DNA from: Cordylochernes scorpioides
Taxonomy: Eukaryota; Arthropoda; Arachnida; Pseudoscorpiones; Chernetidae
Length of the DNA: 64,000 bases
Assembly (NCBI GenBank): GCA_030710605.1
Contig: CP092869.1
Span: 12,239,425 to 12,303,424 of the forward strand
Direction: 5' to 3'
Below the pieces are notes generated by a model. It had not been told where the DNA came from and ran no database searches. It was given only the letters and a program-made list of their open reading frames with translations. The translations under genes and the position numbers were made by a program. Positions 1 through 64,000 of this stretch are shown piece by piece (position 1 is the first letter of the stretch; every line of letters starts with the position of its first letter).

Positions 1-239
1 GCGCGAGCGAATTGACTTTTTGTAAATATACATAATTATAAAGATAGAAGCTTCTATAGAAGATAATGATCATAATGACGATGCGCGCGCATCTGTGACA
101 GCGATGAGGAATTAAGGAAAGACGGTCGTGACTATATATTAATAATAAAAATAATAATAATAATATAATTATTATATTATTATTATAAAGCTATACAAAC
201 AGTTTTACCGCATAAGTTTCTTTTTTATTTATGAAAAAT
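1..239. other. AT-rich sequence, no gene
   Basis: Low-complexity AT-rich DNA with an (ATA)n-like run near 140-190. No coding or RNA feature seen. Confidence 0.6.
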
Positions 240-480
240 AATTTTTAATTTCAAAGAGAAATATTTAATATTTCTAACTTTGGATGACGTATGAAAAGGT
301 TGAATACATGAAGAGTGATGGTCTATATATGAAGGGATGACGTATGGAAGGGTGAAAAATATGAAGAGTAATGGCGAACGGAAAAATAAAAGTGTCCAGG
401 AGCGGGAATCGAACCCACAACCTTCTGCTTACCGGGCAGGTGCCATGTCCACTAGGCTATCCTGGACGTATTTCTCCGTT
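240..480. repeat. Repeat arm enclosing a tRNA-like gene
   Basis: The sequence around 240-300 and 355-393 (an 'atatttctaac' block, then 'gaagagtaatg' and 'gaacggaaaaataaa') closely resembles the left arm of the inverted-repeat element at 25190-25275 and 35330-35415. There the arm folds back on itself within about 20 bases. Here the same position is occupied by a full tRNA-like cloverleaf, and the far side reads 'ctccgttcg', the complement of the left arm. So the tRNA-like gene sits at the fold point of a dispersed palindromic repeat. Confidence 0.55.
394..467 (-). tRNA. tRNA-like gene, loop reads GGT (Thr-like), perhaps a pseudogene
   Basis: On the minus strand the two ends pair as a perfect 7-bp acceptor stem (GTCCAGG/CCTGGAC). 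The T arm has five pairs (GTGGG/CCCGC, one of them T-G) around TTCGATT. The A box (TAGCCTAGTGG) and B box (GGTTCGATTCC) match polymerase III consensus. A T-rich run (TTTTATTTTT) follows the 3' end as a terminator. The anticodon loop CCGGTAA puts GGT in the anticodon position, but residue 33 is C rather than U, the D arm is short, and the first anticodon-stem pair is C-A. These oddities and the repeat setting suggest a mobile tRNA-derived copy rather than a housekeeping gene. A tRNA covariance-model score would settle it. Confidence 0.6.
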
Positions 481-745
481 CGTAACTAATATTTAAACTG
501 ACTAATCTATATTAATAAAATGCAAATTTCATAAGAGTACATCACTTTAAACTTTCGTTACAATGCATCAATTTCAACCAAATTTTCAACATTTATGTAA
601 AACGAGATGGAGCAGGTTTTGCTTAACATCAAAATATTTTTCCTAACTTTAAAATACATAACTTTGCTGTTATCGATAAAATACAAAAAAATTCAACAGA
701 GTAAAAGTATTTATACTTTCAAAAGTGTTTACTTTCCGCTACTTG
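481..745. other. AT-rich sequence, no gene
   Basis: No supported feature. The 69-codon open frame starting near 607 is Phe/Ile/Tyr/Lys-rich, as expected from AT-rich non-coding DNA. Confidence 0.5.
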
Positions 746-749
746 CTAA

Positions 750-1640
750 CTGCTCTAATTTGAAATATTTGGTAGGTTTTATTTATTTATATATTTTCAT
801 TTTTAGATATAACTGATCTAATTCGTCGTTTAAAATAACTTCTCTTGAAATATTTGGTATGTTTTATTTATTTATTTATATTTTCATTTTTAGATATAAC
901 TGATCTAATTCGCCGTTTAAAATAACTGCTCTAATTCGAAATATTTGGTATGTTTTATTTGTGTTCACTCTATTTCTATTTATTTGAAGTATTATAATTT
1001 CCATGTTTCAAAAACCTATTTCAAAAAGGTTGTTAGAAATATGTAAGGCCTGAAATAGCTTTACATGCGAACATTATGATGCCAAGCGTAGCTTAATAAC
1101 TGCTCTTGAAATATTTTGTATGTTTTATTTATTTATATATATATTATAATATAAAAAAAAGATATGATTTTCTGTTTGATATTGGATCATCTTGATTTTG
1201 GTTATCTTGAGGATTAAGCTATGGTGGTGCAGTCGTGGTTAAAATCTTGTAAGTAAAATAATGAAAATAGTTTTGATTAGATATTGTTTTAATTGTAAAC
1301 CCATGGAATATATATAAAACAATTTGATAAAAGTAATGCCTGTCTTAAGGCGTATAAATAAATAAAACAAAAGATTATTTACATAATTACAAAAACTTTG
1401 GATCGGCCAACGGGGAACAACAACAATGAGTTTTTATAGTAGAAGCGTGACCTCTGGCGGTCGATTAAAACAGAGTATTTATATCAATGAAATTATAACT
1501 TTAAATAAAACAACATTTTAACATATAACATTATTAAATAAAATATTTCAATATAACATTTCATTTTTAGATTTAACTGATCTAATTCGCCGTTTAAAAT
1601 AACTGCTCTAATTCGAAATATTTGGTATTTATTTATTGAA
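750..1640. repeat. Degenerate 85-91-bp tandem repeat, split by an LTR-like insertion
   Basis: The block 'gaaatatttggtatgtttta' recurs with starts at 762, 847 and 938, and in part near 1110 and 1616. It is each time linked to 'aactgatctaattcgccg'. The stretch at about 1135-1540 that separates the last copies is an unrelated LTR-like repeat, so the array was interrupted by an insertion. Confidence 0.6.
1135..1540 (-). repeat. LTR-like repeat, copy 1
   Basis: On the minus strand this matches 9179-9560 with scattered differences along its length. It starts near 'TGTTATAT', has a block 'CGACCGCCAGAGGTC', a TATA-like 'TATAAAAACTCATTG', and 'AACCACGACTGCACCACCA' near its end. Size and layout fit a solo LTR of an old retrotransposon. 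No coding remnant adjoins it, and exact ends and target duplication are blurred by AT-rich sequence. Confidence 0.5.
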
Positions 1641-1929
1641 GTCCTTTTTTAAATTTTCTTATGGAGTTTTTTAATTATTGCTTTTATCTTTTAAATACAG
1701 TTTATTTATTATATTTTCTACATATATGGGTTGTATCTAAAAAATAGGTTATTTATATTTTTAAATAAGCGAGGGATTTCTTTAACAGATTCATTTATTT
1801 GTCTTTTTGAGGTCCTTTTTCAAAATTTTATTTAAGATATTTTAATTTATTTGATTAAGTATTTTATATTTAGATTATTTATAGTTTTTTTTAACATATA
1901 GGGGTTGTATTTTGTATTTTAGAAAATTA
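1641..1929. other. T-rich spacer, no gene
   Basis: T-rich sequence leading into the 215-bp tandem repeats. Nothing recognisable. Confidence 0.5.
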
Positions 1930-2760
1930 TTTCTATTTTTTTCCTCAAAAAAGCATGATTTTTTTGCCGTGTCCTGCGGTTGGTCTATTTTTGAGGCTTT
2001 TTAATGATAACTGGTTTTGTACATTAATTTTTTAGCTTTTTAATATTATGCTTTTAGTTTTTTTATAATCTTTTTACCATATCTGGAAGGTTATTTTGAA
2101 GAAAAAGCATGCTTTTTTCTTATTTCTTATTTTTCTTATTTCTATTTTTTTCCTCAAAAAAGCATGCTTTTTCATTGCCGTGTCCTGCGGTTGGTCTATT
2201 TTTGAGGCTTTTTAATGATAACTGGTTTTGTACATTAATTTTTTAGCTTTTTAATATTATGCTTTTAGTTTTTTTATAATCTTTTTAACATATCTGGAAG
2301 GTTATTTTGAAGAAAAAGCATGCTTTTTTTATTTCTTATTTCTTATTTCTTATTTTTCTTATTTCTATTTTTTTCCTCAAAAAAGCATGCTTTTTCATTG
2401 CCGTGTCCTGCGGTTGGTCTATTTTTGAGGCTTTTCAATGATAAATGGTTTTGTACATTAATTTTTTAGCTTTTTTTTTTTTTAATATTATGCTTTTAGT
2501 TTTTTATAATCTTTTTAACATATCTGGAAGGTTATTTTGAAGAAAAAGCATGCTTTTTTCTTATTTCTTATTTTTCTTATTTCTATTTTTTTCCTCAAAA
2601 AAGCATGCTTTTTCATTGCCGTGTCCTGCGGTTGGTCTATTTTTGAGGCTTTTTAATGATAAATGGTTTTGTACATTAATTTTTTAGCTTTAATATTATG
2701 CTTTTAGTTTTTTATAATCTTTTTAACATATCTGGAAGGTTATTTTGAAGAAAAAATTTA
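1930..2760. repeat. Four tandem ~215-bp repeats upstream of the Helitron ORF
   Basis: The marker 'gccgtgtcctgcggttggtc' begins at 1966, 2177, 2400 and 2618, giving periods of 211, 223 and 218 bases. Each unit ends in a palindrome-like 'aaaaagcatgcttttt' and a (TTATTTC)n stretch whose copy number differs between units. The array runs straight into the region upstream of the Helitron-like coding fragment, so it may be its 5' leader or promoter region. Confidence 0.8.
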
Positions 2761-2867
2761 GGAATTTTGATTTTTACCTCAAAAAAGACAGGTATTTTTT
2801 ATGCTTTGTTTATAAATTGCTGGTTTTTAAGCTTTTGTTATTAATCTCAATATTTTTTTTTCAGAAT

Positions 2868-3375
2868 ATGCCTCGCCGCAGCCGACCTTTAATTGGTAGG
2901 AATACGGCTGCTTCCAGGAGATATAGGAATGCTATAGCTATTGAGACACCACTTCAAAGTGAGACGCGTCGTGCGCTTCGCCGTCTTAGGTATTCTGAAG
3001 CCCGCGTCGCAGCTGCAAAAACTATGCAAGTTCCTGTTCAGCGTATTCAGCTTTGGACTCATAAGCCGTTTTCAGGTTTGCAGTATAATACCCATATTGA
3101 TTATAAAGCTGATTCATCTGTCGATATAGGCCAAATGTCTCGGGTATGCCAGTTTTGCTCTGCTTTGAGATTTAGAGATGAACCCTTTGGCCTCTGTTGT
3201 AAACAAGGTAGAGTTTCTCTACTTGCTATTGAGTCCCCTCCAGAACCTATTTTCTCTTTGCTCTCTGGCCTACATCCTCTATCGAAGTCCTTCTTGCTGC
3301 ATATCCGTAGATATAACTATATTCCAAATGACATCTTTTGGTGCTAGACAAGTTGTAACTGTAAATATGCATATT
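2868..3375 (+). pseudogene. Helitron Rep/helicase N-terminal fragment, frameshifted and truncated
   Basis: The frame from ATG 2868 starts MPRRSRPLIGRN and contains a basic region, then CQFCSALRFRDE, GLCCKQGRVSL, SPPEP, and a segment ending in IRRYNY. This C-x2-C ... CC spacing, followed by 'FQMTSFGA' in the next frame (about 3319-3345), is typical of the Helitron-like N-terminal domain that precedes Rep and helicase. The last motif is displaced by a one-base frameshift near 3318. The homology stops at about 3375, so the nickase and helicase domains are absent. A run of T followed by CAG just before ATG 2868 looks like a 3' splice site. The fragment is non-functional as it stands. The family assignment rests on motif recall. 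Confidence 0.75.
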
Positions 3376-3825
3376 TTGTGTGGTATTACAAAAGTTTCAA
3401 TAAATATCTTTTTTAAATATTTTCTCTTCAAGCCCATCATACACCACACATGCTACATTTTTCACATGTTTCAATGTGTAGGGTTTTCAACCTTCATGGT
3501 AAGGTATTCTTACTTAAGAAGTATACTGTGTTAGAAAAATTTATGGTTTTTAATTATTGGTTATTTTATTGTGTTTATTTTACATACATGTGTTTATATT
3601 ACATAGTATGTGTTATTTTTTGATAATTTGATTGGAAATATTAGTTTTAGCGCAACTTGCTTCATACCGTAATGTTTATCTGTGTTGGCTTGCTGAACAA
3701 TACTGGCCCAACATGAATTTACCTATGTTTACCCAAATTACCATTTTAGCATAAGTATACATCTTGCACCTAATAAGAGACCTAAACAATGTGTAAGGTT
3801 TAACAAAGAGTGGTCTAACATACAC
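3376..3825. other. Unassigned AT-rich sequence
   Basis: No gene or repeat recognised in this stretch following the Helitron fragment. Confidence 0.5.
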
Positions 3826-4451
3826 ATTGTTTCGGTTTCAGTGAACAAAGAGGTCAGTAAATTTTATTAGAAAAAAAAAAACTATTCCATGTAATGTAAT
3901 AGAAACAAAATACGACCACTACGACCCGGGTTCGATCCCCGCATTGGACACTTTTTTCTGTTTAAAAAAAAAATGCTCCAATGGCCCCCCCGATTCTTGC
4001 AAAAGTCCAACCCCACCAGCGAGTGCAAGTAACCAAACGGGACTCTGGCACATTTGTAAGTGCAAAGTCGAACTGCTTTCACATGTGTAGACATGTGGTG
4101 CGCTTACAGTAAAAAGCAGTCGCTAACTACCCACCATGCTTATCATGGCCTGTACCACGTGTACTAGGGATAAGCAAAAAAATAATAATAAAAAAAAATG
4201 AGGATTAAAGATTTTGATTTGTGTTGAAAATTTTGCATGCATTTCTCTATTTCTGTTCTTATCTTGCAAAGCTAATGGATTGTTTAGGTTGCTTATTTTT
4301 GACTCGCCAATTTGTTTAGTGATAAAGTGGTATAGCGTTCTTTTTCAGAGCATCACCCTACAAAAAAATTACCTGACCTTTCCTAATATTCAGATAGATT
4401 GATTATATCAATAGTTTCATCAAATTGTTTCGGTTTCAGTGAACAAAGAGG
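3826..4451 (+). repeat. 28-bp direct repeats flanking a SINE region
   Basis: A 28-bp sequence beginning 'attgtttcggtttcag' and ending 'tgaacaaagagg' occurs at 3826-3853 and identically at 4424-4451. The SINE lies between them. The repeat is longer than a usual target-site duplication, so a local duplication is as likely. The unit has the look of a splice acceptor (pyrimidines then CAG). Confidence 0.6.
3878..4198 (+). repeat. tRNA-derived SINE, copy 1
   Basis: A polymerase III B box (GGTTCGATCCC) at about 3929 is followed by 'CGCATTGGACAC', a T-run, a body containing 'ccaatggcccccc', 'gtgcaagtaaccaaacggg' and 'acatgtgtagacatgtgg', and an A-rich tail with AAT repeats. The same body recurs on the minus strand near 29.3, 31.1, 50.5 and 53.5 kb. 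Copies 3 and 5 keep a longer 5' head. Layout is that of a tRNA-headed SINE of roughly 320-bp. Confidence 0.7.
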
Positions 4452-4574
4452 AGCCTTATTTACGTATTTACATTTGAAAAAATGTTATTTTATTTTATTG
4501 AGTTATAACATATAGTTTTCTGCCATCTACAAGTCAAAAATGTAAAATATGTTTTACTGCTATTATGTTTTAAG

Positions 4575-4973
4575 ATATGGGACATAACTGACCCTGAAGG
4601 TCTGTCGGTGACTGTGAGACCGTTCTGTGGCTGGGAGGCGGTGGTGGCTGAGGGCCTGCTGTCGGTGGAGTGGCGGCGAGACTTGCGGCGCGTGTCCCCG
4701 TTGGCGAAGGAAGGGTGGGGCTTCCTCGTGGACTGCCTGCAACAACAACGAGGATGTTACTACAACACCTCGCTGGAATCTGGATTCATTTACCTGCTAC
4801 AGGATGGAACTACACAGGCAAATGTGACGTCCTTTACGTCTCACAGAAGATATCGAGGAGAGAAACCAAAGAAAACTGAGGAAGGGGGAACTAAGGAGAA
4901 GTCTACGTACAGAAGACCTAATATACACAGAGACTCGCAGAAGGGATTTCAAGAGAGTACACCACGTATATAA
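4575..4973 (+). CDS. Exon-like open frame, unidentified
   Basis: After a pyrimidine-rich stretch ending in AAG (4572-4574) a GC-rich frame opens in otherwise AT-rich DNA: IWDITDPEGLSVTVRPF, then WEAVVAEGLLSVEWRRDL, and GFIYLLQDG near 4800. The sudden GC rise and ordinary amino-acid composition suggest a real or recently real coding exon, continuing open to a stop at 4971-4973. No convincing donor site was found, and the part after about 4803 becomes Lys/Glu/Thr-rich and overlaps an inverted repeat, so the true exon probably ends near 4800. I do not recognise the protein. A pseudogene or transposon fragment remains possible. Confidence 0.35.
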   Translation: MWDITDPEGLSVTVRPFCGWEAVVAEGLLSVEWRRDLRRVSPLAKEGWGFLVDCLQQQRGCYYNTSLESGFIYLLQDGTTQANVTSFTSHRRYRGEKPKKTEEGGTKEKSTYRRPNIHRDSQKGFQESTPRI

Positions 4974-5130
4974 GCTAACAAGTATGTATATATGTACAGT
5001 AGTTTACATACACCCCATTCTGCGGTATAATATTATTGCCTTCTCTCTATACAAATATAGACTTCGTTACTCTTAGCTCCTCTTCCTCAGTTTTCATTGG
5101 CAGGTTTCTCTCCTCGATAGATTGGAATCT
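4826..5130. repeat. Imperfect inverted repeat
   Basis: The stretch near 4848-4900 ('atcgaggagagaaacc', 'aaaactgaggaag') is complementary to about 5080-5120 ('cttcctcagtttt', 'ggtttctctcctcgat'). The arms are separated by about 180 bases, giving a MITE-like foldback. Confidence 0.5.
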
Positions 5131-5170
5131 TCTGGGCGTCATTGTCTAGGTAGTCCCAGTGGCTAAATAC

Positions 5171-5350
5171 ACTCATGGACAAAACTTAAGAAAGTTGTAC
5201 CTCTTATCATGTATATCGGAACAATAACTCTGAAAAATATTACAATGATCTTTATTGAAGACATACAAGATAACCATTTCAAATAAAGATGCCTGCAACT
5301 TGCTATATATGTATAGGAAGTTGCAGGCATCTTTATTTGAATGGCTCAGA
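5171..5350. repeat. Palindromic MITE-like sequence with 'tcatggacaaaacttaag'
   Basis: Two arms, 'caaataaagatgcctgcaac' (5279-5298) and its complement (5321-5340), flank a short AT loop. A conserved 18-mer 'tcatggacaaaacttaag' lies at about 5174 and recurs in the centre of the large palindrome at 9735-9971, so both may belong to one DNA-transposon-derived family. Confidence 0.55.
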
Positions 5351-5818
5351 TAACACAAATAGAGAGAGAGAAAAAAAAAACCTAGGATGTGACACAATAA
5401 TAGTGATGATTTTACGATTGAAAACGGTCTCTAAGGTCATCTCTCTCATATAAAACTGCCACGATTAAGTAAAGGCGATGTTACAGGACAGACAGAGGTA
5501 CCTGATCTTGTAGTTCTCAAGGAGGGGCTGGGTGTCGTCGTCCCCTTCCCCATCCTCCAACTTCAGCACGGCCTGGGTCACACGGCAGTGTTAGGCTGTG
5601 GTAGTTAGGCTGCAGTGTCTACACTTGATATATGGGAACTACGCCTAGCTGCCCCGTGGAGAGATTGAGGAAAAAATATATATTTGCACTTTGTGGAATA
5701 AAACTAAGAGTAAAGAATACCAATTCCAACACCTACAAAAAGAAGTGTGTGGGCAATGTATGGAGAACAACAGGGTATCCCAAACAATATGTATAATGAG
5801 AATTACAGATAGTTTTGA
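5351..5818. other. No gene recognised
   Basis: Mixed-composition sequence with purine and pyrimidine tracts. No supported coding or RNA feature. Confidence 0.4.
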
Positions 5819-5960
5819 TGCATCTATCCCTCCAACCAATCAGAAGAAGAGAGAGACAGATAATTCCAACCAATGAGAATTACAGACAGACCTTTCCAAC
5901 CAATGAGAAGGATAGAGAGCTACGAGGCATCTATCCCTCCAACCAATCAGAAGGAGGACG
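5819..5960. repeat. Short tandem repeats carrying CCAAT motifs
   Basis: 'gcatctatccctccaaccaa' followed by 'tcagaag' occurs twice, about 108 bases apart, with further 'ccaaccaatgagaa' copies between. Four CCAAT boxes fall at roughly 37-base spacing, two of them in a CCAATCAG context. This could be promoter-like clustering of NF-Y sites or simply a minisatellite. No gene start was found next to it. Confidence 0.5.
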
Positions 5961-6460
5961 TTGTAATAAAGTTGTTTCAATCTCTCCTCCTCTACATCAT
6001 CATAGAAGAGAACAAGCCATCAGGATAGTGACGCCCGGTCCAGATTTGGTCAATTCAGAAAACCCCACAAGATGATTCAGGGTTTCCGTTCTCATCGGTA
6101 GAGTTAAGAGGATAGAATTTTCTTTACATGGCAGTTTAGGAAGATGAAATTGTGTTGTATATTGAAAGTCGAGGGTTTAAAAAAAGGGAAAATAATGTCA
6201 GGAGAATTTGTATGCGATCTTCCCCCATTATAGAGCTGAAGAGCTGGTTGCCGTCATTTATTCTATTGGTGTAAACACGACATGGTTTCAATTCAGAGCC
6301 GGTTCAGACTTGGTTTTTTTGATAGAGCGATTGTTTATGACTTGAACGGAGACCAAAATATAGAGCTCAAACCATTTTGGAGTTGAGAGTAAAAAAACGA
6401 CCAAAATTATACACGTTTCTTTATTAACTGTAATATTCTTGGAGAGAAGTACTCCGGCAA
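5961..6460. other. No gene recognised
   Basis: Nothing beyond short open frames. Confidence 0.4.
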
Positions 6461-6465
6461 TATTG

Positions 6466-6537
6466 AGATCGTAGCTCAGCCTGCTAAATTGGCTTATTTT
6501 TTAGAAAGATCTATAGGTTCGAATCCGGGAGTAAGAC
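6466..6537 (+). repeat. tRNA-like remnant (A and B boxes)
   Basis: 'GTAGCTCAGCCTG' (A-box-like) and a perfect 'GGTTCGAATCC' B box are spaced as in a tRNA, but no acceptor stem pairs and the middle is AT-rich. Best read as the head of an old tRNA-derived SINE or a tRNA pseudogene. Confidence 0.35.
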
Positions 6538-6539
6538 AG

Positions 6540-9178
6540 TAAATATAAATATATTTATAATGTTCTCTTATAGCTCGTTATAAGTTTACGACAGTTCGTT
6601 GAACGTCCTAGTCTTGACGGAATACACTAAGGGGAAAATAGGGGGAAAAGAAGTTACGTCCAGAAGGAAAGAACTGGTGGAATGCTATAAAAATTTGTTG
6701 CATCAGTCAGTCTCCTACATCGACCAAATCATCAAAACACAAAAAAAAAATGTGCCCAACTTCAACTTTTTTCTAGACGTTTGTGTTCATTCAAAATTTA
6801 ATAATTCATTGTACGTTACCCAAAAAAAAAGTTCATTTAAACCAAATTCCATGTTTTTTTTGTTTTTTTTTTCTATCAATTCCTTCTGACTGTAACACAT
6901 TCTATTGTCAACGAGTGTATCGCAACTAAAATACGAGTGTTTGAATATGTAGAGTGTGTAAAAATGCTTGACACGAAGAGCCACCACCACCATATTACAA
7001 TAGGGCAACACGATACCATCGCGATAACAGCTGGGAGGAGGAGGGACGATCAATCAATGGAGAGATAGGTTGGTCTGACCGCCGGCCAGCCGGCCAGCGT
7101 ACTGTCTAGGTAGCCAGCCATATTGGTTGACAAGATATTCACAACGTTCTTTAACTGTTGCATCGGTCAAATATCTAAGGGTTTTTTTTTATATTTTCAG
7201 CAAGTAAAAAATATATGAATACTATAAAAATTCTATAAAGAGAGAAATATAAATAAAAAAGCTGTGTGTGTGTGTATCCAAAAAATTACAGAGCTGGTAG
7301 GATAAATTCCTACTGCACACTTTTTTTTTTAACGTAATTCGAATGAATGGTTAAAAACAAAATTTAAATGACTTTGAGGTGTTTTACAGGTAGGAAAAGA
7401 AAAAAAAAGTGAATCATTTAAAAAATATAATAATAAATTGTTAGAGAAATTAGACAAATATACTACCACATAGACTAGAAATCCGTAGCTTTTTGTTTTA
7501 GCGCTATTTTTAGATATTAATACTAAAAGATTGTGGTAGTACAGTGTCTATTGTAAACCACTGCTATGTACAGTGGTCGGTCCCTCTCTCCATTCTGTCC
7601 AGCCTGATGTATTATATGATTGGGTGATATCAAGTCAGTTATTAGGAGTGTCCTCTTCTCAGTTGTTGTTTCTTATTGCCACAATATATAGGTCCAGACC
7701 ATTAGTGGGTGAAGTTTTGATACGGTTTCCTGGATTGTACCAAATAACACTTGGAGGATCGGATACAATCACAAGGAGATATTTGGTTACACTTGACTGT
7801 TACTTCTTCCAGGCACTGCACCAGAGCTTCTCAAACCTTTTGGCCCTTAGGTCGTTAACATCTGTTCAAAAACTTCGCGGACACACCGATTATTTTTAAA
7901 ACAACAACAAACTTTACTAGAAAGAACTACAACCACAAGTTAATTGTAACACAAACACACTAAAAAAAAGAGGCATTTAAGTAAAAAAAAAGTACAAAAT
8001 TATAATAATATTATTATATATATTCTTAATAAGGTTTTTTTTTTCAATGCAAGAAGAGGTGAAAATCTCCGAGGACAGCAATCTCTGATCTAAGACATGA
8101 TGCGGTTGACAAGATAATTCTGACCGCCCTTCATCAAACACCTCGCGGCTTTCTCGCCCAAACCTTCCGTATTGACCCATTTGATGAGCGATCACTCATG
8201 TAATGACTTGTTTTGATCTAATACCTTAGATAGCCAGCCTCACATGGGGGATTTCTACAGTAATAATACATAGCAATCCATACACACTGCCATCAACAAG
8301 CTATAGATCAAATTGTCATGTTTACATTGTACTCCATTAACGCCGTGTGGACACACCGGAATAACATTAATGAAAAAAAATGGAACACAAGCAAAACAAC
8401 TTAAAATAGTACAGTAAAACATTCTACAATCGACCCAGCTGGCGAACCTCCCAGACAGGCCGCTATATTACAAAAAAAAAAAGACTTCACCTCTAATGAA
8501 AGACCATCTAAGAATATAAAGAGCATATGTGTTAGTTGGAAGATTCTCGCTCGTGGAGGAGTCTGCTGTATCGTGGTATTGTCGTGGATCTCCCCCGTGG
8601 GTACGCGCCGTGTAGATGGATCCCCCACAGGAACGGAAGATATCGACCTTGTGCGACCCAGATGGAGCACGGGCCAACTTGGTCGCTGACCCACCGTCCA
8701 AAATAACACGGGGAGTGCGCCAAACATTCCCTCGGCGATGCCACCACCACCTCAGGACTGCCTACGGACAATGGACCATATTCAAATCTCTACCGCGTCA
8801 ATGACCCGAAGCCCAACAACAACAGGAGGAACAATGGATCTTCTTTTTGTGGAACTTTGAATCGAAGCCTGTGTGCTCGCTTCCTTGTCAATCACCCCCT
8901 TCTCCGCCAACACGGATATCAAATACCTTGCCAAATACCGAGCGACAGGGATTCTAGTAATCATTAAGTACAGTAACACCTCCCATGAACATCCATCCTT
9001 TGTAAAAAACAAAATCAAATTTAAAAAAAAAAAAGACTTGATCCAACTTCTAGGTGATCTAGGAGACCACCTCCAGGAGAGTCCAAGGTTATCCGTGTTT
9101 TTAGACTAAGGTATTTTTTTATATGGAAGTTTCAACTCTAATTACGTATAAATATATACTTATATATATATATATATA
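6540..9178. other. Long stretch without a recognised gene
   Basis: Contains several open frames of 60-108 codons (for example 7573-7899 plus and 8401-8727 minus), none with a recognisable domain. The 8400-9100 part is less AT-rich than its surroundings and could hide exons, but no splice pattern supports one. Homopolymer runs and microsatellites are frequent. Confidence 0.4.
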
Positions 9179-9560
9179 TGTTATATTAAAATATTATATT
9201 TAAAATTATATATTTCATAGTTTCAAATACTCTGCTTAAATCGACCGCCAGAGGTCGCGCTTTCCCTATAAATACTCATTGTTTGTCTTCCCCGTTGGCC
9301 GACCCAAAACATTTGTACATTATGTAAATAATCTTTTGTTTTCCTTATTCTTCTCGCCTTAAGCCAGGCATTACTTTAATCAAATTATGTTCTTATATAT
9401 CACTTTATCTCAAATAAATCAATATCTGATCAAAACCATTTTTAGTATTTTTCTTTCAAGATTTTAACCACGACTGCACCACCATAGCATAATCATCAAG
9501 ATGATCCAAAACTACAGAAATCTTATCTTTTTTTTTTTTTTAAATATAATATATATATGT
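9179..9560 (+). repeat. LTR-like repeat, copy 2
   Basis: Plus-strand partner of the repeat at 1135-1540. It starts TGTTATATTAAAAT and has 'CGACCGCCAGAGGTCGCGC', a good TATA box 'CCTATAAATACTCATTG', 'CCCCGTTGGCCGACC', a polyadenylation-type AAATAAA, and 'AACCACGACTGCACCACCA'. This order (promoter then polyadenylation signal within about 380 bases) fits a solo LTR. Confidence 0.55.
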
Positions 9561-9734
9561 CACATTCTGCTTATAAATTATTAGTAGATGTAAATTTTTA
9601 CGCCGTTAGGAATTATGTAAATATTTGTAACGATAAAAAAGGCGCGTGATTGAAATAAAGTTAGTCAGACGGTTGATTCTCTCTTTCTTTACGCAAAACA
9701 ATATCCTCTGCATATTGGCGTGTTACATATATAT

Positions 9735-9971
9735 ATAAAATATGGAGATATATATATTGACTCTCGATCTATCGCCTCTGGCTCAAAAAAAAATATATAT
9801 ATAAACTGGCGACATCAAAGACTTTCCACTTACTTAATCACTTATATGTTCACGTTCATGGACAAAACTTAAGTAAGTGGAAAGTCTTTGATGTCGCCAG
9901 TCATCTTTTTTTTTTTTTTTTTGAGCCAGAGGCGATAGATCGAGAGTCAATATATATATCTCCATATTTTA
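9735..9971. repeat. Large near-perfect palindrome
   Basis: Left arm about 9737-9831 ('gactctcgatctatcgcctc', then 'ctggcgacatcaaagacttt') is complementary to right arm about 9862-9971. The centre holds 'tcatggacaaaac'. Arms differ mainly in an A/T-run insertion. It looks like a recent foldback MITE. Confidence 0.75.
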
Positions 9972-9974
9972 TTA

Positions 9975-11400
9975 TTTAAAAACAAACTTTATGCAAATAT
10001 TAGATTTAAAAGAGAAAATGTATCTCTCCAATATTTCGAGAGGCAGCTTATGTATAGCGAGAGTAGCTGTAGTTTAAATCATAAACAACCTCGATAGAGA
10101 GAGCCGAGATGTTCCTCGAAATATTGGGAAAATCTATTCACCGTTTCTCCGCAAACTAACGGATTCAGGTTTAGATGGCGCCTATTTCCATCTTTACATA
10201 GAATATAGATGTAAAATTTGCCGGGAGGAAATTAATCCATAGAAGCATAGGACGCCTCCCGTCAAATACATAGAGATTCCCAGCATAAAAAAAAAAAAAT
10301 CTCCTCAACATAATGTGACGCCATTTCCAAGACGTACATTCTTGCAGAACGCCAACAGAGTGTATGTATAGGGCACAAGTACGTAGTTGCCCAGACCTGC
10401 ACCAAAATATTCAGCCTCTCATTAAAAGGACGCCGGGCGTGTAGACGTAGTTCCCAAGAGTGCTAAATTGACTTACGGGGTCAGTGGAACTAGCTTCCTC
10501 GTTGTGACAATTTATAAACACCACCCGAGACCGGAACATTTATTTTAAATGTGTTTAACTTTCTTTTTTAAAACTACAATAAGATCCGATGAGAGAGATA
10601 TCGCCTCCCCCCTCCCCTTTCCCTCTTGAAAAAAATCTGCAATATTCCCGGTCTCTTCTAAATGTTGGTCGTTTATCGGAGGTTGAATTAGACATCAGGA
10701 CGCAACGATTAGTTGATATGTTTATTCCATGTTGATGCCTTTTTGGTCTTTATAATTTATTCACCTCTGATCCCAGTACAATTTCACTTTTGTGGTATTG
10801 TTTCATACAGCTCTTAAAAAAAAAAAAAAAAAATTACAAGAATGGTCGCTCAGAGAGGTTTTACTGTCTAAATGAATATTTTTCTAAAAAAAAAAAAAGG
10901 ACAGTTAAAGAAAACGGTTAGAGTAGTAAATACTGAGAGGGAGAACTGAGATATATATTCAGGAAAGAAACGAGGGACTAAGGCGGCGGAGTGTCGCGAT
11001 ATTCCTTGTGGCACACCAATCAACTATCCAGGTAGGTAACACCACAACGTCACCACCAGTGGCACTTTGTAAGCTACCACAGCTCGATCGTGTGTATTCT
11101 TGGCGTATCTTTAAAAAAAGAGTTAGGAGAATGGGGAAGTTATGTCGCACGAAGACGGAGGGAGACATTGGCGACACATTCCACCAAAATGTCCTGCTGC
11201 TGGAGTCAGGTGACAGCTCCGGTTCTCCCCTCCTCCCACGCTCGATTGGCTGGCTGGCTCGTCTTTCTGCCTCGTTAGTGAGGCTTTCCGAGATGTCCTC
11301 GGAAACTCTCGAGTTACCATCTATATGTGTAGATAAGTGGCGTACGTACTGTATAGGCAGTTGCAAACCCCTCCTACAGACTGTGTACTTGGGTAACAAC
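9975..11400. other. No gene recognised
   Basis: Open frames of 143 (plus) and 146 codons (minus) overlap antiparallel around 10959-11439 in a less AT-rich patch. Neither has a recognisable domain, and mutual overlap means at most one could be real. Confidence 0.35.
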
Positions 11401-11401
11401 A

Positions 11402-11585
11402 GAATAGGTAACTATGCAATTACTAGCGGAAATATGTAGATAGGATCTTATTTAACATTAAAGACTATATGTAGCTATGCAACTGATAGTTTGTAAAATT
11501 TAAATGGGATCTTATATAGGAAAACAAAAGAATAAGTAGCTATGCAATTACTGGCAGAAATATGCAGATAGGATCCTATAAAAGA
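11402..11585. repeat. Three degenerate ~65-bp tandem repeats
   Basis: 'gaataggtaactatgcaatt' (11402), a middle diverged copy ('gtagctatgcaactgatag'), and 'gaataagtagctatgcaatt' (about 11530) are each followed by a 'gggatctta' or 'aggatccta' block. Confidence 0.5.
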
Positions 11586-12335
11586 CGGCCATCAAAGGAA
11601 GTACGGTGACAAAATCCTGGCCAGACGCCCATAGCAGATTGTGAACCTCCTCCCATTACGAAACGCCATAGCTACCTACGCCACGTAGAGCAAGCACTAA
11701 AATGTCACCATACACTACTTATGTCTCTGTACACGCTCCCTGTGTAGACGTTCTCTTCGTCAATACCAGTGTTTAAAGTAGCTACTTCTCTAACTAAACC
11801 TCGACACATGCTATATACTTGGTACAAAGATAAATTTGCATGTTTTAAACAAAGCTAAGTTCAATTACAATACAAAAAATGGAGGATCTCCACGCCAACA
11901 TTCGGGGGATCCTATACGATTCATTAAAAACCTTCCCTGAGCGACCCCTTTGTAAAATTAGAGAAAAAATAACTTGATCTAATATAATTCCAACAATAAA
12001 CTACCTCCGGGAGAGTCCAGGGATATTTTAGTTGGTCTCCCATGGGAGATTTTCATTTCCATAAATCGTTTGGAAATTCGAAATAATCTTGATCTGATCC
12101 AACCTGAAATTCAAGACTATCTCTAGGAGAAATTAAGGAGTTTTTAAAAAATCTATCTTATATATCGGATATATTTTCTATAGACTTATTGCTTTATAAA
12201 AAATACTATGTGCTTTTATCCCAAAAAATGAATGGGGAGATAATGTAAAAAAAAAAGAGGTATTTTTTTTTTAAAATCAATCTCTATATCTCTTTTAAAA
12301 ATAACCAAAAAAAATCATTATATTATAAATATACT
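11586..12335. other. No gene recognised
   Basis: AT-rich sequence. A phrase like 'accacctccaggagagtcc' (9067) recurs near 12000 as 'actacctccgggagagtcc', hinting at an old dispersed repeat. Confidence 0.35.
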
Positions 12336-12414
12336 TAATCAATAAGGAATCAAGGGTTTCGTTTCTTATTTCTTTTAAGAAAATAAACCAAACCCTTGAT
12401 TCCCTTTTGATTAA
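12336..12414. repeat. Hairpin-forming inverted repeat
   Basis: Arms 12336-12359 ('taatcaataaggaatcaagg...') and 12391-12414 are complementary apart from small differences, with a ~30-base AT-rich loop. Confidence 0.6.
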
Positions 12415-13099
12415 ATCAAAGTGTAAAATCAGGGGAAAATCTTTATTATAAATATAGTAAAAATAACAGATATATAAAAGCGTTCACAAACATCACCGCA
12501 CACGGATAACGATGAAAGATGAAAGTTAAAAAAAAAAATGACAACACAACAACAACAAAAAAAGAAGTTTGGTCATAACAACGGTTATTAAAAAAAAAAA
12601 AGGATGAAACAAAAAACTTTTTTCTTTCAACTTTTCACAAAATAGAGTAAAAGAAAAATTGAAGGGAAGGAAGAAAGGAGAGTACATAGACCTAACCATC
12701 ACAAAATAACATGAGGGAACGCCTTCGTAATCGAAAAGTTTTTAAATGATATGAACAACAATGAACGCCACCCTCGAGATGCACCAAGATTCTCACCTTT
12801 GGTCGGCGCCGAAGAAAAAAAAAAGAGGAAACCGCACAGAAAGAAAGAAAGAAAACAACGAGGTGAACAAAAGGGATCCGAGGGACACAAGATTAGAAAA
12901 GAAATAAAAAAAAGAGAAGGGGGGGCACAATTAATACCGTGGGCCAGAGTAACGTGGCCATAATTTGAACGCGGTGGCGGGAGTAATGAGAAAGGAGTTT
13001 GGTATTGTGCGCTGGACATGTTCTTCAACACTGGCACATTTATTGTTCCGTGCTGCACGTGAGCGAATCCACATGGGAGTTTTTTTTTCTCCCTCTCTC
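12415..13099. other. Low-complexity purine-rich sequence, no gene
   Basis: A-rich and GAAA-rich tracts. Open frames here (up to 119 codons) are biased by these tracts and show no domain. Confidence 0.4.
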
Positions 13100-13680
13100 T
13101 CTCCTCTATACTTCCTATAACTCACCGTTTGAGGTCGGCCAAGGAAGGCTTGGCATCGATAATCACAATTGGAATGGTCTGGAATAGGTGAGGAGAATTG
13201 AGAACCGAGTACAATGACGTTCCTCTTGAGGTTTCTCCACTTCCTATAACTCACTATTTTGGAGGAGAAGCCGACTAAAGGAAGAGTTTAGCATCGATAA
13301 TCTCAATTGGAATGATCTGGAAGATGTGAGGAAAATTGAGAACAGAGTACAATTGAGGTGTTTCTCTACTTAGTAAGTCATATTTTGGAGGAAGAGGTCG
13401 ACCAAAAAGAAAGAATTGACATGGATAATCTCATTAGAAATGGTCTGGAAGATAGGAAGAGGTGAAGAGATTTGAGCACAGAGAACAGAGTATAATTGAG
13501 GTGTTTCTCTACTTCCTAAAACTTTTGGAGTAGAGGCCGACCAAAGAAAGGATTGACAAAGAAAAGGTTAATCTCAATGGCCTGAAATTGGAAGGGATCA
13601 AGAGGGGTGAAGGGAATTGTTCCCAACAGGGTGGAATATGAGAATTCATGACGGTTCCCTACTTCCAAATTTGACGATGT
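13100..13680. repeat. Diverged ~110-150-bp tandem repeat, 4-5 copies
   Basis: Recurring order: 'ctacttcctataactca', a 'gaggtcggccaa'-like block, 'catcgataatctcaattgga', 'atggtctgga', and 'ttgagaacagagtacaa'. Copies begin near 13108, 13238, 13366, 13508 and 13658, each more diverged towards the right. Confidence 0.65.
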
Positions 13681-14341
13681 CGACTAAGGAATATAAACAA
13701 TTAGTCTTCTAGAAGCGGTCGGTCGTTTATTATAATTTAGATCAGATCAAAGCAAGTCCGTTGTTTTTTTTTTTAAACCAAAGAGAGGGTGGTGTCGTTA
13801 TGTGAAATGGTCGCTCATAAGAGATTTAACCTTTTCAGTTTAAATATATAATACATTTACACATTTCTCTCTGTGACAATATCCTTTTTCTCCCCCTTGG
13901 GGTTGTCTTCTCTTATTTCAAGAACAATGAATGCCACCAGCCAGCAGACAACCTCTATTTTCAAGATAACCGAGGGAAAGTTGAGCTAGGATTGCCAAGG
14001 CCTGATAATTAATGGCTCGCTTAGAGCAAAAAAAAAAAAAAGAGTACTAATTAAAAAGAGGCCAAAACTACCGCATACTGACCAGAAGGTTGACAAGGAA
14101 GACTTAGAGACTACGGATAATCATCAACCTTGAAGCTTTTATAAAACCTGGCTGAAAGGAGGAGAACGAGAGAGAAAAATGGAACAAGAGCTGTGGGGAG
14201 GAAGATGAACTCTTTTGACACATGTAGCCGACACAAGAAGGGGGCCTTCAGACTATTAAATGAACAACTATAATCTGACAAAGAAATAAGTCTGGAGAAG
14301 ATCTAAAGGGGCCTTCTGAATGAGAAGGAATGATAAGGTAA
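13681..14341. other. No gene recognised
   Basis: No supported feature. Confidence 0.4.
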
Positions 14342-14532
14342 ATGGAAGTTTGTGCAGGGGGTACATGTACTTTAAGGATCATTAGGGATTATCTATTGTC
14401 CACACAGGAGAGATACAACTTCTTGAAGAATGAAGGGAAGGAGGTAGACCAAGGATGGATTGGTGCGTTTGATAATCTAATAGAATTGCTTAGAAAAGGG
14501 AGAAATGGAGTTCCATCGTGGCTTACGTCAGT

Positions 14533-14738
14533 ATGGCTGCACTACGTGATGATTATGATGATGATGTATTGCAGAATTTTAAAAATCCTTTTGGCCGCGG
14601 AGACACGCGGTGCGCCTACCCAACCCATCGTTGATATCCCGCTGTATTCCTCTTGGGATGATCAAAAAGACAAGGAACACGTACATAAAGTCGCAAAACA
14701 ACTTGTTGACATTAGCAAAATAAACACTTCAAACCATG
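14533..14738 (+). CDS. Possible first exon of an unidentified gene, frame broken
   Basis: ATG 14533 opens MAALRDDYDDDVLQNFKNPF with an acidic start, but this frame stops after about 33 codons. The neighbouring frame then reads PTQPIVDIPLYSSWDD and VAKQLVDISKINTSNHG up to a strong donor site (ATG|GTAAGC at 14738/14739). Both parts have ordinary protein composition in an AT-rich setting. Either an unrecognised intron or a frameshift lies between, near 14590-14630. I cannot name the protein. A mariner element begins only 170 bases downstream, inside what would be the intron. Confidence 0.35.
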
Positions 14739-14909
14739 GTAAGCAAAACCCCAGTCACTCAACACCTATATTTACGATAGACCTCCTATGTCTATCAAAT
14801 CTGGATCTACATTCATTTGTCGACTCCCAAGAGTTCTTGGCTATCTTCAGCTCACAATGTCCACAACAATGGTAGCGACACCAATGTAACACCACTTCAC
14901 TGACATATA

Positions 14910-16196
14910 CAGTGTGGCAAATAATTTTTAAGAATGGGTTTGTAAAATAAAAAAGAAACAAGCTAATTCAATTTATACTATTTTTTTATTCAAAATAATC
15001 CCCTCCGGATTCAATACATATGTTACAACGATTTAATAAGGAATTAAATGCCTCTTGCAGGCCACTTTGAGGAATTGCCTCCAAAGTGCTCGTCGCAGCT
15101 GTCTGGATGGTCAGGATATCATAAAAAAAAGCACCTTTTAACTTCAATTTTATTTTTGGGAATAAATAAAAGTCACATTGTGCTAAATCAGGCGAGTACG
15201 GAGGATGATTCAACACACAGACGTTATTTTTGGCCAAAAAAGCGACGAACAGTGAGTGATGAGTGACTCGGTGCATTATCATGCAGCAAACACCAACTGT
15301 CTTCATCGCGATATTCTGCACGAATGCGACGATTTCTAGCAATCAAAACGTTTCAAAACGTTTAAATAATACTCTCCAGTAATGGTTTGTCCAGCGGGAA
15401 CAAATTCTTTGTGGATAATACCTCTACTATCGAAAAAGGTAATCAGCATTGTTTTGATTTTTGATGGCACTTTTCGCGTTTTTTTGGCTTGTGGAGAGTT
15501 TTTTGACTTCTATTCGGCACTTTGGCGCTTTGTCTTTGGGTCATACTGAAAACACCATGTTTCATCACCCGTAAGAATTGATTTCAGGAAGTTTGAATTA
15601 TTTTCATAGGCAGAAATGATGTCCCTGCAATGTGCAATTCACACTGATTTCTGCTCGCCCGTTAAAGTGTGTGGAACAAATTTAGTACAGACTTTAGTTT
15701 TACCTAAATCTTCATGCAGAATGGTTCGAATCGTTTCTTTGTTGATGTGTAAAACCTCTGCCATCATTGTTTTCAACAAATTCTCGCACTTTTTCTATAC
15801 TTTCTGGTGTCTTTGAAGAACTTGGTCGTCCAGTATGCTTATCATCTTCTAGCGTATTTCTTCCATCCGAAAAACGTTTGTGCCAAATGAAAACATTTGA
15901 TTTACTCAAACATAACGTACCATAAACTTGATCATCAAAATATATGTTTCCGATGCACTTCTACCAAGTTTTGCATTAAATTTAATGACCGCTCTCTGTT
16001 CCATCTCAGAATTCCGACGAACAAAAATTTTACTTTTCAAAAATCGCCTGTATGTTTTTAAAGAGTTAACCAAAATGGCTGAAACAAAGCCACGCGCTAG
16101 ATAAGGCTTCGAATATATATACGCATGCGCAATTTCATAACTGGCTCTGCTATTGGCCTTTATCTAGCGCGAGTCTTAAAATTATTTGCCGCACTG
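14910..16196 (-). mobile_element. Mariner element (1287 bp), inactive
   Basis: Terminal inverted repeats begin CAGTGTGGCAAATAATTTTTAAG on the left, and the right end matches it in complement (CAGTGCGGCAAATAATTTTAAGA). TA dinucleotides flank both ends (14908-14909 and 16197-16198), as expected for Tc1/mariner insertion. The inner sequence on the minus strand encodes a broken mariner-family transposase. Confidence 0.85.
14986..15960 (-). pseudogene. Mariner transposase, multiply disrupted
   Basis: Fragments on the minus strand include an N-terminal helix-turn-helix part (SNVFIWHKRFSDGRNTLEDD, GRPSSSKTPESIEKVREF) and a C-terminal part with NHPPYSPDLAQCDFYLFP, which holds the last catalytic Asp of the mariner DDD triad, and NSLLNRCNICIESGGDYFE. 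Between 15342 and 15712 the frame changes repeatedly. Stops and frameshifts make it inactive. Confidence 0.8.
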
Positions 16197-16459
16197 TATA
16201 TGGTAGAAATAGAAACGCAGAGAGAGAAACAGAGAGGAATCAGGATTAAAAAGTTTTTAAAAGCAGTTGATGAATGAGAATGATGAAAGAAATGGCTGTT
16301 AAATTATGTGCAGAAATTAAAAAGTGATACTAATTAGTAAAAAAAAAAGTATAGATACATAAATATAAAATTAAATTTTATAACTTTTATCAGAACACAA
16401 ATAAAAATAATAACAAAAGAGAAATGCCTGGAATCCTCTCTTTCTTTATCCCAGTAAGG
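16197..16459. other. Spacer with A/T-rich tail
   Basis: Sequence between the mariner and the Copia 3' LTR remnant. No gene seen. Confidence 0.4.
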
Positions 16460-16631
16460 ACGCCTACGGAAGCCAACAGAAGGAAGCACACAGTTCATCA
16501 TTCCCCCACTTGCGACTTCAAATTCATCTGGAAACATGCCTCTCTGTGCATCAACTTCTTTAAAGTCTTGGTTTGAATATCGGCCATGTTTTCCTAGGTG
16601 TTAACAAACTGGAAAACGATATCACCAGAGT

Positions 16632-18137
16632 TTATCTTATCTCTTGTGTAGTGGAACTGAACTGAGATGTGCTTGGAACGATTATTCTCAATGTTATTCT
16701 TAGAAAAGTATATACTGATCGATTGTTACAGTAGATTGTGAGTGGTTTGGCAAAGTGCGAGATAAATCCAAGATCAGACAGGGTTTGACCGAGCCAGATG
16801 GCCTCTTTAGCACTGTGACATAATGCTATATACTCCGATTCCATGGTAGACAACGAAACACATTGCTGCTTTTTAGATCGCCAATTGATGACATTCCCAT
16901 CAATAACTGCAACCATTCCAGAGTAGGATCTTCGATCATCTGTGTCACTTCTATAATCGGCGTCTGTGAACATTGCGACTTTATTGTTGTTTCCTTTGAC
17001 ATAGGAGAGTTCTAAGCCAATAGTACCCGATAGATATCTCAAAATATGTTTTGCAGCTTCCCAATGCTTCTTTCCTGGGTTTGCCACAAAATTGGAAAGG
17101 TTTAGAAGTAGCAAAAGAGATATCTGGTCTAGTGCAATTGGACAAATACAACAATGTACCAATAAGCTCTTTGTATGGTATATTAGACATTTGGTCTATT
17201 TCAGCTTGTGTATGGGGACAATCTATTTTAGAAAGTATGATAGCTGGGTCTAAAGGCGTACATACTTTGCGAACTTCGAACATATTATATCTTTCAAGTA
17301 AAGTTTGTATGTAATGTCTTTGATTAAGAGACAAACTCTCTTTGCCGTAATTTATATCGACACCTAAAAGAATGTAATGGGCCCCAGACTTTTAATTTGA
17401 AACTCTTGTATAATTTTATCCTCGATTTCGTCAAGTGTATTCTGGTCAACAGCAAATATCGCTAAGTCGCCTACAAAAATTTCTATGATTGCCCTATCGT
17501 CAAGCACAAAAATGCAATTGCACGATGGAATTTTAGAAAAGCCCACTTTTTCAAGAAATTGACTCAGCGTAGTATTCCAACAAAAAGCTGCTTGTTTAAG
17601 CCCATAGATAGGTTTTAAAAGTCTAAGAACTTTATCTTTAAAATCCTGAAGCTTTATTCCTGGTGGCAAAGCCATGTACAATTCTTTATTAAGTGCCCCA
17701 TATAAATATGCATTATTTATGTCTAAATGCCTATTTACCCAGCCAGCATTTTGGGTCAAAACTAAAAGCATTCGGATTATACCGAAATTGGCAACAGGGG
17801 CATATGTTTGATTAAAGTCAATATCGGGTGTCTGGCTGTAACCTTTGGCTACGAGCTTAGCTTTAAATTTACTAACCTTCCATTTAGAATCTCCTTTTAT
17901 TTTAAAAACCCAACGATTACGGATTACTTTCTTATTTTTAGGTAAATTAGTGACAACCCATGTTTGTCTTTCTTCAAAACAATTTAACTCTTCTTGCATC
18001 GCATTTTTCCAAAGATCCGATTCGGGTGACCAAACAGCTTCTTCAAAAGTTTGAGGTTCAGACACCTCGCATAAATTTAGTTCAACATTTGCAAGATTCA
18101 GTGTTTTTCTTTCAATTTCTCGACTACGGAGGCTCAA
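16632..18137 (-). pseudogene. Copia reverse transcriptase and RNase H, catalytic box lost
   Basis: The reverse transcriptase part carries NRWVFKIKGD, KAKLVAKGYSQTPDIDF, FNQTYAPVA, LDINNAYLYGAL and PIYGLKQAAFCWN, all standard Copia blocks. The YVDD box reads FVGDLAIF, so one catalytic Asp is replaced by Gly. Three overlapping frames (18137-17364, 17334-16981, 17162-16632) show frameshifts. RNase H retains TDADYRSDTDDRRSYSG and STMESEYIALC. The enzyme could not work. Confidence 0.9.
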
Positions 18138-18423
18138 AGTATTATCAGAACTACCCCCACTATATCTCTAACTTCTGAAGTCGACGGAATTTCTAGTTGA
18201 CTGTCGTAACCTGGTTGAAGATCAGGATCACGTGGCGGGAGAACTTTGCCCCGTTCCGGCAACCATACGAAACTGTTTTTAGCCTCGCTACCCTCCGTTA
18301 CGTCATCCTTAAACTGGTTTAAACCGACTTTATTTTCGTCCAATCTAGCATGTTTAGTTATGAACACTTGTTTAGAATCATTATCCCAGAGTCTATAATC
18401 TTTGGATTGTGTTGAATATCCGA

Positions 18424-19097
18424 CTAAGATACATCTTTTAGCTCGACGGTAGAATTTCTTTCGTTTTGCTTTGGAATATGAGCATAAGCTAGAGCTCCAA
18501 ATATTTTAAAATGACGTACGATCACTTTTCTTGAAAGCCAAATTTCCTCTGGAACTTTGTTATCAAGAGCGCTACAAAGGCTTCTATTTTCAATATATAC
18601 GGCACAATTAGCGATTTCAGCCCAGAATTTTTGTGGCAAACAGCGTTGTGCATTGACGCCCTAGCCAAGTCAAGTAACGAACGATTTAAACGCTCCGAGA
18701 CGCCATTTTGCTGAGGGCTGTAAGAATTCGCTAATTCGTGTTTTATTCCAAGGCTCTCAAGTTTTTGTTCAAATTTTTTATTACAATATTCTAACCTGTT
18801 ATCTGTCCGCAATCGTTTAATCTTATGACCTGTTTCTCTTTCGGCTCTAGCCCTAAAGATGCCAAAGTAATCAATAACTTGATCTTTATGCTTTAAGAAA
18901 TAAACAATAACCCTACGGGAAAAATCGTCTGTAAATGTTAGAAAATAGCGTGACCCAGCAAAAGAATCAACTGGAAATGGTCCACACAGATCGCTATGTA
19001 CTAACTCTAACAAATATTTAGTTTTTATTTTATATGGAGAGCTTTTATGTGGCGACATTGTTGACTTTTTCATACAGCAATCATCGCATATTGACAT
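18424..19097 (-). pseudogene. Copia integrase core, with altered motif
   Basis: The rve-type core shows LVHSDLCGPF (first Asp), RTDNRLEY (second Asp; family consensus RTDNGGEY, so G-G is changed) and NGVSERLNRSLLDLAR (Glu). The frame shifts near 18640, where the ...HKNSGLKSL reading replaces the usual continuation. Catalytic acids are present, but the flanking substitutions fit relaxed selection. Confidence 0.85.
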
Positions 19098-19150
19098 TTC
19101 TCCTTTGGAAATTTCAAGATCATTAACAACGCTATTTTTAGCTAACTTGT

Positions 19151-20391
19151 TTAAAGTGTCTGCATAAAGCGTTTATGCCAAAGTTCTAGTGTAGACGGAC
19201 TTGAACTAGCTAAGTGCGCATTTTGTAAGATAGGCTTACCTCTAACGATGTACAATCTGTTTAGGTTCCTTGGCACACATATCACTCTGTTGTCACTGAA
19301 CACCCTTGCCTTGTGGTTACAAATCTTGATGTGCTTGCCATTATCCTCTGTTTGCGACACAGAAAGCAAATTTCTTCTTGCTTGGGGCAAAAAAAGTACG
19401 TCGTTCAAGGTGACATCTTGCGTTCCAGTATCTAGGTACATCTTCAAGTGGATATTTCCAACTCCCTCTACTTGTAGGTTGCCGCTCGCAGTCTGGATGG
19501 GCTCACACGTAATAGGCTGGAAACTTGTAAACCATTGTCGGTTCTTACAGACGTTATGTGTTACGCCGCTGTCCAAGATGAATTCATCTTCCGAAGAGAC
19601 TACATTGAAGGCCATTAGCATATTCTCCGACGGAGATTCAAAAGAGTCTTTCTTCCTGCTGTAGCTTTTATCCGCCTTGTAGTCTCGGTTGATGGACGAC
19701 CTGCAATCCTTGGCGATATGGCCGATTTTCGAACATCGGTAGCACTTGACTCCTTGTTTTCTGGAAGTCTTCCTAGTGTCGTCCTTTGAAAATTGAGTGC
19801 TTCGCCGAGACCTAAACTTGCTCCTTCTCGGGCAGATCTTTTTTCATACTCTGTGAGTAGAGTATTTCTAACCTTGTTCGATGTGAAGTCAGAGTCCTCG
19901 ACATTTCTGAACGACATCACCAGGGTATCGAAGCTGTCAGGTATCCCTGATAGCATGCTGTATGCTATATCTTGATCGTCGACTTCCGCACCTGCCACTT
20001 TTAAATGGTCCATGCAAATTTTCGATCTATTCAAATAGTCTAACATTGACTCACCAGTTTGAAGCTTGATGTTCACAAACTGCTTCTTTAACTGTAGTAT
20101 CCTCGAACGAGATTTTGGCTCAAAAACCTGTTCCAGATTTTTCCACGCATCATGTGGCGATGTACAGTCGATGATGTGGATTTGGTGTTCTGTATTTATC
20201 GACAACGCGATAACAGCCAAAGCTCTATCCTTTTGAGCTTTTAGTTGAGCATCTTGGGTATCTTCATCTTTAATCATCACATCCCACAAGCCCTTCTCAA
20301 TTAGTAGCATCTTGATGTTGTACTTCCATGAGCGGTAATTTTGGCCGTTCAATTTTTCAACCACCGCCGTTATTGCACTAATGGCCGCCAT
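19151..20391 (-). pseudogene. Copia gag and protease, frameshifted
   Basis: Gag starts MAAISAITAVVEKLNGQNY and has the UBN2-type Gag fold signature (WKYNIKMLLIEKGLWDV, HDAWKNLEQVF, LDYLNRSKICMDHL). A CCHC zinc knuckle appears out of frame near 19710-19750. After the frameshift, the protease active site is FILDSGVTHNVC with DSG, followed by LLSVSQ and LWHKRF, the usual bridge into the integrase zinc-binding region. Confidence 0.85.
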
Positions 20392-20509
20392 GGTGACGCA
20401 GCAACTTCTCGACGAGGGCAAGCGGAGCTAGTTTCGCTGAAGGAATTTTGCTCACGAGGATATGCAGAACTTGAACCACAGAGCTAGGGAACCACGCTCT
20501 GCTACCACT

Positions 20510-20730
20510 TGTTGGATCGGTGGTTCAATCAGATGCAGAATAGATTGAAATATATAAGTTTTAATATATCACGACATAGCAAGCAGCCAGAACAAGGGAT
20601 AAACAGGAAGTGAAGGGAAAGGTGCAGCGCCTCTAGTGGTAATGGTTGGAAGCTCCTCAATTGCACGTCGTCCCGTTACGTAGGCGCGCTGGAAGCAACT
20701 GTGTATTTGAAGGAAGCACACAGTTCAGCA
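20510..20730 (-). repeat. Copia 5' LTR (221 bp)
   Basis: Reads TGCTGAACTG...CCGATCCAACA on the minus strand (TG...CA ends). Two bases later comes the primer-binding site, which resembles that complementary to initiator tRNA-Met in Copia elements. Confidence 0.75.
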
Positions 20731-21224
20731 TTTTTGATCCTACCTTGTATATTTATACAAATATAGGACATAAGAATTCATTAAGAATTTACATATATGA
20801 AAATGATTATGTGTGATAATGAATGAATAGATATGAAAATTCGAAATTATTATATACAGACCCTCCTAATAATTTTTCCATTGCAGTAAGGACAGTTGAT
20901 ATTGTTTAATTTTTAAGAGAATCATACGCGTCTATAATAGTTTCGAATTTTCATAACAGATGGCGCCCTAATGCATCATAAAAAAAGGTATAGATATGTT
21001 TCAAAGTGGTATCTCATGGGAAAACCGTACTGTATATATAAAATTAGTTAAATAAGTGTAGAGTATTTGCATGCTTGTATATTTGTAGAAATGTAAATAT
21101 TATTTTTGCATACTCAATTGTTTCTTTAGGAATATGTAAATATATAGCGGCAGTCATTCAGTAGGATATTGTAGGGTATTTCTAATATTTCCTAAGTCCG
21201 TGGTGGTCTAATAGAAACAATCTT
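20731..21224. other. Unique AT-rich spacer before copy A
   Basis: No gene seen. This is the only left flank of the duplicated block available, because copy B begins right at the N gap. Confidence 0.5.
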
Positions 21225-23470
21225 GTCAACATCTGGCAACCTCTCTATCTAGCGATATAACACAAAATAACATTCGTAACAAATAAATTTACTGGCAATG
21301 AGTTTCTTTTCAATAATATCATCAAATATTATCTCTACAAACCTTACTGCAATGATATCAATGATATAAGTTATTGAATGAGTGGCAATGTGTTTCTTTT
21401 CAATAATATCATCAAATATTATCTCTACAGACCTTACTGCAATGATATAAGTTATTGAATGAGTGGCAATGTGTTTCTTTTCAATAATATCATCAAATAT
21501 GATCTCTACAGACCTTACTGCAATGATATAAGTTATTGAATGAGTGGCAATGTGTTTCTTTTCAATAATATCATCAAATATTATCTCTACAGACCTTACT
21601 GCAATGATATAAGTTATTGAATGAGTCGCAACGTGTTTCCTTTCAATAATATCATCAAATATTATCTCTACAGACCTTACTGCAATGATATAAGTTATTG
21701 AATGAGTGGCAATGTGTTTCTTTTCAATAATATCATCAAATATTATCTCTACAGACCTTACTGCAATGATATAAGTTATTGAATGAGTCGCAACGTGTTT
21801 CCTTTCAATAATATCATCAAATATTATCTCTACAGACCTTACTGCAATGATATAAGTTATTGAATGAGTGGCAATGTGTTTCTTTTCAATAATATCATCA
21901 AATATTATCTCTATAGACTTTACTGCAATGTGATATAAGTTATTGAATGAGTGGCAATGTGTTTCTTTTCAATAATATCATCAAATATTATCTCTACAGC
22001 CCTTGCTGCAATGATATAAGTTATTGAATGAGTGGCAATGTGTTTCTTTTCAATAATATCATCAAATATGATCTCTACAGACCTTACTGCAATGATATAA
22101 GTTATTGAATGAGTGGCAATGTGTTTCTTTTCAATAATATCATCAAATATTATCTCTACAGCCCTTGCTGCAATGATATAAGTTATTGAATGAGTGGCAA
22201 TGTGTTTCTTTTCAATAATATCATCAAATATGATCTCTACAGACCTTACTGCAATGATATAAGTTATTGAATGAGTGGCAATGTGTTTCTTTCCAATAAT
22301 ATCATCAAATATTATCTCTACAGCCCTTACTGCAATGATATAAGTTATTGAATGAGTGGCAATGTGTTTCTTTCCAATAATATCATTAAATATTATCTCT
22401 ACAGTCCTTACTGCAATGATATAAGTTATTGAATGAGTGGCAATGTGTTTCTTTTCAATAATATCATCAAATATTATCTCTACAGACCTCACTGCAATGA
22501 TATAAGTTATTGAATGAGTGGCAATGTGTTTCTTTCCAATAATATCATCAAATATTATCTCTACAGCCCTTACTGCAATGATATAAGTTATTGAATGAGT
22601 GGCAATGTGTTTCTTTCCAATAATATCATCAAATATTATCTCTACAGACCTTACTGCAATGATATAAGTTATTGAATGAGTGGCAATGTGTTTCTTTCCA
22701 ATAATATCATCAAATATTATCTCTACAGACCTTACTGCAATGATATAAGTTATTGAATGAGTGGCAATGTGTTTCTTTCCAATAATATCATCAAATATTA
22801 TCTCTACAGACCTTACTGCAATGATATAAGTTATTGAATGAGTGGCAATGTGTTTCTTTCCAATAATATCATCAAATATTATCTCTACAGACCTTACTGC
22901 AATGATATAAGTTATTGAATGAGTGGCGATGTGTTTATTTTCAATAATATCATCAAATATTATCTCTACAGACCTTATTGCAATGATATAAGTTATTGAA
23001 TGAGAGGGCTTTGCTTATCAGTAGTGAACCCTCTCTGCGGTTTCGCCAAATTAATCTCTAGATCGCTCTATTATTGCTGCCTTCCATAGAAAATGCAAGG
23101 TGTATCCCAAACCTATCCAATACAAGTCATTGCAGTAAGGTCTATAGAAATAATATTTTATGATATTATTGAAAAGAAACACATTGCTACTCATTCAATA
23201 ACTTATATCATTGCAGTAAGGTCTGTAGAGATAATATTTGATGATATTATTGAAAAGAAACACATTGCTACTCATTCAATAACTTATATCATTGCAGTAA
23301 GGTCTATAGAGATAATATTTGATGATATAATTGAAAAGAAACACATTGCCACTCATTCAATAACTTATTGCAGTAATGTCTGTAGGGATAATATTCTATG
23401 ATAATATTGAAAAGAAACACATCGCCAGTAAATTTATTTGTTACCAATTATATCGATAGATGGCAAATAA
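21225..23470. mobile_element. Foldback-type element with 81-bp repeats, copy A
   Basis: Left arm: about 21 head-to-tail 81-bp units (21295-22995; marker 'gagtggcaatgtgtttcttt'). Middle: ~110 bases ('gagggctttgcttatcagta'...). Right arm: about 3-4 units in inverted orientation (23118-23430). Outer ends are also inverted copies ('gtaacaaataaatttactgg'). Long inverted termini made of tandem repeats is the architecture of Foldback/Galileo-like transposons. Because 81 is a multiple of 3 and one frame lacks stops, the array reads as a 27-residue repeat (…EIIFDDIIEKKHIATHSI…), which need not mean it is translated. No transposase is present. Confidence 0.75.
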
Positions 23471-23703
23471 ACTTATAAATTTAATAAGTGAAAACTAGTT
23501 ATAAAAGGTACATACCAACGCTAAAGCTTAAGTACTCACCTACCCGCTGAAGGAAACGGCTAAAATGGCTGATGGCAGGCCTTATATATATCTCTCCGTC
23601 TTCCGGCACAGAAATCAAAACCTTCCTCTAGCTTCCTGCAAGCCTACAGGAAACCTTATTTGACAGCAAGCTAAATGAAACTGCGGTAAATTAATTTGAT
23701 AAA

Positions 23704-23880
23704 CAGTTAAACCTGTCTATATCGCCCACTCTAAATAGCGCCTTCCTCTCTATAGCGCCCGATTTTAAACATTAAAATGTTAACATTTTACATTAAAAGT
23801 GACCTGTCTATAGCACCCCCTCTCTATAGCCCCCTATTTTGGTGAGTCCCAAGAGGGGGCGCTATAGACAGGTTTAACTG
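23704..23880. mobile_element. Pogo/Tigger-like MITE, copy A
   Basis: Ends CAGTTAAACCTGTCTATA and its complement TATAGACAGGTTTAACTG form terminal inverted repeats. The interior is GC-block/AT and non-coding. The same element is at 33833-34009 in copy B. Confidence 0.65.
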
Positions 23881-23906
23881 TAAATCGACATAAAATCCTT
23901 CGCAAT

Positions 23907-24290
23907 TAATAGAAAAATAAAATCAACAAGGATGAGTATATCTTATATTTAATGTTTATTTTTCAAGTTTTCGGGTATTATCGACCCTTACGATCCTGTA
24001 GAAGGGTCGTTTATACTCGAAAGCTTGAAAAGTAAACATTAAATATAAGATACTCATCCTTGTTGAGTAAAATTAATCATTCCTCCAGGTAAAAGTGTAT
24101 TTTAAAAACATTTTTATTCTCTAGCTTTCGGGCAGCTAGCTTTCTACAGGAGAAAACCTGGTATACCAAAATGTTTTGAAAAGATACTTTTCCCTGGAGG
24201 AATGATTAATTTTTACTCAATTTTGATACAAGGGATTATTTTATGGAATACTCATCCTTGGTGATTTTATTTTCTAACTTGATATATGTG
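23907..24290. repeat. Two nested hairpin elements, copy A
   Basis: The outer arms 'aaaatcaacaaggatgagta' and complement (about 23910 and 24250) enclose two palindromes. The first is centred near 23990 ('ttcgggtattatcgaccctt' / 'gtagaagggtcg...cgaaagcttg'). The second is centred near 24145 ('ctagctttcgggcagctagc', 'cctccaggtaaaagtgta'). Both contain the CGAAAGCT / GTAGAA motif pair also found in the Penelope-like termini of this window. Confidence 0.6.
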
Positions 24291-24339
24291 AAAAAATGGG
24301 ACATTGTACTAGGATAAGGTGCATAAAGTATTAAAAAAG

Positions 24340-24605
24340 GCATCTCCTTATCATGCAACTGAAAGTTGCTGATGGATTGCGCCATCTATCGGAATAAATA
24401 TCAACTATTCTGGTTGATTTTTAATTATTCCAGAATTGGCTAAATCCGTGGTTAGCTTTTCTTGATTAATCAAGAATGGGTATTCGGCCAATTCTGGGAT
24501 AATTAAAAATCAACGAGAATAGATTATATTTATTCCGATAGATGGCGAAAGCCATAAACAACTTTCAGTTGCACGATAAGGAGATGCCTTTTTTCATAAC
24601 TTGAT
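24340..24605. repeat. Palindromic MITE, copy A
   Basis: Arms beginning 'ggcatctccttatcatgcaa' and the complementary 'cgataaggagatgcc' extend about 115 bases each, with 'cgccatctatcggaataaat' inside. Same at 34480-34740. Confidence 0.65.
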
Positions 24606-24659
24606 ATATGTTCTGTCAAATTATTTTGACAAATATAATCAGTTTTAAGCTTCTCAGAT

Positions 24660-24910
24660 GTAAGGAGGGAAGAATGTTGTTTATTTGTTAAGTGAACTGA
24701 TCTCCCACGTCATTGGACAAATGTGGCCATGTTTGTATATAAGGAGGGACCATAGGTATGTCTTTCCCAGGAGTGAATTTGTGTGGAGACGTCGTTCTCT
24801 GTGTTTGGTGAACTCCTCACATACCTGTGTAACCCCGGTCTGTTCCCTATCAACGCTGCAATAAAAGATAAGTACTGTTTATATATATAAAAAATCGTGA
24901 GTTATTATTT
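24660..24910 (+). promoter_or_regulatory. LTR-like or promoter-like segment
   Basis: Contains 'TTTGTATATAAGGAGGGAC' (TATA-type), about 130 bases later CAATAAAAGATAAG (polyadenylation-type), with GC-richer sequence between. The spacing suits a solo LTR. Ends and target duplication were not resolved. Copy B equivalent at about 34800-35045. Confidence 0.35.
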
Positions 24911-25109
24911 ACGCCTTTTTTTTTTGTTATAATTGTGTGTACGCTTTTTTGTGTGTTAAGTTACTTTCACTTTAGACCCTAGTAAATTTCACTTTGTGTG
25001 TTAACCCGTAAAAGTTAACTTTTGTCAGTTTTTATTTTACATGTCAAAAAGGTAAGCAGGACTGTGAAGAGAAAGATAAATGAGTAACCTCAAAATGAAG
25101 TTGACAATA

Positions 25110-27625
25110 CAAGATATGTAGAAAAGACATTTGAAAATTATCCCGCAAATGCTTCTTTTGAAGGAAAAATCTAAATTTATTTTAAGGAGAAATAACGATT
25201 ATTTCTAACCTTAGGGGTGAAGTATGAAAGGATGAATTGTGAAGAGTAATGATGAACGGAAAAATAAAGTGGCCAGGGATCCGTTTATCATTACTCTTCA
25301 CAATTCATTCTTTCCCTTCCACAGGGCATACATATCCAAGCCTTTGCTGACTATATCCAGTTGGCTATCACAGGACATCCTGTCACGCTTCCGTCCACCG
25401 CACAGACATCCCTCGATCTCATCAACACTTGGTGCCTTGATCACAAACTTAAACTCTCTCCAAGCAAATCCTCCATCCTCCCCATTTTTTGCCACAACCC
25501 TTCCCTCCATATCAATTTCATCCCGATCCCTTGCCTTGAAGAAATGGCAATCCTCGGGGTCAAATTTGACTCTCGCCTCTCCTTTCCTCCCACCTTAACC
25601 ATATCTGCTCTAAAATTTCTAACCTCTTTCCTCGACTACACTCCTGCACGAACGCATACTATGGACTGGGTTTCAAGGCCCGCCGGTTAATGTACACCGC
25701 AGTTTTCGAACCTACCCTTACATACGCGGCAGCCATTTGGGGTGAGGCCGCTAAATCTAGGGCTGGTAGAAGCCTACCTCGATCAACACAGAGGAAATTT
25801 TGCGTCAACACAATCCGCGGCTTCCGCACGACACCAACCCTTACCTCCATTGCACTGATGAGGACGCTCCCCCTGGATCTAAAAATACTTTCTGCCACCT
25901 TCTCTCCACCAAGATCTATACCTTTCAAAATTGAGCGCCGTCCCCGTCCCTACACCTATCCTCCACCTCAATCCCTACCTCGAATCTGCCATTCCCACCT
26001 GCCTCCTGATAATCCTGACGTCACATACTTTACTGATGGTTCCAAGACATCCACAGGCGTAGGCGCCGGGATATTCAGGACTTCTTCTCTTTCCCTTGTT
26101 CCACCCTTTGAAGCATCCATCCCTCTCTCAAACCATTGTTCAGTCCTACAAGCGGAGAGTTTCGCACTTCTCTCAGCCTTGAAAGACATTTTTCTCTTCC
26201 ACCACATCTCTCCGTGGCATTCTTCTTGGGCTGCCTCTCACTTCTTCTATCTTTGCCCGACTTACATTGTGGTCATCCCTTATTCCACAGATGCCAAAAT
26301 ACCCTTTACAAACTTCTTGATTCACGTAGAGTCACACTCCACTGGGTCAAAGGTCATTCAGGAAACTTTGGTAACTGCCGTGCGGACGCCCATGCGAGAT
26401 CTGCCTCTGCGAACACCGCCTTTCCCGCTCAATACAAACTAGCCTCACGCCGCACCCTTTTCAACCATCTTAGCAAATCCTTCTGGGACACATGGGAGGA
26501 GGAATTCATCACCGCCAACCCTACAATCTACAAGAACCTGGGTATCTCTCCTCGTTCTTTATCTTCATCCCACAAACACATCATACCTGAATGTGCAATA
26601 AACATAAGTCTCGTTATTGGACACACATGGATAGGGTCCTTTGACAAAACCAAAAATATACGTGCCCCAACATGCAACCACTGTTTCTCCTCCCCAGAAA
26701 CAATTTCACATATTTTCTTTGTATGTCCCAATCTTTATCCTGAACGATCACCACTGTATACAGCCTGCCTCAGGACCATTGGGTACATACCTCTAACTTT
26801 GAAGGACCTTTTTTGGAAGAACAAACTTTGGAAATTAATTCTAAGATTCGCACATGTCAGCGGTAGAGATTTGTCCCTTCTAATATAACAGCTTCGACCT
26901 AAACCTAACTTAGATCATTTTGCTTTGTCCACTGCAACCGCATATGTTCCTCCATCAAATCACTTTCTCCCTTTTAACATAATGATGCCTTCCCTAACTG
27001 TATATAGTCTCCTTTGCTATCCCCTCCATTTTCAGCTCTTGGAAAATAAAAATAAAAAATAAAATAAAATAAGGGGAAAATAAATAAATAAAAAATCCTG
27101 AAATAAAATAAATTGAAAAAAAAAAACTCTGAAGGCAATATGGTCATAATTTTAACCATAATTATAAAAAAAACGAAAAAAAAAACAATGATAAATAAAT
27201 AAATAAAAATTAATAAGTAAATAAATAAAATAATTAAATCCCCACATCATTTCCCTGGCTGCCCATGAACTTGCAACTGTACTATAACTCTAATGTACCC
27301 TCTCCAATTTATACTTTCATAACCTTTCTTTAACTATCTGCTCACTACAGTATCTATAACCTGTAAATAGCCGGGACTTGACTTGCTCTCCTTACCAGAC
27401 CCACCACTGAACCTTTTTTAGATGAGCCCGGAAAAGTCCCCAGATTGACTTGAGCGGGCGATGTAAGTGTAACCCGTCCACATTTTGGGGCGGATGTTGT
27501 TGCTGTCATACTTCATCTCTATAGTTAGAAATAATCGTTATTTCTCCTTAAAATAAATTTCGATTTTTCGTTCAAAAGAAACATTTGCGAAATAATTTTC
27601 AAATGTCGTTTCTACAATCATAAGC
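25110..27625 (+). mobile_element. LINE 3' half enclosed by ~110-bp inverted repeats, copy A
   Basis: The sequence from about 25118 to 25232 ('gacatttgaaaatta', 'aaggagaaataacgattatt', 'ttctaacc', 'gaagtatgaaagg') reappears inverted at about 27507-27620. Just inside the left arm a short hairpin surrounds 'gtggccaggga' (25228-25310). Directly after it begins the coding remnant of a non-LTR retrotransposon. An A-rich (AAAT)n stretch at 27040-27240 follows the coding part. Inverted termini are not a feature of LINEs, so the LINE fragment was either inserted into, or captured by, a palindromic element. Confidence 0.65.
25318..26888 (+). pseudogene. Non-LTR reverse transcriptase C-terminus plus RNase H, copy A
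   Basis: The reading begins at the catalytic box, here AFADYIQLAI (consensus FADD; the second Asp is Tyr), then HPVTLPSTAQTSLDLINTW, LKLSPSKSSILPIF and LGVKFDSRLSF. An RNase H domain follows: FTDGSKTSTGVGAGIF, QAESFALLSALKDI, VKGHSGNFGNCRADAHAR. A terminal CNHCFSSPETISHIFFVC knuckle ends the protein. Fusion of RNase H to a LINE reverse transcriptase occurs in I/LOA-type clades. Single T deletions near 25583 and 26190, relative to copy B, shift the frame twice. The endonuclease and most of the reverse transcriptase are missing. Confidence 0.85.
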
Positions 27626-28030
27626 CTTATTATATTGTATTATAAAGTATATGATATGTGGATGCTCCATTTCAACAGAGTTGGGAAGCAAAGGAAAAAC
27701 ACCTGTCTAAACAGGAATCGACTGTGTTTACTTTCACTGCAGTGGCTCCACCAGGCAGATGTTTAGATCCGCGGGGTTAGCTTATATCGTCTTGCCTCAA
27801 CCGTTACTTCAAAGCATTATCAACTTTAATTAAAACAACAAGGACCCCAGGGCCAAGTTTCTTTAACTATTTTTATTTCTCTAGCTTTAGGATCAACATA
27901 CCCTTCAACAGGAAATCTAGAAGTATGACTTCTATCTAACTATATACAGCCTAATATTAGGTGTATATAGTTAGCTGGAAGTCATACTTCTAGTTCTCCT
28001 GTGGAAGGGTATTTTAGCCATAAATCTAGA
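27626..28030. repeat. Unassigned sequence with palindromic hairpin
   Basis: The part 27881-28031 is palindromic: 'gaagtatgacttctatctaa' pairs with 'ttagctggaagtcatacttc', bordered by 'ctctagctttaggatcaaca' and 'aagggtatttta...ctagag'. It is a diverged member of the hairpins at 23907-24290. Confidence 0.5.
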
Positions 28031-28356
28031 GTTCGATATTCGGTCGACGAATTCGCTATTATCGGAAAGACCTCTGGGCGACGTATACCTGGACACCCGC
28101 CGACACGCTTCGTGGACCAATTAAAGGAAACACACACAAGTTCTGTTAAAAATGAATCTAAAAAGAAATAAGAAGCAAGGGAAGAAACCGAATCTTCGCT
28201 CAGAAAAGAGAAAAAGAAGAAAAGGAAAGAATATCTATGTACAAAAGTTTAGACTATATACGTATATCGTTTTTCGTGCATAGAACACAGTGAAGAAGTA
28301 GATTATTGAGTAAATGTTGCATCTTGTGAAGAAAAAAATATTTCCACACAGTTCAG

Positions 28357-28575
28357 TTACTTTGTTAGGTCTTTTTTCCTCCTTGCAGTCTTGAAAAAAT
28401 TAAAGAACTTTAAAATAGCTGACCCATTATCCATCAAGTCTGAAAGAAAGGAATACAGCGAAAAGTGTGGATGAGCAGCTCTACTGCAAAAAGTTTCTCT
28501 TTCCATAGTCAGAGACGTACATTCAAATATATAGTGTTCCAGTTCGGATATTGTATTCTTTGGCAAAATGGACAA
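28357..28575 (-). pseudogene. C-terminal fragment of a LINE protein
   Basis: The minus-strand frame ends a zinc-knuckle-like segment: CPFCQ is just upstream in a neighbouring frame, then ISELEHYIFECTSL followed by a short hydrophobic tail. C-x2-C ... H-x4-C at the end of a protein is typical of non-LTR retrotransposons. It is repeated in copy B at about 38750-38960. A different plus-strand tail immediately beyond (28567-28680; LTGLTVAEMVHRAQDRE) also looks retroelement-derived. Confidence 0.45.
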
Positions 28576-28759
28576 AATGGATCAATTAAAGGAACTCACC
28601 GGCTTAACGGTCGCCGAGATGGTACATCGAGCTCAAGACAGAGAGCGTCACATCGTGTTTGGGATGTAATACGTACAGTGGGCCACAACGTTCGATCACG
28701 AATAAAAGGATTTATTATCGAGAGGTCGACAAACCGGCTTCCTCAAAAAATATCTTGAC

Positions 28760-28805
28760 CGAACCTAACGTAACTAGAGCCTAACTTAACCTAACCTAAA
28801 TCATC
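28760..28805. repeat. Short degenerate CCTAA repeats
   Basis: 'gcctaacttaacctaaccta' resembles the arthropod telomere repeat (TTAGG)n on the opposite strand. It is present in copy B at 40488-40513. Too short to be a telomere. Confidence 0.4.
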
Positions 28806-29211
28806 AAATGTAAACAAGATAAACGAAGACACCATGTAGCTAACTCTTGTATAACACAATAGCAAAAAGATGGGAACGGGTTTGGAGACTTTCTGTCTCG
28901 TTTTTATCCTTATTATTATCCATAATACACTTGACACAGGTCATGATAATCATTCATCACAAGGTAATAAGACCAAATCCAAATGAATAAATAGTGTGTG
29001 ACGTTTTGGTAACAACGCTGTTATTGAAACGTCACATACTATTTATTTATTTGGATATGGTCTCATTACCTTGTGTATATTACAAGAACTGCAATAACTG
29101 TTACAACGCCCAACTCACTCCGGACCATATATACTCGGCCATCCTTGCAGCCCTCTATATGGCAGACATCAATTCAGAAGAGGACATCCATACAGTACCT
29201 CAGTTAGTCGG

Positions 29212-30210
29212 GATTGTGATCAGGGTGCACGGACCGATCTGATCTGCTCCATGGACAAGACACCACCCAACTTGGGTATATAATCTATAATCCAAATTGT
29301 GCCTTATCATTATGGGTAGTTAGCGACTGTTTTTATTGTAAGTGCATCACATGTCTACGCATGTAGAAAGCAGTTAGAATTCTGTACTTACAAATATGTC
29401 ATAACCCCGTTTGGTTACTTGCACTTTACTGATGGGGGGGGGGGGGGGTTTGACTTTAGCAAGAATCGAGGACCATTGAAGCAATTTTTCTTTCAGAAAA
29501 AGTTTCCAATGCGGGATTCGATTCTGGGTCATGGCTGTTGGAAGTTTATATCACTCCTTTGTCAACCCTCTATATAAACAGTCTTGTAGATATCTCCTGT
29601 CGTCAAATAGGATTTGATGGTTTAGCGATAAAATATCTTTTTTACTTCTCTAACTTGTTGTGTGACAATGTGTTGAAACGTATTGTTATCCCGAGTACAC
29701 ATGATGGTGGTGTCTTGTCGGTGGAGCATATCAGATCGGTCCGTGCACCCTGATCACAATACCGGCCAGCTGAGGTGTCTTGTCCATGGAGCAGATCAGA
29801 TCGGCCCATGCACCCTGATCACTATACCGGCCAACTGAGGTACCTTTCCATGGAGCAGATCAGATCGGTCCGTCCACCCTGATCACAATACAGTCAACTG
29901 GGGTGGTGGTGGTGTCTTGTCCATGGAGCAGATCAGATCGGTCCATGCACCCTGATCACAATACCGGCCAACTGAGGTGTCTTGTCCATGGAGCAGATCG
30001 GTCTGTGCACCCTGATCACAATACCGGCTAACTGAGGTGGTGGTGTCTTGTCCATGGAGCAGATCGGTCCGTGCACCCTGATCACAATACCGGCTAACTG
30101 AGGTAGTGGTGTCTTGTCTATGGAGCAGATCAGATCGGTCCATGCACCCTGATCACAATACCGGCCAACTGAGGTGGTGGTGGTGTATTGTCCATGGAGC
30201 AGACTTGGAT
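29212..30210. repeat. Second foldback-like minisatellite, copy A
   Basis: Seven direct copies of a 62-72-bp unit ('gcaccctgatcacaataccg', 'tgtcttgtccatggagcaga') lie at 29706-30205. One inverted copy lies at 29212-29275 ('gtgatcagggtgcacggacc'). A SINE sits between. Copy B has only three direct copies. The 86-codon open frame through the array is a repeat artefact. Confidence 0.65.
29310..29545 (-). repeat. SINE, copy 2
   Basis: Same body as the SINE at 3878-4198 in reverse ('aaccccgtttggttacttgc', 'ccaatgcgggattcgattct') with an expanded G-run near 29437. Confidence 0.6.
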
Positions 30211-31135
30211 ATACTATACTTGACAGTCCATAACAAAACCCAGGTTTTCATAAAGTACATTTCTACTTTAGATAATATAAAATAATGATTTTATTTAAAT
30301 CTCAAATTTAAACAGACTAATTGAAAAAAAAAATATATATATATACATTTTATCATTATGATTAATCATTATAATGATTACCTGCGATATAGAAGTTTTT
30401 TCTCTCTCCACACACGTCACCACACCCTACCAACCGGCCAGAATTTTATCTTTATACTGTAAAATGGATAAAAAAAGAGAGAGATCTATCCAAGAAGCCA
30501 ATATTCCAGAGTAAAGTTGAGGAAAGATGGGTGGACTCCAGCTGCTTCAACTACCATATGTGATAGATACAGACGCCAAAAAAAGCATTCCAATGTGAGG
30601 GTACAAGGATAGTATGGTTACATCTGCGGCAGAAGACGCGGCGTGTTGTCTCCCAGTATGTAGATGATCCTACAAGACGGTGCTAGAGAAACTTGCCTGA
30701 CCTAAACGTGAGCCGGCCGTAGACAAGGAGGATCCTTCTAATGGCAGATATTGTAGACAAGTTCATCTATCTAGTTCCCCATTCCATTAACACGTCTTGG
30801 CAATAAAGTATATCAAATTAAGCTATATCCACAACAAACCTACATTAAACTTTGTACACAAACAACAATCGCTGAAAAAAACATCTTAACAATAATGATA
30901 AAAGTGATAATGCCAATAACAATTTTTTTTCAATTATTTTGTATAAAGATTATTAAGAGATTGTACATAGAGTATTAGCCCGTTAAAGAGTAGTATATTT
31001 TGCTCGAAAGCTTGAAAATTCAAAATTAAAACTTTTTACCTGATTTTTATTTTTCCTCTTTCAAATAATTTCTGGGTAACTATTGCTCACATAAAAATGA
31101 TAAAAGTAAAGAGATTCTATTGGCGGTCGAATGTT

Positions 31136-31455
31136 TTTTGCTTATCCCTAGTACACGTGGTACAGTGATAATCATGGTGGGTAGAAGTAGACGACTGCTT
31201 TTACTGTAAGTGTACCACATGTCTACACACGTGAAAAGCAGTTCGACTTTGCACTTAAAATAAATATGCCAGAGCCCCGTTTGGTTACTTGCACTCGCTG
31301 GTGGGATTGGACTTTTGCAAGAATCGGGGGCCATTGGAGCATTTTTTTTTTTTTATCAGAAAAAAAGTGCCCGATGTGGGAATCGAACCCGGATCGTAGC
31401 GGTCGAAAACCAACAGTTTATACCAGCCTTCCACCGACCCCCCGCGGTTTAATGT
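31136..31455 (-). repeat. SINE, copy 3
   Basis: Minus-strand copy with a longer head. B box (complement of 'gggaatcgaacccgg') near 31380, body 'gccccgtttggttacttgca', tail side 'cttatccctagtacacgtgg'. Confidence 0.65.
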
Positions 31456-31508
31456 AAAATATTTTCTCTTGTAGAAGATCTTCCTTTCCCGAAAGCTAGA
31501 GATATTTA

Positions 31509-31608
31509 NNNNNNNNNNNNNNNNNNNNNNNNNNNNNNNNNNNNNNNNNNNNNNNNNNNNNNNNNNNNNNNNNNNNNNNNNNNNNNNNNNNNNNNNNNNN
31601 NNNNNNNN
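31509..31608. other. Assembly gap, 100 N, at the copy A / copy B junction
   Basis: A fixed-size run of 100 N, usual for scaffolding of unknown distance. It lies exactly where copy A stops and copy B begins, so the junction was never sequenced here. Confidence 0.95.
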
Positions 31609-33600
31609 AACATCTGGCAACCTCTCTATCTAGCGATATAACACAAAATAACATTCGTAACAAATAAATTTACTGGCAATGTGTTTCTTTTCAATAATAT
31701 CATCAAATATTATCTCTACAGACCTTACTGCAATGATATAAGTTATTGAATGAGTGGCAATGTGTTTCTTTTCAATAATATCATCAAATATTATCTCTAC
31801 AGACCTTACTGCAATGATATAAGTTATTGAATGAGTCGCAACGTGTTTCCTTTCAATAATATCATCAAATATTATCTCTACAGACCTTACTGCAATGATA
31901 TAAGTTATTGAATGAGTGGCAATGTGTTTCTTTTCAATAATATCATCAAATATTATCTCTATAGACTTTACTGCAATGTGATATAAGTTATTGAATGAGT
32001 GGCAATGTGTTTCTTTTCAATAATATCATCAAATATTATCTCTACAGCCCTTGCTGCAATGATATAAGTTATTGAATGAGTGGCAATGTGTTTCTTTTCA
32101 ATAATATCATCAAATATGATCTCTACAGACCTTACTGCAATGATATAAGTTATTGAATGAGTGGCAATGTGTTTCTTTTCAATAATATCATCAAATATTA
32201 TCTCTACAGCCCTTGCTGCAATGATATAAGTTATTGAATGAGTGGCAATGTGTTTCTTTTCAATAATATCATCAAATATGATCTCTACAGACCTTACTGC
32301 AATGATATAAGTTATTGAATGAGTGGCAATGTGTTTCTTTCCAATAATATCATCAAATATTATCTCTACAGCCCTTACTGCAATGATATAAGTTATTGAA
32401 TGAGTGGCAATGTGTTTCTTTCCAATAATATCATCAAATATTATCTCTACAGCCCTTACTGCAATGATATAAGTTATTGAATGAGTGGCAATGTGTTTCT
32501 TTTCAATAATATCATCAAATATTATCTCTACAGACCTCACTGCAATGATATAAGTTATTGAATGAGTGGCAATGTGTTTCTATCCAATAATATCATCAAA
32601 TATTATCTCTACAGACCTCACTGCAATGATATAAGTTATTGAATGAGTGGCAATGTGTTTCTTTCCAATAATATCATCAAATATTATCTCTACAGCCCTT
32701 ACTGCAATGATATAAGTTATTGAATGAGTGGCAATGTGTTTCTTTCCAATAATATCATCAAATATTATCTCTACAGACCTTACTGCAATGATATAAGTTA
32801 TTGAATGAGTGGCAATGTGTTTCTTTCCAATAATATCATCAAATATTATCTCTACAGACCTTACTGCAATGATATAAGTTATTGAATGAGTGGCAATGTG
32901 TTTCTTTCCAATAATATCATCAAATATTATCTCTACAGACCTTACTGCAATGATATAAGTTATTGAATGAGTGGCAATGTGTTTCTTTCCAATAATATCA
33001 TCAAATATTATCTCTACAGACCTTACTGCAATGATATAAGTTATTGAATGAGTGGCGATGTGTTTATTTTCAATAATATCATCAAATATTATCTCTACAG
33101 ACCTTATTGCAATGATATAAGTTATTGAATGAGAGGGCTTTGCTTATCAGTAGTGAACCCTCTCTGCGGTTTCGCCAAATTAATCTCTAGATCGCTCTAT
33201 TATTGCTGCCTTCCATAGAAAATGCAAGGTGTATCCCAAACCTATCCAATACAAGTCATTGCAGTAAGGTCTATAGAAATAATATTTTATGATATTATTG
33301 AAAAGAAACACATTGCTACTCATTCAATAACTTATATCATTGCAGTAAGGTCTGTAGAGATAATATTTGATGATATTATTGAAAAGAAACACATTGCTAC
33401 TCATTCAATAACTTATATCATTGCAGTAAGGTCTATAGAGATAATATTTGATGATATAATTGAAAAGAAACACATTGCCACTCATTCAATAACTTATTGC
33501 AGTAATGTCTGTAGGGATAATATTCTATGATAATATTGAAAAGAAACACATCGCCAGTAAATTTATTTGTTACCAATTATATCGATAGATGGCAAATAAA
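31609..33600. mobile_element. Foldback-type element with 81-bp repeats, copy B
   Basis: As in copy A, but with about 18 units in the left arm (31673-33125) instead of about 21. The middle and the inverted right arm are nearly identical. Unit loss by recombination within the array is the simplest difference. Confidence 0.75.
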
Positions 33601-33832
33601 TTTATAAATTTAATAAGTGAAAACTAGTTATAAAAGGTACATACCAACGCTAAAGCTTAAGTACTCACCTACCCGCTGAAGGAAACGGCTAAAATGGCTG
33701 ATGGCAGGCCTTATATATATCTCTCCGTCTTCCGGCACAGAAATCAAAACCTTCCTCTAGCTTCCTGCACGCCTACAGGAAACCTTATTGGAGAGCAAGC
33801 TAAATGAAACTGCGGTAAATTAATTTGATAAA

Positions 33833-34009
33833 CAGTTAAACCTGTCTATATCGCCCACTCTAAATAGCGCCTTCCTCTCTATAGCGCCCGATTTTAAACA
33901 TTATAATGTTAACATTTTACATTAAAAGTGACCTGTCTATAGCACCCCCTCTCTATAGCCCCCTATTTTGGTGAGTACCAAGAGGGGGCGCTATAGACAG
34001 GTTTAACTG
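33833..34009. mobile_element. Pogo/Tigger-like MITE, copy B
   Basis: Matches 23704-23880 with a few substitutions. Terminal inverted repeats intact. Confidence 0.65.
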
Positions 34010-34044
34010 TAAATCGACATAAATTCCTTCGCAATTAATAGAAA

Positions 34045-34740
34045 AATAAAATCAACAAGGATGAGTATATCTTATATTCAATGTTTACTTTTCAAGCTTT
34101 CGGGTATTATCGACCCTTACGATCCTGTAGAAGGGTCGTTTATACTTGAAATCTTGAAAAGTAAACATTAAATATAAGATACTTATCCTTGTTGAGTAAA
34201 ATTAATCATTCCTCCAGGTAAAAGTGTCTTTTCAAAACATTTTTATTCTATAGCTTTCGGGCAGCTAGCTTTCTACAGGAGAAAACCTGGTATACTAAAA
34301 TGTTTTGAAATGATACTTTTCCCTGGAGGCATGATTAATTTTTACTTAATATTGGTACAAGGGATCATTTTATGGAGAGAGAGAATACTCATCCTTGGTG
34401 ATTTTATTTTCTTTTTCTAACTTGATATATGTGAAAAATGTGACATTGTACTGGCATAAGGTGCATAAAGTATTAAAAAAGGCATCTCCTTATCATGCAA
34501 CTGAAAGATGCTGATGGATTGCGCCATCTATCGGAATAAATATCAACTATTCTGGTTGATTTTTAATTATTCCAGAATTGGCTAAATACGTGGTTAGTTT
34601 TTCTTGATTAATCAAGAATGGGTATTCGGCCAATTCTGGAATAATTAAAAATCAACGAGAATAGTTTATATTTATTCCGATAGATGGCGAAAGCCATAAG
34701 CAACTTTCAGTTGCAGGATAAGGAGATGTCTTTTTTCAAA
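34045..34740. repeat. Hairpin elements and palindromic MITE, copy B
   Basis: Counterparts of 23907-24290 and 24340-24605, with small indels (for example an extra 'gagagagaga' near 34375). Confidence 0.6.
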
Positions 34741-35465
34741 ACTTGATATATGTTCTGTCAAATTATTTTGACAAATATAATCAGTTTTAAGCTTCTCAGT
34801 TGTAAGGAGGGAAGAATGTTGTTTATTTGTTAAGTGAACTGATCTCCCACGTCATTGGACAAATGTGGCCATGTTTGTATATAAGGGGGGACCATAGGTA
34901 TGTCTTTCCCAGGAGTGAGTTGTCTGGAGAATTCGTTCTCTGTGTTTAGTGAAATCCTGACATACCTGTGTAACCCCGGTCTGTTCTCTATCAACGCTAC
35001 AATAAAAGATAAGTACTGTTTTTATATATAACAAATCGTGAGTTATTATTTACGCCTTTTTTTTTGTTATACTTGTATGTACGCTTTTCTGTGTGTTAAG
35101 TTACTTTCACTTTAGACCCTAGTAAATTTCCCTTTGTGTGTTAACCCGTAAAAGTTAACTTTTGTCAGTTTTTATTTTACATGTCAAAAAGGTAAACAGG
35201 ACTGTGCACAGAAAGATAAATGAGTAACCTCAAAATGAAGTTGACAATACAAGATATGTAGAAAAGACATTTGAAAATTATCCCGCAAATGCTTCTTTTG
35301 AACGAAAAATCGAAATTTATTTTAAGGAGAAATAACGATTATTTCTAACCTTAGGGATGAAGTATGAAAGGATGAATTGTGAAGAGTAATGATAAACGGA
35401 AAATAAAAGTGTCCAGGGATCCGTTTATCATTACCCTTCACAATTCATCCTTTCATTCTTTCCCT

Positions 35466-37285
35466 TCCACAGGGCGTACATACCCAAGCCTTTGCTGACG
35501 ATATCGAGTTGGTTATCACAGGACATCCTGACACTCTTCCGTCCACCGCACAGACATCCCTCGATCTCCTCAACACTTGGTGCCTTGATCACAAACTTAA
35601 ACTCTCTCCAAGCAAATCCTCCATTCTTCCAATTTTTCACCACAACCCTTCCCTCCATATCAATTTCATTCTGATCCCTTGCCTTGAAGAAATGACAATC
35701 CTCGGGGTCAAATTTGACTCTCGCCTCTCCTTTTCCTCCCACCTTAACCATATCTGCTCTAAAATTTCTAACCTCTTTCCTCGACTACACACCTGCGCAA
35801 ACGCATACTATGGACTGGGTTTCAAGGCCCGCCGGTTAATGTACACCGCAGTTTTCGAACCTACCCTTACATACGCGGCAGCCATTTGAAGTGAGGCCGC
35901 TAAATCTAGGGCTGGTAGGAGCCTACTTCGATCAACACAGAGAAAATTTTGCGTCAACACCATCCACGGCTTCCGCACGACACCAACCCTTACCTCTGTA
36001 ACGACTACACTTTGCTTCAACGCATGCGCGGGCGTCAACACTTCACTACGCATGCGCGTGGGACGTCATCAGAGACGCTGGGATTTAGCGGTAAACATGT
36101 AGGCTTACTCCAACGGTCGTTACTCCAACCGTTGTTTCTTTTCTCTCTATAATTTCTTGCTTTAAATAAATTAATTTTAATTATAATTTTATCAGCAGCC
36201 TTTCCACAAGCCTGTACAACACAGCACATCAACAACCATCCTACACCTCCATTGCACTGATGAGGATGCTCCCCCTGGATCTAAAAATATTCCTACTTCC
36301 TGCCACCTTCTCTCCACCAAGCCCTCTACCTTTCAAACTTGAGCACCGTCCCCGTCCCTACACCTATCCTCCACCTCAATCCCTACCTCGAATCTGCCAT
36401 TCCCACCTGCCTCCTGATAATCCTGACGTCAAATACTTTACTGATGGTTCCAAGACATCCACAGGCGTAGGCGCCGGGATATTCAGGACTTCTTCTCTTT
36501 CCCTTGTTCCCCCCTTTGAAGCATCCATCCCTCTCTCAGACCATTGTTCAGTCCTACAAGCGGAGAGTTTCGCTCTTCTCTCAGCCTTGAAAGACATTTT
36601 TTCTCTTCCACCACATCTCTCCGTGGCATTCTTCTTGGACTGCCTCTCACTTCTTCTATCTTTGCCCGACTTACATTGTCGTCATCCCCTAATCCACAGA
36701 TGCCAAAATACCCTTTACAAACTTCTTGATTCACGTAGAGTCACACTCCACTGGGTCAAAGGTCATTCAGGAAACTTTGGTAACTGCCGTGCGGACGCCC
36801 TTGCGAGATCTGCCTCTGCGAACACCGCCTTTCCCGCTCAATACAAACTAGCCTCACGCCGCACCCTTTTTGACCATCTTAGCAAATCCTTCTGGGACAC
36901 ATGGGAGGAGGAATTCATCACCGCCAACCCTACAATCTACAAGAACCTGGGTATCTCTCCTCGTTCTTTATCTTCATCCCACAAACACATCATACCTGAT
37001 TGTGCAATAACCACAGGTCTCGTCACGGGACACACATGAATAGGGTCCTTTGACAATACCAAAAATATACGTGCCCCAACATGCAACCACTGTTTCTCCT
37101 TCCCAGAAACAATTTCACATATCTTCTTCGTATGTCCCAATCTTGATCCTGAACGATCACCACTGTATACAGCCTGCCTCAGGACCATTGGGTACATACC
37201 TCTAACCTTGAAGGACCTTTTTTGGAAGGACAAACTTTTGAAATTAATTCTAAGATTTGCACATGTCAGCGGTAGATTTGTCCCT
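35466..37285 (+). pseudogene. Non-LTR reverse transcriptase C-terminus plus RNase H, copy B
   Basis: Unlike copy A, the catalytic box is intact (AFADDIELVI) and the T-runs are uninterrupted, so RNase H reads in one frame from 36260 (FTDGSKTSTGVGAGIF, HWVKGHSGNFGNCRADALAR). Disruptions: TGG to TGA at about 35888 (AIW to AI-stop), the solo LTR insertion, and TGG to TGA at 37037 before IGSFD. So the two copies died by different mutations after separating. Confidence 0.85.
35997..36245 (+). mobile_element. Solo LTR (249 bp) in copy B
   Basis: Starts TGTAACGACTAC, ends CCATCCTACA, and is flanked by CCTC on both sides (35993-35996, 36246-36249), where copy A has a single uninterrupted 'ttacctccattg'. 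Contains 'TCTCTATAATTTC' and 'AAATAAA', suitable promoter and polyadenylation elements. No internal region remains, which is the product of LTR-LTR recombination. Confidence 0.85.
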
Positions 37286-39058
37286 TCTAATATAACAGCT
37301 TCGACCTAAACCTAACTTAGATCATTTTGCTTTGTCCACTGCAACCGCATATGTTCCTCCATCAAATCACTTTCTCCCTTTTAACATAATGATGCCTTCC
37401 CTAACTGTATATAGTCTCCTTTGCTATCCCCTCCATTTTCAGCTCTTGGAAAATAAAAATAAAAAATAAAATAAAATAAGGGGAAAATAAATAAATAAAA
37501 AATCCTGAAATAAAATAAATTGAAAAAAAAAAACTCTAAAGGCAATATGGTCATAATTTTAACCATAATTATAAAAAAACGAAAAAAAAAAACAATGTTA
37601 AATAAATAAATAAAAATTAATAAGTAAATAAATAAAATAATAAAATCCCCACATCATTTCCCTGGCTGCCCATGAACTTGTAACTGTATTATAACACTAA
37701 TGTTCCCTTCCAATTTATACTTTCATAACCTTTCTTTAACTATCTGCTCACTACAGTATCTATAACCTGTACATATCCGGGACTTGACTTGCTCTCCTTA
37801 CCAGACCCACCACTGAACCTTCTTAAGATGAGCCCGGAAAAGTCCCCCGATTGACTTGAGCGGGCGATGTAAGTGTAACCCGTCCACATTTTGGGGCGGA
37901 TGTTGTTGTTGTCATACTTCATCTCTATAGTTAGAAATAATCGTTATTTCTCCTTAAAATAAATTTCGATTTTTCGTTCAAAAGAAACATTTGCGAAATA
38001 ATTTTCAAATGTCGTTTCTACAATCATAAGCCTTATTATATTGTATTATAAAGTATATGATATGGATGCTCTCCATTTCAACAGAGTTGGAAATCAAAGG
38101 AAAAACAGGAATCGACGGTGTTTACCTTCACTCCAGTGGCTCCACCAGACAGATGTTTAGATCCGCGGGGTTAGCTTATATCGTCTTGCCTCAACCGTTA
38201 CTTCAGAGCATTATAAACTTTAATAAAAACAACAAGGACTCCAGGGCCAAGTTTCTTTAACTATTTTTATTCCTCTAGCTTTAGGATCAACATACCCTTC
38301 AACAGGAAATCTAGAAGTATGACTTCTATCTAACTATATACGCCTAATATTAGGCATATATAGTTACCTGGAAGTCATACTTCTAGTTCTAATGTTGAAG
38401 GGTATTTTAGCCATAAATCTAGAGTTCGATATTCGGTTGACGAATTCGCTATTATCGGAAAGACCACTGGGCGACGTATACCTGGACACCCGCCGACACC
38501 TTTCGTGGACCAACTAAAGTACACACACACAAGTCCTGTTAGAAATGAATCTAAAAAGAAATAAGAAGCAAGGAAAGAAACCGAATCCTCTCTCAGAAAA
38601 GAGAAAAAGAAGAAAGGAAAAGAATATCTATGTACAAAAGACTAAATATATCGTTTTTTGTGCATAGAACACAGTGAAGAAGTAGACTATTGAGTAAATG
38701 GTTGCATCTTGTGAAGAAAAAATATTTCCACACAGTTCAGTTACTTTGTTAGGTCTTTTTTCCTCCTTGCAGTCTTGAAAAAATTAAAGAACTTTAAAAT
38801 AGCTGACCCATTATCCATATCATGTCTGAAAGAAAGGAATACAGCGAAAAGTGTGGATGAGTAGCTCTACTGCAAAAAGTTTCTCTTTCTATGGTCAGAG
38901 ACGTACATTCAAATATATAGTGTTCCAGTTCGGATATTTCATTCCTTTGGCAAAATGGACAAAATGGATCAATTAAAGGAACTCACTGGCTTAACGGTCG
39001 CCGAGATAATACATCGAGCTCAAGACAGAGAGCGTCGCATCGCGTTTGCGATGTAATA

Positions 39059-40382
39059 CGAGGTGTTTTCAAAAAGTATCGCGACTTTTGAATTTTCGCG
39101 GGTTACGTATATTCGAATTTCGATCTTTTTGTGGCTTTATGTTGGTACTCATGTCTCTCACTTATGCCGACAAGCTCGGCCATTTTGAATGTTCACTTAA
39201 TTGTTGACAGCTGCTTTGCTTGCAGGTGTTTTGGATCGTCTTCGATTTTTACCTATTAAAAAAAATGGATCAAAGAACCTGTATCAAATTTTGTGTGAAA
39301 AACGAAATTAAGTGCGCGGATGCATTCCGAATGTTGACTGTGGCATACGGAGAAGCTACCTTGGACCGAAGCAACGTTTATCGGTGGTAAAAAATGTTCT
39401 CAGAAGGCCGAGAAGATGTGAACGACGAAGAGCGTGCCGGACGCCCGAGAACTTCAACAACAGACGAAAAAATTAATGAAGTGGAGAAAATGATAGTGGC
39501 CAATCGTCGAATCACCGTTAGAGAAGTTGCTGAGGACCTAAACATATCGATTGGCTCGTGCCATTCGATTTTTATCAATGATTTGGGCATGAGACGGGTC
39601 GCCGCGAAATTCGTTCCAAAATTGCTCAATTGCGACCAAAAACAGCATCGCATGAACATTGCTAATGAGATGTTGGACTCTGTCCGCGACGACCCAAATT
39701 TGCTCCAGAGGGTCATAACTGGTGACGAAGCGTGGGTTTATGGTTATGACGTGGAAACCAAAGCTCAATCATCTCAATGGAAGCTGCCGCACGAACCAAG
39801 ACCGAAAAAAGCGCGCCAAGTTCGGTCGAATGTGAAAGTTTTGCTGACAGTTTTCTTCGATTGCAGGGGCGTGGTGCATCATGAGTTCTTGCCACAGGGT
39901 AGAACGGTCAATAAGGAATATTATCTGCAAGTTATGCGCAATTTGCGCGAAGCAATCCGCCAGAAACGCCCGGATTTGTGGAAGAACAAAAATTGGCTTT
40001 TGCACCACGATAACGCCCCTGCTCACACATCGTTGCTTGTGCGCGACTTTTCGGCCAAAAATAACACACTAATGATGCCGCAGCCACCGTATTCCCCAGA
40101 ACTGGCCCCCTGTGACTTTTTCTAGTTCCCTAAACTGAAGAGGCCCATGAAAGGACGACGTTACGCTACGCTTGACGAGATAAAGACGGCATCGAAGGAG
40201 GAGCTGAAAAAGATTTTTTTTTTAAATGATTTTTTGAAGTGCCTCGAAGATTGGAAAAACCGTTGGCACAAGTGTATAATATCTCATTGGGATTACTTTG
40301 AAGGGGACAAAATAGGTATTTATGAATAAATAAATAATTTTGAAAAAACACAAAAGTCGCGATACTTTTTTAACACACCTCG
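39059..40382 (+). mobile_element. Mariner element 1 in copy B (1324 bp)
   Basis: Terminal repeats CGAGGTGTTTTCAAAAAGTATCG and its near complement at the right end. TA at both sides (39057-39058, 40383-40384). Copy A at 28670 has the undisturbed site 'gtaatacgtacag', so this insertion is later than the split of the copies. Confidence 0.95.
39265..40329 (+). pseudogene. Mariner transposase 1, two premature stops
   Basis: DD34D mariner transposase that would cut and paste the element through its TIRs. The N-terminal paired-type DNA-binding part starts MDQRTCIKFCVKNEIKCADA. Catalytic acids are in VITGDEAWV, LHHDNAPAH and ELAPCDFF, with 34 residues between the second and third Asp. TAA at 39388-39390 and TAG at 40123-40125 interrupt a frame that is otherwise open to 40329. 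The second element nearby has sense codons (Tyr, Leu) at both places. A small T-run expansion near 40215 adds two residues in frame. Confidence 0.92.
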
Positions 40383-40564
40383 TACGTACAGTGGGCCACA
40401 ACGTTCGATCGCGAATAAAAGGATTTATTATCGAGAGGTCGACAAACCGACTTTCTCTAAAAAAATCTTGACCGAACCTAACGTAACTAGAGCCTAACTT
40501 AACCTAACCTAAATCATCAAATGTAAACAAGATAATTGAAGACACCATGTAGCTAACTCATGTA

Positions 40565-41863
40565 CGAGGCATGTTCAAAAGGTATCGCGACTTCTGTGTT
40601 TTTCAAAAATTATTTATTTATTCATGAATTCCTATTTTGTCCCCTTTAAAGTAATCCTCATGAGATATTATACACTTGTGCCAACGGTTTTTCCAATCTT
40701 CGAAGCACTTCAAAAAATCATTTTTAAAAATCTTTTTCAGCTCCTCCTTCGATGCCGTCTTTATCTCGTCAAGCGTAACGTAACGTCGTCCTTTCATGGG
40801 CCTCTTCAGTTTAGGGAACAAGAAAAAGTCACAGGGGGCCATTTCTGGGGAATACGGTGGCTGCGGCATCATTAGTGTGTTAATTTTGGCCAAAAACTCG
40901 CGCACAAGCAACGATGTATGAGCAGGGGCGTTATCGTGGTGCAAAAGTCAATTTTTGTCCTTCCACAAATCCGGGCGTTTCTGGCGGATTGCTTCGCGCA
41001 AATTGCGCACAACTTGCAGGTAATATTCCTTATTGACCGTTCTACCCTGTGGCAAGAACTCATGATGCACCACGCCCCTGCAATCGAAGAAAACTGTCAG
41101 CAAAACTTTCACATTCGACCGAACTTGGCGCGCTTTTTTCGGTCTTGGTTCATGCGGCAGCTTCCATTGAGATGATTGAGCTTTGGTTTCCACGTCATAA
41201 CCATGAACCCACGCTTCGTCACCAGTTATGACCCTCTGGAGTAAATCCAACATCTCATTAGCAATGTTCATGCGATGCTGTTTTTGGTCGCAATTGAGCA
41301 ATTTTGGTACGAATTTCGCGGCGACCCGTCTCATGCCCAAATCATTGATGAAAATCGAATGGCACGAGCCAATCGATATGTTTAGGTCCTCAGTAACTTC
41401 TCTAACGGTGATTCGACGATTGGGCAATATCATTTTCTCCACTTCATTAATTTTTTCGTCTGTTGTTGAAGTTCTCGGGCGTCCGGCACGCTCTTCGTCG
41501 TTCACATCTTCTCGGCCTTCTGAGAACATTTTGTACCACCGATAAACGTTTATTCGGTCCAAGGTAGCTTCTCCGTATGCCACAGTTAACATTCGGAATG
41601 CATCCGCGCACTTAATTTCGTTTTTCACACAAAATTTGATACAGGTTCTTTGATCCATTTTTTTAAAAGGTAAAAATCGAAGACGATCCAAAACACCTGC
41701 AAGCAAAGCAGCTGTTAGCAATTAAGTGAACATTCAAAATGGCCGAGCTTGTCGGCATAAGTGAGAGACATGAGTACCAACATAAAGCCACAAAAAGATC
41801 GAAATTCGAATATACGTAAGCCGCGAAAATTCAAAAGTCGCGAAACTTTTTGAACACACCTCT
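40565..41863 (-). mobile_element. Mariner element 2 in copy B (1299 bp), opposite orientation
   Basis: TIRs CGAGGCATGTTCAAAAGG and, at the other end, AGAGGTGTGTTCAAAAAG. TA at 40563-40564 and 41864-41865. Copy A has one TA in 'actcttgtataacac' (about 28845). It lies only 182 bases from mariner 1 and is closely related to it. Confidence 0.95.
40618..41658 (-). pseudogene. Mariner transposase 2, one stop and a 7-codon deletion
   Basis: Starts MDQRTCIKF at 41658. TGG to TGA at about 40945-40947 (DKN-stop-LLHH, where element 1 has Trp). Element 2 also lacks seven residues after NEMLD that element 1 retains (SVRDDPN). The three catalytic Asp residues are present. Neither element could make transposase, though their differing lesions imply an active relative recently. 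Confidence 0.92.
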
Positions 41864-42087
41864 TATAACACGATAGCAAAAAAATGGGAACGGGTTTGGA
41901 TACTTTCTGTCTCGTTTTTATCATTATTATTATCCATAATACACTTGACACAGGTCATGATAATCATTCATCACAAGGTAATAAGACCAAATCCAAATAA
42001 ATAAATAGTGTGTAACGTTTTGGTAACAACGCTGTTATTGAAACGTCAAATACTATTTATTTATTTGGATATGGTCTCATTACCCTG

Positions 42088-42440
42088 TGTCGCGTTCAGC
42101 GGCGCAGCGCCCAGGCTCTATTTTGCCCAGACGCCCGAAGTCTCTTATTCTGGTCCCGGGGAGGAAAAAATCCGTGGAATCTCAAAGGTAGAGAAGAGCG
42201 ATTCCCAAGAAGTCAAATCGGCGGAAGTGTCTAAGGCAGGTATCAACCAAGGCGTAGACCTCTCGAGAGCGGGCCGAGAAACCACACGACTCTAACCAGT
42301 CAACTACTTTATTTTTTGTCACGAATATATATACATATAAATATTTACATATGGCAAATATGTTTCTTATAATGGATTAAATTTACATATATTTAAAAAA
42401 TATATAAATCTATAAGAAAAATAACATTCTTTTCCCAACA
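42088..42440 (-). repeat. BEL/Pao 1 3' LTR (353 bp)
   Basis: Minus strand TGTTGGGAAAAG...GAACGCGACA. Nearly identical to the other LTR once the Penelope-like insert is removed. Confidence 0.95.
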
Positions 42441-42509
42441 TACTCCCACCTTGAGTTTTTCTACAGAAACTCAACCAATAGTTGGGAAACGACCGTTCAT
42501 TCCAGTTCT

Positions 42510-45500
42510 TTAGGATTGGGCTATCTTCGTAGGGTCTTTACTGGCTTCTCCTCGGGAGCCTCCCCGGCGTGGTTCCGACTGTATACTCCTCAAGGTACTC
42601 CCCAGATCGGCGAATATCTCTAAATTGTAGAGCCGTTGAACCGGCCTAATCTGGACGCCCTTGCTGGTTCTCAACTTGGCGACCCTCACAGGTCCATCTC
42701 GGCCAGGGTAGACCTCCACAACTCTCGCCAAAGGCCAATTGACTCGCTTAGCATTATCTTGTCCAATCAACACCAGATCTCCCACCTTGATAGGTCTTGT
42801 CTTCGAGCGTCTTCTAGTCTCTTGCCTTAAGAATCCAAAATACTCCGTCCGGAATCTCTTCCGCAGATCTTCTCTTAATAAATTCATCAGAGTTTGAAGT
42901 CCCACATGCCCCCAAGTTTCATGCTTCCATCTAATGAGTAAATATACCAAGTCATGATCAGAAGGCAACAATAAAGGCATTCGAAAACTTTCCAGATCTT
43001 GTCTCCTACTTATTTTAGTTTTGACCCTCAACAAATTCAAAGAATCGCAGCATAACTTGAAATCCTTCAACCTCTTGTCCTCTGGTCCAGTGAAGGATTC
43101 CCGTTGGATAACTCTCACCAGCATCAGTTCCGCCCTTTTAATTTTATTCACAGTAAGATCACCTTTCACTCGCTGACCTATTGTTCCTCTCGCATTTGTT
43201 AAAAACCGGTTCATCCAGGCAGTTACTCTCAATATCTTGTAGTAGTTTGAAAAGCGATAGTAGTACTGATCTTTTTCCCTTTCAATACATGTTGATGTTA
43301 AAACAATCTTTCTCTTTTCCGAGTTCACAATATCTGGGTCAGGGTATATTTCCCTATGGGGCCAATCTCTTCTTGGTCTTCTCAACCAACTCGGGCCCTC
43401 CCACCACTTCGATCTCTCCAGAGAATCGGCTAAGCACCCCCGTGATGGTAAATCCGCTGGATTCAAACATCCTGGTACATGATACCAATCCTCTGTCTCA
43501 CTGAGAGATCGGATCTCCATAACTCGATTCATTACAAAAGTCGCCCAGTTATCTTTCCCTTGATCCAATGGAGTGCATTCATGGAGTCTGTCCAATAAAA
43601 TCGCTCCATGTCTTCAAATTTTAGGTCCCTCACAACGTTGTTCACCAAGCGGGCCCCAACCAAGCATGCCAACAGCTCCAAACGAGGAATGGTAGTCCCC
43701 TTCAAAGGAGCCACTCTCGACCGAGCCTGTACTAGTTGACACGTTACTTCCTGTTCGCTCTCGATGCGTAAAAAATACAAGTGGCGTAGGAGGCCTTAGA
43801 CGCATCACAAAAGACATGAAGAGTAGTTCCAATCCGGTGTTCTTCTCTATAGCAAAGCCATCTCGGTATGGCAATAGATTTCAGAGACTCCAATTTGGCC
43901 AGCCACCTCAAAAACTCGCAAGACAAGTTTTCAGGCAGAGGCTCATCCCACGACAATTTTAACAGCCACGTTTCCTGTAGGATAAGTCTCGGAACGAGGG
44001 TCACTGGACAAGTGAAGCCCACCGGATCGAAAATACGGCTTGCCAAGGAGAGTACCTTTCTTTTGTTTATTGGCCCCTGTATTTCCAAATTCTCCAAAAA
44101 ACAAGCCAAAGTGTCCTTTTCTTGATTCCATGTCATGCCCAACAACCTTCCTCTATCAGACCTAGGACCATCACACATTATACTGGTAACATTGCTTGTC
44201 CAATCACGCAAGTTGAAATGAGCAGAAGCCAACAATCTCTGTGCTTCGTCCACAAATTTTTCCATATCTGTGACTTTTGAGAAACTAGCCACACAGTTAT
44301 CGATGTATAAAGACTCCCTCAATAATTCAGCTGTTTCTTGCCAGTGTTCAGGAGCCTTGTTCAAGTGGTGAAACAGCGTGGCAAGCAGGAGATAAGGACT
44401 CGTCGTGATTCCGAAGACAACTCTCGCATGACGTAAAACCATCACATTTCCCTCTTTGTCATACCAGAGGAATCTTAGATAATCTCTGTCTTCCTCCCTA
44501 ATCCCAATTTGGAGGAAGGCCTTCTCTATGTCCGAGGAGACTCCTATCTCGCTCTTCCTAAATTTATTCAAAATTCTTGGGATCGTTTCTATCATATTCG
44601 GACCTCTTTCTAGACAATCATTCAGTGAAAGTTTTCCCTTCTTCTTCGCCGAAGCATCAAAAACTGGTCTTACTTTGGTGGTTGGACTATTCTCTTTAAA
44701 AACTGGTCGATGTGACAAATAGTGCACGCCTTCACGTTTATTGTCTATAACCCTTTCTATTATTTGATTCCTTAGCCACTTTTCGAGAATATCTTCATAT
44801 TCTGCCAAATTTCCGGTATTCACAAGATGTTTCCTCACGTTTGCTAATCGTTTTTCGGCAACATCTCTATTGTCCGTGAGTAGTTCTCTTTCGCGAATCC
44901 AAGGAAGGGCAACCTGGTAACGCCCCTCACAATCCTGTGAAATAGTACGTGCAAAATATTCTTCCGTTTCTTTTTGTATCGAGTCGTCTTGACGAGCATC
45001 TGAAATACCAATAGCCTCTAATCTCCATAAATTCTCCAAATCGCTAGTCAACAGTGAAGTTGTGCAAAGTCCACTAACGCTAGTTTCTTCTTCTGTGGCC
45101 GGAATCTTGCCCATTAAAGTCCAGCCCAACCTCGTTTGCACCGCCACAAGCCCAGAAGAAAGTCTTCTATGCTCTCCGGTTAGTAATTTTCCAGCAATAT
45201 CTGCTCCTATAAGAATCTCAAGAGGTCCCCTGTGTAGATCAGTTAATTCTATGTCATGAGCACTAAGATCTTGCATCCATTTACCCTGATGGACCCTGGG
45301 CACGCTGTCGCAGATAACATCTTGGCTCAGTGCTTCAAAATTACAGCCATAAGATCCGTCTAAATTGCTCAACCTGATATCATAAACTCCATGTTCGTAC
45401 AACTCTGTGTTCGATCCACCAAACAAAGAGTGGCGAAGAGACTCTTTTTTGGAACATTCATATCCCATTTCTTCCGCCGTGTCCTGGAGTACATAGGACC

Positions 45501-46923
45501 TCTGAGATCCCGTATCAATCAAAATTCGTCCCATTCTTTCTTTACACTTTCCTCTGATAGTCACTCTCAGTGTGGGCAACAACACCACAGGCGTCGTCAG
45601 ATTGGTCAAAGTCTCATCCCTCATCATCCCTCGGGCTGGAGTAGCATTCTGGTTCTTCCTGGGGCACATAATCCTTGAATGTCTCAATTCCCCACAGCTG
45701 GTGCAACTTGTCTTAACTTTGCAGAATTTGCTCAAATGACCATATTTCAGGCATCTGAAACAAGCCCCTTTCTTCTTTAATTTTCCCAATTTATCTTCCA
45801 ATGTCAAATTTTCCGCGAATTCGCACTTTGTACTTTCATGATCTCTTTTACAAAAGGCGCAATTCTTCCTCTTATTCACTGCTTCAGAGGCATTCAAAAA
45901 ACCAGCAGCCGTGGGCAGGGGATTCCTCTCATTTCTTCGATACTTCACGATAGAGCTTTGTGACTGAGGGTGCTCATTTGATGGTTGGCCGGCTGTTATT
46001 TCGTCCTGCGTACCGAACGTGCTTTCTAATGCAATCAATTGTCTCTCCAAAAATTCAATCAAATCTCCAAGAGAAAAAGCTCCTGTGAATTCCCGGTGTA
46101 ATTCAAGCTTTAAGTCTGATGGCAATAGCTTGAGGAGTAAAGGGCACAATAAGTTACCGTAGCTTTCAACGACAACACCCAATGACTCCAAACTTCTAAT
46201 CTGCACCAGGATTCTGCCGTACAATTCTCTGAAAGCCCTCACGTCCTTTGTCACTCTAAGTGGTTTCAAGGCCAAGAGGTTGTTCATATGCACGTCGATC
46301 AACCTTTCCCCTTTTCCGAAGCGTTTCTTCAACAATTCAACGGCCTTATCGTAATTTTCCTCAGATAGGCAAAATCCTTCCACAGTTTGGGCCGCCGTTC
46401 CACCCAAGTAGGCTTTAAGATAGTTAAATTTATCTATCTTGGTCAAGTGTTCATTCCTATTGATTGATGAATCGAAGGCATTCCAAAAATTTAACCACTG
46501 GCTAATTTCCCCGTAGAATCTTTCCATTGTCAATTTGGGTAACTTAACCATCCCAGTTAGAGTCGGTCGACCGATTTCTCCTGGATATTCCTTCTTCGTG
46601 GCAGTTGCAGTTTCCCTCTGCATTCCTTCCGCTACCACCAGACTTCTTTTCTTTAACAAATATTTCCACGCCACGGCCTTTTCCCGGTATTCCTCTACCA
46701 TCTTTAGATCTTTCTCTAGATCTTTGATGTCAATCAGCTTACCGATTTCTTCGTCTACCCGCCTCAGTTCTTCGTAGACATCCGAAAGCTGCCCCAGCAG
46801 TTCCTCGTGGTCACACTCCTTGTGCACGTCATATTCCTCTATTCTTTTCCCGTACTTGGATAAAGACGTGCGGAGTATGGTTCTCTTCTTCTTGAGTCTC
46901 TCTAGCGCTTCTTCTCTCTCCAT
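42510..46923 (-). pseudogene. BEL/Pao gag-pol, two frameshifts and integrase core deletion
   Basis: The first ATG of the open frame is at 46923 (the frame itself extends back to 46989 through the primer site). In order, with residues counted from 46989: coiled-coil-rich Gag with the DUF1759-type region (FYGEISQWLNFWNAFDSSI), zinc knuckles near residue 375 (CAFCKRDHESTKC, CFRCLKYGHLSKFC), retropepsin-like protease near 486 (LIDTGSQRSYVL), reverse transcriptase (VRPVFDASAKKKGKLSLND, ESLYIDNCVASF near 893; YIDN in place of YVDD), RNase H (HVFCDASKASYATC, YWTDSMNALHWI). Frame shifts near 43755 and 43555. In the integrase, HVGLQTLMNLLRED runs straight into the C-terminal KVGDLVLIGQDN part. About 240 residues carrying the catalytic core are absent, judged against BEL/Pao 2 at the window end. 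Confidence 0.92.
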
Positions 46924-47247
46924 CTTCTGATCCAAAAGGGTTCCAAATATAGGCACGGCTTTCTCCTCGCGTCCCGGCTGGGATGCCAAATGTCGCGTTC
47001 AGCGGCACAGCGCCCAGGCTCTATTTTGCCCAGACGCCCGAAGTCTCTTATTCTGGTCCCGGGGAGGAAAAAATCCGTGGAATCTCAAAGGTAGAGAAGA
47101 GCGATTCCCAAGAAGTCAAATCGGCGGAAGTGTCTAAGGCAGGTATCAACCAAGGCGTAGACCTCTCGAGAGCGGGCCGAGAAACCACACGACTCTAACC
47201 AGTCAACTACTTTATTTTTTGTCACGAATATATATACATATAAATAC

Positions 47248-50180
47248 TTGATGAGGAAAGAGTTTCTTTATTACACAAAATTAGTTCACAAGCTTTCGGG
47301 CACAATCACCCTTCTACTGGTGTAAAACGAGACAAAATTATTAGTGGCATTCAGCTATATACATATATACAAAAAGTAAGAAAATAAGACAGATATGTAA
47401 AATTGTGCCAGAGAAAATTAACATAATATTGGAGGATCATTCATAAAATTAAGCAAAGCAAGTAAATAAACGTATAATACATTCAATACTTGGCTATTAC
47501 AGAAACTAAGTATGAACAACGACTGTTAAACGAAATAAAACAAAATAAAATAGAAATAAAATAAAATAAAATAAAATAAACCAAAATTGCCATTGACGTG
47601 TAAAAGTATAAGTAAGTTAATGAAAACTAGATCTTTCAGGTAGGAGGTTCCAGTACTAAATTATCATATATTTCAGGAAGGTCTATTGCTCTATTGATGC
47701 TTTTAAATTTTTTGGTGAGTATAGCTTCCAGGACCAATCGCTGGTGTTTGTTCTTAATCTCATGATAATGGGCCGAGGGGTTATAGATATTGAATGTGTG
47801 GCCTTGGTCGAAAAAGTATGGTTTTCCATACCAGGCTACTGCGGAAGACCACCGTCGAGTCTTGAACCTCTCCAGTACTGAACTTTCAGAAGCAGAGATC
47901 TCCTTGCTATCTAAGGGCTTGAATTATCGCAATGAAGCCAAACCTGATGTCCCTAGGATCATCAGCGGTGTAGAGGCTTCTATTAAGGACCTTAGTCACC
48001 AGGCGAAAAATGATATTAGAAGCCGTATCTCATCCGTACTCATGAATCCCACAACCCAAAATCCTCAGGCCCGCATGGAGAGAACCATTATGAAAAGGTT
48101 GAAAGATCGGAGTGACATCATAATCTGCAACTCTGATAAAGGATCACAGACAGTCGTTATGGATATCTCAACGTATAGATCCAAAATGATGGACGTCCTT
48201 ACAGATGAATCTACTTTTATTCCCATAGATGAGGATGCCAAGCTTCGCACCTATCAGGATTTCAGGAAAGCTCTATTAGAACAAAAAAGACTCTCCCAGA
48301 TTAACTCAGAAGAATTCAAATTATTCACATCACGCCTTACCACAGACGCCTACATATATGGATTACCTAAGATACACAAACCTAATGTCCCAATGCGCCC
48401 TATCGTAGCCTGTCACAGATCACCGTCAGCCCCATTAGCCAGGTATTTATCTAATTTTTTCTCCCCGTTAATAAAACAATATAATCATAAATTCACGGTA
48501 CACAACACACCTAATTTCATTGAGGAGTTATGGAAAATTTCCCCTGGTCCAAACACCATAATGTGCTCTTATGATGTAGTTTCATTGTTTTTAAGCTTAC
48601 CCCACTCAGTTATTAGAGAAAGCATAGTTGCCTTCCTGACAGAAATACAGACCGATGCATCCACCATACAAACAATAGTATGCCTGGCAGATATTTGTCT
48701 AAATATGAGTGTATTTAAATTTGAGTCGCAAGCATACAGACAGATACGGGGTTCCCCAATGGGGAGTTCGTTTTCAACAGTTGCAGCAGAATTGGTGATG
48801 ATCATGGTTGACAAATCAATCAATGAAAAACATAGAACAGATATCGTGTTATGGCGCAGATATGTAGATGATATCTTTTGTGTCTGTGATCAGAGTTCAT
48901 ACGAAACTATATTAGCATCCCTTAACAGTTACAATGAGGATATGTCGTTTACCATAGAAATAGCTCAAGGGGGTGTAATACCATTCCTTGATGTTCTAAT
49001 AATTCAAACTCCAAACTCTTACCACACTACCGTATATTACTAAAAAGATTTCCTCCCCAACTACACGCATTACACTTCCTGTTGTCCCAATTCCCAAAAA
49101 ATCAGTATTATAAAAACTTTATCTAAGCGTATACACACCCATTGTTCCCTTCCATCTTTCCAGGCAATAGAGAAACAGAACATAATCAAGAATCTCAACT
49201 CTGCAGGCTATCCGACATCCTTTGTTTGCAAACATTTTTATGTTTTCTCAGGAATAAGAAATACTGCTCAATACCGGTCCACCTGTTTTATTCCATACTC
49301 TTACAAATCGGCGGCCATAGCACGAATTCTGAATAGATATGGGGTAAACTCATATTTCTCCAACACACTCAGTCTGGCAACCAAACTAAAACAGACAATA
49401 GCAAGAAGTAGTGTAACCATTGATTCCCTTAATTATCACAATGCCATTTACTCCATATCATGTGAGCAGTGTGATGCCAAGTATGTCGGAGAGACTGGGA
49501 GAATGGTGAAGACCAGAATGGTGGAGCATGATAGATCGGTAAAAAGGAAAGATCCCCGCTCTCTAGTTTACCAACACATACGGGACACAGGCCACACATT
49601 CAATATCTATAACCCCTCGGCCCATTATCATGAGATTAAGAACAAACACCAGCGATTGGTCCTGGAAGCTATACTCACCAAAAAATTTAAAAGCATCAAT
49701 AGAGCAATAGACCTTCCTGAAATATATGATAATTTAGTACTGGAACCTCCTACCTGAAAGATCTAGTTTTCATTAACTTACTTATACTTTTACACGTCAA
49801 TGGCAATTTTGGTTTATTTTATTTTATTTTATTTCTATTTTATTTTGTTTTATTTCGTTTAACAGTCGTTGTTCATACTTAGTTTCTGTAATAGCCAAGT
49901 ATTGAATGTATTATACGTTTATTTACTTGCTTTGCTTAATTTTATGAATGATCCTCCAATATTATGTTAATTTTCTCTGGCACAATTTTACATATCTGTC
50001 TTATTTTCTTACTTTTTGTATATATGTATATAGCTGAATGCCACTAATAATTTTGTCTCGTTTTACACCAGTAGAAGGGTGATTGTGCCCGAAAGCTTGT
50101 GAACTAATTTTGTGTAATAAAGAAACTCTTTCCTCATCAAGTATTTCGTTCTTAAAGTTTAGTGAAGGAATTATTATTTC
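47248..50180 (+). mobile_element. Penelope-like element with long inverted terminal repeats
   Basis: The 47248-47803 segment starts cttgatgaggaaagag and is the inverted copy of about 49588-50141. The right end carries an extra tail (50142-50180). The left repeat even contains the inverted 3' coding end of the endonuclease. Inverted or partial LTR-like termini and a reverse transcriptase followed by GIY-YIG endonuclease are hallmarks of Penelope-like elements. Confidence 0.9.
47790..49757 (+). pseudogene. Penelope-like reverse transcriptase plus GIY-YIG endonuclease, single stop
   Basis: One frame runs 47790-49757 (about 655 codons) with only TAA at 49041-49043 inside it. Reverse transcriptase blocks: CNSDKGSQTVVMD, YGLPKIHKPNVPMRPIV, CSYDVVSLFLSLP, IRGSPMGSSFS and RRYVDDIFCV (YVDD from residue 358). 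After the stop the same frame continues with KDFLPNYTHY and the endonuclease IYSISCEQCDAKYVGETGR, TRMVEH, LEAILTKKF. The open frame begins with TTG inside the inverted repeat, so the natural N-terminus is probably cut off. The stop replaces a codon that aligns where related elements usually have Arg or another residue; this is from memory of the family. Confidence 0.88.
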
Positions 50181-50431
50181 AATACATATAAATATTTACA
50201 TATGGCAAATATGTTTCTTATAATGGATTAAATTTACATATATTTAAAAATATATAAATCTATAAGAAAAATAACATTCTTTTCCCAACACCCTGTGTAT
50301 ATTACAAGAACTGCAATAACTGTTACAACGCCCAACTCACTCCGGACCATATATACTCGGCCATCCTTGCAGCCCTCTATATGGCAGACATCAATTCAGA
50401 AGAGGACATCCATACAGTACCTCAGTTAGTC

Positions 50432-51160
50432 GGGATTGTGATCAGGGTGCACGGACCGATCTGATCTGCTCCATGGACAAGACACCACCCAACTTGTGTA
50501 TATAATCTATAATCCAAATTGTGACTTATCATTATGGGTAGTTAGCGACTGTTTTTATTGTAAGTGCATCACATGTCTACGCATGTAGAAGGCAGTTAGA
50601 CTTTTGTACTTACAAATATGTCATAACCCCGTTTGGTTACTTGCACTTTACTGATGGGGGGGTTTGACCTTAGCAAGAATCGAAGACCATTGAAGCAATT
50701 TTTCTTTCAGAAAAAGTTTCCAATGCGGGATTCGATTCTGGGTCATGGCTGTTATATCACTCCTTTGTCAACCCTCTATATAAACAGTCTTGTAGATATG
50801 TCCTGTCGTCAGATAGGATTTGATGGTTCAGCGATAAAATATCTTTCTTACTTCTCTAACTTGTTGTGTGACAATGAAATAAATGGTTGTGTTGAAACGT
50901 ATTGTTGTCCCTAGTACACATGATGGTGGTGTCTTGTCGGTGGAGCAGATCAGATCGGTCCGTGCACCCTGATCACAATACCGGCTAACTGAGGTGGTGG
51001 TGTCTTGTCCATGGAGCAGATCGGTCCGTGCACCCTGATCACAATACCGGCTAACTGAGATGGTGGTGTCTTGTCCATGGAGCAGATCAGATCGGTCCAT
51101 GCACCCTGATCACAATACCAGCCAACTGAGGTGGTGGTGTCTTGTCCATGGAGCAGACTT
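50432..51160. repeat. Second foldback-like minisatellite, copy B
   Basis: Inverted unit at 50432-50495 and three direct units near 50925-51150. Same composition as 29212-30210. Confidence 0.6.
50538..50757 (-). repeat. SINE, copy 4 (copy B counterpart of SINE 2)
   Basis: Same as 29310-29545 with a much shorter G-run (about 7 versus 14 bases) and a small deletion before 'ttatatcactcc'. Confidence 0.6.
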
Positions 51161-51305
51161 GGATATACTATGCTTGACAGTCCAGAACAAAACCCAGGTT
51201 TTCATAAAGTACATTTCTACTTTAGATAATATAAAATAATGATTTTTTTGTTTTGAAAATCTCAAATTTAAACAGACTAATTGAAAAAATAAATATATAT
51301 ATATA

Positions 51306-52449
51306 CGAGGGCCATCCAATAAATAAGTTTCCCTATTTTTTAACAAATAAACCACATTATTTACAATTATGCAGTTATTTTATTTTCATTATACAACTCA
51401 TAGACTACTTCTCTAAATAATCACCATTTATTTCCAAACATTTTTGGTACCTTTGTAGCAATTTTTTGATACCACTGTTGTACCAAGCCGTGTCCTGTTT
51501 TCGTAGCCAGTGGTTCTCCTCCGCCTGCACTTCGTCATCATTCGCAAAGTGCTAGCCTCCAAGGTGCCACTTGAGTGCTGGAAAAAGATGGAAGTCGCTT
51601 GGGGCAAGTTCCGGAGAATAAGGTGGATGTGTGAAAATTTCCCATTTGAAGTTTTCCATAGCCATAACTTTGCCTGCAGAATTTTGACCTTCGCCTTTTT
51701 TGGTGCACTTTCCTCAGGCTTCTTCCACACCATGCTTTGTCGTTTTGTTTCTGGAGTTGAATGATGCATTCAGCTTTCATTTCCAGTGACAATACGGGAA
51801 AACAGTTGATCTCCATCTTTTTGATGCATTTCCAGGAAAGCTAGGGCTGCCTCCATCCGTTGTTCCTTGAGATTTTCCAAGAGCAAACGTGGGACCCATC
51901 TCTTGCGCAGACTTTGCGAAAATTCAAAATATCTGACATGATTGTTCCAATCGAAGAGCGTCCAATTTCGATTCCAGGAGGCAGTCGAATCATTATTTCG
52001 TCAATGGTGACGCGGCGATCTGCTTCCACCACATTCCGAACAGCAGCAACGACTGCATTGTCCGTAGCAGAAACGGGCCTGCAGCTTCGCTCGTCATCAT
52101 GCACGTTTTGCCGTCCTTCTAAGAACCATGAACGCTATCGGCGAACCATTTGGATGCTCATACATTCTTCACCATACACTGACACTAAATTGCGATGAAT
52201 ATTGACCACAGTTTCATTTTTCGCCGTGAAAAAAACGAATTACAGAACGGAGTTCGCAAGTGGACACGTTCACCAGTGGTAGCTCCATGGAAACTGAAGC
52301 GCTACGGACTTGCGCGTACGAGTAGCGTGATTTTGAAGGTCACCAGCTTCCAACGCATCCTAGTGACCATTTCTTCCATACTAACTAATTTTCACAACGT
52401 TTCGTTTGCAGAAAAAAAATAGGGAAACTTATTTATTGGATGGCCCTCG
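51306..52449 (-). mobile_element. Mariner element 3 in copy B (1144 bp), different family
   Basis: Long TIRs starting CGAGGGCCATCCAATAAATA, matched in complement at 52449. TA flanks both ends within an AT repeat. Copy A near 30340 has only the (AT)n. Transposase remnants are on the minus strand. Confidence 0.92.
51415..52240 (-). pseudogene. Mariner transposase 3, frameshifted
   Basis: Fragments in three frames: DDERSCRPVSATDNAVVAAV and RRVTIDEIMIRLPPGIEIGR (DNA-binding helices), then EMHQKDGDQLF-like and HHSTPETKRQSMVWKKPEE around the first catalytic region. The distal catalytic motifs are scrambled by frameshifts. Non-functional. Sequence and TIRs differ from mariners 1 and 2. Confidence 0.85.
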
Positions 52450-52908
52450 TATATACATTATCATTATGATTAATCATTATAATGATTACCTGCGATATAA
52501 GAAGTTTTCGCCTCCCACACACCACACACGTCACCAACCGGCCAGAATTTCATCTTTGTATTGTAAAATGGATGACAAGCTATCCAAGAAGCCAATATTC
52601 CAGAGTAAAGTTGAAGAAAGATGGGTGAACTCCAGCTGCTCCAACTACCATATGTGATAGATACAGGCTCCAAAAAAAGCATTCCAATGTGAGGGTACAA
52701 GAAGAGTCTTGTTACATCTGTGACAAGTAGAAGACGTGGCGTGTTGTCTCCCAGCATGTAGATGATCCTACAAGACAGTGCTAGAGAAACTTGCCTGACC
52801 TAGACGTGAGCCGGACGTAGACAAGGAGGATCCTTCTAATGGCAGATATTGTAGACAAGTCCCTCTATCTAGTTCCCCATTCCATTAACACATCCTGGCA
52901 ATAAAGTA

Positions 52909-53187
52909 CACCTATCCCCCCGATTTACACGGTAGATACGTTCCTGAGAAAAACGTGTAAATCGGAGGATAGGTGTACACAGAAATAAAAATAAAATGCA
53001 TTGACAGGTTAAAATATATAGTCAGCACATAAGCTCGGGATTCCTCGTGAGATGTGTACACAGCGCAAGTGTTCAATCACAGTAGCATTTAGTATAGTGC
53101 GATAAAAACAAAAAAAAAACTTATTTGGAAAACCGTGTAAAATCGAAAACGTGTAAAACAAGTACCGTGTAAATCGGGGGATAGATG
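52909..53187. mobile_element. MITE (279 bp) in copy B
   Basis: CACCTATCCCCCCGATTTAC at the left is complementary to the right end. TA at 52907-52908 and 53188-53189, against a single TA in copy A ('aaagtatatcaa', about 30805). Sub-terminal 'gtgtaaatcgg' is repeated several times. No coding capacity. Probably Pogo/Tigger-derived. Confidence 0.85.
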
Positions 53188-53509
53188 TATATCAAATTAA
53201 GCTATATCCACAACAAACCTATATTAAACTTTGTGCACAAACAACGTTCGCTGAAAAAACATCTTAACAATAATGATAAAAGTGATGATGCAAATAACAA
53301 AAATTTTTCAATTATTTTGTATAAATATTATTAAGAGATTGTACATAGAGTATTAGCCCGTTAAAGAGTAGTATATTTTGCTCGAAAGCTTTCAAATTTA
53401 AAATTAAAAGAAACTTTTTACCTGATTTTTATTTTTCCTCTTTCAAATAATTTCTGGTAACTATTGCTCATATAAAAATGATAAAAGTAGAGAGATTCTA
53501 TTGGCGGTT

Positions 53510-53825
53510 CAATGTTTACGTGGTACAGTGATAATCATGGTGGGTAGAAGTAGGCGACTGCTTTTACTGTAAGTGCACCTCATGTCTACATATCTGAAAA
53601 GCAGTTCGACTTTGCACTTACAAATAAATATGCCAGAGCCCCGTTGCTTGGTTACTTGCACTCGCTGGTGGGATTGGACTTTTGCCAGAATCGGGGGCCA
53701 TTGGAGCATTTTTTTTTTTTTTTATCAGAAAAAAGTGCCCAATGCGGGAATCGAAACCGGGTCGTAGCAGTCGAAAACCAACAGTTTATACCAGCCTTCC
53801 ACCGACACACCGCGGTTCAATGTAA
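53510..53825 (-). repeat. SINE, copy 5 (copy B counterpart of SINE 3)
   Basis: Same as 31136-31455. The tail end 'cttatccctagtacacgtgg' is partly deleted. Confidence 0.65.
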
Positions 53826-53875
53826 ATATGTTCTCCTGTAGAGGAGCTTTCTTTCCCGAAAGCTAGAGATATTTA

Positions 53876-54620
53876 TAAATAAATGATTTGTAAAAAAGGA
53901 GGCCTGATGTTTGTATTTTAATTAGAGAGATTCCTGCTATACGAATTGATCTCATATGACAGCTAACTTTTGTCCTTTTTGAATATTTGTCTTAATGGTT
54001 TTATTATCAACTTAGTCTTCTCTTCTTTCTTATCTCCATTCAATCATATTAGGGTGTCAATCCTGTAAAGTCATGATTGGGTGAAGTAGAAAGCGTCTGC
54101 CTTTGTTATTAAGACTGGGAGCACTACTCAGTGGCAGGATGACTTAGCTCCAAAAGAAATGGCTGCCTCTGACATGAGGAACAAACGCCATGTGCAACCG
54201 CTCCTAACATGGAGTACAAACGCTGATCATCCTGTATCCCTGGATTAGGAGCCCTTACAGGGTACTATCAGCCGGGCAAGCTGAGCCCAGGTTTTTTAGC
54301 GAGCTTGTTACTGCTCCCCCTCCTCCTTTTTCATTCGGGCTTGGGACCGGCAAAGGCGGAGTTTTTTTTTTATCATAATTTTAGCAGTATCATTATCATT
54401 ATTTGTCTCAGACGAACAGAAAGACTGAAGTGTTTAGTTATTATTTAACAGGATAGTTACATAATATATCATTTTTTAAAGCATTTCCATTTATAATATA
54501 AATATATCTAATGTATCCATAGTAACTATAAGCACAATATATACTTACAATATATATATAGGCATATTTCTATATCATATTTTTATAATAATCACATGAA
54601 ATAAACTTTCATTTATAATA
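53876..54620. other. Unique sequence and a GC-richer repeat remnant
   Basis: 54100-54365 is GC-richer, with 'ctccccctcctcctttttca' and 'ttcgggcttgggaccggcaa', resembling the 3' end of a non-LTR element. The match is from memory and weak. Confidence 0.3.
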
Positions 54621-54624
54621 TACT

Positions 54625-54960
54625 AGACGAATGACCCGGGCAACGCCCGGGTTTTACCCGATTAAATGTTTTTATTNNNNNNNNNNNNNNNNNNNNNNNN
54701 NNNNNNNNNNNNNNNNNNNNNNNNNNNNNNNNNNNNNNNNNNNNNNNNNNNNNNNNNNNNNNNNNNNNNNNNNNNNATATATAGTTTTAATAATTGATTT
54801 ATATATTTTTTAAAATAGCCTATCGTCACCCCCGTTATTTTTTACCTATGTATGGAAATTTTGGTTTGAATTAGTGAACTACTGCGAACTTGTATACCGG
54901 ACATACCAACAGACCAACAAACATACAAACATTCATTTTTATATATATAGATAACACACA
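54625..54960. repeat. Dispersed repeat broken by a gap
   Basis: 'tactagacgaatgacccggg' with a small 'gggcaacgccc' hairpin at the left, and 'acattcatttttatatatat' at the right, are typical ends of an abundant arthropod repeat. The middle is hidden by N. Confidence 0.4.
54677..54776. other. Assembly gap, 100 N
   Basis: Fixed-length run of N. Confidence 0.95.
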
Positions 54961-55850
54961 AATGTATGTAAAATAGAATAATACACATAAATATGTATAA
55001 ATAAATATATATGTCGTGAACCCGGGTAAGACAACAAGTGAGTTGGAAGCAGTCGGGGTTGAGTGGCAAGGCGTGCAGAGTGGGAAGTCCGAACCGGACA
55101 GTAAGGACAAAGTTTGGGATCAAAAGACGCTCTCCTAGTACGTCTCAAGTGGCACCAGGACCAGGGGAAAGTTGAGGATTAACTGAGGGAAGCTCGGTGT
55201 CCTGCATGAAGCCGCGGAGGCAGAGAGGAGCCAAAACGGTAGTCACGAGGGCCGCCGTGAGATGATAAGGGACCTAGACTGAGCTGGCCTCCCCGAAAAT
55301 ATCCACTGTAACCTAACTAGCTGTCAACATCCGGACCAACGCCCCTTCTTTGTCCCTCTCTGGATCCCCCAGGTGTCCAGTGGCAAGCTGGTGTCACTTT
55401 GAGACGACTAGAAAAAACGTCATACTTTATTACTTACATATCACATTGTTTAAATTACGATAGAATGTGCCCCCAGTGATAAAGGTTTAATTAGGGGAGT
55501 GAAATAAAATGGAGCGAAAAGCTAGCAACCCTATTAAATGAGAAAAAATTTGGGGCACAAATTAGTTACTAGAATAAAAACAAAGATAAAAGGGAGTAGG
55601 GGTGACACACTCATATAATATTATAAAACTACAAAAAATATATATATAAGGAGTACATAGGAAGGATAAATTTAAAGTAAACATACACAATAGCGAAGGT
55701 AAATATTTGGGAAAGTTAGGTATACTATTTACAGTTTTTTGTTACTTAAGGTGCCATGAGTATTTACAACATAGTTTCAGGGATGTAATACAGGAACGAG
55801 GAGAAGTAGAGATGATAAAAGTAATATAAAATATAAAAGAAAATTGACTT
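54961..55850. other. Unassigned sequence
   Basis: 55015-55420 is GC-richer and begins TGTCGTGAACCCGGG, which could be an LTR start, but no second copy or coding remnant supports that. Confidence 0.3.
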
Positions 55851-55859
55851 AAGCAATAA

Positions 55860-57900
55860 GTTAGGCAGTGACGCAGTGAAGGGTAAAGGAAGAGGGTCTG
55901 AATTGGTTTCTGCAAAGGAAATCTCAGGAGTCCTGCCCTGAAATACGAGCTTAGAAGCGAAGTATTGTTTTCAGGATTCAGCAATCTCAAGATGCCCTGT
56001 AAGTAGCATTAGATCAGATGGGCAAAAGGCGTGAAGATCGAAGGAGAGGTAGGTAATGAGAGAATATGGGAAAGAAAAGCTGGCTGAGAGAGGTTAAAAA
56101 GAGATGGAGGCTCAAGAGCTGCGCTGCTGTCGGTGATTGAGCTCGACCAGATAAAAAATAAAAGTAAAAGAAAAATGAAAAATGAGTGGGCGCATCATGC
56201 TGATGATGGCGATGGGTCGAGCGTGAGAAAAAAATATATATCTCGCTGGTTACCCAAGCTCTCCGTGTGGAGTTAACATGGGGAGGAAGAATGTACCAGG
56301 TCAATGAATCATAAAAAAAATTGACGAGCAGGAGTCTCAGGAACCGTTGAAGAGTTTTGAGGATGGAGGTAGATTGTGAAAACAGGGTTCGACTGTTGCC
56401 ATTAATTGATTGAACCCGGGTTTGAGGAAAAAAGAATGAAATGAAGAATGCTGGGACGGTGACCCGGGTGTAAATAAAAAAAAATAATAAGCCATGGATT
56501 TTCCTGAACACACCATCAGGATGGGATGGCGAGGAAGGAGTAGTCCACTGGGGCAAATCAATAACAAAAAAAAAAGTCGGCTAACACCAACTCTGCGATG
56601 GACGAGGGGTGGTTAGAACGAAGACATAGAAGTCCTAAGGAAAAGGATCAAGAGACGAGAGAAGTATGGAAGGCAGAGTTGGAAGGATCAAGATATGAGA
56701 AGGGACAGTTGGCAGAAAGGCGTCACTGTTAAAACAAAATTTTTAAAGTTGAATTATCTTAAACGTAAGCTATGAAAAATTAAAACAAATTATGTCAAAG
56801 AATATAAGGTATCAGATGATGTTTATATAGGTTGGCTAATGGTTTTAGCTGTTTAGGGATGGAAGGAAAAGAAGTATCATAATGTAAAAGAAATATTTAA
56901 AAATATCTGGATTGATTCTACAATATAAAATGGCACACATCAAGGATTGTAACAATATAAATGAATAATTTTTAAAAATATAGTAAGTATTTAGGTTAGT
57001 GTGTTTCCCACGTGATGCAATGCTTATAAACGCAAATTAGACGATGTTTGGAAAAGTCAAAAGTGGTAAATAAATTGAAATGCCATTATGGTTTGTTTCT
57101 TATTTTTTCATAATTATAATTTCAGAGACGTCTCACATGGTGAGAGAGAAAAAGGAAAACTAACTTATCAAAAGTAGTAAAATGTTACAAGTAAACTTAT
57201 AATGGATATCTGAAGGTTTAGAGTGACGCAGTGGTAAAAAGAGAGGAAGTCTGAGTTGATTTTTGCAATGGCGTTCGGCAATGCAATACGTGCCTGTGTA
57301 AGTGAGATATTGTTTTCATTGACCGAACTCCCAAGACGTTCCATAATCAAAATTAGATCAGACAGGGGAGGTAGGTAAGTTGAAAGTGGAGGAATGGGAA
57401 AGGTGGAGTCAAGAGTTGCTCTGTTGCCAATGATGAATCAGCTCGGATGAAAATTGAAAAAAAATAATAATAATAAAATGGTAAAAATGATGGTTGTAAT
57501 GATGATCCGAGCGTTGAGAAAAAAAAAACTCGAACTGGTCGCCTGAGCTCACTGTTGGGAAGTGTACCGCGAGGAAGGTTGAGCCAGCTGGTTGAATCAA
57601 AATTTAAAAAAATAATAAAATAAAGTTTGTTTGGCGAGCAGGAGACTCTTGGCTGCGGGAAATATGGAAGTTAAGGAAGGTAATGGATACTGTTGCCATT
57701 GATGATTGAACAACCCGACATTGTTGAATGTAATGAATGATGTTGTCGGGTGATGGATAAAAAAAAAGAATCTTTCGGTTTCCTGAACTCGTTATCGGGA
57801 ATTGTATACCGAGGAAGGATGGTCCAATAGATGAATTAATTTTTAAAATGTTTAGCAACAGGAACCCTATGGGAGACTATGAGGTTGGGAGGAAATTGGT
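55860..57900. repeat. Degenerate nested tandem repeats, ~1.35-kb period
   Basis: 55860-56560 and 57210-57900 share an ordered set of motifs: 'gacgcagtg', 'attagatcaga', 'gagctgcgctgctgtc' or 'gagttgctctgttgcc', 'gatgatgg...gagcg', 'gaggaagg'. Within each, a sub-motif 'ctgttgccattgatgattga' recurs about twice. Heavily diverged. Open frames on the minus strand (up to 180 codons) are Phe/Ser-rich and without domains. Confidence 0.5.
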
Positions 57901-58513
57901 TAAGGAGGTGTAAATAAGTGGTATAGGATGGGAAGATAGGATTGGGAGAGAGAGAGATAGAGAGAGGCGTCAATGTGAAATAAAAATAATAATCTAATAA
58001 AAACAATTATATCAGAAATAAGACGATCTTAAGGTTTTTAAAATATATATAAATGATATTAAAAAACTCTAATTATGTTCAAAAATTCGAAGTTGTAAAG
58101 TTTTAGAATCTATATATGATGACAGATGAAAAAATAGTCAAATAGTAGTATTCCAAATGATTGCTGATGGTTGAATATTCTAAGATATAATGACCAATGA
58201 CAATAATATCTATATAATTGTTCCTGTTCGTTTAAAAAAAAATAAAGGGTGATCGATTGAAAGGAAAAACAATGGGGGAAATAAATGCACACTTACACAG
58301 TATAATAAAAGGTTTTATTAAAAATTAAAAAAGGGCCAAAAAAATTATACCCATATATAAAGAATTATGGATAAAAAACAAGAAAAAAGGTTAAGCAAAA
58401 TTATACTTATATATAAAGAATTATGCATAAAAAACAAGAAAACAAGGTTAAGCAAAAAAAAAGTAAAATTAACTAATCTTAGGGAAGGGAGATAAAATTA
58501 AGTGGCAGGGGGG
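57901..58513. other. No gene recognised
   Basis: AT-rich sequence. A short duplicated phrase 'aaaattatac..atatataaagaattatg' occurs near 58340 and 58395. Confidence 0.4.
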
Positions 58514-59023
58514 TGTCGAGCTTTGTGTTCACACAGTACCTCGGGTGGCAGCACCGTCGCTCGCTTGGCTTGGCTTCCTCTTGTCGCGGCTCGTGCAATG
58601 TCCAAGGCGTCCTTTCCGTCCTCAAGTTGCCGCTTGAGGGATACTCCAAGGCGTCCTTTCCGTCCACGAGACTCTGCTTGTGGGATATTTCTTGACGTCT
58701 TTCCGTCCACAAGACGCTGCTTGTAGGATATTTCTCAGGCGCGTCTGCTCCGCCTGGTCCGCTGCTTCTAACTAAGAAAAAAAAGATGCCGCCACATGGC
58801 GCGCCGTCCCGGGGCTCGCAGAACAACCAAACAAATTCCAGGCCTCCACTTGACTCTGCCTCCCCGGGCATCGACCGACCTTTGTCCTGATCGGTCCCAG
58901 CTGGGAGTTTCCCCCGACCATGTAGATGCCTTGACCCTTTCTTTCAACTTCTCCCCTCGTCTCCCTTCACCTAAGTCTTTCATTCTATGTACAAAAGTAG
59001 GGATCGGCAAAATAGTTTCAACA
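58514..59023 (-). repeat. Probable 3' LTR of BEL/Pao 2 (510 bp)
   Basis: Minus strand starts TGTTGAAAC right after the polypurine tract and ends CTCGACA. Contains three ~60-bp internal repeats with 'aaggcgtcctttccgtcc'. The partner LTR lies outside the window, so the outer boundary is provisional. Confidence 0.6.
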
Positions 59024-59091
59024 TTCTCCCACAAATTTTGCTCTGAAAGAAGTCAAAATTAAGTATAAGACAAAAGAGCATATAAATACAC

Positions 59092-59286
59092 TGTCGCATA
59101 CCGCGAGATATTTGCATAGTATTGTTTTGTTTTATATATTTTTACATTATGTTTCTTATGAAAGGTTGTTATATTTGCATGTCCGCGAGAAGCGCGATGT
59201 ATATATATAGCTAGGAAAAGTAATAAAGTCAGAGTTTTCTTTAGTATGAAATCGTCTCGTGTTAATTCTTGTCGTAGAACACGACA
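59092..59286 (+). repeat. 5' LTR of the kinase-bearing element (195 bp)
   Basis: Contains TATA-like 'gatgtatatatatagctagg' (about 59193) and, 20 bases on, 'gtaataaagtcag' (polyadenylation-type). The ORF's first ATG (59246) lies inside it. Confidence 0.88.
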
Positions 59287-62200
59287 AATGGCGCAGCCGA
59301 CAGGATCCGCAAGACCTTCCCTGGAAAGCCTCTTAAGGGAGATGGCTGATCAACAAAGCTTAATGATGAGCATTCTTTGTGGAAATAGGAGAGAAGAATA
59401 TCTCAGTGAAGAGGATTACTATGAGAGAAAGGAATATCTTAAATATTCAATTGTTGAAGATGAAGAAGAAGAGAAAGAAGAAGCAAATATTGAGTCTCTA
59501 AAAAGTCTTGAAAAGTCTGAAGAAAATGGAGAAAGCCTCTTAAGGGCGATCGTGAAGCAACAAAGCGTTATGATGGATATTCTTGGAATAGAAGAAGATG
59601 ATTCTGACGATGAGCCTAAAGGCGACGGTGTAAAGGATTCTGAAGATTTCGACGAACAGAATGAAATGGTAGATGAAGAAGAAGATGATTCTGAAGATGA
59701 GCCTAAGGGTGACGGTGTAAAGGATTCTGAAGATTTCGATGAACAGAATGAAATGGTAGATGAAGAAGACTTCGATGAACAGAATGAAATGGTAGATGAA
59801 GAAGAAGATGATTCTGAAGATGAGCCTAAGGGCGACGGTGTAAAGGATTCTGAAGATTTCGATGAACAGAATGAAATGGTAGATGAAGAAGACTTCGATG
59901 AACAGAATGAAATGGTAGATGAAGAAGAAGATGATTCTGAAGATGAGCCTAAGGGCGACGGTGTGAAGGATTCTGAGACTGCAATTAAAGGTTGTGAATC
60001 GGTGAAAAATACAGAAGAACTTTTGGTTAATGGCCTTGATGTTCCTACCACCCAAGCTGGGGAAATTGATAGAGATACAGAGAATACGGAAGAAAGTGAA
60101 AAAGCCGAAGTTGAGAGAAAATCCGTTGAAGCAGATGAAAGTGAAAAGGCTGAAGTTGAAAGAAATTATGTTGAGGTTGAAGAAAGTGAAAAAGCTCAAG
60201 TTGATAAAAAGTCAGTTATAGAAACTGAAAGTGCAGAGTCTCTTACGAAAGAGGATGTTATTGCTGATATTGATGCAGATAATGCAGGACTCTGTGATCT
60301 TGATGATGCCACTTTCACTCAAGTTGGGGAAAGTCAAAAGTCTCAAGTTGATAAAAAGTCAGTTATAGAAACTGAAAGTGCAGACGATACCTCTAAACCT
60401 TCAGACGATGCCTCTGAGCCTGCAGACGATACCTCTAAGCCTGCAGACGATAACTCTAAGCCTTCAGACGATGCCTCTAAGCCTTCAGACGATGCCTCTA
60501 AGCCTTCAGACGATACCTCTAAGCCTGCAGACGATAACTCTAAGCCTTCAGACGAAAAGTCTGCAATTGACGATTCTCAACTTACTAAGGAGTCTGGTAC
60601 TGGCAAAAAAGAACTTACTAAGGAGTCTGGTACTGGCGAAAAAGAACCTACTAAGGAGTCTGGTACTGGCAAAAAAGAACCAAAGCCTGGTACCGGCGAA
60701 GAAGCTTTGAGAGAGCTACCTTGTTACGATACTCTATTGGAAACTCTCAAGAAAGGAATCTATTCGTTTCAAACAAGCGGTGAAAAAAGAAATATGAAAT
60801 TAGGAATAGGTGATTTCAATAAAGGCAATCACGCAAGACGTCGTTTGTTAATATTAAAGAAGTTAACACGCTGCCAAAAAGTTTGGATTTATGCTAAAGA
60901 ATTCAGCCAGATGCAAAAAAGCATGCTTGATAAATATGACATTGATGATTTACGAAATGAATTGGCCATCTACAATTCCTTAAGAACCCTAAAAAATGGT
61001 CAGGTCAATTTATGTTATCCATATTCCTTTATGCTTGTTAAAGATACTGAAAAGACGTTTAGGCTTCTCATAAATATCTTTGAAAAAGGAAAACCATGGC
61101 CTTACTATTGTGAAGGAGAACGAAAAAATTATTTTGTTTTCCTAATGGAATATGGAGGAATAACTCTCGAAACGGCTATCAAATCGAGACTTTCATATGA
61201 AAACTTATTAGTATTATTTCGCCAGATTTGTATAATTTTTGCAATTGGTGAAGAGGAAATTGAACTTTTACATGATGATCTTCATATTAACAATGTTCTA
61301 GTTGCAGAAACAGAAGAGAAACTAATCAAATATGAAGTAGCTTCAAAAAAGATTAAAATCCCAACTCTTGGATATATTGCTAAAGTAATCGATTTTGGGA
61401 ATGCCAGGTGTATTAAGGATATAGATTATAGACAAAGGATGATTAGTGAATATGGAAAGAGACCATGTCCAGCTGAGTATTCAGGAGGGAGTCTATTTAT
61501 GCTGAGTGGACTCTATTTTGAAATGATAAATACTAGTTTGGAACTTCGTGCAGCACTACCTGAACTGCCAAGATTAACTACATCTCTACAACTGTATGAG
61601 GGTTTAATTCAAATCTTAAAAGATTTGGCAATTCTTGAATTCCTGAATGGTTTTCGTGAAAAGTTAGGTCTTCCTGAAGTTATTGGTCCATCTCAATTTG
61701 AATCCATGCTTAGAAATCAGATTCTTGAGGGGCCTTTAAGCAAACTTCTAATATGCCTAGCAAAATTTATTGACAATACAGATAACAACTGTTATACGGC
61801 TTCTGAAATAATGCGAAGACATTTGGAGACAGTTAATACTCCCATTAACGAAAAGTTAACATTGTTAAGTATCTTTGAATTTGATCTTAAAGATAAGATA
61901 ATCATTTTTACAGCACTTATTGAAGTAATGATGCAGAAACATCATGATAGACTTTGTAAATCTGTTAAGAAATCAAGAGATAAGAAAACTAAAGAAGATT
62001 TTAGGGTTTATAATCTGTTGAAAACGCCTATTATTCATACAGCTGGTTACTATCGTTATCATCTTCCAGGTCTATTTGTTCGATGTGATGTGGAGAACGG
62101 AGAAAGTGCTGAATGGAAGTACTATCGACATGATCAAATCTATCCTGAATACTCGGCTCTTTATGCCAGAAAAGTTGGTAGGCCTAAAAAGATTATTGGG

Positions 62201-62416
62201 AAAAGAGAAAAGTTGGAAGACCTAGAAAGGTCATTGAACCACCAGGAGTCTCATCACGGGAGTGATGAGAGGTCATGGGGGGGGAGTCTGTCGCATGAAG
62301 CGCGATGTATATATATAGCTAGGAAAAGTAATAAAGTCAGAGTTTTCTTTAGTATGAAATCGTCTCGTGTTAATTCTTGTCGTAGAACACGACATACACA
62401 ATACACACAAGAGTAG
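59246..62416 (+). CDS. Acidic-repeat protein with haspin-like kinase domain
   Basis: 1056 codons, uninterrupted. Residues 1-14 come from the LTR. ATG 59288 (MAQPTGSARPSL) overlaps the primer-binding site and is an alternative start. Residues ~70-250 are acidic, with a repeated unit (DEPKGDGVKDSEDFDEQ) between 117 and 243. Ser/Asp/Lys-Pro repeats (SKPADD/SKPSDD) follow at 380-438 and KESGTG repeats at 448-485. The kinase-like domain starts near 500: IYAKEF (candidate ATP-binding Lys551), LRNELAIYNSL (helix C Glu), FLMEYGGITLE, HDDLHINNVLV (catalytic Asp678, Asn683), KIPTLGYIAKVIDFGNAR (Asp716). MEYGG, HxDLHxxNVL and the spacing to xIDF resemble haspin, although haspin has DYT where this has DFG. 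Residues ~790-1030 match nothing I know. No gag-pol enzyme is present. Function is inferred from motifs only. Confidence 0.8.
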   Translation: MKSSRVNSCRRTRQMAQPTGSARPSLESLLREMADQQSLMMSILCGNRREEYLSEEDYYERKEYLKYSIVEDEEEEKEEANIESLKSLEKSEENGESLLRAIVKQQSVMMDILGIEEDDSDDEPKGDGVKDSEDFDEQNEMVDEEEDDSEDEPKGDGVKDSEDFDEQNEMVDEEDFDEQNEMVDEEEDDSEDEPKGDGVKDSEDFDEQNEMVDEEDFDEQNEMVDEEEDDSEDEPKGDGVKDSETAIKGCESVKNTEELLVNGLDVPTTQAGEIDRDTENTEESEKAEVERKSVEADESEKAEVERNYVEVEESEKAQVDKKSVIETESAESLTKEDVIADIDADNAGLCDLDDATFTQVGESQKSQVDKKSVIETESADDTSKPSDDASEPADDTSKPADDNSKPSDDASKPSDDASKPSDDTSKPADDNSKPSDEKSAIDDSQLTKESGTGKKELTKESGTGEKEPTKESGTGKKEPKPGTGEEALRELPCYDTLLETLKKGIYSFQTSGEKRNMKLGIGDFNKGNHARRRLLILKKLTRCQKVWIYAKEFSQMQKSMLDKYDIDDLRNELAIYNSLRTLKNGQVNLCYPYSFMLVKDTEKTFRLLINIFEKGKPWPYYCEGERKNYFVFLMEYGGITLETAIKSRLSYENLLVLFRQICIIFAIGEEEIELLHDDLHINNVLVAETEEKLIKYEVASKKIKIPTLGYIAKVIDFGNARCIKDIDYRQRMISEYGKRPCPAEYSGGSLFMLSGLYFEMINTSLELRAALPELPRLTTSLQLYEGLIQILKDLAILEFLNGFREKLGLPEVIGPSQFESMLRNQILEGPLSKLLICLAKFIDNTDNNCYTASEIMRRHLETVNTPINEKLTLLSIFEFDLKDKIIIFTALIEVMMQKHHDRLCKSVKKSRDKKTKEDFRVYNLLKTPIIHTAGYYRYHLPGLFVRCDVENGESAEWKYYRHDQIYPEYSALYARKVGRPKKIIGKREKLEDLERSLNHQESHHGSDERSWGGSLSHEARCIYIARKSNKVRVFFSMKSSRVNSCRRTRHTQYTQE
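62289..62394 (+). repeat. 3' LTR of the kinase-bearing element (106 bp)
   Basis: The last 98 bases are identical to the 5' LTR. An 89-base stretch after TGTCGCAT is missing compared with the 5' LTR. Confidence 0.88.
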
Positions 62417-62508
62417 ATATGCCTATTACATTACATAAAATACACATAAAAGAATACACATATTACACTTTTTTTTTTCCATACAGGTACTTTCACTAGT
62501 CCTTCGAG
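62400..62508 (-). other. Untranslated region of BEL/Pao 2
   Basis: Sequence between the integrase stop codon and the inserted kinase-bearing element, rich in 'atacacat' and a T-run. It resumes at 59024-59091 on the other side of the insertion. Confidence 0.6.
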
Positions 62509-63990
62509 TCATACCTTGCAGGCTTTTCTGATTACCCTACCATATCTATTTCTAGAGTCCCTGGATTCAATATTGGGCCTATTTCCTAAAAATGCATCAG
62601 ATTGGGGTTCGGCACTTGAATTGTCCATTTGAATCGTCTTAACATTCGAGGATATTTCAAGAGGGTGCAAGCGCCGTAGAGCCCCGATCAAGGCCCCTGT
62701 GGATGTTCCAACATGGGCCACTCTCACTATTCCATCTTTACCTGGTATGAGATTTACTATTCGCCCTTTAGGCCAAAACATTCTTTTAAGATTTTCTTGC
62801 CCAATCAGTACAACGTCTCCTACTTTCAACTGTCTTCTATCAATATTTTCGGATTTCCGAATCAGCGCGCCTAAATATTCCTCTAAGAATCTCTGCTTCA
62901 ATTCTCTCTTCAGTTGACCTAACTCTCTGTATCTAGTGTGCAACATTTCTGGCTTTAAATTTTCAAATTCAGGAAAGCTAGACTCTGGACCATTTTGCAA
63001 AAACCCATTAGGAGTCAACGGTTTTAGATCATTGTCGTCCTCAGAGACACAAGTGAGGGGTATATTATTAATGATAGATTCGATTTCACAAAGGGCAGTC
63101 TGCAGTTGTACAAACTTCAGCCCCCCGTGACCCAGCATCCCTATCAACATTTCCCCTATTGTCCTAACCATTCTTTCCCAAAATCCTCCCCACCAAGGAG
63201 CAGAAGGAGGGATAAAAATCCATTGTATCCTTTTAATTGAGGTTTCCCTTTCAATTCTAGTCCAATCCAATCTCTTGAATATTCTATTAAGTTTTGCGAA
63301 ATTGGTGCCATTGTCGCCATATATCCCCTCGGGGCGCCCTCTCCGACAAATAAACCTATGGAGGGCCATCATGAAGACTCCTGTCTCCAAACTCTTCACC
63401 AACTCCAGATGAATAGCGCGATAGACGGCGCAAGTAAAGGCGGCTACCCACACTTTCCCACCTTCCTTCAAATGAAGAGGGCCTAATAAATCAACTCCTG
63501 TAATTTGGAAGGGTTTGCCCAGTCCAATTCTGTTTTCTGGCAAAGCTGCCATTGGTCTTTGCAGAGACTTTTCTTTAAGTCTCTTGCAAGCAATGCACTT
63601 ACTGATAATTTTCTTTATCGTTTTCCTTCCCCTGATTATCCAAAATTTCTCTCTCAGCTTTGATAAAATGAATTGCACCCCAACATGTCCATTCTTCAGG
63701 TGCACTTCCCATATAAGTTGCTCTACGAAGGGATGGTCGCCTGGTAGAATGATAGGAGTTTTAAATTCTTCTGGGACCTGTCCATGTAAAAGTTTGCTTT
63801 CTACACACCAAAGTCCGTCAGTGTTTTTTAATATTTTAAAACGCTTGGTTGCATTCGATTTCTCCATGGAGACCTCCTGAATCATTCGGATAAGCTTTTT
63901 TTCTGCCAAGTCTAATTCTGAAACTTTCAAAGGTCCTGTTTCAGTTGACTGTCTTTCAAGTTTCCCTAAAAATCTTAAAACATAGGACAT
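62509..63990 (-). CDS. BEL/Pao integrase region of Pol, intact core, 5' part outside window
   Basis: 493 codons open to the window edge; the polyprotein probably continues beyond. The HHCC zinc-binding region (VHLKNGHVGVQ ... CIACKRL) is near residues 95-135. The catalytic core has all three acids: GVDLLGPL (about Asp167), YGDNGTNF (about Asp226) and WWGGFWERMVRTIG (about Glu272). A C-terminal DUF5641-like part (LKVGDVVLIGQENLKRMFWP, GRIVNLIPGKDGIVRVA) follows. The intact motifs suggest a young element, and it could be a source of integrase. It aligns residue for residue at its ends with the deleted integrase of BEL/Pao 1. Confidence 0.93.
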   Translation of the reverse strand: MSYVLRFLGKLERQSTETGPLKVSELDLAEKKLIRMIQEVSMEKSNATKRFKILKNTDGLWCVESKLLHGQVPEEFKTPIILPGDHPFVEQLIWEVHLKNGHVGVQFILSKLREKFWIIRGRKTIKKIISKCIACKRLKEKSLQRPMAALPENRIGLGKPFQITGVDLLGPLHLKEGGKVWVAAFTCAVYRAIHLELVKSLETGVFMMALHRFICRRGRPEGIYGDNGTNFAKLNRIFKRLDWTRIERETSIKRIQWIFIPPSAPWWGGFWERMVRTIGEMLIGMLGHGGLKFVQLQTALCEIESIINNIPLTCVSEDDNDLKPLTPNGFLQNGPESSFPEFENLKPEMLHTRYRELGQLKRELKQRFLEEYLGALIRKSENIDRRQLKVGDVVLIGQENLKRMFWPKGRIVNLIPGKDGIVRVAHVGTSTGALIGALRRLHPLEISSNVKTIQMDNSSAEPQSDAFLGNRPNIESRDSRNRYGRVIRKACKV

Positions 63991-64000
63991 TACCCTGATG

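Follow-up and report, generated by a model that had tools for sequence, protein, structure and literature searches.

Vertebrate retroviruses are known to capture genes, and in the acute transforming retroviruses gag-pol has been replaced by a captured host kinase, with translation from the gag start and dependence on a helper. Among the non-autonomous LTR elements are the LARDs. An excerpt of one account places TRIMs and BARE-2 there too, documents gene capture by LTR retrotransposons in plants and describes maize Bs1 as an LTR element in which transduced segments of three host genes are merged in one chimeric ORF (PMC13317346); in a passage of another, Bs1 copy number is given as low (PMC2774510). 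The element described here occupies positions 59092-62394 of a 64,000-nucleotide stretch of contig CP092869.1 of the pseudoscorpion Cordylochernes scorpioides (the window). It is very probably one young copy of a non-autonomous LTR retrotransposon family derived from Ty3/Gypsy, in which gag-pol was replaced by a chimeric frame and for which a Gypsy family would be the candidate for mobilisation in trans; having no gag-pol of its own, it is classed as non-autonomous. As read from its sequence, the element is gene-transducing and Bs1-like, with pieces from at least two host genes (haspin and SRR1) joined in one ORF between LTRs. So far as the excerpted accounts describe Bs1, the likeness lies in host-gene segments fused in one ORF of an LTR element, whereas the differences are the animal host, the Ty3/Gypsy parent in the same genome, the haspin, SRR1 and DDT-like pieces, and the many near-identical open copies as against the low copy number of Bs1.

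The element is flanked by the target-site duplication TACAC (59087-59091 and 62395-62399). Its 5' LTR (59092-59286; this and the other features of the element lie on the plus strand) measures 195 bp, runs from TG to CA and contains TATA and AATAAA sequences. Two nucleotides past it stands the PBS-like sequence TGGCGCAGCCGACAGGATC (59289-59307), presumably of the tRNA-Ser type, which is matched once in the whole window versus 0 times in 100 shuffles. At the 3' end, an inverted repeat with an 8-bp stem (62250-62269), within a stretch common to the Gypsy family, directly precedes the polypurine tract GGGGGGGGAGTC (62277-62288) and a 3' LTR of 106 bp (62289-62394). An earlier note on this DNA had reported the TACAC duplication, the TG...CA LTR, the PBS and the purine tract, and each was confirmed in place; of the intact LTR identity that it also reported, the identity holds over the aligned 98 bp, but the LTRs are not both intact, as the 3' copy lacks 89 bp of U3. 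An open reading frame of 1056 codons (59246-62416) starts inside the 5' LTR, with its next in-frame ATG at 59288 overlapping the PBS. It runs through the 3' LTR and, because of the deletion there, stops in host DNA 22 nt past the element; in most sister copies the stop falls within U3. In most copies U3 encodes a hydrophobic tail; its reading as a transmembrane feature was rejected as not significant, 108 of 2000 shuffles being open and equally hydrophobic. A Bel-Pao integrase/DUF5641 ORF on the minus strand (62509-63990) ends just past the element, and the element apparently sits, as judged by eye, in the 3' LTR of that neighbouring Bel-Pao element.

The ORF is best read as a chimera of a gag remnant, acidic repeats, an SRR1 fragment, a haspin fragment and a weakly DDT-like end. 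The gag N-terminal remnant (59318-59395) starts SLESLLREMADQQSLMMSIL and matches ESLIRTMADQQRLM of Gypsy gag, a short match of 54% over 26 aa (tblastn, E 1.2e-4). At the DNA level, the sister copy L059 is 80.6% identical over 72 nt to the Gypsy gag locus L066, and the match of the window's own DNA to that locus is confined to 34 nt around the PBS. A gag-pol remnant inside the ORF had been named beforehand as evidence against capture; a short gag piece is indeed there, and it speaks for descent from a Gypsy parent and does not refute capture. An acidic region of in-frame tandem repeats with several periods (123, 45, 21 and 33, for example) extends over 59590-60680. The SRR1-domain fragment (60704-60943) was recognised via the relative P0004, which matches Pfam SRR1 at E 4.8e-12: residues 231-566 of P0001 are 57.6% identical to residues 24-371 of P0004, acidic region included, and this links the window to SRR1. 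The two halves of the P0004 SRR1, tested separately, gave 16.8 and 27.9 bits; the window's own shortened piece alone had no Pfam match, and Pfam searches found no SRR1 in the long copy L056 and a weak match in L037 (E 0.17). IYAKEF, listed in the earlier note as a kinase motif, belongs to this fragment, and its reading as the kinase lysine (VAIK) motif was overturned by the SRR1 results and by older copies; the other two motifs listed, HDDLHINNVLV and VIDFGNAR, do lie in the haspin part. The C-terminal region (61643-62272) is weakly DDT-like (PF02791, E 0.0028-0.2), its scores of 12.2-18.2 bits being under the curated cut-off of 22, and a PDB search with it gave no match below E 0.11. The kinase-DDT part was also modelled with single-sequence AlphaFold2, and the model, with a mean pLDDT of 33.8, was discarded.

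Consistent with the earlier report that the frame has no retroviral enzyme domain, Pfam, searched with the window ORF up to E 10, gave nothing for gag or pol. The ORF had no match in NCBIfam, a phage search gave none, and the viral contigs contained neither a relative of the element protein nor an exact PBS match. No relatives were found with the N-terminal 72 residues as query among 13 candidates, or with a 508-aa query among 7999 scored candidates; when a full-length length range was applied, the 508-aa region retrieved four proteins of 7992 candidates, all from C. scorpioides.

The haspin-like fragment (60944-61642) extends from helix alphaC to the C-lobe and includes LRNELAIY. The proposed haspin homology was upheld: the hinge-to-DFG stretch matches human haspin at E 7e-7. 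The profile search gave a more qualified answer, the Pfam haspin score of 23.3 bits being just under the curated cut-off of 25. In other respects the fragment differs from haspin (GSG2), as it has neither glycine loop nor beta3 lysine and its post-DFG region is unmatched by human haspin. Five host haspin-like ORFs are 28-30% identical to it (best E 3e-17), and the kinase query gave 121 matches in the genome, with 85 scored of 1194 candidates. Among the relatives, P0002 has a weak Pfam haspin match (0.0084) and P0003 has none. The capture of a kinase gene, as it had been proposed, holds in that host-derived sequence replaced gag-pol; it fails in that the frame is a chimera without the ATP-binding lobe and not a single intact kinase gene.

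The retention of the catalytic-loop motif HDDLHINNVLV in 28 of 31 loci and of the DFG motif VIDFGNAR in 26 (the 31 including one solo LTR), the many open ORFs, and one locus, L077, that keeps the glycine loop and whose open frame measures 1020 aa could be taken as signs of a functional haspin kinase in the element, phosphorylating histone H3 or other targets for its own benefit. This is improbable, however, given that the window-type fragment begins at alphaC in the alignment, and that both older copies read that retain the N-terminal lobe have Arg for Lys (IYRI) and Lys for the alphaC Glu (NKLAIY). The dN/dS check suggested in the earlier note likewise failed to demonstrate selection on the kinase, with values against the older copies of 0.77 (p 0.59) and 1.14 (p 0.71), neither of which differs from 1. 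In 16 gap-free cores, 15 of them without a stop, pN/pS was 0.50, with 23 nonsynonymous and 7 synonymous singletons (p 0.66) and 6 and 5 shared changes (p 0.058), respectively; purifying selection on the haspin-like ORF is not established. The haspin part is probably a pseudokinase, not catalytic in these copies, and the protein would therefore be a passenger or act by binding. A different question is whether the chimeric ORF was first a host fusion gene that the element took up whole, in one step. The relative P0004, in which an uninterrupted SRR1 adjoins a second haspin-like domain, and the sister relationship of the two element haspin domains (support 99/99) are consistent with such an origin, but part order and internal deletions, the latter between short direct repeats, vary between copies and fit reshuffling inside the element, and no fusion gene of the host turned up among the loci read; capture of a ready-made fusion is possible, though unlikely.

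The number and arrangement of the copies bear on two further alternatives. The copy set comprises 30 LTR-paired units, namely the window unit and 29 others. All contain the ORF, intact or broken (30 of 30); it is open end to end in 23, and in 24 the LTR pair is identical. The earlier note had called for a search for copies with the same LTRs and had suggested recent movement, and both are borne out here: the kinase-element family has been copied many times recently. The best 40 of 1644 candidate places in the LTR search are 98-100% identical, and the pattern of LTR end plus PBS occurs at 85 sites in the genome versus 0 for the reversed pattern. Neither the window ORF nor the sister units L056 and L037, the 2 of 29 sisters profiled, contained gag/pol domains, and the remaining sister units (2.6-3.7 kb) are filled by the same ORF. 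A reading of this ORF as an ordinary host gene or multi-copy host family, with coincidental flanking repeats or copies made by segmental duplication, might be argued from the very large haspin-like family in the genome (113 ORF matches exceed the Pfam cut-off) and from the public annotation of one relative as GSG2. It is nevertheless scarcely credible: paired LTRs and 5-bp duplications at the LTR ends, present in 27 of 30 units with a sequence that varies by locus, contradict it, the LTR, PBS and purine tract are common to Gypsy elements, and the units are scattered over many contigs. Amplification of dead copies by DNA-level duplication or ectopic recombination in place of retrotransposition has one tandem LTR-internal-LTR-internal-LTR array (L052/L053) in its favour; identical LTR pairs and scattered positions argue against it, and it is contradicted for the 27 units with duplications of their own, so that it too is very improbable.

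Descent of the kinase element from a Ty3/Gypsy element, the reading preferred here, is supported by a family in the same genome that has the same PBS, leader, hairpin and purine tract, with LTRs 80-89% identical to those of the kinase element; a Gypsy-like partner of this kind had been predicted. The leader is identical at 21 of 21 nt at L073, and the 51-nt stretch before the purine tract is 90-96% identical at L075 and L074. The family's gag, RT and integrase were recognised as separate pieces, spread over several loci: gag at L066, where the Ty3_capsid match is weak (0.0063) and the frame has a stop; integrase at L068 (Integrase_H2C2, 2.5e-19; rve, 1.2e-6, under its cut-off); and, by eye, RT followed by RNase H-like and then integrase-start sequence at L072. 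The integrase query had 142 places scored of 59160 candidates, with open frames up to 1316 aa. Among the matches listed, at least 16 of the 85 PBS sites lie, by eye, 0.3-6.6 kb upstream of a same-strand integrase, and none of the 28 exact kinase-type PBS sites does so. On these comparisons, the Ty3/Gypsy family is the putative parent of the kinase element and likely its helper; the best Gypsy LTR match to the kinase-element LTR is 88.9%, and thus a different subfamily may be the actual helper.

The element family has kept its parent's LTRs, PBS, leader, gag start, short gag piece, 3' hairpin and purine tract, and homology searches show the rest of gag-pol to be replaced by one long, apparently chimeric frame, weakly so for the DDT part. 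It resembles Ty3/Gypsy elements in these LTRs, PBS, purine tract, gag start and gag piece and in the 5-bp duplication, and differs from them in that capsid, protease, RT, RNase H and integrase were not found in it. Because PBS, LTR and purine tract are held in common, the Gypsy family could act in trans; most likely, LTR-driven element RNA would be packaged, primed, reverse-transcribed and integrated by Gypsy-family proteins. The old gag ATG is probably where translation of the ORF would begin. Strand switching onto co-packaged host RNAs probably brought in the host pieces, and jumps between short direct repeats would later, again probably, have reshuffled them. For TRIMs and BARE-2, too, a related autonomous element is believed to supply mobilisation in trans, but the kinase element has a long open frame made up of host-derived domains. 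With the acute transforming retroviruses it has in common kinase-derived host sequence in place of gag-pol and the proposed gag-start translation and helper dependence; unlike them, it is a retrotransposon forming a germline multicopy family, with several host pieces and a truncated, probably inactive kinase.

A use of the haspin-like pseudokinase to the element is doubtful but conceivable: the protein might bind haspin partners, or histone H3 near centromeres, and in that way place integration complexes, alter mitotic chromatin or interfere with the host's greatly expanded haspin-like family. If so, an arms race or retrotransposon piracy of cell-division signalling would be implied. A recently active arthropod family with gag-pol replaced, and with a probable parent and helper in the same genome, constitutes a natural system for the study of gene capture and of the fate of captured genes. 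One assembly contains truncated, older and diverged versions side by side with a very large host haspin-like family, and the origin, reshuffling and selection of the captured sequence are therefore directly testable.

The LTR element at window positions 59092-62394, which carries a haspin-like ORF in place of gag-pol, represents a real, multicopy and recently active family of gene-carrying Gypsy derivatives. The structure described in the earlier note is all present in the sequence: the target-site duplication TACAC on both flanks, a 195-bp 5' LTR (59092-59286), a primer-binding site (PBS)-like stretch beginning two bases past it (59289-59307) that presumably corresponds to tRNA-Ser, a purine tract ending at 62288, a 3' LTR (62289-62394) and a single frame of 1056 codons across the element (59246-62416). 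The claim of intact LTR identity holds for the 98 bp that can be aligned, all of which are identical, but the 3' LTR is 89 bp shorter than its 5' counterpart. The window ORF stops 22 nt beyond the element end, and in most sister copies the frame terminates within U3 of the 3' LTR. Extension into U3 would give a hydrophobic tail and a TAG end overlapping the TATA region (L056, L037 and most others); this tail was rejected as a meaningful feature, shuffles being not significant. The acidic tandem-repeat region of the ORF (59590-60680) has several different in-frame periods and varies in extent from copy to copy. Elsewhere in the window, two large 81-bp-repeat arrays of near-identical arrangement (21359-23422 and 31674-33551) are separated by approximately 10 kb, a layout that suggests duplication of a segment.

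The LTR query of the assembly scored 40 places with 98-100% identity, the best of 1644 candidates, from which 30 loci were taken: one solo LTR (L060) and 29 paired copies, giving 30 paired units with the window included. Because they were picked by best LTR match, these units are tilted to young copies. Within this sample the ORF is found, intact or broken, in every unit and is uninterrupted in 23 of 30, the LTR pair is identical in 24 of 30, and all but one shifted alignment and the two units of a single tandem array (27 of 30) show a 5-bp duplication. Further copies with the same LTRs thus exist, and recent movement, as the earlier note proposed, is upheld. The tandem array (L052/L053, C1:164421890-164427690) reads LTR-internal-LTR-internal-LTR, with the ORF shortened to an 820-codon frame. 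The solo LTR (C6:100987500-100993300) lies near a tandem-repeat region and, by eye, apparently has its own target duplication, ATTTT. A protein query with the kinase part returned 121 matches (1194 candidates, of which 85 were scored), including an older subfamily in which the kinase part is 83-93% identical and many frames span 700-1020 aa.

The ORF matches human haspin (E 7e-7, from the hinge through the catalytic loop to the DFG region) and Pfam haspin at 3.9e-5 and 23.3 bits, under the curated cut-off of 25 bits. Pfam returned no gag or pol domain in the window ORF at E up to 10, in agreement with the reported lack of a retroviral enzyme domain. Among its annotated relatives (P0002-P0005, all from Cordylochernes scorpioides, one named GSG2, a haspin gene name), P0004 is 57.6% identical to ORF residues 231-566, acidic region counted in, and contains an SRR1 domain (Pfam E 4.8e-12) whose halves match separately (16.8 bits, profile 15-56; 27.9 bits, profile 84-129). 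The IYAKEF stretch falls in the first SRR1 half and is therefore not the kinase motif it was taken for. The window's own shortened SRR1 fragment has no Pfam match, and of two long sister copies scanned for SRR1, L037 reaches only E 0.17 and L056 gives none. The C-terminal region resembles a DDT domain with 12.2-18.2 bits, short of the Pfam cut-off of 22. The Pfam haspin match of P0002 stands at 0.0084, and P0003 gives none. The public gene models P0002-P0005 join element pieces with a Mec-17 acetyltransferase and a mariner-type transposase (P0002), a Bel-Pao gag (P0004) or a DDE_1 transposase (P0005); such joins are probably annotation artefacts.

The kinase part itself is incomplete. When aligned with five haspin-like host ORFs of the same genome, in which the glycine-loop stretch, beta3 lysine, HRD and DYG or DF[SG] are visible, it starts at helix alphaC. 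At this SRR1-alphaC junction the window lacks the kinase N-lobe, which the older copies L076 and L077 retain; in both, the VAIK-type lysine has become arginine (IYRI) and the alphaC Glu has become Lys. P0004, in its second haspin-like domain, shows VYRI and HNE. Because of the start at alphaC and the residues of the older copies, a pseudokinase is the simplest reading and a probable one. An eight-row tree, in which the element rows are long-branched, clusters both element-borne haspin domains (99/99) and places the host ORF L061 with a human haspin fragment (90/93). Assembly-wide, 113 haspin-like matches exceed the Pfam cut-off (588 candidates, of which 112 were scored). Most of them occupy unbroken frames some 300-480 aa long (for example L061-L065), and many are clustered on C3, C5, C10, C14 and C17. 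Judged by sequence matches, haspin-like kinases are very greatly expanded in this species.

Reshuffling is also evident among the copies. In L037, L051, L056 and L059 the haspin part is separated from the DDT-like part by an extra segment of about 660 nt that contains the second SRR1 piece. A short direct repeat borders this segment, and the window form is therefore explained by a jump between repeats.

Gypsy relatives in this genome point to the origin of the element. A pattern that joins LTR end and PBS occurs at 85 sites with at most 3 mismatches (reversed control, 0). Of 37 such sites (28 exact and 9 with a GGCAGG variant), 27 lie inside units that were read, the window counted, and all 27 are kinase elements; another six have kinase protein matches about 1-2 kb downstream, and four stay unclassified. 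Where the LTR end differs, the sites are of more than one kind: L067/L076 is an older kinase element and others are Gypsy elements. Among the latter, L066 opens with MAQPTGS and runs on as gag, with a stop further along (Ty3_capsid 0.0063, under cut-off); L068 contains an integrase (Integrase_H2C2 2.5e-19; rve 1.2e-6, 29.2 bits vs a cut-off of 32.6); and L072, by eye, runs from a YIDD reverse transcriptase through RNase H-like to integrase-start sequence. An integrase query drew 59160 candidates; among the 142 places scored, open frames extend to 1316 aa. By eye, at least 16 of the 85 sites have an integrase 0.3-6.6 kb downstream on the same strand among the matches listed; for the 28 exact sites those matches include no such integrase, a weak absence. 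The locus C4:115235650-115240320 has LTRs at both ends that are 88.9% identical to the kinase element LTR over its whole length, and its first 21 nt past the LTR are identical too; between the LTRs lies a 1292-aa open frame with an integrase. LTR identity is 80-83% for the Gypsy loci L069, L070 and L074, and 89.8% over 147 bp for the older kinase element L071. The 51 nt preceding the 3' LTR are 90% identical at the C4 locus and 96% at C1:19880920. The earlier note had named a gag-pol remnant as counting against its proposal; a short gag remnant is present inside the ORF, but it indicates descent from the Gypsy parent and does not refute capture. By tblastn (E 1.2e-4, 26 aa), ESLIRTMADQQRLM of the Gypsy gag lines up with ESLLREMADQQSLM of the kinase element. 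At the DNA level this stretch in sister copy L059 is 80.6% identical to L066 over 72 nt, and window DNA matches L066 only around the PBS. Since LTR, post-LTR leader, pre-3'-LTR stretch and gag piece are shared with the Gypsy relatives, the kinase element is best read as a Gypsy element in which the replacement of gag-pol starts inside gag and stops shortly ahead of the purine tract. The Gypsy-like partner that had been postulated finds a likely counterpart, as parent and helper, in this family, which has the shared PBS, an integrase of its own and LTRs up to 88.9% identical.

The open frame is uninterrupted in most of the units read, but tests of selection revealed no significant constraint. 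Among 16 gap-free cores pN/pS was 0.50, with singletons at 23:7 (p 0.66) and shared changes at 6:5 (p 0.058) against an expected 3.8:1; dN/dS was 0.77 vs L076 (p 0.59) and 1.14 vs L077 (p 0.71). Thus, the open frames may reflect the youth of the copies.

Acute transforming retroviruses offer a comparison for such a capture. The titles and abstract starts listed from the open PubMed Central literature contained no report of haspin in retrotransposons or other transposable elements, no comparable report of kinase domains captured by non-autonomous LTR elements, and no such element under arthropod host gene capture or pseudoscorpion transposable elements. The closest case is maize Bs1, which carries segments of three host genes (PMC13317346). 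The kinase gene originally proposed for the element stands as haspin homology, but within this family it is a truncated, probably inactive part of a chimera.
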